IMG/VR virus record: IMGVR_UViG_3300043567_000286
Span: 1 to 33,677 of that record
Source of the DNA: a virus
Direction: 5' to 3' (one strand)
DNA: 33,677 nt
Within the stretch, counting starts at the first letter, position 1. Every line of letters begins with the position of its first letter. The translations under genes and the position numbers were made by a program. The notes below the pieces were generated by a model, which saw only the letters and a program-made list of their open reading frames with translations, was not told the DNA's origin and made no database searches. Positions 1 through 33,677 of the stretch are shown one piece after another.

Positions 1-110
1 CCTTTAATATTATTAGTTCTTCGTTGGTAGTTCTTGTCATTGTCTTTATTAGTACATTTGCAAGACTTCAAAAGACAACAACTGCCATCAGCTAATCTAT
101 AAATGCACAT
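1..110 (-). CDS. Cysteine-rich small protein, cut by window edge
   Basis: An open frame starts at ATG 110 and runs off the left edge with at least 36 codons. The visible peptide begins MCIYRLADGSCC and has Cys at about 2, 11, 12, 17 and 19, then a Lys/Asn/Arg-rich tail. The Cys spacing could bind a metal, but no known fold is recognised. It lies downstream of the 40-residue gene at 158-280, in the same direction and at the end of the tail-fibre operon. No clear Shine-Dalgarno sequence precedes it, so it could be chance. Confidence 0.35.
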   Translation of the reverse strand, partial: MCIYRLADGSCCLLKSCKCTNKDNDKNYQRRTNNIK

Positions 111-157
111 TAAATATTGTGCAGTCTTTTTATCAGACAATCAAATTTAAATAAAGT

Positions 158-280
158 CTATTTATTAAAAGTCTTTTGTATGTCCGAATAGAAGTCTTTG
201 TAAAACTTTTGAACATCTTTTAAATATGTTTCGTAGTTTTGTTTTAGTTCTTCGTAAGTCGGTAGTTTAAATGTGAACAT
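158..280 (-). CDS. Small helical protein, unknown function
   Basis: A 40-codon gene beginning MFTFKLPTYEEL, with a textbook ribosome-binding site (AGGAGAAAAAATG) directly before the ATG, which is the main reason to call it. The peptide is rich in Tyr, Lys, Asp and Phe and could form one amphipathic helix (YLKDVQKFYKDFYSDIQ). It has no signal peptide or membrane segment. It follows the adhesion genes in the same direction, after a small hairpin. The helix loosely recalls phasin-type amphipathic helices, but that is only an impression. Confidence 0.55.
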   Translation of the reverse strand: MFTFKLPTYEELKQNYETYLKDVQKFYKDFYSDIQKTFNK

Positions 281-310
281 TTTTTCTCCTATTATTTTTT
301 AGTATATATA

Positions 311-325
311 TGTTGCGTTGCAACA
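311..325. terminator. Small hairpin between two mini-genes
   Basis: TGTTGC-GTT-GCAACA is a perfect 6-bp stem with a 3-nt loop, lying between the membrane peptide gene ending at 336 and the gene starting at 280. On the minus strand it is followed by an AT stretch rather than a clean U run. A weak terminator or RNA-processing site is possible; a full rho-independent terminator is not supported. Confidence 0.3.
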
Positions 326-335
326 AAAATCAAGA

Positions 336-443
336 CTACTTGATGTTTAAATGTTCTTTAACTGATGCGATAATATATTTGGCGATCTCATACTTCCATT
401 CCAAATATAATCCAAGAACTGTGCCTAATATAAACCAGATCAT
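336..443 (-). CDS. Tiny membrane protein (35 aa)
   Basis: The gene is translationally coupled to the adhesion gene before it: its ATG (443-441) overlaps that gene's TGA as ATGA. The peptide starts MIWFILGTVLGLYLEW, a hydrophobic N-terminal segment long enough to cross or anchor in a membrane, then a short charged helix ending KEHLNIK. Its place at the end of the tail-fibre genes is compatible with a lysis accessory or a superinfection factor. The sequence alone does not decide between these. Confidence 0.55.
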   Translation of the reverse strand: MIWFILGTVLGLYLEWKYEIAKYIIASVKEHLNIK

Positions 444-1477
444 CTTGCAGTAGTTGGTATTCCTTTAGAACTTACAAAAGGATTTTCAGCAAATGCCATA
501 TAGATATATGTTCCACCTGATGCGTTTTTACCAGTCCAACTTGAACGTATTTTAAATCCATTAGAAACAAAATCCCAATTAGTTTCTGTTGGGTCTGATG
601 TTGATTCTGCTGTTGCTTCGTTTGCTCTTAACATTTTAAAAACATCATTATATGTATCTCTTTTGTTATCCCACATATACCAAGTTCCATCAGTATCATA
701 TCTTTTGGTCATAAGAAACGCAGGTTTAAATCCAGTATAGATAAATGTTCCATTAGCATTACCATTACCTGTGTAAGAACCAAACTTACTAAATCCTTTT
801 ACTTCAGCAAAGCAGTAAGCGATAATATTATTACCAGAACCATTAGTTGGTGTTCCAGTTCCAATAGAAAATAATGTAGAAGTTGGAGTTGTATTATTCC
901 AATATGTTGATGTAACATCAGGTGTTCCAGTTCCTGATAATTGCATAGCTGAAGTATTTCCAGTTGATACATGATATACTTCCCATTGTGCAACAGCACT
1001 TCTATTTTTAACAATCATCATTTTGGGTACAACACCTAAACCATGTCCCACAGTCGCATTAGCACCTGTTCCAGTATAACTTACAATACTAAATCCACTT
1101 GTTGTATTAGCTGATACTGTTGATGATATAGTTCCTGAAGTATTTGATACTCCAGTTCCATTTGCTTTCCATGACCAACCAACAAATGTATTTCCATTTT
1201 GATTCATGTCGGTTTCTAAACCTACCGAAAAACCATCTGAATTAAATGCTGTAACACCAGCAACAGTATCTTCAGCAACAGTATCGTTTGGAACTAATCT
1301 TTGTTGAACACCTCTAATTACATCATAGATATTATGTTTTCTTGTAGTATCTCTAATTTTTCCCCAAACCATATCTGGTTGAAATCCAACTCCAGTAATA
1401 GATTGCGAAGTTCCATTACCAGTCCAAAGTTTGGTATTAAAATAATCTGTTGGTAAATCTATATTTGTATAAGCCAT
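440..1477 (-). CDS. DUF7483-type virion adhesion protein (tail fibre/appendage)
   Basis: A 345-residue beta-rich protein. Its N-terminal half has the pattern FNTKLWTGNGTSQSITGVGF, followed by QPDMVWGKIRD. A second, related copy appears near residues 230-330 (GSYTGNGNANGTFIYTGF, then KPAFLMTKR). This G-x-x-QPDxVWxK arrangement is the hallmark of DUF7483, a domain of marine phage tail-associated proteins. It is rich in Thr, Ser, Gly and Asn with no Cys pattern, as usual for exposed virion proteins. It sits last in the J-like hub/fibre cassette, so it probably contacts the cell surface. The receptor is unknown. Confidence 0.75.
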   Translation of the reverse strand: MAYTNIDLPTDYFNTKLWTGNGTSQSITGVGFQPDMVWGKIRDTTRKHNIYDVIRGVQQRLVPNDTVAEDTVAGVTAFNSDGFSVGLETDMNQNGNTFVGWSWKANGTGVSNTSGTISSTVSANTTSGFSIVSYTGTGANATVGHGLGVVPKMMIVKNRSAVAQWEVYHVSTGNTSAMQLSGTGTPDVTSTYWNNTTPTSTLFSIGTGTPTNGSGNNIIAYCFAEVKGFSKFGSYTGNGNANGTFIYTGFKPAFLMTKRYDTDGTWYMWDNKRDTYNDVFKMLRANEATAESTSDPTETNWDFVSNGFKIRSSWTGKNASGGTYIYMAFAENPFVSSKGIPTTAR

Positions 1478-1480
1478 AGT

Positions 1481-2863
1481 TTATCCGTATTCTGCTAAAT
1501 TTTTAGTACAAAGTGCATAGTACCCTGATGGGACTGCATATTCAAAGTTTCCATAGCCATTAGCATCTGCGTTTCCTGATGAAATAGTGAATGGTGGGTT
1601 GCCGAAGTTGAAATCTGCTACTTCATTACTTTCACCCATACCTACTGCAAAGAAAAATTCTCCAGTTAGTCCTGTAAATGCAGAATTGGTAGTTGTACCA
1701 GCTTCTATTTGTGCTTGAGTTGCACTATTTTGCCAAGTACCATTTTTACTAAACCATAATGCACCATTATTTAAATCTACTGCCACCCCAATAATATCTC
1801 CAGTTACATAAGCATCTCCATAAGCTGAACCAGAGTTATTATTCCATTTTTGTCCATTTCTAAAATAAGAATAAGCATTGGCATTACCACCTAAATAAGT
1901 GTTATAATTTATATTTTCTTTGGCAATACCTACATGGCTATTATCACCACTTATCCATTTATACTCAAAATACCATTTACCAGTAGTAAAACCTATTGTG
2001 CTTAGTACACTTCCATAACTTCCACTTGGTGATGTGTAGGTATTATTTCCATTTGATAAACTAATACCATTAGTTCCTTTGTTTAAATTATTTAACGTAG
2101 CAAAATTATTAGTAGGAGTATCAGTTGTCTGGTCAATAGAAGTTAGATTGTTTACTGTGAAGTCATTACCATTTCCTGAAGTATCATCTCCTAGTGCTGA
2201 ACTGTCTTTAAATTCTAAATAGAATCCATTAGTTCCAAATGTACCAGTATATGCTTTTGGTTTCCAAATATTTGTATCTTCGTCTGTTTCGCCGAATGAT
2301 GATGGTGTTAGTTGTTGTCCATCAATAGAATAAAATTCAGATAAATACAGATTTCTATATGCGTTGCTATAACTTCTTCCAATCCAGTATGGGTCGGTAG
2401 TATTATAATTTAAATTAGCATTTTGAGATGGATAATCTGCTTGGTCAAATGCAGTAATTTGAGAACCATTTAAATATAATTTAACTCTATTTGATGCAGT
2501 AGCTTGAGTTGTATCACAAGCAACAACCATGTGATACCAAGCTGAAACATCTCTTAATACTTGAGTTGTTGCTAAAGTAAATTGTGCAGAACTAGCGTTC
2601 CAACTAAAAATTTGTATTTTATCATCTGTACTATTATAAATAGAAAAATCATTATTTCCTGTATTTTGTCCATGAATCATTATTCCATTAGCCACACCTG
2701 AAGTTACTTTTTTAAACCAAAAGCTAACTGTAAATATTTGTCTATTACTAGCACTAGCAGGAGTTCTTGATAAATAATCATTACTTGCAGAATTAAATCT
2801 TAATGAATTATCTACCTCATAACCACCAGCAGTTAATTGATTAGCACCTAAGATTAGTGGCAT
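1481..2863 (-). CDS. LamG (concanavalin-like) plus SPRY-like adhesion protein
   Basis: A 460-residue protein with two lectin-like parts. Residues about 15-200 fit a LamG/concanavalin A-like fold (FTVSFWFKK, then WYHMVVACD, VKLYLNGSQI and YLSEFYSIDGQ). Residues about 285-410 fit a SPRY/B30.2-like fold (GKWYFEYKW, SHVGIAKE, GDIIGVAVDLNNGALWFSKNG). Such jelly-roll domains bind glycans or proteins, so a receptor-binding or decoration role on the tail is likely. It lies 3 nt before the DUF7483 gene and 2 nt after the 206-residue gene, in one fibre operon. Domain assignment is by motif only. Confidence 0.75.
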   Translation of the reverse strand: MPLILGANQLTAGGYEVDNSLRFNSASNDYLSRTPASASNRQIFTVSFWFKKVTSGVANGIMIHGQNTGNNDFSIYNSTDDKIQIFSWNASSAQFTLATTQVLRDVSAWYHMVVACDTTQATASNRVKLYLNGSQITAFDQADYPSQNANLNYNTTDPYWIGRSYSNAYRNLYLSEFYSIDGQQLTPSSFGETDEDTNIWKPKAYTGTFGTNGFYLEFKDSSALGDDTSGNGNDFTVNNLTSIDQTTDTPTNNFATLNNLNKGTNGISLSNGNNTYTSPSGSYGSVLSTIGFTTGKWYFEYKWISGDNSHVGIAKENINYNTYLGGNANAYSYFRNGQKWNNNSGSAYGDAYVTGDIIGVAVDLNNGALWFSKNGTWQNSATQAQIEAGTTTNSAFTGLTGEFFFAVGMGESNEVADFNFGNPPFTISSGNADANGYGNFEYAVPSGYYALCTKNLAEYG

Positions 2864-2865
2864 TA

Positions 2866-3486
2866 TTAATCCCTATTTGTTTTTGGGAACTCAGCGAGTT
2901 GTCTTGTATAAATTGGAGATTGTTTTGTGCCAGTATTTGTGTATTCGTAAAGACTCTTTAATTGTTCAACAGTCGTACAAGCATTAATTTGTGTTTCTTG
3001 TTGATTGCTTACTATTCTTACTTCAGTTCTAAAATCTTGTATCTCTTGTGGTATCGCAGTTCCAGTATCAGATTTTCTAGTTACATACCAATCAGTTGAT
3101 TGTAGTAGTCCAGCAGTTTGTTGTTTAGATATAGAAATTTTTTGAGATTTTAAACCTTTGATAACTACTTGTTTTCCATCTTGAATTACTGGGTCGCCAT
3201 CTTCATCAGTAGCATTAACATCTTCTAATTGTTTAGGAGTTGCAGTTCCAAAGTAAGATATTACTTTATTGTTTTCAAATTTAAATTGCTCATTAGTATT
3301 AATGTAATAACCTTCATCTTTTTTATTTGCGTGGTCGTATGTTACTTCGTAGATTCCGATTTCATTTTTTTCTTCATTAGACCAAAGAGAAAATATTTGT
3401 GCTGAATACTTATTACCATTTAACTCAAATGATTTTGGATTGTTAAAAAATTTTACTATTTTTTTATTCTGAACTAGTGCGTACAT
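2866..3486 (-). CDS. Fibre-operon protein, possibly tail-fibre assembly-like
   Basis: A 206-residue protein opening MYALVQNKKIVKFFNNPKSF. It ends with a helical segment (IPQEIQDFRTEVRIVSNQQ, then INACTTVEQLKSLYEY). The layout of an N-terminal beta part followed by a C-terminal helical part resembles DUF4376/tail-fibre assembly-type proteins encoded beside phage fibres, but the match is loose. Start and stop are shared with its neighbours (TAATG at 3486), so it is made together with the adhesion proteins. It could be a fibre chaperone or a minor fibre component. Confidence 0.55.
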   Translation of the reverse strand: MYALVQNKKIVKFFNNPKSFELNGNKYSAQIFSLWSNEEKNEIGIYEVTYDHANKKDEGYYINTNEQFKFENNKVISYFGTATPKQLEDVNATDEDGDPVIQDGKQVVIKGLKSQKISISKQQTAGLLQSTDWYVTRKSDTGTAIPQEIQDFRTEVRIVSNQQETQINACTTVEQLKSLYEYTNTGTKQSPIYTRQLAEFPKTNRD

Positions 3487-4349
3487 TATGATATTGATAA
3501 GTTAAGGTTTCTACCAACTTCTAACCAAACAGTTCCATTATATTTAAATACAAATATATCAGCTTTAGAAGCAGTTGTTGTAAGTGTTGGTGCTACATCT
3601 CCAGTAAATTCATAAGCACTATTCCAAGTTAATGTTCTTGAACCAGTACCATCTTGAATAACTGCGATAGATATAAATTGTCCAGCAACACTATTTGTAG
3701 GTGCAGATAAAGTTCTAGCACCACCTAAAGTTACTTTAGCAACTGGTGAAGAACCTACATCCCAAGTAATAGTTGCACCATCTGTTAAAGTTGCATCTGC
3801 GTTAAAAGCACCATCATTAAATTTAATTAATCCAGTTCCTTTTGTTGTCAAAGATAATCCTATGTTAGTGTCAGAACCAGTTGCAGAAATGTCAGGAGAA
3901 GTTCCAGTTGCAGAATTAGTTACTGATATTTCATTTACTGCTGAAGCTGTTTTTGCAAACTTAATATATTCGTTTCCTGAATCATCTGCGATTGCTGTTG
4001 CTGTTGGAAGTCTAATTGAAACTGTTGAATTTAAGTGTGTGTCGGTAAGAGTTAAAACTGTTCCTGTTGCAGTTGTTGTTAGACCAGTAATTGATACTGT
4101 TGAGTCTAACCAATTTACTGAGTTAGCTGAGTGGTCAATAGTTGCTAGAGATATATCGTCAGCACCATCATAATATTTTAAAGTAGGAGAAGTTGCAGAA
4201 GTTGTATCTAACCAAAGTTGTCCAGCGACAGCACCAGTTGGTCTTGATGTTCCTGAGTTTAATGTTTGTATTGCTGAAAGTGCATTGTTTAAATCTGTTC
4301 TAAAAGCTGGGAAGCCCTGATTCGCTATGTTATAATCGTGTTGTGCCAT
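3486..4349 (-). CDS. Tail fibre-like protein
   Basis: A 287-residue protein starting MAQHDYNIANQGFPAFRTDL, followed by NNALSAIQTLNSG. This N-terminal pattern is typical of phage fibre/appendage proteins: a short helical attachment region followed by PTGAVAGQLWLDT. The rest is Thr/Ser/Gly/Ala-rich beta sequence with many TLTDT-, SVTNS- and TTKGTG-like strands. It lies 8 nt after the J-like gene, the usual place for the fibre that attaches to the tail-tip hub. It has no recognisable enzyme motif. Confidence 0.7.
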   Translation of the reverse strand: MAQHDYNIANQGFPAFRTDLNNALSAIQTLNSGTSRPTGAVAGQLWLDTTSATSPTLKYYDGADDISLATIDHSANSVNWLDSTVSITGLTTTATGTVLTLTDTHLNSTVSIRLPTATAIADDSGNEYIKFAKTASAVNEISVTNSATGTSPDISATGSDTNIGLSLTTKGTGLIKFNDGAFNADATLTDGATITWDVGSSPVAKVTLGGARTLSAPTNSVAGQFISIAVIQDGTGSRTLTWNSAYEFTGDVAPTLTTTASKADIFVFKYNGTVWLEVGRNLNLSIS

Positions 4350-4357
4350 AATTCTAT

Positions 4358-7279
4358 CTAATATCCTTTAGCTAAATAGTCAAAGGTTTTACTTACTCCA
4401 GTTCCACTACTATTTTTAAAAGCTAAGTCAAAACCATTTATAGTTTTGTTACTTAATAAAAAGAAATCGCCAGTAGCTAAACCTTGTGCAGTAATTCCAA
4501 CAGCATAACTAGCAGAATAAAATGGATTTGTAAATACAACATTATAGGTACTAATTCCACTTACTAAATCATTTCCACTAAATATTCTATCTGGCATATC
4601 AATACTTACTGATAAAGCACTAATGACTGGAGTAGATGATAAATCAAATGATGTTAATACAAGTCGGAACTTATAAAATCTACTTGTATAGTCCCCAACG
4701 ACAAAGTTCCTAAATGAAGTGTATGTGATATTGTCATTAGATAAAGCAATCTCTAAATGAGCATTACAATTTGCAGGAGTGTCTCCATCAAAGTTAGATT
4801 GTGCATCATCAAAATCTCCAGTTTCAGAATCAAATAAATCATCTAAGTTATCTGAAGTTTGTGTAATAGAAGCAGTTACTCTTGAAGTATAAACTCCACC
4901 TATATCAATAGGACTTGAAAACAAATAAAATCCTTGTGCAAATAAATCAGAAGTTGTAACACCAGAATCAAAAAATGTTGTTGCAGAATCAAAATTACCT
5001 AATGCAGAATCAAAAAGTTCTGATGAATCTAATCTTAATGTATTATCAACAATAGTTAAATTACTGTCTAATCCATCATCAAAATCTCCAGTTTTATTGT
5101 CAAAATCTCCTTCACCATTATCAAACGCATCTAATCCTATAAATGTAGGTGATTCAGTTTGTGTTGCAACAGCATTAAAGTTTCCTATTGCAATAATGTT
5201 AGTTGCTATGATTGTTTCATTAGAAGATAAGTTACCATTTTTATCTACTGCTTTAATTAAATAAGAACCTACTCTTGCTGGAACTGTAACTGAAGTAGCT
5301 GGTCTTGCAACTTTTTCAACTAAAGAAACTGAGTTACCCCAAGATGCACCACTTGTTTGAGTAGAAAATCTAATTTGATAATAAGCTAAATCTAAATCAC
5401 TAATTTGTGTCCAAGATAAATGTGCATCTCCACCAATTATGTTACAAGCAAAATCTTCAACATCTGCTGGTGGTGCTATTCCACCAATAATAGTTCTTGT
5501 GGCAGAAGTATAAGTTGATTGTACTCCTAATGTGTTAAATGCTTTTACTCTTACATTATAAATTAATCCATCTACTACATTTAATATCCTATGAAATAAT
5601 CCTTTGCCTTGACCAGCAATAAGATAATCGGTTGCTGTACTTAATTTATATTCTACTTGGTAATAATCTACGAATGAATCTAGTGAGGCACCAATGGTTA
5701 CATCAAGAGCAGTAATTACGACACCATCTGAGTATTCAATTAATTGATCGTTAAGTGTTACTGAAACTGGTGCAGAAACATTGTTAGGATTTGGAAGTGT
5801 TGTATCAGCAATAGTTGGTGCTTCTGCTTTAGAAGTCCAAGTGTAGAAATTATCTTGATGCTCTATAAGTTTTAATGAAACTGTTGAATCTGTATTTATA
5901 CTTAATCCATAAACTCTAAATGGTTTAGCACTAAATCCACCAGTAGAATAAGTTAAATCAACTATATCACCTATTGTTAAATTTAATGCTTCTGAGGTTA
6001 CCATAACTTCAACAGCCAAAGCATTTCTTGATCTTCTTAATATAATTTCACAAAGTTCTTCAGCTTGATATGGATTAGTAATTCCTTGAAATGTAAAATT
6101 ACCTTCTAATTGAGTTCCATTATCTTCGGCTAGTAAAGTTGCATATTGATCTCCTACTGATAAGCCAGAATCATCAGCAGGTGGATATGTAATTGTATCT
6201 TCTTGCCATTCTTTATCAGGATTTACAAAAGTTCCTATAACACGATTGTATTTAGTATTTTTCTTTTCACCAAATATTTTAATTCCACCAATTATATTAT
6301 CTGCATTTAAACTTAATTCTGATGTTCCAGTATTTTCAATAATTAAAAAGTATTTACCCTGTGTGTAGGTAAATATTGCTCTCATTGGATTTAATAATTC
6401 TCTTACATTGTCTATTACTTTTTGTTCTGTATCTATAACTAGATTTGTTTCAAATAAATCTATATCTGACGGTGCTGAAGTATATGGAGTAACTTGTGTT
6501 TCACAAATATTTGCACTTGTTTTAAAAGAATCATAATTAGTTTCAAATGATGAATTTGGCAAACCTTTTCCATATCTAGTATTTCTTAAATAATCTAAAA
6601 GACATAAAGCTGAATTGGGTGAATATGTCCAAGTTGATGCAGTATCTTGTCTATGTGAACCAGAACCACCCTTTGTAGAATCTAATCTAGGATCATAAAT
6701 TTTTTTACCTTTGAGAACTACTTTAACTTCTGGTAGTGAACTAAATGCATCTTGATTCCAAGTAAATTTAAAAGCTAAATAAGCAACACCTGATAATTTA
6801 TGATTGCTTCCCCAGTTAGTAGATTCATCTAGTATTGATGAAACTGATTGATTGTCTAATCCATAAAATGCCTGAACTGATATTAAACTTCCATCTTTAT
6901 AAAAATTAGTATCTGAACTATTTACTGTTCGTACTGTTCCATCAGTTAATGCACCTGACCAAACTACCAGTTTATCATTAACATAAATTTCATCTACTGA
7001 TTCAATTCCATTACCACCACCTTCGCAAAGAACTCCTGCCATATAAAGATATTGATTATCTGAACCAGAAGATTCAACAAATACTCTAGCGATACCAACT
7101 TGCCTTCTTCCATAAACTATTGGAATGGCACTATTGTTAGACGCCTTATTAACTAAAATTCCTTGTGCTGTTTCTTGTTGTTGCACATTTCTCTTTGGTG
7201 GATCAGGTTTTAAAACCCAAGAGATTGCTGTTGTTACTACAAGTTGAACTACAAATGCTGTTACTGGATCAAAGCCCAT
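4358..7279 (-). CDS. Tail-tip host-specificity protein, lambda J-like
   Basis: A 973-residue protein, the largest in the window. The N-terminus (MGFDPVTAFVVQLVVTTAIS, then WVLKPDPP, then SAIPIVYGRRQVG) matches the start of J/GTA-type tail hub proteins. A central hub region follows (GKGLPNSSFETNYDSF) and then fibronectin-III-like segments near 500-720 (YYQVEYKLST, YNVRVKAFNTLG, YYQIRFSTQTSG). The C-terminal third carries three clusters of FD-x(4-6)-FD repeats. It overlaps the upstream HlyC-like gene by 11 nt. It probably forms the central tail tip and contacts the cell. The length fits J-type proteins, usually around 1,000 residues. Confidence 0.85.
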   Translation of the reverse strand: MGFDPVTAFVVQLVVTTAISWVLKPDPPKRNVQQQETAQGILVNKASNNSAIPIVYGRRQVGIARVFVESSGSDNQYLYMAGVLCEGGGNGIESVDEIYVNDKLVVWSGALTDGTVRTVNSSDTNFYKDGSLISVQAFYGLDNQSVSSILDESTNWGSNHKLSGVAYLAFKFTWNQDAFSSLPEVKVVLKGKKIYDPRLDSTKGGSGSHRQDTASTWTYSPNSALCLLDYLRNTRYGKGLPNSSFETNYDSFKTSANICETQVTPYTSAPSDIDLFETNLVIDTEQKVIDNVRELLNPMRAIFTYTQGKYFLIIENTGTSELSLNADNIIGGIKIFGEKKNTKYNRVIGTFVNPDKEWQEDTITYPPADDSGLSVGDQYATLLAEDNGTQLEGNFTFQGITNPYQAEELCEIILRRSRNALAVEVMVTSEALNLTIGDIVDLTYSTGGFSAKPFRVYGLSINTDSTVSLKLIEHQDNFYTWTSKAEAPTIADTTLPNPNNVSAPVSVTLNDQLIEYSDGVVITALDVTIGASLDSFVDYYQVEYKLSTATDYLIAGQGKGLFHRILNVVDGLIYNVRVKAFNTLGVQSTYTSATRTIIGGIAPPADVEDFACNIIGGDAHLSWTQISDLDLAYYQIRFSTQTSGASWGNSVSLVEKVARPATSVTVPARVGSYLIKAVDKNGNLSSNETIIATNIIAIGNFNAVATQTESPTFIGLDAFDNGEGDFDNKTGDFDDGLDSNLTIVDNTLRLDSSELFDSALGNFDSATTFFDSGVTTSDLFAQGFYLFSSPIDIGGVYTSRVTASITQTSDNLDDLFDSETGDFDDAQSNFDGDTPANCNAHLEIALSNDNITYTSFRNFVVGDYTSRFYKFRLVLTSFDLSSTPVISALSVSIDMPDRIFSGNDLVSGISTYNVVFTNPFYSASYAVGITAQGLATGDFFLLSNKTINGFDLAFKNSSGTGVSKTFDYLAKGY
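4781..5135 (-). repeat. FD-repeat clusters in the tail-tip protein gene
   Basis: Three coding clusters have the form FD-xxx-G-x-FD-xxxxx-FD: one around 5071-5135 (FDNGEGDFDNKTGDFDDG), one around 4961-5021 (LFDSALGNFDSATTFFDSG) and one around 4781-4840 (LFDSETGDFDDAQSNFDGD). They recur at the protein level with only partial DNA identity. They may be Asp-rich metal-binding or beta-solenoid turns; this is inference. Confidence 0.6.
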
Positions 7280-7700
7280 TATGAAACTCCCTTTTAAATT
7301 TCATAGATCTTCTATAAATAGTTGAATCATCAGCTATTCTTAACCATTTCAAAGGTTGATCTACCTCTAATACATTTCTAAAATATTCTTTAGTCCATTT
7401 CATAATTTCTCTTAAATGACTTTTAGCAACTGTTTCAATATGCCAAATATTATTTCCTGATTTCCATTCATTAGCTTTTAATCTACCAGTTGTTGTAAAT
7501 CTTTTTTCTACTTCATCACTTAAATATGCCCAATTAGTAAATCCAACAACTTCTCCATTAACTTGGTGAATTTGATACTGTTCTAAATTAAAAGAAGGTA
7601 ATATCATATTTATTAAATCTTCGTATTTCATTTTATCGTATCGTGGGAACTGTCTGTATAAATGTATAATTTTGTAAAGATCATTTATGCCTTTCCCCAT
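7269..7700 (-). CDS. HlyC-like toxin-activating lysine-acyltransferase family protein in tail-tip cassette
   Basis: A 143-residue protein. The stretch from about 33 to 90 matches the RTX toxin-activating acyltransferase family (HlyC/ApxC): ILPSFNLEQYQIHQVNGE, then VVGFTNWAYLSDEVEKR, then EWKSGNNIWHIE. HlyC uses acyl-ACP to acylate lysines of RTX toxins. When aligned by eye with no gaps between conserved prolines, the HlyC catalytic His23 falls on Tyr21, and catalytic Asp92 falls on Glu89. Activity may therefore be altered or lost. The gene lies between the DUF2163-like tail-tip gene (16-nt overlap) and the J-like gene (11-nt overlap), where lambda-like phages and GTA place an NlpC/P60 tail peptidase. 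It may act on a tail protein; this is inference. Confidence 0.75.
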   Translation of the reverse strand: MGKGINDLYKIIHLYRQFPRYDKMKYEDLINMILPSFNLEQYQIHQVNGEVVGFTNWAYLSDEVEKRFTTTGRLKANEWKSGNNIWHIETVAKSHLREIMKWTKEYFRNVLEVDQPLKWLRIADDSTIYRRSMKFKREFHNGL

Positions 7701-8239
7701 TTAATATCCTTTGCTGTTTGTGAAGCATAATCAAAACCAACATCAGTTGGAAAATGTAATGCTTGTGAATTAGTATTTGTTTTTCTTCCTTTAATTTTAT
7801 CAAAATCTGCCCAATGTGAAGCAATAGAAATTGAAACAGTTGAGTTATTATTATCTTCTTCAATACTTAAATTTTCTATTCTTCCATCAAATAATAAAAA
7901 AGGATAATTTATTAATGCTTGGTTCTCATCTAAGAATCCTCTATATACCCAAGCTCTTTTATCCATATAATCATTATTAAGAAATAAAGAAATTATTGTT
8001 TGGTCAGCGCCACCAAACTTAACTACTAAATTACTTACTGATACTTCAGAAGATTCTGCTGATTCAGAACTACCTAAAAATAATGATGAAGCAACATAAG
8101 TGTTTCCATCAAAAGAAATATTTTTATAGTGATCTGTATAATAAGTTCCTGTGCTTACTCCTATATATACAAGTTCAACTGGATTAAGTTTATTAGTTGC
8201 TAATTCTGTTATTAAAGAAGCATTTAATGATCTAGGCAT
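7685..8239 (-). CDS. Tail-tip protein, DUF2163/gpL-like
   Basis: A 184-residue beta-rich protein that starts MPRSLNASLITELATNKL and continues with NPVELVYIGV. It includes VYRGFLDENQALINYPFLLF followed by DGRIENLSIEE. The C-terminal signature SHWADFDKIKGRKTNTNSQ is shared with tail-assembly proteins of the GTA gp13/DUF2163 and lambda L type, which form part of the hub between tape measure and J. The gene order (200-residue protein, this protein, HlyC-like, J-like) supports the call. It lacks the Cys pattern of an iron-sulphur gpL. Confidence 0.7.
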   Translation of the reverse strand: MPRSLNASLITELATNKLNPVELVYIGVSTGTYYTDHYKNISFDGNTYVASSLFLGSSESAESSEVSVSNLVVKFGGADQTIISLFLNNDYMDKRAWVYRGFLDENQALINYPFLLFDGRIENLSIEEDNNNSTVSISIASHWADFDKIKGRKTNTNSQALHFPTDVGFDYASQTAKDIKWGKA

Positions 8240-8841
8240 TACAATACCTCTATAAGATCAACTTCGTATTGGAAATAGTTTTCTGTGCCTACTGCAAATT
8301 CTTGAATATCGTTTGTAAGTCCTACTGTAAAATCTACATTGTTATAAATTAAAACTGTATTATCAGATAGGTTTGCTCTTAATGGTGGTTCAATAGTTAA
8401 TGTTCCTGCACCAGAACCATTAGATGATAAATCTTCTACAACCATATAAACTTTTGTTTGTCCAGTAAATCTTACAAAGTCACCAGCTTTTAAAACACCA
8501 GTTAAATTATTTCCCATTCCATCTACTGCGATTGTAGTATCACCAGCAGTATGAGAACCTACTACTGAAATGACTGTATTAGCTGAACCTCTAGTATCTG
8601 AAATAGTTTCTGGTACATAAGTAAAAGATTCTAATTGTGATCTTTGTTTCATAATAAAAGCCATAATAGGTGCAAATTCTGCTCTTGTCATAATTGGAAA
8701 TTGTAAAACTAAACCAAATCTTTGTCCGTCTATTTGTCTAGCTTGTCGTCTGCCAGATACAGTAGTTGATACAATAGTATTTTGTCTTGAGCTTACTGAT
8801 ACTGCTCTAGTTGCTGGAGTTAAAGGAAATGTACCACTCAT
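8239..8841 (-). CDS. Tail protein next to tape measure, distal-tail/DUF2460-position
   Basis: A 200-residue beta-rich protein with TPATRAVSVSSRQNTIVS, RFGLVLQFPIMTRAEFAPIM and a C-terminal FQYEVDLIEVL. Its position directly after the tape measure (TAATG coupling) and before the DUF2163-like protein matches distal tail/minor tail proteins of siphoviruses and GTAs. The middle (VLKAGDFVRFTGQTKVYMVV) looks like an inserted small beta domain. A minor tail protein is likely; the exact family is not recognised. Confidence 0.6.
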   Translation of the reverse strand: MSGTFPLTPATRAVSVSSRQNTIVSTTVSGRRQARQIDGQRFGLVLQFPIMTRAEFAPIMAFIMKQRSQLESFTYVPETISDTRGSANTVISVVGSHTAGDTTIAVDGMGNNLTGVLKAGDFVRFTGQTKVYMVVEDLSSNGSGAGTLTIEPPLRANLSDNTVLIYNNVDFTVGLTNDIQEFAVGTENYFQYEVDLIEVL

Positions 8842-10883
8842 TATACTAAATTACTTCTTCCTTTGCTGTTAAGTGCTTGATTCATAATATTAACGATAGT
8901 TGCTCTATTATCTAATAATAATTCTTTAACACCTTTAACATCAGTAGCAATAATCGTAAAGTTGAAGCTATTCGCTTTAGACTGCAAGTCTTGGTTTGGT
9001 ACGATAGTACCATCGGAATTTGGTATAAACAGCTCTCTACCACGCTCTCCTACTGTGTAAGGCGTACCTGCATTAACAGCGCCACCTTCTGCCATAAAGA
9101 ACATTGATCCTAAATCAAATAATGTACCTAAATCAAATCCACCACCCCCTCCTCCACCACCGAACATACTTCCTACGCTTCCAAGTATATCTCCTAGTGA
9201 ACCACCTATTGAACTGAATATATCTCCAACGCTAGAACTTAATGAAGATAAAATATCACCTATACTGCTACCTATATTATTAAATATGTCATCAGTATAA
9301 GAACCTATATTAGTAAATATATCTGATACTGAAGTTAAAATAGTATCAAATGAAGTTTTAAGTTTGGTCCATAATTCATCAATGATATTTGTTAATTGTT
9401 TTCTAGCCATTTCTTCTGGGTTGGCATCAGTTACTCCATCACCAATTTGTTTTCTTTTCTCTTTAGTAATTTCTTTTTCAATAGCTAATCTTTTTAATCC
9501 TAATAAAACTGCAATTTCATCTAAAGCTAATAAAGCAAGTTTAGCTAATTGTTCTTCTATTAAACCAGCAATAATTTTAATTAATAAATTTCTAGCTATA
9601 TCTGCAAATGATGCTTGTAAAGATTTACCAAGAACTATTGATTCAGCTAATGCTTTAGAAACATCTTTAATTCCACTAACCATTCCTTGTGCAATTACAG
9701 AATATATATCTTTAAATTGTGCTTTTAAATCAAATGCTGCAACTTGTAATGCTTGAACTGTTTTTTGTGTAGCTGACAATTCTGCTGGTACTTTTGTTGT
9801 TTCTTCTACAACAGCTTTTGTTTTTGGTGGAATTACTTCTAATTGAATTGGTTTGCCAAATACAAACTCTTTAAATTCTTTATACTTTTTTCTAACATCA
9901 TCTAAAAATCCTGCAAATTTTTCAAACGCTTTGTTTAAATATTTATTAATATTATCGGCAACTGTTTTTATAGGAATAAATAAATCAGATAATATTTCTG
10001 AGAATAAAGCAATTAATGGATTAACAATTTCTAAGGCATAAATAAAACCTTGTAATATATTTCTAACAAATAAAGTTATAATATCTATAATTGGTTGTAG
10101 TGCTTTTAATAATTTAGTTAATTGGTCTACAAAACCAGCTAATTCTTTTTGATCTCCTATTTGAAATAAACCAGCTTCTATTGTTTCAAAAAAATTTTTA
10201 AAAGAAACATTTAAATCAAAAATAGGTTTTACTGAGTTATTTGCTCTTTTTTCTAACCCTATTAATAAGTTGTCTAATATTAATTGTGAACCCTCAGCAG
10301 TATTAGATAATCTCATTAATGCTTTTTCATCTAATCCTAATTCCTCTCTTAGTATTTGAAATGCTGGAATACCATTAGCTACTAATTGATTTAAAGATTG
10401 TATATTAAAACCACCTTGAGCTCCTCGTGCAAATAATCTAGTTAAATCATTTAAAGCATCTACTTTGTTAGTTGCATTACCAGCAGTTTGTGTAAATATT
10501 CTTAAAAGTCTATCAGTGGGTGCTACACCATTTTGACTTAATGTAAGAAACGATCTGCCTAATTGAAGTATGCTAAATTGAGTTGTTTTAGCAAATTCAG
10601 ATAAATCATTAAATGTTTGTGTTCCTTTTTCAATAGAACCAACAGCACTTATAATGTTCCCTCTTAGTTCTTGAAATGTTTTTGTAACATCTATGATTTG
10701 TTTCCCAAGCGATACTAGACCAACAGTAGCAAATCCAATTACTGCGTTTTTAAGTGTTAAAAAACTTTGTTGTGTATTATCAGTTTCTTTGCTTACGCCT
10801 TTTAAATTATTCTTAATATCATTAAGTGCTTTTGTGGCATTATCTATTGCGGAGATTGTTATTTTTACTTGCTGATCTGCCAT
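8841..10883 (-). CDS. Tail tape measure protein
   Basis: A 680-residue protein with the classical tape-measure layout. An N-terminal helical region is followed by the conserved block around 75-210 (FNDLSEFAKTTQFSILQLG, LNQLVANGIPAFQILREELG), as in lambda H-like proteins. Hydrophobic helices lie near 260-310. An 11-residue repeat stretch and a Gly run follow, then the C-terminal motif EGGAVNAGTPYTVGERGREL common in tape measures. At about 0.15 nm per residue it predicts a tail near 100 nm (inference). Its ATG lies inside the frameshifted GT extension, as expected for G-T-H order. Confidence 0.9.
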   Translation of the reverse strand: MADQQVKITISAIDNATKALNDIKNNLKGVSKETDNTQQSFLTLKNAVIGFATVGLVSLGKQIIDVTKTFQELRGNIISAVGSIEKGTQTFNDLSEFAKTTQFSILQLGRSFLTLSQNGVAPTDRLLRIFTQTAGNATNKVDALNDLTRLFARGAQGGFNIQSLNQLVANGIPAFQILREELGLDEKALMRLSNTAEGSQLILDNLLIGLEKRANNSVKPIFDLNVSFKNFFETIEAGLFQIGDQKELAGFVDQLTKLLKALQPIIDIITLFVRNILQGFIYALEIVNPLIALFSEILSDLFIPIKTVADNINKYLNKAFEKFAGFLDDVRKKYKEFKEFVFGKPIQLEVIPPKTKAVVEETTKVPAELSATQKTVQALQVAAFDLKAQFKDIYSVIAQGMVSGIKDVSKALAESIVLGKSLQASFADIARNLLIKIIAGLIEEQLAKLALLALDEIAVLLGLKRLAIEKEITKEKRKQIGDGVTDANPEEMARKQLTNIIDELWTKLKTSFDTILTSVSDIFTNIGSYTDDIFNNIGSSIGDILSSLSSSVGDIFSSIGGSLGDILGSVGSMFGGGGGGGGFDLGTLFDLGSMFFMAEGGAVNAGTPYTVGERGRELFIPNSDGTIVPNQDLQSKANSFNFTIIATDVKGVKELLLDNRATIVNIMNQALNSKGRSNLV
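9171..9335 (-). repeat. 11-residue tandem repeat in tape measure
   Basis: About five consecutive units of the pattern S-x-G/D-D-I-F/L-x-x-I/L-G/S-S are visible: SVSDIFTNIGS, YTDDIFNNIGS, SIGDILSSLSS, SVGDIFSSIGG, SLGDILGSVGS. A run of eight Gly and the MFGG/FDLG segment follow. An 11-residue period suits a right-handed coiled coil or stacked amphipathic helices. Confidence 0.75.
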
Positions 10884-11363
10884 AGTTCTGTTTATCTTTT
10901 TCTGCCTTCACTTTAAAATACGCTATCCAATAATAAAATTCTTCCTCAGTTAGAGAAAGCATTTCTTCCATACTTTTTTTTAATTCGTGACCAAGAGCAA
11001 GTATGGTATAAAGCTCTTTGTCAAATCTTACTTTTTTTCGGTATCTTCGTAAGAAACACCAGCTAACATTTCTGTTGCTACTCTAGCTATAACATTTGCA
11101 TCAGCATTATTCAATAATGTTAGCTTGTCATCTAGCTTAAATATTTTATTTCCTTCAGAGTCTTTTGCTTTTAAAACAATTGCATCTACTAATACTCCTA
11201 GATCATCATTTTTAGCACCTTTAAATAGGTTTCTTTTTTCACCTAAAGTAAAAGGTGAACAATAAACTATTAAAGGTTTGCCTTCCTCGCCCCACTCAGC
11301 TACCTCAATCTTTTTAATTCCTAAAGATTCAAACTGTGCCTTCACTCTATCTATTACTGCCAT
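10840..11363 (-). CDS. Tail assembly chaperone GT, made by -1 frameshift
   Basis: The gene for the 111-residue G protein ends ...GAA AAA AAG TAA. Slipping back one base on A AAA AAG continues the frame for 63 more codons to a TAA at 10842-10840, giving about 174 residues. The extension reads VRFDKELYTILALGHELKKS and continues with MEEMLSLTEEEFYYWIAYFK. The TEEEF-x-x-WIAYF segment is typical of the T part of phage and GTA tail chaperones. The extension overlaps the tape-measure start by 44 nt. GT with G would load tube subunits on the tape measure. The slip and the overlap are read directly; production is inferred. Confidence 0.8.
10993..11037 (-). promoter_or_regulatory. Programmed -1 frameshift signal (slippery site plus stem)
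   Basis: Slippery heptamer A AAA AAG at 11037-11031 (minus strand), in the right zero frame (GAA AAA AAG TAA), with a stop codon immediately after. About 12 nt downstream, AAGAGC (11018-11013) can pair with GCTCTT (10998-10993) to form a 6-bp stem with a 14-nt loop, a possible stimulator. A AAA AAG is the same heptamer used in E. coli dnaX. Confidence 0.75.
11028..11363 (-). CDS. Tail assembly chaperone G (unshifted product)
   Basis: A 111-residue protein (MAVIDRVKAQFESLGIKKIE) with an AAGGAAG ribosome-binding site. A small beta part (GKPLIVYCSPFTLGEKRNL) is followed by helices with LVDAIVLKAKDSEGNKIF. The length, its place between tube and tape-measure genes, and the frameshift at its end identify it as the G-type chaperone. 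It is not expected in the finished virion. Most ribosomes should stop here; a small fraction make GT. Confidence 0.8.
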   Translation of the reverse strand: MAVIDRVKAQFESLGIKKIEVAEWGEEGKPLIVYCSPFTLGEKRNLFKGAKNDDLGVLVDAIVLKAKDSEGNKIFKLDDKLTLLNNADANVIARVATEMLAGVSYEDTEKK

Positions 11364-11388
11364 ATATCTTCCTTTTCTAATTAATTAA

Positions 11389-11778
11389 TTAATTTGCTGT
11401 TCCGATTGTTACTGCACCAGTGCCTTGGAAAGTAATTTCTGCTTCTACCATTCCATCAAAAGATGCACTTACGTTATATCCAGTTACTATCGCATCAACT
11501 GCGTAAAACTTATCACCAGTTTGATTACCTTCTGGAAATAAATTTAAAGTGATTGATGAACCAACTGTGCATAATAATTGTCCAGCATCAGCTTCGTCAA
11601 AAAATACACTTGCTGAACCTGAACTGCCTTTTAAACCTACTTTGTAAGTTCTTACAGCATCACCCATTGAAGTATCTTCAATAGTGTCTGATGTTTGCTC
11701 TAGTGTATAGCTTCTTAATTCACCTAAAACAGTAGAACCAATTTTAATTGTTCCTTCTGAGCCAGTATGAGTTGCCAT
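11389..11778 (-). CDS. Major tail tube protein
   Basis: A 129-residue beta-rich protein starting MATHTGSEGTIKIGSTVLGE. It contains LRSYTLEQTSDTIEDTSMGD and a C-terminal MVEAEITFQGTGAV. The TSDTIEDTSMGDAVRTYKVG region with the final strand is the pattern of siphovirus tube proteins related to the lambda V/GTA gp9 fold. A strong AAGGAG site lies just before the ATG, as expected for an abundant virion protein. Its place between the tail terminator and G chaperone genes fits. Confidence 0.85.
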   Translation of the reverse strand: MATHTGSEGTIKIGSTVLGELRSYTLEQTSDTIEDTSMGDAVRTYKVGLKGSSGSASVFFDEADAGQLLCTVGSSITLNLFPEGNQTGDKFYAVDAIVTGYNVSASFDGMVEAEITFQGTGAVTIGTAN

Positions 11779-11801
11779 TTTGTTCTCCTTGTTTGTTTAT
11801 A

Positions 11802-12242
11802 TTAAGGTGTGCCAGAAGTGTATTGATACATAACTCGCACCACCATTCTGATTCCACCTATTGGAAACAAAACTCCTTCATCAGTAGATACTTCTACTAT
11901 TTGAGTTTGTTTTGCATACCCACCTCGTGTTCTATCAGAATCCAGTCTAGTTTCAATCGTAGAAATTAATTCATTTCTTTTTGTGTCAATATTTGTTGGT
12001 GTACCTTTAACAAATCCAATAATTACATAATCAACAGTAGCTTGTCTTGTTATTGTGCTTGATGTCATTGTTTGATCTGATCTAGTTTCATTACCAGTTT
12101 GAATAAAACAAGCTGGATATTGTTGTTCAGATAATTCATCTACATTAAAAGGTTCTCTAGTAATTTTTTTAATTGTAATGGGTGATGTGCCAGTAGAAAT
12201 TGTAGTAATTATATTACTAGCTATATTTTCTCGTTTGCTCAT
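11802..12242 (-). CDS. Tail terminator-like protein
   Basis: A 146-residue alpha/beta protein. It has REPFNVDELSEQQYPACFIQ near residue 30-50, then central strands ATVDYVIIGFVKG, a helix NIDTKRNELISTIETRL, and a final strand GGIRMVVRVMYQYTSG. This arrangement and the position between the neck proteins and tube match lambda U-type tail terminators (often annotated as minor tail protein), which cap the tube and join head to tail. It overlaps the upstream gene by 4 nt. Confidence 0.7.
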   Translation of the reverse strand: MSKRENIASNIITTISTGTSPITIKKITREPFNVDELSEQQYPACFIQTGNETRSDQTMTSSTITRQATVDYVIIGFVKGTPTNIDTKRNELISTIETRLDSDRTRGGYAKQTQIVEVSTDEGVLFPIGGIRMVVRVMYQYTSGTP

Positions 12243-12676
12243 ATTCTGCTTAATTTAGTATATTCTTCCATGAATTTATTTTTAAGTAATGGTGCTTCAG
12301 CATCACCTATTGCAAAAAATTTTCTTTTTCTTTGATTACCCATAGCTTTTAATCCTTCTCTTATTGCTGTAAAATAAACTTGTGCTTGTGTGGGTGAAGA
12401 TTTTTGTGTCATATTAGACAACATCTTACCTGAAAAGAATAAATCTGGTTTAGTTGGTAATTGTTTTGCTTCTCTTATTTTTCTATATTCAGGAGTGTAT
12501 TTAACAAAATCATTTCCTTGATAATCTTTTCCTCTTGCTGTTCTTCTTTTAATTATAAACATTAAAAATTCAGCAGTTCTTCCTAATGACTTTTGAACTA
12601 TTAAAGGTTGTTCTCTAATTTGTTTTTCAAAACCTTCAACAACTTGTAATACATTACTTTCAATATTTAATTTCAT
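12239..12676 (-). CDS. Neck/tail completion protein, HK97 gp10-like
   Basis: A 145-residue, mostly basic and helical protein: FIIKRRTARGKDYQGNDFVK, then YTPEYRKIREAKQ, then LFFSGKMLSNMTQKS. The KRRTARGKDYQGNDF followed by Y-x-P-x-Y and SGxML motif is typical of phage tail completion/virion morphogenesis proteins (HK97 gp10 type, also Mu G). It sits between the head-tail adaptor and tail terminator genes with 4-nt overlaps on both sides, so it should act at the head-tail interface. Confidence 0.7.
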   Translation of the reverse strand: MKLNIESNVLQVVEGFEKQIREQPLIVQKSLGRTAEFLMFIIKRRTARGKDYQGNDFVKYTPEYRKIREAKQLPTKPDLFFSGKMLSNMTQKSSPTQAQVYFTAIREGLKAMGNQRKRKFFAIGDAEAPLLKNKFMEEYTKLSRI

Positions 12677-13137
12677 CTAATTAGTTTAAGTCTATGATAA
12701 GGTGCTTTTTCTGCATCTGCGACTGTATTAGAATCATCAGCATCATATTCAACACCATCTCTTAAAATAGATTCAAATTCATCAGAATACATTTGTTGGT
12801 AATGTTTCATCATAACTTGGAATCTATCTGGGTTGTCGTTTGAATTAAATTTAGTTAGTTGTGGACACGCATAAAAACCTATCACTCTATAAACACTTGC
12901 TCTTTTAAATTGTGCATCAGTTAATAGTGTTGCGTCCATTTCTGTTGTGTTTAGAATTGCTATATCTCTATAAACTTCTTTTGAATAAACTGGAAACCAT
13001 TTAATTCTTAATTCTCTCTCAATATCTGCTCTAGCTTGTGCGTGATAATCATTTGGTGATGTAAAACTTGCTATTCCAAAAGTTAAAATATCTGGTTGGT
13101 AAAATGTTAAATCTGCATCTACTGAAAAATTAGCCAT
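12673..13137 (-). CDS. Head-tail connector/adaptor protein
   Basis: A 154-residue helical protein. The central part has HAQARADIERELRIKWFPVY, then ATLLTDAQFKRASVYRVIGF, then FQVMMKHYQQMYSDEFESIL. Several helices with a Y-x-x-R-x-K ending fit phage adaptor proteins that bind the portal ring from below. The place directly downstream of the capsid group supports it. The precise family (gp6-, gp15- or SPP1-like) cannot be set by eye. Confidence 0.6.
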   Translation of the reverse strand: MANFSVDADLTFYQPDILTFGIASFTSPNDYHAQARADIERELRIKWFPVYSKEVYRDIAILNTTEMDATLLTDAQFKRASVYRVIGFYACPQLTKFNSNDNPDRFQVMMKHYQQMYSDEFESILRDGVEYDADDSNTVADAEKAPYHRLKLIR

Positions 13138-13339
13138 GTTGTTCCTTTATAATATATTTTCTTCTTAATGTTCTAGGAGAAATAGATGCAAATATTTCTG
13201 CTTCAGTTCTCTCTAGGTCTTTATCAAATCCAAAATGTGTAGTTGATGTATGTTTAAATCTATCTACTAGCACATAACGATAGACATAATCCTTATTCTT
13301 AAAATGTAGAATTGTTTTAGGATTATCTATCTGTTTCAT
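13130..13339 (-). CDS. Small protein between capsid and connector genes
   Basis: A 69-residue basic protein starting MKQIDNPKTILHFKNKDYVY. It contains YVLVDRFKHTSTTHFGFDK and ends ASISPRTLRRKYIIKEQHG. It may be a small beta unit. It lies just after a GC-rich hairpin and overlaps the adaptor gene by 8 nt, so it is co-translated with neck proteins. It could be a minor head or neck factor. I do not recognise a family. Confidence 0.5.
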   Translation of the reverse strand: MKQIDNPKTILHFKNKDYVYRYVLVDRFKHTSTTHFGFDKDLERTEAEIFASISPRTLRRKYIIKEQHG

Positions 13340-13347
13340 AATTAAAT

Positions 13348-13369
13348 GGTGGGGCTTTTACACCCCACC
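13348..13369 (-). terminator. GC-rich hairpin after the capsid gene
   Basis: GGTGGGG and CCCCACC form a perfect 7-bp GC-rich stem with an 8-nt loop, 11 nt past the capsid stop codon on the minus strand. The tail after it is ATTTAATT, not a strong U run. It could be a partial terminator or an RNA-stabilising 3' end that raises capsid mRNA relative to the genes after it. In a region this AT-rich, the stem stands out. Confidence 0.6.
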
Positions 13370-13380
13370 GATTGTCTTAA

Positions 13381-14229
13381 TTAAACAGTAGTATCAGTTA
13401 TAACTGCACAACCATAAGATTGTTTAATCGCACCTTTACCATAAGTGATAGAAGCAACGATTTCAGTAGCTCTTAAAGAGGCATCTCTTTGAGTTTCTAC
13501 TTTAAAATCTTCTTTAAGTGCAAGTCCTAATGAAGCTGGGTGAAATACTGCACCATAAGCATCATCAGAAGCATCTGGAACAATATTTGCATTTTCAAAT
13601 ATTTGAACACCAGCTACTGTACCAATGAAATTATTTCTTAAAATTTCATTTCCAATATCTGATATTGCATTTGCATTTGTATTGTAACCAGCTTGAGTTA
13701 AACTTTTCTTTAAATTGTAAACTGCTCTAGGGTGAAATACACCATAGTAAGGAGCAGGTACATTTAACATTCTTAGTTTAGCAACAGCTTTGAAAATTAG
13801 ATCTGCATCTAATTCTACTGCCGCAGCACCTACTTCGTTTGTTGTAAAGTTTACAAACAATGCCGCTAAATCAGTATCAACTTTTTTAGCGATTGCATTT
13901 CCAAATAATTGACCAATGTCAGCACCAACATTTCTTGACGCCGAATCTCTGCCAAGATCTGTTAATGTAGTCATCACGCCAACTTCCGATGCTGTAATAG
14001 TAGCTTCAGTTGGATTAATTGCTGTGTTAGTTAAATCAGTAGCTTCGTTAACAGCGTTTGCTGATACAGTAGGATATACTGGTACTGATATAGTTTTTCC
14101 TGATCCAGTTATTGGATAAGTCGTAACAAGAGGTCTCATTACAGATGTTTCTTCAAATGTAAAGATTGCTTCTTGTGTAATATTTTCAAACAGTTCGTCT
14201 AGCGTGCTTGAAGTTGTTTCGTTTGCCAT
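13381..14229 (-). CDS. Major capsid protein, HK97-fold type
   Basis: A 282-residue protein starting MANETTSSTLDELFENITQE. Key parts are SGKTISVPVYPTVSANAVNE and TASEVGVMTTLTDLGRDSAS. Next comes a helical spine (FGNAIAKKVDTDLAALFVNF), then the P-domain-type segment YYGVFHPRAVYNLKKSL, and the C-terminal ATEIVASITYGKGAIKQSYG. This is the usual pattern of short HK97-fold capsid proteins of marine siphoviruses. It follows the scaffold by 5 nt and lacks its own Shine-Dalgarno, so it may depend on coupling. No delta domain or protease is fused. Confidence 0.85.
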   Translation of the reverse strand: MANETTSSTLDELFENITQEAIFTFEETSVMRPLVTTYPITGSGKTISVPVYPTVSANAVNEATDLTNTAINPTEATITASEVGVMTTLTDLGRDSASRNVGADIGQLFGNAIAKKVDTDLAALFVNFTTNEVGAAAVELDADLIFKAVAKLRMLNVPAPYYGVFHPRAVYNLKKSLTQAGYNTNANAISDIGNEILRNNFIGTVAGVQIFENANIVPDASDDAYGAVFHPASLGLALKEDFKVETQRDASLRATEIVASITYGKGAIKQSYGCAVITDTTV

Positions 14230-14234
14230 AGTTT

Positions 14235-14963
14235 TTAGTTTTGTTTAGTTGTTAGTTTCATTTTAAATAAACCTTGATCTCGTTGTTTCCTCATTTCAGA
14301 ATATAATTTTCTGTCATTAGGATTACTTAAATCAAGATCACCCATTTTTATTGGTTTAGGTGAAGAACCACCAATCTTACTTTGTGAACCTACTCCACTT
14401 TGAGTAGCCATCACATGATGTGGATTGTTTTTTAAATATTCGCTTACTAAATCATTTACTGACATAGGTTCGCCTTTATCTGAATATCTTGGAGTTCCAT
14501 CTTCGTTGATAACTTCAACAGAACCTTGATCGTTTAGTCTAACATTTGATCTTAGTAGTTGTTTAACTTCTGCTGGTTTAACAGCTTTCATTCCACTAGC
14601 TACATTGACTAAAGTTTCGTCTATACGAATCCTTTTTAATTCAGATTCCAACGATTGAATTTTTTGATCCTTTTTTGATACTGTTTCTTTTAAAACTTTA
14701 TCAAACTCACCTCGTTGTTTAGCGATTTCAAGTTCCTTTTCTTTTTTCTCTTGAATTAACTTTTTAGCTTCTTCAATGTCAATTCCATCAAGTTTATTAG
14801 ATACAGTTTTTTTATATCTATCTAATCTTCTTTGAACAATTTGTTCTAACTGGTCAGCAGTAAAAACTTTGTTCTCAGTTTCTTGATTTTCAGAAACTTC
14901 TGTTCCAGCATTTGTTTGAGTTGCTGTTTTCTCAACCGAGTCTTTTTTAACTTGCTCGTTCAT
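14235..14963 (-). CDS. Capsid scaffolding protein
   Basis: A 242-residue, highly charged protein with a strong AAGGAGT site. Residues about 35-125 form a long coiled coil (EAKKLIQEKKEKELEIAKQR, then KDQKIQSLESELKRI). A flexible Ser/Gly-rich part (QSGVGSQSKIGGSSPK) and a short C-terminal helical segment with basic residues (SEMRKQRDQGLFKMKL) follow. This is the classic scaffold layout, and the gene directly precedes the capsid gene. The 62-nt leader before it is one of few gaps in the late block and might carry a promoter. Confidence 0.8.
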   Translation of the reverse strand: MNEQVKKDSVEKTATQTNAGTEVSENQETENKVFTADQLEQIVQRRLDRYKKTVSNKLDGIDIEEAKKLIQEKKEKELEIAKQRGEFDKVLKETVSKKDQKIQSLESELKRIRIDETLVNVASGMKAVKPAEVKQLLRSNVRLNDQGSVEVINEDGTPRYSDKGEPMSVNDLVSEYLKNNPHHVMATQSGVGSQSKIGGSSPKPIKMGDLDLSNPNDRKLYSEMRKQRDQGLFKMKLTTKQN

Positions 14964-15025
14964 AACTTAACTCCTTCATTATTGTTAAGATTATCAAATA
15001 TCAATAACTGTGAATAAATGCAAGT

Positions 15026-15976
15026 TTAAAGAGTAGAATTGCCTTCTTCATCTACCCAGCTAGGATCTATTGGTTGCCAACTATGTCTGCAATTATAACC
15101 ACCTCTAACTATAAATGGACTTCCTTGATCTCTACCTTGTCCAGTATCATTAGCCCATATTTCTCTTATTTGTTCTTCATTATAAACTTTACCTGCGTGT
15201 TTTCTGCAAAAATCCCTAGAGTCTTTTATGATTGAACCATAATATAAATAACTAGATAATCCCAATTCATCTGCTCTAAACTTAGCTAACTGTCCATCAA
15301 AGCCCATAATAGAATCAGTTACTAATAAACTAGCATACTTTACAAAGCTATCACCTTCTGATGTTCTACCATAAACTTGTTTAAGTTCGTCAATAGCTGT
15401 TTTAACTTCTGTACCATCTGGATTATTAGCAATATATTCTACGAGCTGTTGTGCTTTTTTATTATCCGAAAATTGATAAATACCATTTATTTTTTCTCTA
15501 ATAGTTTGGACCATATCATTAAATGACCTGCCTACTAATGTTGATTGATAAACTTCACCAGCTAAAGTATTTGCTAATTCATTTCCTAAGTTCTGAAAGT
15601 TTGTAAATGCTATTCTTTTTAATTGTTGAATAGTTACTAAATCAGCTTCAGTTATATTTTTAAATTCTGGTGGTATAGGTAGTTTGCCATAAGTGGCTAC
15701 AATAACTCCTGCAATCTTATCATAGTCTTTTATAAATGTTTGTACTGGTTTTAAATAAAATTCCTCAATAGTTTGTTGTAGTCTTGGTCTTATTTCAATC
15801 GCAAGTCTTGTAGAATATAATTCACCAGTTTTAGTAGGAAGTTCTGATGCTATATTAACAACCTCTTGTTCTAATCTTCTGAGTGTTTTAAATAAAAGTT
15901 CTTGATGTTGAGCTTCTAAATTATCTATTGTGCGTTCTCTTATCGCTTGTAATTGTTGTAGAATATCTTGTGCCAC
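15026..15976 (-). CDS. Head morphogenesis protein, SPP1 gp7/Mu F-like
   Basis: A 316-residue protein whose N-terminal two thirds are helical. The C-terminus carries the Mu F/SPP1 gp7 signature: DSRDFCRKHAGKVYNEEQI, then GGYNCRHSWQPIDPSW. The Cys and His in FCRKHAG and GYNCRH are the conserved residues of this minor capsid domain. It lies directly after the portal gene, its usual place. The reading frame opens with GTG at 15976; the nearby ATG at 15978 is in a different frame and soon stops. It likely acts in procapsid assembly or is ejected with the DNA. Confidence 0.75.
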   Translation of the reverse strand: MAQDILQQLQAIRERTIDNLEAQHQELLFKTLRRLEQEVVNIASELPTKTGELYSTRLAIEIRPRLQQTIEEFYLKPVQTFIKDYDKIAGVIVATYGKLPIPPEFKNITEADLVTIQQLKRIAFTNFQNLGNELANTLAGEVYQSTLVGRSFNDMVQTIREKINGIYQFSDNKKAQQLVEYIANNPDGTEVKTAIDELKQVYGRTSEGDSFVKYASLLVTDSIMGFDGQLAKFRADELGLSSYLYYGSIIKDSRDFCRKHAGKVYNEEQIREIWANDTGQGRDQGSPFIVRGGYNCRHSWQPIDPSWVDEEGNSTL

Positions 15977-15977
15977 A

Positions 15978-17375
15978 TTAAACTGTCGGTAATGTTATTG
16001 GTTCTTGTGGGAATGTTCCTAATGTTTCTGTATTCTGTTCTATTTCAGAATCAATTTGTTCTAATGTAGCGTCATCATCAATAACACTCTTAGCAATTTG
16101 TTTATCAATTTCTTTATTGAAAGTAGCTGATTTAATATTACTTGCTTTTGCAGCTTGAAGTAATTCTAAGTCAGTTGCCCAATCTCTTATATCAAATGTT
16201 TCAGGATATTGTACTTCACCATCAAATACAGTTTCTTGCCATTCAGCAAACAATCTCCATATTTGTTCTTCAGCTAATTGCATTAATTTAGATTTTTCTG
16301 AAAGTCTAGCATTTAATAATTCAAATTCAGTTCGTAAAGCAATACCAGAAGCAACTCTCTCACTTGTTGCTCTAATAGAACCTACATGACTTAATCTATT
16401 TATTGCATCAACTTTATGTGTAATTGATTTTATAACTCCATCTAAATTACTTCCACTTGGTTGTAAAATATATGGTTTTAAATTTGCATCAATGTTATCA
16501 GGCATTTCAATTATACTTCCAGCACCTGCACCTGCATCAGTATCTCTTGTTTTAACTAATGAAGGGTGATTTGATAATCTTATAATTTGTTCTATTTCAG
16601 ATAGTTCATTGTAAATAGCTTTTTGTAAATCAGCGACATCAGTTAAATCAGATACTCCAACTCCACGCATTGGACTTCTTTGATTATATAAAATTACTGC
16701 TGGTATTTTGCCAATAGGATTTTCTAATGTTTCAATTAATTTAGGTTCATCTCTATTTCCAGTAGATAAAAACACACAATCAATTCTGTCTGTGTACCAT
16801 AGTTTATAATATTCTCCTTCTGCTGAAATTGATTCTCTAATTTTTAAATAATCTAAATAATAATATCCAGCTTCATTTCTTGTGTAATGCCAATCTAAAA
16901 CATTTTCAGGAGTATATAAATTTATGTATGGTCTTATTCCTTGATCTAATTCTTCTGCTCTTGTCATTACATTAGTTTTTGGCTTATCCATAATTAACCA
17001 AATATGACCATAGACCGAAGCATACCTTTGTGCTTCTCTTAATAAATCATTAAACGATCTACCCTCTAAATCTGCATCATTTAAAAATTGTGATACTGAT
17101 GGATCTTCTTCTAATGTTCCTAATTTTCTGCTTGGTGTAACTCTAAATAAAAATGATGAATAAATATCTATAACATTACGACAATGATTATCTAATGGAG
17201 TGTATGATAATCTTTTAAAGTATTCTGATTCAAGTTCTAATTGATATGCTTGTAAAAATTTACCATCTGAATATTCTTTGCCACCAAGATAACTTCTTAT
17301 AAAGTATTCCCATCTAGGCATTAAACCTTTATAAATATTATTTTGTAATTCTATATTTTCTCTACTGTATGGCAT
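15978..17375 (-). CDS. Portal protein
   Basis: A 465-residue protein starting MPYSRENIELQNNIYKGLM. It contains YTPLDNHCRNVIDIYSSFLF, YASVYGHIWLIMDKP, and helical repeats near 240-280 (DLTDVADLQKAIYNELSEIE). The C-terminal helical part has RVASGIALRTEFELLNARL. This is the wing-stem-crown order of phage portals related to DUF4055. It is coupled by TAATG to the terminase gene and precedes the gp7-like gene. It forms the dodecameric DNA channel at the head vertex. Confidence 0.85.
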   Translation of the reverse strand: MPYSRENIELQNNIYKGLMPRWEYFIRSYLGGKEYSDGKFLQAYQLELESEYFKRLSYTPLDNHCRNVIDIYSSFLFRVTPSRKLGTLEEDPSVSQFLNDADLEGRSFNDLLREAQRYASVYGHIWLIMDKPKTNVMTRAEELDQGIRPYINLYTPENVLDWHYTRNEAGYYYLDYLKIRESISAEGEYYKLWYTDRIDCVFLSTGNRDEPKLIETLENPIGKIPAVILYNQRSPMRGVGVSDLTDVADLQKAIYNELSEIEQIIRLSNHPSLVKTRDTDAGAGAGSIIEMPDNIDANLKPYILQPSGSNLDGVIKSITHKVDAINRLSHVGSIRATSERVASGIALRTEFELLNARLSEKSKLMQLAEEQIWRLFAEWQETVFDGEVQYPETFDIRDWATDLELLQAAKASNIKSATFNKEIDKQIAKSVIDDDATLEQIDSEIEQNTETLGTFPQEPITLPTV

Positions 17376-18607
17376 TATGAAAATCTTTTGGGTGTTGATT
17401 TTGGTAAGTTGGAAGTAATTGGAAATAAATATTCTATTGCGTAACCTAGTGCGTCAGTCATGTGATCGTAACCATTATTCTTTTCTGGTTGATTTGTACC
17501 CTCTTTATAGACTTGCTTCATTAAACTATTTATTAGTGTTTTACAAGAATGATCTACAAATAGAGATCGTTTTCCATCAAAACTTTTTAATTTTGAATTA
17601 ACCGAGTTAATTCTGTCCCTTATTAAAGGGTGACTAGCTTTACATTTAACATTAAGACCAGCATTTTGCAATATAGTTAAGTCGGTTCTTCCCCCAGCAC
17701 TTGTTTTGCGTTGCCGACTAGCTGGATCAGGATATACAACTATCTTTTGTTTTGGGTACCTACTAAATAATTCATTAATAAATTCATCAGTATTAGAGCT
17801 GTAAATAACTATTTCATCAAATACTTCTACAATATTATTCTTAATGTGAAATAAACAAGCACTCATCGGATCAATATTAAAGTCCATTCCCAAGTGTATG
17901 ATTGCATCTTTATCATACTTACATTCTTTAACATTTACCTCTCTGTCAAAGTTATAATAAACAACTCCAGCATAAGTTTCAAATGATGCTAAATATTCTT
18001 GTCTAAATGTTCTTTCATCTAAATCTTTTTTAGCTTGTTCTATTTCTGCTTGTTCCACTTGCCCACCTTCTAGCGTTGTGTATTTAAAAGACTTCCATTC
18101 TTTATCATCACCTAATCCTCTTTGATAAATGTTATAACTCCAGCTACCAAACCCTCTAGGTGTCCCAGTAAATAATACAGAACCATTTGCGTGTTTATCA
18201 GATATAGTTGGTCGCAACACTTCAGTCCACGCTTCTTCTGGTATGTCAGCAAACTCATCAAGCACTAAAAAATTTAATCCTACTCCTCTTAAATTGTCAG
18301 GTGATTTATCAGCACCTTTTAAACTTATTTGGCAACCATTTTTAAGTATTAATGTTAAATCAGATTCATTAGTGTACTTAACCCATCTACAATCTGTTAC
18401 CTTTTTCTTTAAAGGTTTCCACATTATTTCTTTACTCATTCTGTAAGTTGGACTTACATAGAATATCTTTCCATTTTTATTTCTTGATGCAAACCTTAAT
18501 AGTTCGTACATAGCTAAATGGGTTTTACCAAACCTTCTGCCAGTAATTAAAACTCTAAATCTATTTGGGCAAGTATAAACAGCTTTTTGTGCCTCACTAA
18601 AAGACAT
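17375..18607 (-). CDS. Terminase large subunit (ATPase plus nuclease)
   Basis: A 410-residue packaging motor. Walker A is G23-RRFGKT-29, Walker B is LVLDE with D117 and E118, and the TGTP coupling motif lies at 147-150. The RNase H-like nuclease has D242 (HLGMDFNID), D294 (VYPDPASRQ) and a late Asp in the NGYDHMTDALGYA region near 385. It would cut concatemers and drive DNA into the head through the portal. The order small subunit-like, mini-genes, large subunit and portal supports it. The full set of motifs suggests an active enzyme. Confidence 0.92.
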   Translation of the reverse strand: MSFSEAQKAVYTCPNRFRVLITGRRFGKTHLAMYELLRFASRNKNGKIFYVSPTYRMSKEIMWKPLKKKVTDCRWVKYTNESDLTLILKNGCQISLKGADKSPDNLRGVGLNFLVLDEFADIPEEAWTEVLRPTISDKHANGSVLFTGTPRGFGSWSYNIYQRGLGDDKEWKSFKYTTLEGGQVEQAEIEQAKKDLDERTFRQEYLASFETYAGVVYYNFDREVNVKECKYDKDAIIHLGMDFNIDPMSACLFHIKNNIVEVFDEIVIYSSNTDEFINELFSRYPKQKIVVYPDPASRQRKTSAGGRTDLTILQNAGLNVKCKASHPLIRDRINSVNSKLKSFDGKRSLFVDHSCKTLINSLMKQVYKEGTNQPEKNNGYDHMTDALGYAIEYLFPITSNLPKSTPKRFS

Positions 18608-18789
18608 TAATTTTTATTAATTAACTTTGCTCTTAATTGCATTATTTCAATGTTCTTTACTTTTAAATCTTCTTCTAAAAATGCAAGATGTCTTTTTAAA
18701 TCATTAATTAATATATCTAATTCTTGTGAGGTCTTTATTTCTTTATTAACCATTGACTTTGTTTTTTTGCGTCCACACATTTTATCCAT
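18607..18789 (-). CDS. Small coiled-coil protein before terminase
   Basis: A 60-residue protein starting MDKMCGRKKTKSMVNKEIKT. A basic N-terminus is followed by a predicted coiled coil (LDILINDLKRHLAFLEEDLK) ending with a Lys/Asn-rich tip. A GTG at 18792 is one codon upstream; I choose the ATG at 18789, which overlaps the preceding stop by one base. It is coupled to the terminase by TAATG. It could be an assembly partner of the packaging motor. I know no family. Confidence 0.5.
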   Translation of the reverse strand: MDKMCGRKKTKSMVNKEIKTSQELDILINDLKRHLAFLEEDLKVKNIEIMQLRAKLINKN

Positions 18790-19109
18790 CACTTATTTTT
18801 TTTATTCTGATATGTTCTTAAATATCTTCTACCAAGTGCTACTGCTTCTGATTTGCTTTTTCCCTTATAGCCCCATACCTCAAGTGCTAGTTTTAATCTA
18901 GTTTTTCTACCTTTGTCATCAAACAATCTTCCTCTGCCACTACCCATTCTCACAAGGAAACTTCCTTTGCGTCTATATTCACTTAAACTATTTGGTCTTG
19001 ATTTAACTGGTGCCTTTAAATTGCTACCAGTAGCTCTATTAATTCTTGCTCTACCATAAGCTGATAATCCACCTTTTGGATTTTTAAATCTTTTAGTTAT
19101 TCTTATCAT
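18789..19109 (-). CDS. Basic DUF6321-like protein
   Basis: A 106-residue, very basic protein. Its motif GLSAYGRARINRATGSNLKA, then PVKSRP, then RRKGSFLVRMGSGRGRLFD, then TRLKLALEVWGYKGKS matches the GLS-x-x-G-R-x-x-x-NR-x-TGSNLKAPV plus RR-x-SF-x-x-RM pattern of DUF6321-type phage proteins. Such domains are short and of unknown function. It is encoded between the small-terminase-like and large-terminase genes. The basic character suggests nucleic-acid binding or DNA condensation, which is inference. Confidence 0.65.
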   Translation of the reverse strand: MIRITKRFKNPKGGLSAYGRARINRATGSNLKAPVKSRPNSLSEYRRKGSFLVRMGSGRGRLFDDKGRKTRLKLALEVWGYKGKSKSEAVALGRRYLRTYQNKKNK

Positions 19110-19257
19110 ATTTTTTCATACTAAAACTAACAGGTGCTTGTTTTTTAACTTTTAAATTATGCCTTTTCATTAACAGTTTAACAACACAATCGTTACAAGA
19201 TTTAATGCGTTGTTCTAGTTTATTAACTATTGGTCTTAAACAAAAGATACATTTCAT
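19093..19257 (-). CDS. Mini-protein with paired CxxC (zinc-ribbon-like)
   Basis: A 54-residue product starting MKCIFCLRPIVNKLEQRIKS. Cys at 3 and 6 (CIFC) and at 21 and 24 (CNDC) form two C-x2-C knuckles 15 residues apart, a likely zinc site. The rest is basic (KLLMKRHNLKVKKQ). Its ATG overlaps the previous stop as ATGA, and its 3' end overlaps the DUF6321-like gene by 17 nt. It may be a small nucleic-acid-binding protein. It is under 60 codons and easily missed. Confidence 0.6.
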   Translation of the reverse strand: MKCIFCLRPIVNKLEQRIKSCNDCVVKLLMKRHNLKVKKQAPVSFSMKKYDKNN

Positions 19258-19580
19258 AATATATCATCAATAGGAAGTGGACTATAATCTTCTCCAACAT
19301 TTTGATCGTTTTGTCCTAGTATTTGTTTTCCGAGCCAAATTAACATAGTTGTATTTCCTTTCATAGCGACATCAAATTGCTTCCTTCGTAGCTTTATTTT
19401 ACCACTAGCTTTCCCTTTTGTTATTTCTGGTGAATAATTATTTGCTAGAGTATGTCTATCACACTTAAAGAAACTTGCCATTTCCTCTAAAGTACAATGA
19501 TAACTAGCTAATGCAGTAACTTGCTCTTTGTCCAATACAACTGTTGGTCGTCCTGCTTTTTTCTTTTCTTCGTTTTCCAT
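19254..19580 (-). CDS. Small terminase-like DNA-binding protein
   Basis: A 108-residue protein. A basic/hinge start (KKKAGRPTVV) is followed by a helix-turn-helix pattern: YHCTLEEMASFFKCDRHTL. Then come GKIKLRRKQFDVAMKGNTT and a C-terminal MLIWLGKQILGQNDQ. GRPT, CTLEEMA-x-FFKCD and IWLGKQ-x-LGQ are typical of phage HTH proteins annotated as small terminase subunits. It stands at the head of the packaging genes. A role in choosing the packaging start site is likely, but a plain regulator cannot be excluded. Confidence 0.65.
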   Translation of the reverse strand: MENEEKKKAGRPTVVLDKEQVTALASYHCTLEEMASFFKCDRHTLANNYSPEITKGKASGKIKLRRKQFDVAMKGNTTMLIWLGKQILGQNDQNVGEDYSPLPIDDIL

Positions 19581-19616
19581 AATTAACCGATAATGTAATC
19601 GTGAATATGGGTATTA

Positions 19617-19931
19617 TTACTTTTTAAGAGATTTGTAAAGGAAGTCCAATAAATCTTGGTTTTGATATAATATATGACAAACTCCATTACCGATTGAATT
19701 ACATACTAATTCTTCGGCTTTAGCTGATAGTTCTAGTTTATATTCGTCATGTATTAAATGACAAATCTCGTGAATGATAGTGTTAATCATTTGAATATCA
19801 TTTAATGATTTATCTAATGTTATTGTATTACTGTCTGAATCAAACTCACCAAATATTTTTTTCTTTGATGCTATTTCTTTATCAATAAAGTTAACATTTA
19901 TAATCCTGCTTCCAAAGATTATTTGCTTCAT
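19617..19931 (-). CDS. Short HEXXH metallopeptidase-like protein (ImmA/IrrE or SprT type)
   Basis: A 104-residue protein with the zinc-peptidase motif HEICH at about 54-58 (IIHEICHLIHDEYKLELSAK, then AEELVCNSIG). A downstream Glu near 73 or 74 could be the third ligand. N-terminal strands precede the motif, as in ImmA/IrrE-like or minimal gluzincin domains. In phages such proteins may cut repressors or act as inactive structural parts. It overlaps the next gene as ATGA. The substrate is unknown. Confidence 0.6.
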   Translation of the reverse strand: MKQIIFGSRIINVNFIDKEIASKKKIFGEFDSDSNTITLDKSLNDIQMINTIIHEICHLIHDEYKLELSAKAEELVCNSIGNGVCHILYQNQDLLDFLYKSLKK

Positions 19932-20158
19932 TTTTTTCTTTTTCGTCTTAAATCAGTATCGTGTTTTCTTGAACCTTTTATAAAAGAATTTACTCTTGCC
20001 ATAGCCCAAGCTGACATACTTACTCTAGGTCTTGAACCAGATGACAAAAATGCACCTTGCCCTCTACTATAAACTTTTTTTAATTGTGAAAGTGTAACTG
20101 ATTTGTATTTTTTATCTTTTGCTCTTAAAGTTTTAAGTGTTTCTTTTGATAAAGCCAT
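19928..20158 (-). CDS. Basic DUF5824-like protein
   Basis: A 76-residue, strongly basic protein. Its core reads VYSRGQGAFLSSGSRPRVSM, then SAWAMARVNSFIKGS, ending HDTDLRRKRKK. The pattern YxRGxGAfxxSGSRPxxS plus WAMARVNSF matches short domains found in phages and in large DNA viruses (DUF5824-like). Function is unknown. It is one of several tiny basic genes joined by TAATG overlaps (both neighbours). It might bind DNA or act during injection, which is inference. Confidence 0.55.
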   Translation of the reverse strand: MALSKETLKTLRAKDKKYKSVTLSQLKKVYSRGQGAFLSSGSRPRVSMSAWAMARVNSFIKGSRKHDTDLRRKRKK

Positions 20159-20334
20159 TATTTTACTCTTTGTTTAAACATTGATTTGGGTATTCTTTGC
20201 CCAGATTTATACATATTGCTCATACTTTTAATTAAAGTAGCTCTTTTTGATCTAGCAGAACCTTTTAACCCAGATAAATATATTTTAGGTAATTTTGTTT
20301 TTTTATCTTTTATTGTTTTTCTTCTTTTAACCAT
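20158..20334 (-). CDS. Basic mini-protein (58 aa)
   Basis: A 58-residue peptide beginning MVKRRKTIKDKKTKLPKIYL. The core YLSGLKGSARSKRATLIKSM and the end GQRIPKSMFKQRVK recall short phage/virus domains with a YL-x-GL-x-x-x-x-R pattern (DUF5872-like; a weak match). It is coupled by TAATG on both sides. The strong positive charge suggests it binds DNA, RNA or an acidic partner. Confidence 0.55.
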   Translation of the reverse strand: MVKRRKTIKDKKTKLPKIYLSGLKGSARSKRATLIKSMSNMYKSGQRIPKSMFKQRVK

Positions 20335-20444
20335 TATTTCTTTTTACTTGGCATTTTTTTAGGTTTATAAACTCTATAAGTGCCTTTTCCTTTTTGTGGG
20401 GTAATGAGTACACTTACTGATGTTGATGTAGTTTCATTAGCCAT
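20334..20444 (-). CDS. Mini-protein (36 aa) in the basic-gene chain
   Basis: A 36-residue peptide starting MANETTSTSVSVLITPQKGK and ending YKPKKMPSKKK. A short Ser/Thr-rich beta-like N-terminus is joined to a Lys-rich tail. Reading frame and both TAATG junctions fit an unbroken translation chain, which is the main support. No family is recognised. Confidence 0.45.
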   Translation of the reverse strand: MANETTSTSVSVLITPQKGKGTYRVYKPKKMPSKKK

Positions 20445-20527
20445 TATTTTTTCTTACTATTATATTTTTTGCCCTTCATCATTTTGCCACTAGGCATTTT
20501 ATTATAACCTTTTTTGCTATTTTTCAT
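20444..20527 (-). CDS. Lys/Gly-rich mini-protein (27 aa)
   Basis: A 27-residue peptide starting MKNSKKGYNKMPSGKMMKGK, almost all Lys, Gly, Met and Tyr. Similar KKGYxKMPxGKMMKG peptides are common in phage genomes with no known function. Its ATG overlaps the stop of the glucosaminidase gene (TAATG), so it would be translated right after that gene. Confidence 0.45.
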   Translation of the reverse strand: MKNSKKGYNKMPSGKMMKGKKYNSKKK

Positions 20528-21144
20528 TATATTTTATCCTTTATTTTGTTTATCATTCTTACTATCTCTATTCGGTATGTTTGTGAAGTAGAATAGTTAC
20601 CTAATGTTTCTGCTAGTTTAATTGGATCTTTTGTTCTTTGTCTAAGGTTTCTAAATTCAGAATAATGATGATTGTTGTTTAATATTTTAATGTAATCTTT
20701 AGTTGATGCACATTTTGAATGATATGTTTTTATTCTCCAATTAATAGATGCGTCTTGTTTTAATGGCAGGATTCCGTTCTTAGACCAAACTCTAACTCCA
20801 AATAAAGCATTACCTTCCTTAGCAAACCTACTTGTTCCATAATCAGATTCAACAATGGCTTGTGCTATTATTAATAATGTTGGTATTTGTTCCTGCTTGT
20901 TTAAATCAATATTAATGTAAGCTACACATTTTTTCATTGAGTCTATGAATTTGTCGCTGGAACTTGTGTCTATCTTGGGTTCGTAGAATGAACCTATTGC
21001 TTTGATATGTTTTATTGTTTCTTGCCTGATCTTCTCCTTGACGAGATCATTAGGAAAAAATGTTCCTACAAAAAATACAGAAAATAGGAATAAAACTATA
21101 ATAATATAGTCATAGAGTTTCCCACTTAATAATTTGATATTCAT
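20527..21144 (-). CDS. Membrane-anchored N-acetylglucosaminidase endolysin (Bax/FlgJ, GH73-like)
   Basis: A 205-residue protein. Residues about 11-29 (YDYIIIVLFLFSVFFVGTF) form a membrane anchor or signal-arrest-release helix. The catalytic domain includes IIAQAIVESDYGTSRFAKEG, then NALFGVRVW. This is the Bax/FlgJ glucosaminidase signature, with Glu99 as the probable acid catalyst. A C-terminal NNNHHYSEFRNLRQ plus NYSTSQTYRIEIVRMINK completes the fold. It would cut glycan strands of the wall, from the membrane until released. A hairpin lies just before the start codon and no good Shine-Dalgarno is seen, so translation may be held back. Confidence 0.8.
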   Translation of the reverse strand: MNIKLLSGKLYDYIIIVLFLFSVFFVGTFFPNDLVKEKIRQETIKHIKAIGSFYEPKIDTSSSDKFIDSMKKCVAYINIDLNKQEQIPTLLIIAQAIVESDYGTSRFAKEGNALFGVRVWSKNGILPLKQDASINWRIKTYHSKCASTKDYIKILNNNHHYSEFRNLRQRTKDPIKLAETLGNYSTSQTYRIEIVRMINKIKDKI

Positions 21145-21151
21145 TATTTTT

Positions 21152-21168
21152 AAGGTTGTGACAACCTT
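21152..21168 (-). promoter_or_regulatory. Hairpin just before the lysin start codon
   Basis: AAGGTTG-TCA-CAACCTT (minus strand) is a perfect 7-bp stem with a 3-nt loop. It ends 7 nt before the ATG of the glucosaminidase and lies after the stop of the acidic protein. The AAGG in the stem is the only purine-rich stretch near the start. The hairpin could therefore hide the ribosome site and delay lysin, or it could be a weak terminator; no U run follows it. Confidence 0.5.
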
Positions 21169-21191
21169 CCAGCTTTACAGCTTATCTTTAG

Positions 21192-21377
21192 TTAATCTTC
21201 GTCAGATTCTTCATCATCTGAAAAATCATCTTCTTCAATTTCATCAGATTCATCATAAGTTTCTTCTGACTCCATTTCTTCAAGGTGATCTTCCAGCATT
21301 TCTCTCAAGGCATCTAGTTCTTGATTTACTTTGTCTTGTATTTTTTCAAGTTTAGTTATAACTTTTTCTATTTTCAT
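21192..21377 (-). CDS. Asp/Glu-rich acidic coiled-coil protein
   Basis: A 61-residue protein starting MKIEKVITKLEKIQDKVNQE. The N-terminal half is an amphipathic coiled coil. The C-terminal 25 residues are almost only Asp, Glu and Ser (SDEIEEDDFSDDEESDED). I choose ATG 21377 because AAAGGAGT precedes it; an upstream TTG at 21425 gives a longer frame without support. Acidic tails occur in DNA mimics, chaperones and scaffold-like proteins. The neighbouring genes encode very basic peptides, so an acidic partner for them is one idea. Function is unknown. Confidence 0.6.
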   Translation of the reverse strand: MKIEKVITKLEKIQDKVNQELDALREMLEDHLEEMESEETYDESDEIEEDDFSDDEESDED

Positions 21378-21410
21378 AACTATTACTCCTTTGTGGGTTA
21401 GAGTTTTCCT

Positions 21411-21435
21411 CAATAGATTAATCAATTATCTATTG
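21411..21435. promoter_or_regulatory. Dyad-symmetric operator-like sequence
   Basis: CAATAGAT at 21411-21418 and its inverse ATCTATTG at 21428-21435 are separated by 9 nt. The pair lies 34 nt before the acidic-protein start, in the 118-nt gap after the glycosyltransferase gene. The symmetry fits a dimeric regulator site or a small RNA stem. No regulator is proven. Confidence 0.45.
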
Positions 21436-21467
21436 CAATATATATTTATTAAAATGATTTGAGATAA

Positions 21468-21479
21468 GTGTATATACAC
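21468..21479. promoter_or_regulatory. Perfect 12-bp palindrome GTGTATATACAC
   Basis: GTGTATATACAC is fully self-complementary and sits in the same gap as the other dyad, upstream of the acidic protein and lysin genes. An inverted pair AATAAGTT/AACTTATT (21480-21487 and 21500-21507) directly adjoins it across the glycosyltransferase stop codon. It may be an operator or part of a weak terminator. No convincing -35/-10 pair can be set. Confidence 0.45.
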
Positions 21480-21495
21480 AATAAGTTGTTGTTTT

Positions 21496-22371
21496 TTATA
21501 ACTTATTTATTAAATCTCTAATTTCTTTAGACTTAATTTCACTTCCAACTTGAGTTAATTTCATTCCATAATTGTTTGGTTTCATATTTTTCCAATCAAT
21601 ATCATCTCTACGAATTAATTGCGTATCAAATTTTTTCCATTGATGAGCCACAATATGTTGTGGTCTTTTAAATCTTCTGTCGGTTTTTACTACTCTTGGC
21701 CACATTCGTTCTAAAGCCCTTGCCATTTTTAATCTACCATCGCCTTTATAAAGTTCATCAGCATTTCCACCTTTCATTGTCATTGTTGCCATTTTATCAA
21801 TTAAAAATACATTTATTAAAACAGTACAAAGTCCACCAGATAAAACCTGCAAACATAAATCAGTATCTTCATTGTATCTGCCACGCCATCTGTAAGGCAA
21901 TTTGTTGTCTATGAGTAAGGTAGAATAAACATGATTGTTTAAATAAAATGGTGGAATAACATTAATTGCAAAACAAGTATAATTTAGTCCTGATATTCCT
22001 ATATTAGTATATCTGTCAGTAAAGTCCTCAGTAACTATAAATGCTTTATTAGAATTACATTTTAATCTTTTGCCATGATGTAATCTTCTAACGCATCTAA
22101 TATTATCATCTAATATCCAATGTCTTTTATGTCCCTCTTTAATAGAATGTTCCCAGCACCAATTTCTAGCAGGAATGGAACCTGATCCTAAATTTTGAAA
22201 TGGTAATGTTAAAACTCTATGTTCTCCGAACCTTGCCAAATATTCAATTTTTTCTTGTGGTTCCACAACAAGTTTAAAATCAACTTTATCTTCAACTAAA
22301 AATTTTGCTGTTAAACAATTTTCATATCTACCCTTAGAAATAACATAAATAGGGTATCTAGGTTTATTCAT
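21496..22371 (-). CDS. TET-associated-type glycosyltransferase (TAGT), probable DNA-base modification
   Basis: A 291-residue protein. The N-terminus PRYPIYVISKGRYENCLTAK, then FGEHRVLTLPFQNLGSGSIP, then ARNWCWEHSIKEGHKRHWIL-DDNI leads to GRYNEDTDLCLQVLSGGLCT and MKGGNADELYKGDGRLKMAR. These are the motifs of TET-associated glycosyltransferases. That phage family adds sugars to hydroxymethylated pyrimidines made by TET/JBP oxygenases. The DD in ILDDN and the NEDTD block probably bind the sugar nucleotide and metal. No TET, JBP, thymidylate synthase or methylase homologue is visible here. The gene overlaps the ParB-like gene by 8 nt, so the two are made together. Confidence 0.8.
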   Translation of the reverse strand: MNKPRYPIYVISKGRYENCLTAKFLVEDKVDFKLVVEPQEKIEYLARFGEHRVLTLPFQNLGSGSIPARNWCWEHSIKEGHKRHWILDDNIRCVRRLHHGKRLKCNSNKAFIVTEDFTDRYTNIGISGLNYTCFAINVIPPFYLNNHVYSTLLIDNKLPYRWRGRYNEDTDLCLQVLSGGLCTVLINVFLIDKMATMTMKGGNADELYKGDGRLKMARALERMWPRVVKTDRRFKRPQHIVAHQWKKFDTQLIRRDDIDWKNMKPNNYGMKLTQVGSEIKSKEIRDLINKL

Positions 22372-23449
22372 ACTTAACTGATTTTAAATCTTCTTTTTCT
22401 TTTAGTGGCCACCAAACACTCCAAGTTCTACCTTTTTCTTTGCCTTGTGGAATTTTAGCCATATTACAAAATTCGTTTCTATCTTGTTCTGTTTTAAAAA
22501 TTATTGTGTATTTAATATAATGGTCTTTAGGAACATAATCTGGCATACCAACCCATTCGGCTGCCTCATTAATATCATTAATCTCGTGCTGTGGTCTAGT
22601 TACCATAACTAAATTAGCTAACATCATTTTGTCATAACCAGTGCCAGATAAACCATCTTTATCTTTAACCTCTTTTAATAGTTCGCTTAACTTACGATCA
22701 TCAATTTCTGCAAGTTTTCCTATTTCGTTATTGCCAGTTAAAATCTTTAATGCTTGTGGACTATCAGATTCAATATCTAGTTTAATAACTGGAACTTCTT
22801 TTAATTTAAGTTTGTGACAAGCAGATACAACTCCATGCCCATCTAAAATAGTATAATCTTTTGCAACAACTACATTTCTGTAAAAACCATGTTGTTTAAT
22901 AGAATTGGCTAAATGTTCTAATTGATCGTCTAAATGGACTTTATAATGTTTAGGGTGTGGTTTTAAATCAATTAATTGTACTGGTTCTGCTTTTGTTCCA
23001 AGAAAAGAATCAACGATTGGATCTGAGTCTCTTAATATATTATCTAATTCTTTTTCATCAAACCCAAAGTTTAGTAATTCAGAATTATAATCTTTTAAAT
23101 CATCTATTTCTATGTTTAATAAATCTTTGTCCCACTCATTATCTTCATTTAATCTATTATCTACAATCCTATATGCTTTAGCTTGTTGTTCTGTAAGATC
23201 TGCAATTAATACTGGAACTTTTTCTAATCCTAATTGCTTACTAGCTTGAAAGCGAGTGTGTCCGACAATTATAATATTATTTTTATCTACTACAATAGGT
23301 TGTTGAAAGCCAAACTCTGCAATTGACTTGGCAACTTTATCAACATTTTTAATTTTTCTAGGATTATTGTTATAAGGTTTTATCTCATTTATTGATAAAT
23401 ATTGAATCTTTGTATTTTGTATTAATTGGTTAAGGTTTTCTTTTTTCAT
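22364..23449 (-). CDS. Double ParB-like domain protein
   Basis: A 361-residue protein with two ParB/Srx-like domains. The first (about 15-110) has YLSINEIKPYNNNPRKIKN, GFQQPIVVDKNNIIIVGHTR, then FQASKQLG and KAYRIVDNRLNE. The second (about 135-240) has LIDLKPHPKHYKVHL, GFYRNVVVAKDYTILDGHGV and CHKLKLKEVPVIKLD. A C-terminal part (YIKYTIIFKTEQDRNEFCNM) follows. In the first domain GHTR matches the conserved G-x-x-R of ParB folds; the second has GHGV instead, so it may be altered. Phage ParB-like proteins accompany base-modification enzymes and may bind DNA, NTPs or act as nucleases. Confidence 0.75.
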   Translation of the reverse strand: MKKENLNQLIQNTKIQYLSINEIKPYNNNPRKIKNVDKVAKSIAEFGFQQPIVVDKNNIIIVGHTRFQASKQLGLEKVPVLIADLTEQQAKAYRIVDNRLNEDNEWDKDLLNIEIDDLKDYNSELLNFGFDEKELDNILRDSDPIVDSFLGTKAEPVQLIDLKPHPKHYKVHLDDQLEHLANSIKQHGFYRNVVVAKDYTILDGHGVVSACHKLKLKEVPVIKLDIESDSPQALKILTGNNEIGKLAEIDDRKLSELLKEVKDKDGLSGTGYDKMMLANLVMVTRPQHEINDINEAAEWVGMPDYVPKDHYIKYTIIFKTEQDRNEFCNMAKIPQGKEKGRTWSVWWPLKEKEDLKSVKYE

Positions 23450-23597
23450 CTGCTTCCTTTAGTTTCATTAACACATATTGCTCTAAAGCATCTGAACTTA
23501 AATTAGTTCTTGCCATTTGAAATTCGTCTTTGGGTTTTTTATCTTTTAATGCTTGGTAAAGTTTTTTAAGTTTAGGTTTAACAATATCAACTTTCAT
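23430..23597 (-). CDS. Small helical protein before ParB-like gene
   Basis: A 55-residue peptide starting MKVDIVKPKLKKLYQALKDK. It continues with KPKDEFQMARTNLSSDALEQ and ends YVLMKLKEADEKRKP. It is helical, basic and overlaps the ParB-like start by 20 nt and the DnaA-like gene by 11 nt. This overlap and the purine-rich leader support it. No family is recognised; it may be a partner of the ParB-like protein. Confidence 0.5.
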   Translation of the reverse strand: MKVDIVKPKLKKLYQALKDKKPKDEFQMARTNLSSDALEQYVLMKLKEADEKRKP

Positions 23598-23853
23598 ATT
23601 TCTTTCTTACCCTTTCCAAAACTTTATTAAATAAAGTCTTATGTTGGTCCCTTACATCTTTACAGTCTTTATAAATTGCGAACCAAGATTTTTTAAATTC
23701 CTTTCCTATTGCCTCGTAACTCATATTAGTTAGTTCTTTAATTATAGACATAGCAATTTTTTTATGTGGTATATAAAAATATTCTCTTTGAGAGTAAAGC
23801 GAATTATCACACATTACCTTTTGCGTTAGTTTTAGTATATTGTCTATATTCAT
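23587..23853 (-). CDS. DnaA domain IV-like DNA-binding protein
   Basis: An 88-residue protein. Residues about 30-75 (HKKIAMSIIKELTNMSYEAI, then GKEFKKSWFAIYKDCKDVRD) follow the DnaA C-terminal pattern, in which the helices RQ-x-AMYL and SLPEIG bind the DnaA box and the HSTV-A helix follows. Domains of this kind occur alone in phages. The start is ATG 23853, with a GGA site upstream; a TTG at 23856 is less likely. It overlaps the HNH gene by 47 nt. It may bind the origin-like region nearby. This is inference. Confidence 0.6.
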   Translation of the reverse strand: MNIDNILKLTQKVMCDNSLYSQREYFYIPHKKIAMSIIKELTNMSYEAIGKEFKKSWFAIYKDCKDVRDQHKTLFNKVLERVRKKYES

Positions 23854-24172
23854 CAAAAAATCCTTTTGGCAAAGATTGAATCTTTTTACAAGGACTCACT
23901 TTGCAAATCATTTCAGATATGTATATAGGATTTATACAGTATTTAAAATAGAATTTATTCTCGCCAATTAAATGTTGTTCGGCATGATGTTGTATGCACA
24001 ATGGGACACAAAAAGCATCATTACGAACTGCCATTCCTACATTTCCATACTTTGGAATAGATCTAATATGGGCACATTGGACATTTGGTGACTTACAAAT
24101 AATGCAACTATAAGATGCTACAAATCGTCTATGTTTTTCTGATTTGATTATTTTTACCTTCCTAATTTGCAT
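23807..24172 (-). CDS. HNH nuclease-like protein, DUF968/Ref type
   Basis: A 121-residue protein. Cys23 and Cys26 (SYSCIICKSP) and His35 (CAHIRS) are followed by DAFCVPLCIQHHAEQHLIGE, with Cys59, His62, His63 and His67. This is the zinc and catalytic His pattern of DUF968/Ref-type HNH proteins, in which a VPLC-x-x-HH segment is typical. They act as recombination-linked or homing-like nucleases in phages. It stands at the start of the DNA group, 1 nt after the DUF6496-like gene. Confidence 0.75.
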   Translation of the reverse strand: MQIRKVKIIKSEKHRRFVASYSCIICKSPNVQCAHIRSIPKYGNVGMAVRNDAFCVPLCIQHHAEQHLIGENKFYFKYCINPIYISEMICKVSPCKKIQSLPKGFFDEYRQYTKTNAKGNV

Positions 24173-24313
24173 TTATCTTTTTATTCTTTTTTTGGCTTTT
24201 CTAGCAACTGATAAAGCTATTGCAACAGATTGGCTTCTTGTTTTTCCAGCTTTCATCTCTCTGCGAATATTTTTGCCGATGCTCTTAGAACTATAACCTT
24301 TTATTAAAGGCAT
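24173..24313 (-). CDS. DUF6496-type small basic protein
   Basis: A 46-residue peptide starting MPLIKGYSSKSIGKNIRREM. It continues with KAGKTRSQSVAIALSVARKA and KKRIKR. The pattern IGKNI-x-x-EM-x-AGK-x-x-x-QSVAIALS-x-ARKA is that of DUF6496, a tiny protein common in phages. It is the first gene of the minus-strand block, 30 nt from the foldable element in the divergent region. Its stop is directly followed by the HNH start. Function is unknown; it is helical and basic. Confidence 0.7.
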   Translation of the reverse strand: MPLIKGYSSKSIGKNIRREMKAGKTRSQSVAIALSVARKAKKRIKR

Positions 24314-24342
24314 TTAAACCTCATTAGTAATTCGGATTTTAC

Positions 24343-24380
24343 GCCCTAGATTCGCAGGGAAGGCACTGCAAAAATAGGGC
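24343..24380 (-). promoter_or_regulatory. GC-rich foldable element in divergent intergenic region
   Basis: GCCCTA (24343-24348) and TAGGGC (24375-24380) form an outer stem. GCAG (24354-24357) and CTGC (24366-24369) form an inner stem with an 8-nt loop. The whole can fold into a two-stem structure on either strand. It is a GC island in a very AT-rich setting and lies at the 5' side of the minus-strand operon, so it could be a leader RNA structure or a protein site. Confidence 0.45.
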
Positions 24381-24404
24381 AAACCATATATATATGCTAA
24401 GTGG

Positions 24405-24434
24405 TTGAATCTAAATATATATTTATTTTATGAT
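24405..24434 (+). promoter_or_regulatory. Candidate sigma-70 promoter for the early plus-strand genes
   Basis: TTGAAT (24405-24410) as -35 and TATGAT (24429-24434) as -10 are spaced by 18 nt, close to the TTGACA/TATAAT consensus. Transcription would start near 24441, leaving a long AT-rich leader before the first gene at 24576. The placement in the only large divergent gap supports it. In so AT-rich a region chance matches are frequent. Confidence 0.4.
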
Positions 24435-24481
24435 ATGTTCATAGATGGGTATCTTTTCAGCGAAAATCAATTTAGTTCTCG

Positions 24482-24561
24482 TAACTATTAATAGTTAATA
24501 ATTAAATAGTTTAAATATATATAAATAGATTATTTAATAGTTAATAGTTAATAATTAACAA
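24482..24561. repeat. TTAATAG heptamer arrays and 16-bp palindrome (origin or operator candidate)
   Basis: Array one: TTAATAG 24488, TTAATAA 24495, TTAAATA 24502. Array two: TTAATAG 24534, TTAATAG 24541, TTAATAA 24548, TTAACAA 24555, all in 7-nt register. TAACTATTAATAGTTA at 24482-24497 is a perfect palindrome made by an inverted heptamer (CTATTAA at 24485). Between the arrays lies ATATATAAATAG-type sequence. Iterons plus an AT-rich melting zone are typical of replication origins; an operator array is the other option. No gene covers it. Confidence 0.6.
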
Positions 24562-24575
24562 CATAAAGGGAAAAT

Positions 24576-24827
24576 ATGTTAGAAGAAATAAAAAAAACAA
24601 TCAATACAGTTCTTAAAAATCAAGAACTTGTTAAAAAATATAAACAAAATAAATTTGATGTTAGATTATTCCAAGCTGTATTAAATACTAGCTTGTGGAG
24701 ATTATCTGATTATCAAAAACAAGACATTAATTTAGTTAATCAAGCTCTAAATGACTTAAATGTTGTTATTTTGTCAAATGCTAAATTAGAGAAATTTAAT
24801 CCAGATAAACACGAAAAATTATCTTAA
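24576..24827 (+). CDS. First early gene, unknown helical protein
   Basis: An 83-residue helical protein with AAAGGGAAAAT before the ATG. It starts MLEEIKKTINTVLKNQELVK and contains VRLFQAVLNTSLWRLSDYQ. It is basic, with no membrane segment. It is the first gene after the divergent region and is followed by a TAATG-coupled gene. It could be a host-takeover factor, but I recognise no family. Confidence 0.6.
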   Translation: MLEEIKKTINTVLKNQELVKKYKQNKFDVRLFQAVLNTSLWRLSDYQKQDINLVNQALNDLNVVILSNAKLEKFNPDKHEKLS

Positions 24828-25066
24828 TGATTAAAAATAAAAATAAATTTAATGATCGTGATTTGTGGGTATTAGAAAAACCAGATTATTTTTCTGTTAT
24901 CCACTATCGCAATAAAATTAGACATAATGTTCCTTGTTATAAAGAGGCATTAAAGTTGGCTAGAAAAATTGGTGACTGTTGGCAAAACCAATGTTTAGTT
25001 TATGCAGTTAGAGATTCTGCACAAATTAATCTTAATCATAGAAAAATCTACAAACAAACTAACTAA
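24827..25066 (+). CDS. Early hypothetical protein (79 aa)
   Basis: A basic 79-residue protein (MIKNKNKFNDRDLWVLEKPD). The parts FSVIHYRNKIRHNVPCYKEA and LKLARKIGDCWQNQCLVYAV hint at a small alpha/beta unit with Cys at about 37, 51 and 56. It is translated by TAATG coupling to the first early gene and has no ribosome site of its own. I know no homologous family. Confidence 0.5.
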   Translation: MIKNKNKFNDRDLWVLEKPDYFSVIHYRNKIRHNVPCYKEALKLARKIGDCWQNQCLVYAVRDSAQINLNHRKIYKQTN

Positions 25067-25074
25067 AGGGAAAA

Positions 25075-25326
25075 ATGACTAAACTAGAACAAATAGAAAA
25101 ACTTAAAGAAGAACTTTTTGAAACAAATGTTTATTCTTTAGAATATGTTGCTTTATTAGATAAAATAATAGTTCTTCAATATGAATTTAATTCTGATGAA
25201 AATTGTAGTTATTATTATAGATGTCTACCAGAAGCAAAACATAAAGCTAGATGCAGAAATGATGAGAGTTACAATGAAGCATTTGGTGGAAAAGAAGTGT
25301 ATAATTATTATGGTTACGCAATCTAA
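25075..25326 (+). CDS. Early hypothetical protein (83 aa)
   Basis: An 83-residue protein with the common early leader AAAGGGAAAA. It begins with a helix (MTKLEQIEKLKEELFETNVY) and has a Tyr-, Asn- and Cys-rich C-terminus (NCSYYYRCLPEAKHKARCRN). The Cys spacing may suit metal binding, but no known motif is seen. Unknown function; one of a row of small early genes. Confidence 0.5.
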   Translation: MTKLEQIEKLKEELFETNVYSLEYVALLDKIIVLQYEFNSDENCSYYYRCLPEAKHKARCRNDESYNEAFGGKEVYNYYGYAI

Positions 25327-25339
25327 CAAAAGGGGAAAT

Positions 25340-25516
25340 ATGAAAAAACAAATATATAAAGACTACACTATTAAACAACGCAAAGAAGTAATTGGTGGTG
25401 GATTTATGACAATGATTACTTATGATGTTTTTAAAGAAAAAACTCATATTTGTCATGTGCTTACTGTTGCTCAAGGTAAAGAAAAAATAGATCAATTAAC
25501 TAATAAGGTAGCATAA
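25340..25516 (+). CDS. Early hypothetical protein (58 aa)
   Basis: A 58-residue protein whose start is set by AAAAGGGGAAAT before ATG 25340. A longer frame beginning at 25181 overlaps the previous gene and has no site. The sequence MKKQIYKDYTIKQRKEVIGG, then MITYDVFKEKTHICHVLTVA looks like a small beta unit with a final helix. It is joined by TAATG to the next gene. Unknown function. Confidence 0.5.
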   Translation: MKKQIYKDYTIKQRKEVIGGGFMTMITYDVFKEKTHICHVLTVAQGKEKIDQLTNKVA

Positions 25517-25767
25517 TGAGAAAAATAACTTGGAACAATAAAGAATATCCTATTCCTTTTACTGTAAATTTAGAATGGGATAATGGCAAGATGATTAAAG
25601 TTGATAATCGTTTTGGTGGTGCTAGTTGTGAGTTGCCTTGGTTCGCTGTGGCAATTTACGATATGATTATGGGTGCTGAACTTCTTAGTGAATGGGAAGA
25701 TCACGCAAATGGTTTGGATTGGTTCAGAGAACACTTTCCAAAAGAGTATATGGTACTGTTGGATTGA
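25516..25767 (+). CDS. Conserved-looking early protein (83 aa)
   Basis: An 83-residue protein starting MRKITWNNKEYPIPFTVNLE. It includes NRFGGASCELPWFAVAIYDM and HANGLDWFREHFPKEYMVLL. The clustered Trp, Phe, Tyr and Gly suggest a compact conserved fold, probably a phage-specific family whose name I cannot give. It is the third small gene in a tight early run, coupled by TAATG. Confidence 0.5.
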   Translation: MRKITWNNKEYPIPFTVNLEWDNGKMIKVDNRFGGASCELPWFAVAIYDMIMGAELLSEWEDHANGLDWFREHFPKEYMVLLD

Positions 25768-25769
25768 TT

Positions 25770-25952
25770 ATGTATATTATTGATTTAAAAGATAGAACTG
25801 TTGCAGAATTTACTAAACAAGAAGTATCTGGTTTTGCAATATTTCAAGAAAAAAATAAGAAAAATAAATCTTGGCAAGATAGGTTTATACTTATTAAAGA
25901 TAAAATTGAAGCTAAAAAACTAATCTTAAAACTAATGAAGAAAGGTTTTTAA
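25770..25952 (+). CDS. Early hypothetical protein (60 aa)
   Basis: A 60-residue basic protein. ATG 25770 is just after the previous stop (TGATTATG); a longer frame from 25692 lies inside the upstream gene and is less likely. It begins MYIIDLKDRTVAEFTKQEVS and ends ILKLMKKGF, with an N-terminal beta hairpin and C-terminal helix probable. Its stop is directly followed by the next ATG. Unknown function. Confidence 0.45.
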   Translation: MYIIDLKDRTVAEFTKQEVSGFAIFQEKNKKNKSWQDRFILIKDKIEAKKLILKLMKKGF

Positions 25953-26243
25953 ATGAACATTAGAGAAATGTTAAAAATACAACAAGCATTTGAAAACAAA
26001 ACTATTCCTGAGGATTTATTGGAAGAAGAAAATTATTATTATTCTGAATCTAAAAAGGATTATATAAAAGTGCTTGATTTGGATCTGCACCATTTAATAA
26101 GAATTATTATTAAACAAATAAATTCAGAAAAAGATGATTTAATAGATTCTAACAAAACTGCATTTAATAAACTTGAAGCAACAAGAGCTGTTGGTAGAAT
26201 TTTAGACGAAATAGAAATAATTCAGAAGGGCTTAAATGACTAA
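25953..26243 (+). CDS. Early hypothetical helical protein (96 aa)
   Basis: A 96-residue helical protein (MNIREMLKIQQAFENKTIPE, then DLLEEENYYYSESKKDYIKV). The C-terminal helix FNKLEATRAVGRILDEIEII may dimerise. It is acidic in the middle, with no metal or nucleotide motif. It overlaps the next small gene by 8 nt. Unknown function. Confidence 0.45.
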   Translation: MNIREMLKIQQAFENKTIPEDLLEEENYYYSESKKDYIKVLDLDLHHLIRIIIKQINSEKDDLIDSNKTAFNKLEATRAVGRILDEIEIIQKGLND

Positions 26244-26400
26244 ACCAAAATTTACTTTAGCTTTAGAATATTTTAAAAAGTATAAAGAAGCCACAAATGA
26301 AAAAGATAAACAGTTTTATCATAGTCAATATATGAATGAATTGTTTAGAGTAGATCAACTATATGCTGAAGATGAGAAAAAAAATAAAAAAGGAAATTAA
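26236..26400 (+). CDS. Early mini-protein (54 aa)
   Basis: A 54-residue peptide starting MTKPKFTLALEYFKKYKEAT. It contains QFYHSQYMNELFRVDQLYAE and a Lys-rich end. The frame overlaps the gene before it by 8 nt and ends 1 nt before the next ATG, a spacing typical of this operon. Helical, unknown function. Confidence 0.4.
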   Translation: MTKPKFTLALEYFKKYKEATNEKDKQFYHSQYMNELFRVDQLYAEDEKKNKKGN

Positions 26401-26401
26401 T

Positions 26402-26563
26402 ATGATTTGCACAATGACTGATACAGAAATGAAGTTGATGGTAGCTTGTTTAGAATTTAAAATACAAGATAAAATAGATAATGACCTAGATACAGTTATA
26501 GATCTACAAACTCTTGTAAAAAAACTTAACATAATGATTGAAAGACAAACACCCTATGTATGA
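26402..26563 (+). CDS. Early mini-protein (53 aa)
   Basis: A 53-residue peptide. The start ATG 26402 follows AAAAAGGAAATTA, a clear site; a frame from 26363 is longer but has no support. It starts MICTMTDTEMKLMVACLEFK and is mostly one helix with Asp-rich middle (NDLDTVIDLQTLVKKLN). Unknown function. Confidence 0.4.
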   Translation: MICTMTDTEMKLMVACLEFKIQDKIDNDLDTVIDLQTLVKKLNIMIERQTPYV

Positions 26564-26639
26564 ACTTATGTCGGATATTGGTTTTTGGTATTTTGTGTTG
26601 GCAGTAATATTAACCCTAATTGTATGGAACATTAAATGA
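26556..26639 (+). CDS. Tiny membrane peptide A (27 aa)
   Basis: A 27-residue peptide MYELMSDIGFWYFVLAVILT-LIVWNIK, mostly one transmembrane helix. It overlaps the previous gene by 8 nt and is joined to a second membrane peptide by ATGA. Two tiny single-pass genes in a row argue against chance. A holin-, antiholin- or superinfection-type role is possible. Confidence 0.4.
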   Translation: MYELMSDIGFWYFVLAVILTLIVWNIK

Positions 26640-26728
26640 ATAGAGAAACTAAAGATGGAATAGGATTTGTTATCACAGCTATATTGCTGGGTGCAAGTAT
26701 AATATTAATACATTTTGCAATTAATTAG
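26636..26728 (+). CDS. Tiny membrane peptide B (30 aa)
   Basis: A 30-residue peptide MNRETKDGIGFVITAILLGA-SIILIHFAIN with a charged N-terminus and one membrane helix. Its ATG overlaps the stop of peptide A (ATGA), so the pair would be made together and may form a complex. Unknown function. Confidence 0.4.
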   Translation: MNRETKDGIGFVITAILLGASIILIHFAIN

Positions 26729-26730
26729 CT

Positions 26731-26913
26731 ATGAAAGTAAAGGTTAGTCGTGATATTCTGGTTAGTTGTGCTGATTTAATAAAAAACTATTTTTTGGTGA
26801 TGGAATTTTCTGGATCTAAAATAAGTAGTTATGACAAAGCGATTTACAATGCTTTAAAAGATATTATAAATAACAATAATAAGGGAAAAAAAAATGAACA
26901 TATTTCATCTTGA
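26731..26913 (+). CDS. Early small protein (60 aa)
   Basis: A 60-residue protein (MKVKVSRDILVSCADLIKNY) with a Lys/Asn-rich C-terminus (NNNNKGKKNEHISS). It starts 2 nt after membrane peptide B and its 3' end overlaps the next gene by 20 nt. A mixed helical fold is likely. No family is recognised. Confidence 0.45.
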   Translation: MKVKVSRDILVSCADLIKNYFLVMEFSGSKISSYDKAIYNALKDIINNNNKGKKNEHISS

Positions 26914-27367
26914 TAAAAACCCAGAAATTTGTGCAAGTTATCATTGTGATAAACATGTTGTTAAAATGATTTTAGAAACTGCACAAATGTTATGTACTGC
27001 CTACCAAAGACATTTTGGTACTAATGAAAAACTTTATAAACCAGCATATCCTAAACACCCTATGACTTTGTGGGTAGGCAATTCAAAAGAAAACTTTTTA
27101 TGGTCCTTAGATTTATTAAAATATCTACTTGACCAATATACACTTAGATATAAAAAAATTCATTCATCAGATCGTATTTATAAACTATTAATATCTTTAG
27201 ATATTACTGATTTTGTTTCTATTGGATTTACTAATCCCCCATTATGTATGCCAGATATTTATAAATCTAATGATTATGTTTCATCTTATAAGAAATATTA
27301 TATAAATGAGAAAAAGCGATTCGCAAAATATACACTTGTTGAAACGCCAAATTTTATGATGGTATGA
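26894..27367 (+). CDS. Conserved viral protein of unknown function, His/Cys/Lys-rich core
   Basis: A 157-residue protein that starts MNIFHLDKNPEICASYHCDK, then HVVKMILETAQMLCTAYQRH. It has YKPAYPKHPMTLWVGNSKEN and a C-terminal KKRFAKYTLVETPNF. I recognise MNIFxLDxxPxxCAxYHCDKHVVKMILE as a sequence that recurs in phages and large viruses without a firm function. The conserved His, Cys, Asp and Lys suggest an enzyme, perhaps DNA repair-like; this is weak. It has an AAGGGAAAAA site and an ATGA overlap with the next gene. Confidence 0.6.
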   Translation: MNIFHLDKNPEICASYHCDKHVVKMILETAQMLCTAYQRHFGTNEKLYKPAYPKHPMTLWVGNSKENFLWSLDLLKYLLDQYTLRYKKIHSSDRIYKLLISLDITDFVSIGFTNPPLCMPDIYKSNDYVSSYKKYYINEKKRFAKYTLVETPNFMMV

Positions 27368-27501
27368 CAAAACAATCTTTATCAGAAAAACTTGGTCAAA
27401 GTGTTTTTGCTGAAAAACTTAGACAAGCGATTAAGGAAGCAGAGTTAAAAAAAGAAAAAAAACAACTAGAGAAGGCAAATGAAAAAAATAAAAAAGGATA
27501 A
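27364..27501 (+). CDS. Early helical mini-protein (45 aa)
   Basis: A 45-residue peptide starting MTKQSLSEKLGQSVFAEKLR. The rest (QAIKEAELKKEKKQLEKANE) is a Lys/Glu-rich helix that could form a coiled coil. It overlaps both neighbours (ATGA before, 23 nt after). Unknown function. Confidence 0.4.
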   Translation: MTKQSLSEKLGQSVFAEKLRQAIKEAELKKEKKQLEKANEKNKKG

Positions 27502-27715
27502 GTTTTACGCATTAGTAATTATAAAAGATTTAATTGAAAACCATAGATTTGAAACATTAATAGACTATGTGCTATTAAGTTGGAAGTCTTATCCTCAATT
27601 AAAGCAACGAGAAATACTCAACGCAATAACTATTGAGTATATAAATAAAAACAACAAAAGGGAAAAAAATGAAAAAAATAATATTGTTAAGTTTCATTCT
27701 CATAAACTTAACTAA
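27479..27715 (+). CDS. Early hypothetical protein (78 aa)
   Basis: A 78-residue helical protein (MKKIKKDKFYALVIIKDLIE, then NHRFETLIDYVLLSWKSYPQ). It ends in a Lys/Asn-rich stretch and overlaps the lipoprotein gene by 47 nt. No signal peptide or known motif. It has no strong site and its 5' end lies in the previous gene, so the start is uncertain. Confidence 0.4.
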   Translation: MKKIKKDKFYALVIIKDLIENHRFETLIDYVLLSWKSYPQLKQREILNAITIEYINKNNKREKNEKNNIVKFHSHKLN

Positions 27716-27977
27716 TTGCAGTTATAAACCTATCATAGATAGTTCTGGTAGGTCTGGTACATTTCCAAACAGTAAAGCTGAGGAAACAACTAACGATATA
27801 CAGCATTGTAAAATGTTAGCTGAATCAAGTTTATCTGGTGCAGATGAAGTTGCTTCTTGGTTAAACAACAATGTTTTAAGAGTTTGGACTTTAGGCATTA
27901 CTCCTAAAGAGGAACGCACTAGAGAAAATTATACAAGACGATGCTTACAAGGCAGAGGCCATTCAGTTATTAACTAG
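27669..27977 (+). CDS. Predicted lipoprotein (superinfection or envelope factor)
   Basis: A 102-residue protein with a signal peptide MKKIILLSFILINLTNCSYK. The lipobox is LTNC with Cys17 as the likely lipid-bearing residue, so the mature part should be in the periplasm, tethered to a membrane. The mature part has YKPIIDSSGRSGTFPNS, HCKMLAESSLSGADEVASWL and CLQGRGHSVIN. The P-I-x-D-x-x-G start resembles small phage lipoproteins that block secondary infection, but that role is inference. It has an AAAGGGAAAAA site. Two Cys in the mature part may pair. Confidence 0.65.
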   Translation: MKKIILLSFILINLTNCSYKPIIDSSGRSGTFPNSKAEETTNDIQHCKMLAESSLSGADEVASWLNNNVLRVWTLGITPKEERTRENYTRRCLQGRGHSVIN

Positions 27978-27985
27978 GAGAAAAT

Positions 27986-28225
27986 ATGAAAACAGTAAAA
28001 GATGAAATAAAAAGATTGTATGATTTAAGTCAAAATCGTAACTGGGCTAGATATAATTGTTCTAGTGAAGCTGGTTATTATTACACTCTTTGTGATGTTA
28101 CAAATAAAGATATGTCTTTAGAAGATTTTTATAAAGAATATCCTTATTACAACCCAGATATAAATTCTGCATACTGGCAACAACAACATACAAGATGGAA
28201 GGAATTATGGAACGAAAAGAACTAA
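27986..28225 (+). CDS. Early hypothetical protein (79 aa)
   Basis: A 79-residue protein with AGGAGAAAAT before the ATG. It starts MKTVKDEIKRLYDLSQNRNW and is Tyr-, Trp- and Asn-rich (SAYWQQQHTRWKELWNEKN at the end). It may be a compact helical fold. It precedes the repressor-like gene and overlaps it by 19 nt. Function unknown. Confidence 0.5.
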   Translation: MKTVKDEIKRLYDLSQNRNWARYNCSSEAGYYYTLCDVTNKDMSLEDFYKEYPYYNPDINSAYWQQQHTRWKELWNEKN

Positions 28226-28545
28226 ATAAACTAATAGGAAAAAATATTAGGTGGTTAAGAAAAAACACTAGTATTTTTGTTAAAGGCAAAAAGACAATAT
28301 TAAATCAAACTTATTTAGGAAAATTTTTAGGTATTATTCCACAACAAATAAGTAAATTTGAGATTGGTAAAAATGAGCTTGGTGCTGTGCAGGTTTATCA
28401 ATATTCTAAATTCTTTAATATACCAGTAGATACTTTATACGAAAAAGATTTGGTAAATCAAAAGTATAATAAAGAGGTAGTTATTAAAGACGAATATTTA
28501 TATCAGCTAACTGGAACATTAACAAAGAATTGGCCTTATGCTTAG
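28207..28545 (+). CDS. XRE/Cro-CI-like helix-turn-helix regulator
   Basis: A 112-residue protein. Helices LNKLIGKNIRWLRKN, then TYLGKFLGIIPQQISKFEIG and LGAVQVYQYSKFFNIPVDTL match the Cro/C1/XRE fold. The recognition helix is probably PQQISKFEIGKN. The loop after the first helix (TSIFVKGKKTIL) is longer than usual. I choose ATG 28207 because GGAAGGAATT precedes it, not the upstream frame at 28195. It probably sets the early/late switch; candidate operators lie in the divergent region. Lysogeny is not implied, since no integrase is seen. Confidence 0.75.
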   Translation: MERKELNKLIGKNIRWLRKNTSIFVKGKKTILNQTYLGKFLGIIPQQISKFEIGKNELGAVQVYQYSKFFNIPVDTLYEKDLVNQKYNKEVVIKDEYLYQLTGTLTKNWPYA

Positions 28546-28606
28546 TTTTATATTTATTTTGGTATTATTTATTGTGCTATTATATATTATAAAACGAATC
28601 AATTAA
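28538..28606 (+). CDS. Tiny membrane peptide (22 aa)
   Basis: A 22-residue peptide MLSFIFILVLFIVLLYIIKR-IN, one hydrophobic helix with a basic end. It overlaps the regulator gene by 8 nt and ends 16 nt before the exonuclease start. It may be a chance frame; the clean membrane helix and coupling are the only support. Confidence 0.3.
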   Translation: MLSFIFILVLFIVLLYIIKRIN

Positions 28607-28622
28607 ACAAAGGGAAAATAAA

Positions 28623-29366
28623 ATGGAAGAACATAGACTAAAGTACAAAGACAATACAGAAGAAATTTTGTATTTTGATCCGATACCTCATAAGTATTAT
28701 TGGAACGAACAAGAACTACCATCAGCGACTGGCATAACTAAGGTATTAACAAACGCAACTATAATCGGCAACTGGACAAGCAAAATGTGCAGTGAGGAAT
28801 TTTTAAAATTGGTTAAAGCTGGTAAAAGTTATGACGAAATTCAAATATTAGAAATTGCTGATAAAATAAAAAAATCTGCAAACTCTAATATGAATCAAGC
28901 TGGTCATGTGGGTAGTCAAGTCCACGATATGATTGAAGAATATATTCATAATAAAACCATTCCTGAAATTCATAATGATTTAATGAAAAAATCATTTAGT
29001 AAATTTAAAGAGTGGTATGATTTACAAGAAGGTTTAGAATTAGTTTTTACTGAAACTAAAGTTTTGTCTCGTGTTCATAAATATACTGGAACATTAGATG
29101 CTCTTTTTAAAAGAGGTAATGAATATATTATCTATGATTGGAAAACAAGTTCTGGGATTAGAGATAGTTATTATGTTCAGCTTTACCTCTATGTAATGGC
29201 TTTAGAGGAACAGCTAGATATTAAAATTAAAAAAGGTGTTATTGTTAATTGTACTAAGCAAGGAAAACTTAACATAGCAGAATTTCAAATCAATGATGAA
29301 ATGCAAGATGTTGCGATCTCTTGCCTAAAATTGCATCGCTTTTTAAACAACAAAAAGGAGAAATAA
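28623..29366 (+). CDS. PD-(D/E)XK exonuclease (RecB/Cas4-like)
   Basis: A 247-residue nuclease. The motifs are Gly-Ser-Gln-Val-His-Asp near 97-102 with His101 and Glu105, Glu144, then GTLDALF with Asp159, then DWKTS with Asp172 and Lys174, and QLYLY with Gln186. These are the RecB-type nuclease motifs I to III plus the Q-x-x-x-Y helix, so the enzyme looks active. It would degrade DNA ends for recombination with the following OB-like protein. It carries the AAAGGGAAAA-type site and abuts the next gene. Confidence 0.8.
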   Translation: MEEHRLKYKDNTEEILYFDPIPHKYYWNEQELPSATGITKVLTNATIIGNWTSKMCSEEFLKLVKAGKSYDEIQILEIADKIKKSANSNMNQAGHVGSQVHDMIEEYIHNKTIPEIHNDLMKKSFSKFKEWYDLQEGLELVFTETKVLSRVHKYTGTLDALFKRGNEYIIYDWKTSSGIRDSYYVQLYLYVMALEEQLDIKIKKGVIVNCTKQGKLNIAEFQINDEMQDVAISCLKLHRFLNNKKEK

Positions 29367-29873
29367 ATGGCACACAAACAAGGTATCATTAGTAAAGTTT
29401 ATCATAATTATAATGATAAAACTGGTAAAGCATTACCTAATGATAAGGTAAATCATAAGTTCTATATTGGTGATGAGATATTTATAATCAAAGGGAAATA
29501 CATACCTGACTTTATTAAAGAGGGTAAAAAGGTTTCTTTTGCTTATTCTATTTGGTCTCCACAAGGTGCAGATAAAGCATTTAATTTTGTGCAATCTGAA
29601 AATAATATCCTTAAAATTCAAGAACTTAAAGATCAAATGCAACCAGATACTTCATTTAATGTTGAAGATTTTGAAAAGGAAGCTGTTAATGTTGCTTCTG
29701 ACTTAGGTGCTACATTAACAGTTGAACCTATAAAATCTTTTAATAAAGATGAATATATGTTTGTAATGGCTATGACCAAATCAGCACTTGAATCTAAAGG
29801 TTTAGAGTGTAATAAAGAATCAATAGATAGTTTTATAAAAGATATGAAACTTCTTTATTCGCATAACTTTTAA
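29367..29873 (+). CDS. Probable OB-fold ssDNA-binding/recombination partner
   Basis: A 168-residue protein. The N-terminal 80 residues have alternating strands (GIISKVYHNYNDKTG, HKFYIGDEIFIIKGKYI, KKVSFAYSIW) as in small OB-fold single-strand binding proteins. The helical C-terminal half has NKDEYMFVMAMTKSALESKG. It directly follows the exonuclease with a GGAGAAATAA site, a pairing typical of phage recombination modules. I cannot see an exact family, so the SSB-like call is moderate. Confidence 0.5.
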   Translation: MAHKQGIISKVYHNYNDKTGKALPNDKVNHKFYIGDEIFIIKGKYIPDFIKEGKKVSFAYSIWSPQGADKAFNFVQSENNILKIQELKDQMQPDTSFNVEDFEKEAVNVASDLGATLTVEPIKSFNKDEYMFVMAMTKSALESKGLECNKESIDSFIKDMKLLYSHNF

Positions 29874-29874
29874 A

Positions 29875-30171
29875 ATGATTTCTAGGGTGGCAAATGTGTT
29901 TAAATTTTTCCCTTTAATGTTTGCCACTCTGCCCATTGTTTTTATTAACAATTTAATATATAAAAAGAAAATGATAGTGCGTTATAAATATTTAGAATTT
30001 ACTGGTATTTATAAAGAGGAGTTTGAAAACGAACAAGAAGCACTCTCAAAAGAGAAAGGCAAATTTGTTGATCTTGAAATAACTGGAATTAAATTTAAAT
30101 CAACAAGAATAAAAAAAATTGATGGAGAAATTAAAACATCAAGTTCAGAACTTAAGGGACAGACATCATAG
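29875..30171 (+). CDS. Early hypothetical protein with N-terminal membrane segment
   Basis: A 98-residue protein. Residues about 9-28 (FKFFPLMFATLPIVFINNLI) form a membrane helix, followed by a charged part KKKMIVRYKYLEFTGIYKEE and Ser/Lys-rich end. Its start is one nt after the previous stop with no strong site; an inner Met near 33 is an alternative. It may be an inner-membrane factor, of unknown role. Confidence 0.4.
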   Translation: MISRVANVFKFFPLMFATLPIVFINNLIYKKKMIVRYKYLEFTGIYKEEFENEQEALSKEKGKFVDLEITGIKFKSTRIKKIDGEIKTSSSELKGQTS

Positions 30172-30178
30172 AGTATCT

Positions 30179-30280
30179 ATGAAATACTTTGAACTAAAGC
30201 ATAGAATGGAAAAGGCAAAAAGACTTAAAGATGCTTTAGAAACAAAAGTGGTTTTGAAATTTGAAGAATTACTAACATAA
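30179..30280 (+). CDS. Mini-protein (33 aa)
   Basis: A 33-residue helical peptide starting MKYFELKHRMEKAKRLKDAL. It lies in the only gap in this part of the early block, 7 nt after the previous gene. No clear site; it may be chance or a small regulator. Confidence 0.3.
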   Translation: MKYFELKHRMEKAKRLKDALETKVVLKFEELLT

Positions 30281-30315
30281 GTTAGTAGTACAACTATAAA
30301 ACGAAAAGGAAGGAT

Positions 30316-30654
30316 ATGCAGGACTTTGCCTTACGAAACCCAGATGAGATAAGACAACAACTTGACAAGTATGCCGAAGATATGTGTCAAGCACTTTATA
30401 ATTTTAGAAGATTAGAAGAACATAAAAAAATACTTTTAGCACAATTAACTATTAGTGAAAAAACTGTCACTAACTGCTCTATGGTAGAGGCAGAAAAGAG
30501 AGCTATGTGTACTAAAGACTATAATACTCACATAGAAGGTTTTTGTGTTGCTGAGAGAGATTATTCAAAAGCTAAATCTAAATATGCTAACTTACAAAGT
30601 TGGGTAGATTTATACAGAAGTTGGCTAGTGACTAATCGTGAGTTAAGTAGATGA
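30316..30654 (+). CDS. Early coiled-coil protein (112 aa)
   Basis: A 112-residue protein with AAAAGGAAGGAT before the ATG. Two helices (RQQLDKYAEDMCQALYNFRR and SKYANLQSWVDLYRSWLVTN) form a probable coiled coil. Cys at about 24, 54 and 65 are present but no known metal site. Proteins of this kind lie near phage recombination genes. It is coupled to the nuclease gene by ATGA. Function unknown. Confidence 0.5.
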   Translation: MQDFALRNPDEIRQQLDKYAEDMCQALYNFRRLEEHKKILLAQLTISEKTVTNCSMVEAEKRAMCTKDYNTHIEGFCVAERDYSKAKSKYANLQSWVDLYRSWLVTNRELSR

Positions 30655-31133
30655 AAATAATACAACCAGAAGGAAAACTAAATGAACTTAAATATCAAGA
30701 ACGAGTTTCAAACTATATTGACTACGCCGAAGAAAGATTTGAAAAATATTGCGAAACTAAATCTTTTCATTATAAAAAACTTCTTTTTAATGATGATGCT
30801 GATTTTGCTAATTCCCCTATTCCTTATTATCATAAACTTGGTTTATTGTCTGCGATGCCTGATTACTTTGTTTATTCCAAAAAAGAAGCTCCAAAGCAAC
30901 AACAGTTCTTCGTTGAAGTCAAAGCCAGTAACAAAATTAAATTAAAAGACTTAAAGAAATATATTACATTTGCACAAATGTTTTGTGATAATAAATTTAC
31001 TCAATATACGATTGCTTTTTGTTTTAAAGATGGACTTAAATTTAAATCAGTAGATCAAATACTAAAATTATTGCCACAATCAAAGATTCAATCTTGGAAT
31101 GATGGAATAGAATATTATTTATTACCAATTTAA
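30651..31133 (+). CDS. PD-(D/E)XK nuclease, VRR/resolvase-like
   Basis: A 160-residue nuclease. The motif MPDYFVY (Pro70, Asp71) is followed by FFVEVKAS, with Glu89 and Lys91, matching the PD-x(n)-(D/E)xK core of VRR-NUC and archaeal-type Holliday resolvase folds. A Lys-rich helix (KIKLKDLKKYITFAQMFCDN) follows. It would cut branched phage DNA before packaging. It ends the early block and converges with the next operon, whose last gene overlaps it by 4 nt. Confidence 0.7.
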   Translation: MKIIQPEGKLNELKYQERVSNYIDYAEERFEKYCETKSFHYKKLLFNDDADFANSPIPYYHKLGLLSAMPDYFVYSKKEAPKQQQFFVEVKASNKIKLKDLKKYITFAQMFCDNKFTQYTIAFCFKDGLKFKSVDQILKLLPQSKIQSWNDGIEYYLLPI

Positions 31134-31366
31134 TGGTATGTGTTAGAAATTTCACAATCAATTTCATCATCAAAATTTACAACTTCATATTCCCAATCTA
31201 CTCCAGTAATTCTTAATTTAGTAGTTTGTTTAAGTGATGACAAAAAATTAATGGAATTAGGGAAAGTGCCAGTATCAAAAAACCTAACATAAGCAATATC
31301 ATCAACAAAGCTATCATCATTGTTTTTAACAAAGTTAATAGCATAAGTCACTAAATAGCAATTCAT
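31130..31366 (-). CDS. Last gene of the lysis-side operon, unknown (78 aa)
   Basis: A 78-residue acidic, beta-rich protein (MNCYLVTYAINFVKNNDDSF). It contains VRFFDTGTFPNSINFLSS and YEVVNFDDEIDCEISNTYH. It overlaps the holin-like gene as ATGA and converges with the nuclease gene, sharing 4 nt. There is no strong terminator at the junction, only a short TACCA/TGGTA stem near 31123-31138. Unknown function. Confidence 0.5.
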   Translation of the reverse strand: MNCYLVTYAINFVKNNDDSFVDDIAYVRFFDTGTFPNSINFLSSLKQTTKLRITGVDWEYEVVNFDDEIDCEISNTYH

Positions 31367-31740
31367 TTTTTAAAGATGTCTAGGGTGGGTTTTAGACCAT
31401 AGATGGCACCAAAAATACCTACGATTAGCCATTGGTACCAACTAGGAAATTTGCCAAAATAATCAAAGAATAAATCTAATTTAGCTTTAATATTAATATC
31501 ATCACTAATGATTGCATAAGATAAAACAATGATTGGAATACATACTACAATCAAAACAAATTCATCTTTCCAAGTCTTATCTTGTTGATCGCCAATATCT
31601 CTTTGGTACTCAATCTCACCCTTTGCCATGCGTTCATAATACCTTCGTTCAGCTTCTGATTCTAATAATTCTGATTGCTTATGATTTTTGTAAATCTCAG
31701 CACCAGTTTTGAATACAGTTGGTATTATGTTCCACCACAT
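31363..31740 (-). CDS. Holin-like membrane protein
   Basis: A 125-residue protein. A charged N-terminal helix (ELLESEAERRYYERMAKGEI) is followed by WKDEFVLIVVCIPIIVLSYA and FFDYFGKFPSWYQWLIVGIF, then GAIYGLKP. Two membrane helices lie at about 61-79 and 103-116. The WKDEFVL and AIYGLK motif and the layout fit the GTA/phage holin family. It would open the inner membrane for lysis. It stands near the M15 peptidase and is ATGA-coupled to the next gene. Confidence 0.65.
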   Translation of the reverse strand: MWWNIIPTVFKTGAEIYKNHKQSELLESEAERRYYERMAKGEIEYQRDIGDQQDKTWKDEFVLIVVCIPIIVLSYAIISDDINIKAKLDLFFDYFGKFPSWYQWLIVGIFGAIYGLKPTLDIFKK

Positions 31741-31741
31741 A

Positions 31742-32026
31742 TTAGTCTATTGCAGCAAAATTTATTTCACCAGTACCATCTCCTGCTTTAATAAATGCAA
31801 CTTGTTGACCTGATCTAATTTGAAAATATTCAACAGTATCTTGTGGCATAAGTAATGATTCTTCTGTTGCTGTTGGATTGTAACCAATTTTAATATGTGC
31901 GTGTGTTCCTCTAACTGCTATTCTTACTATTCCTGAACCAGTTATAATTGCTGATGATTGTGCTGATGAACTACCAAGAGTGTGAGTTTCTGGTGTAAAA
32001 TCTGTGTCTATTTTTATAATGTTCAT
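31742..32026 (-). CDS. Beta-rich conserved phage protein
   Basis: A 94-residue protein. I choose ATG 32026 (GGGGAACATT upstream); a TTG at 32038 is also open. The sequence MNIIKIDTDFTPETHTLGSS, then GIVRIAVRGTHAHIKIGYNP and FIKAGDGTGEINFAAID looks like a small beta-barrel or virion decoration fold. It lies 1 nt from the holin-like gene. No motif suggests an enzyme. It may be a minor virion or tail-associated protein. Confidence 0.5.
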   Translation of the reverse strand: MNIIKIDTDFTPETHTLGSSSAQSSAIITGSGIVRIAVRGTHAHIKIGYNPTATEESLLMPQDTVEYFQIRSGQQVAFIKAGDGTGEINFAAID

Positions 32027-32165
32027 AATGTTCCCCAAATGTTCCTTTTTATATTGTTTAAACCCTTAAAATACCCTTAATTTTTAATATCTAAGGTTCT
32101 TTTAAGGTTATACCCATAAATAAGCCATTATGCTTAAAAATGCGTCTAAATCGTTTTAAATGATA

Positions 32166-32375
32166 TTATTTGCTTTTAGTAGAATCTATAAGCAATTCTA
32201 TATAGTGTTTAGCTTTTTCTAAGTCTTGGACACCACCCTTCTCTTTAAATCTTAAAATATATTTTATGATATTTCCTTCTACAAATCCAATGTTATTTTT
32301 AACTATAAATTCAATAGGTTGAATCTTGTATTTTTTATAGTGGCTTCCACCAACTTGTTTTTTATAAGACTTCAT
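32166..32375 (-). CDS. DUF3310-family protein
   Basis: A 69-residue protein from ATG 32375 (GGAAGA site 7 nt upstream); an ATG at 32390 adds five residues. KQVGGSHYKKYKIQPIEFIV, then GFVEGNIIKYILRFKEKGGV and DLEKAKHYIELLID match the DUF3310 pattern: SHY, PIEFI, GN-x-IKY-x-x-R and KGG-x-x-DL-x-KA. DUF3310 proteins are common in phages and are sometimes called nucleotide kinase-like without proof. It overlaps the M15 gene by 14 nt. Confidence 0.8.
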   Translation of the reverse strand: MKSYKKQVGGSHYKKYKIQPIEFIVKNNIGFVEGNIIKYILRFKEKGGVQDLEKAKHYIELLIDSTKSK

Positions 32376-32808
32376 AGACTGTTCTTCCATTAGCTTTATA
32401 TGCTCTTAAATACATTTTACGATTATTAGATTTGTTGTATGAGATATGCACCCAACCACTATTAATTTCTTCTGGTTTCCAAAATTCTAAAATACATTGG
32501 TCAAATTCTAAATGATTAACAACCCAGTCAGCAAGTTCTTTATTTGGAACTCCTAGCATCTCACAATCTACTGCCATTCCTAAAGTGTGTTGGCTTCTCT
32601 CACTTGAACCTATTGCTTTGCATAAAGCAGGAGAACGATAGCCAGAAGTTATTTTTATATCGCCAAATTGATTTACAATAGGTTCAATAACTTCTTGGAT
32701 TAATGTTTGTAGATTAATTAAAATTTCATCAGTTGGAGTATTATCTATTCCAAGTCTTGTAGCTGTTTCACTAAACAGTAATTCTTTTAAACTAACTTGC
32801 CTATCCAT
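32362..32808 (-). CDS. M15-type peptidase, probable wall endopeptidase
   Basis: A 148-residue protein. IKITSGYRSPALCKAIGSSE, then RSQHTLGMAVDCEM and GWVHISYN carry the M15 motif: His74, Asp81 and His121 are the probable zinc ligands, and Glu108 is a plausible catalytic residue. M15 D,D-carboxy/endopeptidases cut stem peptides of peptidoglycan. The small size without a signal peptide fits an endolysin that needs a holin. It overlaps the metallophosphoesterase gene by 22 nt and lies near the holin-like gene. Confidence 0.8.
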   Translation of the reverse strand: MDRQVSLKELLFSETATRLGIDNTPTDEILINLQTLIQEVIEPIVNQFGDIKITSGYRSPALCKAIGSSERSQHTLGMAVDCEMLGVPNKELADWVVNHLEFDQCILEFWKPEEINSGWVHISYNKSNNRKMYLRAYKANGRTVYEVL

Positions 32809-33485
32809 TTGCCTTCTTTGTTAAGTACCATTGGCATTAGTCTTGGAGTAGAATCTACAATCATTCCACAACCCATTATAAATTTAGTTTTAAAGTTTTT
32901 AGAATATTGGAAAGCCATATTAGTTTGTTGTATTAAGCAACCTACTTGCATAGCAAAGAATAGTGCATCAGGATTAGCCCAATATTCTATTTTAAATTTA
33001 GAATGAAAATGTCCCTGAACACAACTCATTCCATTTATTTGAGATACTTTAGTTACATCAGCAGATATTCCATGAGTAAAGAAACATCTTTGTTTATTAG
33101 GTAAGGTAAGAGTTAAATTATCTACCCACTTCCATTTTTTTACATTTAAGAACTCGTTGTATTCTTTTAGATAACCTCTAGGTATTCCTGATTTAATTGC
33201 TCTACGATAAACTAAGCTAGAATGATTTGAGTCTAACAAAGTCATTTCAGGAAATATTGATTCTAATTCTTTAATAAAATCTTTTGCTCTTACAAGTTCA
33301 TGTCCAGCAGAAGCAAGATCAGGGTTATGATCGTGGAATGATAATGCGTGGCAATCTATTTCATCACCTATATTTACGATTGTATCTGGTTTGTATTCTT
33401 TTTTTATTTCTTTTAGGAACTCAAAGCTATCTTCTCTATGATATGGAATATGTAAATCAGATATGACTAAGATTCTTTTATTCAT
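32787..33485 (-). CDS. Calcineurin-like metallophosphoesterase
   Basis: A 232-residue enzyme with all metal motifs: ISDLHIP (Asp10, His12), NIGDEID (Asp41), DSNHSS (Asn87, His88), FFTHG (His138) and QGHFHS (His159, His161). Phage members of this fold cleave phosphoesters, for example of nucleotides or nucleic acids; the substrate is unknown here. It leads the M15, DUF3310 and holin-like group. A role in DNA/RNA processing or nucleotide turnover is possible. Confidence 0.8.
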   Translation of the reverse strand: MNKRILVISDLHIPYHREDSFEFLKEIKKEYKPDTIVNIGDEIDCHALSFHDHNPDLASAGHELVRAKDFIKELESIFPEMTLLDSNHSSLVYRRAIKSGIPRGYLKEYNEFLNVKKWKWVDNLTLTLPNKQRCFFTHGISADVTKVSQINGMSCVQGHFHSKFKIEYWANPDALFFAMQVGCLIQQTNMAFQYSKNFKTKFIMGCGMIVDSTPRLMPMVLNKEGKWIGKLV

Positions 33486-33524
33486 AAACTAACTACTAGT
33501 TGTATTCGTATTATTAAGCAATAG

Positions 33525-33677
33525 TTACTTAGCCAAAAATATTGTGATTAGAACTAACGATAAAGAACCAAGCCCACAAAGAATCGCCCAATACAAATTA
33601 GTCATTTGTCTTTCCAGCTTTGATACTGAAGAAGATAAAACTTTAACTGAGTTTTTAAGTCCTGTGATATGCCCCTT
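33525..33677 (-). CDS. XhlA-like membrane protein, 5' end cut by window
   Basis: A frame of 50 codons plus stop, open to the right edge. The visible sequence HITGLKNSVKVLSSSVSKLE, then RQMTNLYWAILCGLGSLSLV and LITIFLAK has a helix with heptads followed by one C-terminal membrane segment. This layout fits XhlA-type haemolysin/holin accessory proteins of phages, usually about 70-90 residues. An inner ATG would give only the 26-residue membrane part. The gene would act with the holin-like protein in lysis. Confidence 0.5.
   Translation of the reverse strand, partial: KGHITGLKNSVKVLSSSVSKLERQMTNLYWAILCGLGSLSLVLITIFLAK

What the first reader, a model, noticed from the sequence alone, without database searches (positions are those of the whole stretch)
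21496..23449. TET-associated-type glycosyltransferase fused in one operon with a double ParB protein but no TET
The 291-residue enzyme has the TAGT motifs, which in other phages act on bases made by TET/JBP oxygenases. Here it overlaps a two-domain ParB-like gene by 8 nt, and no oxygenase, thymidylate synthase or methylase is seen. The modified base could come from another route, from a host enzyme, or from genes outside the window; or the enzyme could glycosylate something other than DNA. A ParB-guided modification system is an attractive inference.
Basis: partly seen in the sequence, partly recalled or inferred. Interest (0 to 1): 0.75.

Follow-up and report, generated by a model that had tools for sequence, protein, structure and literature searches.

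The report
ParB-coupled phage DNA glycosyltransferase pair
This small phage carries a sugar-transferring enzyme that, in over a hundred related virus fragments, always sits directly behind a DNA-binding ParB-like partner, yet these viruses lack every known enzyme for preparing DNA bases to receive a sugar, so they may glycosylate DNA by an unknown route.

Summary
21496-22371(-) is a full-length TAGT glycosyltransferase (PF20691, E 3e-47, GT-A fold), overlapping by 8 nt a ParB-like gene (22364-23449). It is not a local accident. Among 84 TAGT loci of this branch, all 84 have this partner directly upstream; among 70 loci found through the partner, all 70 have TAGT downstream. The constant part of the partner is not the 'double ParB' (the first ParB domain is optional) but one ParB domain plus a ~70-aa C-terminal domain (CTD) in neither Pfam nor PHROGs. 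That CTD also occurs alone before TAGT and fused to the TAGT N-terminus in Aeromonas, Vibrio, Pectobacterium and Tenacibaculum phages; all 16 of its hits in 50,697 phage records are at TAGT. About 70 ParB-TAGT records hold no TET/JBP over cut-off and no thymidylate-synthase-family gene. About a third have an adjacent UDP-glucuronate decarboxylase (UDP-xylose synthase). Best reading: ParB-CTD loads TAGT on DNA, and it transfers a UDP-sugar (a pentose in some lineages). Acceptor base and route are unknown. Persisting palindrome avoidance argues against blanket T4-like protection. New variant of a known kind (ParB-coupled DNA-modifying enzymes); I found no paper on this pair.

The parts
21496..22371 (-). 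TAGT glycosyltransferase, GT-A fold, 291 aa
   Evidence: PF20691 161.5 bits, full length; AlphaFold2 pLDDT 87.7; VIA Z 15.1 to GalNAc-T2; about 50 invariant columns in 31 homologues
22105..22110 (-). D88-D89 of the 'W-x-L/M-D-D-N/D' motif (DxD-like metal/UDP-sugar site, assigned by analogy)
   Evidence: invariant in ParB-, CTD- and TET-associated TAGTs
21859..21870 (-). E168-D169-T-D171 motif
   Evidence: E168, D169 and D171 invariant
22364..23449 (-). ParB-like partner, 361 aa: ParB domain 1 (optional), ParB domain 2 (constant), CTD
   Evidence: PF02195 two stretches; conserved directly upstream of TAGT in 84/84 loci and followed by TAGT in 70/70
23156..23410 (-). optional first ParB domain (residues 14-98), keeps the 'GHTR' arginine
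22589..22993 (-). constant ParB domain (about residues 153-287), 'GHGV' in place of the arginine-bearing box
   Evidence: Foldseek to ParB/Noc/sulfiredoxin
22367..22588 (-). CTD, TAGT-partner domain (about residues 288-361), 'W-x-G-M-P ... W-P' pattern
   Evidence: occurs alone (L256), on another N-terminal part (L257) and fused to TAGT in isolate phages
22364..22371 (-). 8-nt overlap of the ParB stop and TAGT start
   Evidence: overlap or near-zero spacing is the rule in the family
23430..23597 (-). 55-aa ORF, probable remnant (C-terminal tail) of the 191-aa wHTH replication-like protein that fills this slot in sister phages
   Evidence: alignment score 63 against a shuffle maximum of 54

Best explanation
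The two genes encode one phage DNA-glycosylation device. The ParB domain(s) bind phage DNA, the C-terminal domain (CTD) docks the TAGT glycosyltransferase, and TAGT transfers a sugar from a UDP-sugar to a base (or to a hydroxyl on a base) at ParB-chosen or ParB-opened places. In lineages with an adjacent UDP-glucuronate decarboxylase the donor is probably UDP-xylose; the window lacks that gene and would use a host UDP-sugar. Shown: the genes, domains, obligate pairing, CTD-TAGT fusion, predicted GT-A fold with conserved acidic motifs, and lack of known acceptor-making genes. Inferred: DNA as substrate, ParB loading or targeting, CTD docking, pentose donor. Unknown: the acceptor base and how it obtains a nucleophile.
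For: TAGT full-length and motif-complete; GT-A fold. Partner directly upstream in 84/84 TAGT loci of this branch, usually within a few tens of nt; reciprocally 70/70. Pair present or absent as a unit in one genomic slot: 16 loci with both, 9 with neither, 0 mixed (some loci are the same contig). CTD as part of a separate partner, as a stand-alone ORF (L256), on a non-ParB N-terminal part (L257), and fused to TAGT in isolate phages: fusion and adjacency imply physical association. TAGT of T6 adds a sugar to glucosylated DNA cytosine (PMC13216743). ParB proteins accompany other DNA-base modifiers: DpdB with DpdA (PMC6392294, PMC12839542), ParBc with CmoX and with DNA MTases (PMC12783734). Adjacent SDR/UXS cluster in 29 of 79 loci (SDR profile in 20/50 records; E 5e-126 to UXS1).
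Against: No TET over cut-off, no thymidylate-synthase-family gene and (first 50 records) no C5-MTase to make an acceptor. The window still avoids TCGA (0 against 33), CCGG (0 against 7), ACGT (3 against 31) and GGCC (4 against 22), unexpected if all cytosines were protected. The constant ParB domain lacks the arginine of the canonical box, so NTP-driven loading is uncertain. No repeated parS-like site found.
Confidence: 0.6

Rival explanations
1. TAGT with ParB glycosylates a hydroxylated base made by an unrecognised phage enzyme or supplied by the host, i.e. classical hypermodification with a first step that we cannot see; ParB only adds sequence choice. (A narrower version of the best explanation, compatible with it.)
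For: All known TAGT routes use a hydroxyl: TET in P12024L, TS superfamily in T4-like CTD-TAGT phages (7 of 10 records), 5-hydroxy-dCMP synthase for arabinosylation (PMC13390438).
Against: No candidate hydroxylase shared by the ParB-TAGT genomes was found in the neighbourhood clusters or among the listed families of the window's proteins; very different phages share only the pair.
Confidence: 0.3
2. The enzyme glycosylates a non-DNA target (virion protein, the ParB partner itself, or a host component) and ParB is regulatory.
For: No acceptor-base genes; restriction-site avoidance persists; the pair often sits just upstream of the terminase and head genes.
Against: Relatives with the same CTD and TAGT lie in T4-like phages annotated as glucosylating HMC DNA; ParB is a DNA-binding family; other ParB partners act on DNA bases.
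Confidence: 0.18
3. ParB replaces the lost wHTH replication-like protein of this slot as an origin binder, and TAGT is a passenger.
For: In sister phages the slot holds a 191-aa wHTH protein, of which the window seems to keep only the C-terminal tail.
Against: The ParB-TAGT pair is obligate in unrelated phages with other gene orders, so a replication swap cannot explain the pairing.
Confidence: 0.05
4. The pair modifies host or rival DNA (attack or self/non-self marking) at sites the phage itself avoids.
For: ACGT is strongly depleted in several ParB-TAGT phages of different GC, e.g. 3/31 in the window, 2/64 in L036, 0/80 in L043.
Against: ACGT is not depleted in phages with about 90% identical TAGT (L009, L014, L015) and is depleted in some contigs without TAGT (L146, L236); ordinary host restriction explains it.
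Confidence: 0.04

Closest known systems
T6/T2 beta-glucosyl-HMC-alpha-glucosyltransferase and CTD-fused TAGTs of Aeromonas phages Aeh1 and 65 (PF20691, phrog_842)
   Same: Same TAGT domain; the Aeromonas-type proteins carry the same partner domain, fused at the N-terminus
   Different: Aeh1, 65, POP12 and PTm1 are large phages with a TS-superfamily enzyme; here a small phage, the CTD is on a separate ParB protein, and no acceptor enzyme is seen
TET-TAGT-MTase cassette (Nonlabens phage P12024L)
   Same: TAGT family enzyme in a small marine phage
   Different: about 30% identity, separated by very long branches; has TET and an MTase, no ParB or CTD
DpdA-DpdB (7-deazaguanine insertion with a ParB-like partner)
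   Same: ParB-superfamily protein paired with a DNA-base-modifying enzyme in phages (PMC6392294, PMC12839542)
   Different: TGT-type transglycosylase and 7-deazaguanine chemistry, not a UDP-sugar GT-A enzyme
ParBc with CmoX (cytosine C5-carboxymethyltransferase) and ParB-MTase fusions (phrog_498)
   Same: ParB domain next to or fused with a phage DNA-modifying enzyme (PMC12783734)
   Different: SAM-dependent methyl or carboxymethyl transfer, not glycosyl transfer; no TAGT partner domain reported
Shewanella phage Thanatos pentosyl-cytosine
   Same: Pentose (putatively xylose) modification with a UDP-xylose-making enzyme (PMC12838424)
   Different: T4-like phage with a TS-family candidate; different transferase; no ParB mentioned in the paper

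Membership tests
PF20691 TAGT | profile match over the curated cut-off, full length | tested here: met
   161.5 bits against 27.5, positions 1-205/205
PF20691 TAGT | GT-A fold and conserved acidic motifs | tested here: met
TET-TAGT hypermodification cassette | TET/JBP oxygenase in the genome | tested here: not met
   0 in the window; none of 49 other TAGT records; one sub-cut-off fragment (15 bits) in G051; positive control P12024L rings
T-even-type glucosylated HMC system | TS-superfamily hydroxymethylase | tested here: not met
   0 in the window and other ParB-TAGT records; present in T4-like CTD-TAGT phages
T-even-type glucosylated HMC system | glycosylated cytosine in virion DNA | not testable with these tools
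   needs LC-MS
ParB superfamily (PF02195) | ParB_N domain over cut-off | tested here: met
   71.6 bits against 26.3; fold hits to ParB, Noc and sulfiredoxin
Canonical ParABS partition ParB | arginine-bearing nucleotide-binding box (GxRR) in the constant domain | tested here: not met
   'GHGV/I' in the 29 aligned members; only the optional domain 1 keeps the arginine
Canonical ParABS partition ParB | parS repeats | tested here: inconclusive
   no repeated parS-like site in the window; ParA was not sought specifically
DpdAB | TGT-type DpdA | not tested
   no TGT family among the listed Pfam hits of the window's proteins; TGT was not searched for by name

The most novel reading that the evidence does not exclude
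ParB-CTD-TAGT is a self-sufficient device that glycosylates an unmodified DNA base directly at ParB-selected sites (with a pentose in the UXS-bearing lineages), with no TET or thymidylate-synthase-type hydroxylation step: a third route to sugar-bearing DNA.
Probability: 0.25. Interest if true: 0.88.

Novelty: new variant of a known kind. Interest (0 to 1): 0.66.

Why it matters
A 2026 survey (PMC13216743) reports 288 of 753 phage genomes with solitary TAGTs of undefined function. This work gives one large branch an obligate partner, an interaction domain to test, a likely donor (UDP-xylose where UXS is adjacent) and a clear puzzle: no known source of the acceptor. If DNA is the target, it would be a ParB-coupled DNA glycosylation system, which would also help explain why ParB domains keep turning up beside phage DNA-modifying enzymes. 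It may offer a compact tool for enzymatic glycosylation of DNA.

Tried and rejected
ACGT as a ParB-TAGT target or self-avoided site: depletion does not follow TAGT, so rejected. Relief of palindrome avoidance as a sign of blanket modification: not seen. parS-like repeats: none convincing. Rfam: no RNA family. PHROGs and Pfam with the fused CTD, and PHROGs with the window's CTD: no family. PDB sequence search for TAGT: no relative. NCBIfam: no TAGT model hit; the SDR scored below every equivalog cut-off, and PDB sequence similarity to UXS1 settled it. One scan with the TET-type TAGT found only 3 viral loci. Literature search for ParB with TAGT found nothing relevant. The Pfam list shows only the 25 best of 70 families, so hits weaker than about E 2e-4 were not inspected.

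Full report
What is there. The 291-aa ORF at 21496-22371(-) is a TAGT glycosyltransferase over its whole length (PHROG 842, beta-glucosyl-HMC-alpha-glucosyltransferase). Its predicted structure (mean pLDDT 87.7) is a GT-A fold (Foldseek: collagen hydroxylysine galactosyltransferase and heparosan synthase; VIA Z 15.1, rmsd 4.0, 223 aligned to GalNAc-T2). The upstream 361-aa ORF, 22364-23449(-), overlaps it by 8 nt and has two ParB_N stretches.

Completeness. The record is linear, but homologues of its two end genes are neighbours in the sister contig L222, about 0.9 kb apart with one HNH-like ORF between them. So the window is close to a full circular map, and the lack of TET/JBP and thymidylate-synthase-family genes (window proteins) is meaningful. 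This rests on a relative's gene order, not on the window's own ends.

The pair is obligate. A viral-contig scan found 344 TAGT relatives and kept 80. An HMM search of these and four MAG loci found the partner, or at least its C-terminal domain, directly upstream in 84 of 84; three have a larger gap of 650-857 nt, two of these (L077, L081) with one gene in between. Some are near-identical contigs or cut by a contig end; at 88% identity there are about 30 distinct partners. A scan with the partner alone gave 72 new loci (some on contigs already seen), of which 70 show TAGT downstream and 2 end too early. In the window's own phage group the slot holds either both genes (16 loci, some from the same contig) or neither (9), with none mixed.

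The constant element of the partner. The alignment shows that the first ParB domain is optional. What stays is one ParB domain, with GHGV/I in place of the arginine-bearing box, and a CTD of about 70 aa with a W-x-G-M-P ... W-P pattern, without a Pfam or PHROG family. The CTD occurs alone before TAGT in L256 and on an unrelated N-terminal part in L257. It is also the N-terminal domain of TAGT itself in Aeromonas, Vibrio, Pectobacterium, Tenacibaculum and (weakly) Kuja phages (HMM scores 40.8 down to 13.6 bits; profile-profile probability 98.7, though I chose that template). A tblastn with the L256 CTD found 16 phage records, every one at the N-terminus of a TAGT or, for henriette (two records), directly before the TAGT reading frame. 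This is the strongest sign that the partner physically serves TAGT.

Relatives and acceptor supply. In a TAGT tree the window groups with ParB-type enzymes, the CTD-fused or CTD-alone enzymes form one supported clade of 12, and the TET-associated enzyme of P12024L and its relative L252 lie on very long branches. T4-like CTD-TAGT phages have a TS-superfamily enzyme (7 of 10 isolate records) and P12024L has TET. ParB-TAGT records have neither: no TET over cut-off in 49 plus 23 records (one 15-bit fragment in G051), no TS family in 50 plus 23, no C5-MTase in 50. Many of these records are fragments. Vibrio phages 1.076.O and 1.124.O, with CTD fusions, also have neither, although both are deposited as partial genomes.

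Donor. An SDR gene sits beside the pair in 29 of 79 loci, mostly just before ParB; 20 of 50 records have the SDR profile. One of these proteins (L017) matches human UDP-glucuronate decarboxylase at 5e-126, so UDP-xylose is a likely donor there. L025 and L026 carry a more distant SDR. Other accessories: a second TAGT in tandem (L019-L022) or fused (L058), a class-I methyltransferase-like gene (L042, L077, L081), an N6/N4 methyltransferase (L071). The window has none of these.

Mechanism. I propose that ParB-CTD brings TAGT to DNA and TAGT transfers a UDP-sugar there. ParB-superfamily partners of other base-modifying enzymes (DpdB with DpdA, ParBc with CmoX, ParB-MTase fusions; PMC6392294, PMC12839542, PMC12783734) make this a known theme with a new enzyme. 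The acceptor is unknown: a hydroxyl from an unseen route, or the base itself.

Evidence that limits the claim. The window avoids TCGA, CCGG, CGCG, GCGC, ACGT, CATG and GGCC, as do sister phages without the pair for most of these. A genome fully protected by glycosylation would be expected to lose such avoidance, so modification, if present, may be partial, site-limited or recent. Everything about DNA as substrate remains inference.

Novelty. No paper in the held library links ParB with TAGT; most subscription papers are not held, and the comparative paper that I recall as defining TAGT could not be read. I therefore rate this as a new variant of a known kind.

Noticed in passing
window 1-33677: Extreme avoidance of palindromes: TCGA 0 against 33 expected, CCGG 0 against 7, ACGT 3 against 31, CATG 24 against 112, GGCC 4 against 22; sister phages avoid TCGA too (1 against 190).
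   Followed up: partly
window 23430-23597: 55-aa ORF resembling the C-terminal tail of a 191-aa wHTH replication-like protein that occupies the ParB-TAGT slot in sister phages.
   Followed up: partly
window 7269-7700: A HlyC-type acyltransferase family match (PF02794, E 3.6e-19) among the window's proteins; I take it to be this tail-cluster ORF by its sequence, which was not tested singly.
   Followed up: no
L019-L022, L058: Two TAGTs in tandem or fused in one protein, perhaps adding two sugars in turn.
   Followed up: no
L042, L077, L081: A class-I methyltransferase-like gene of about 270-285 aa beside or between ParB and TAGT, perhaps a sugar or base tailoring enzyme.
   Followed up: no
L129:15088-15705: 205-aa protein without a Pfam match in the same slot of a sister phage; its sequence recalls phage C5-methyltransferase-like proteins (from memory).
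   Followed up: no
window 26894-27367: Weak match to pyrimidine dimer DNA glycosylase (PF03013, below cut-off) in the early region.
   Followed up: no
L256:1840-2718: A DNA methyltransferase-like gene shortly downstream of the solo-CTD TAGT in a MAG filed as Mycoplasmataceae.
   Followed up: no
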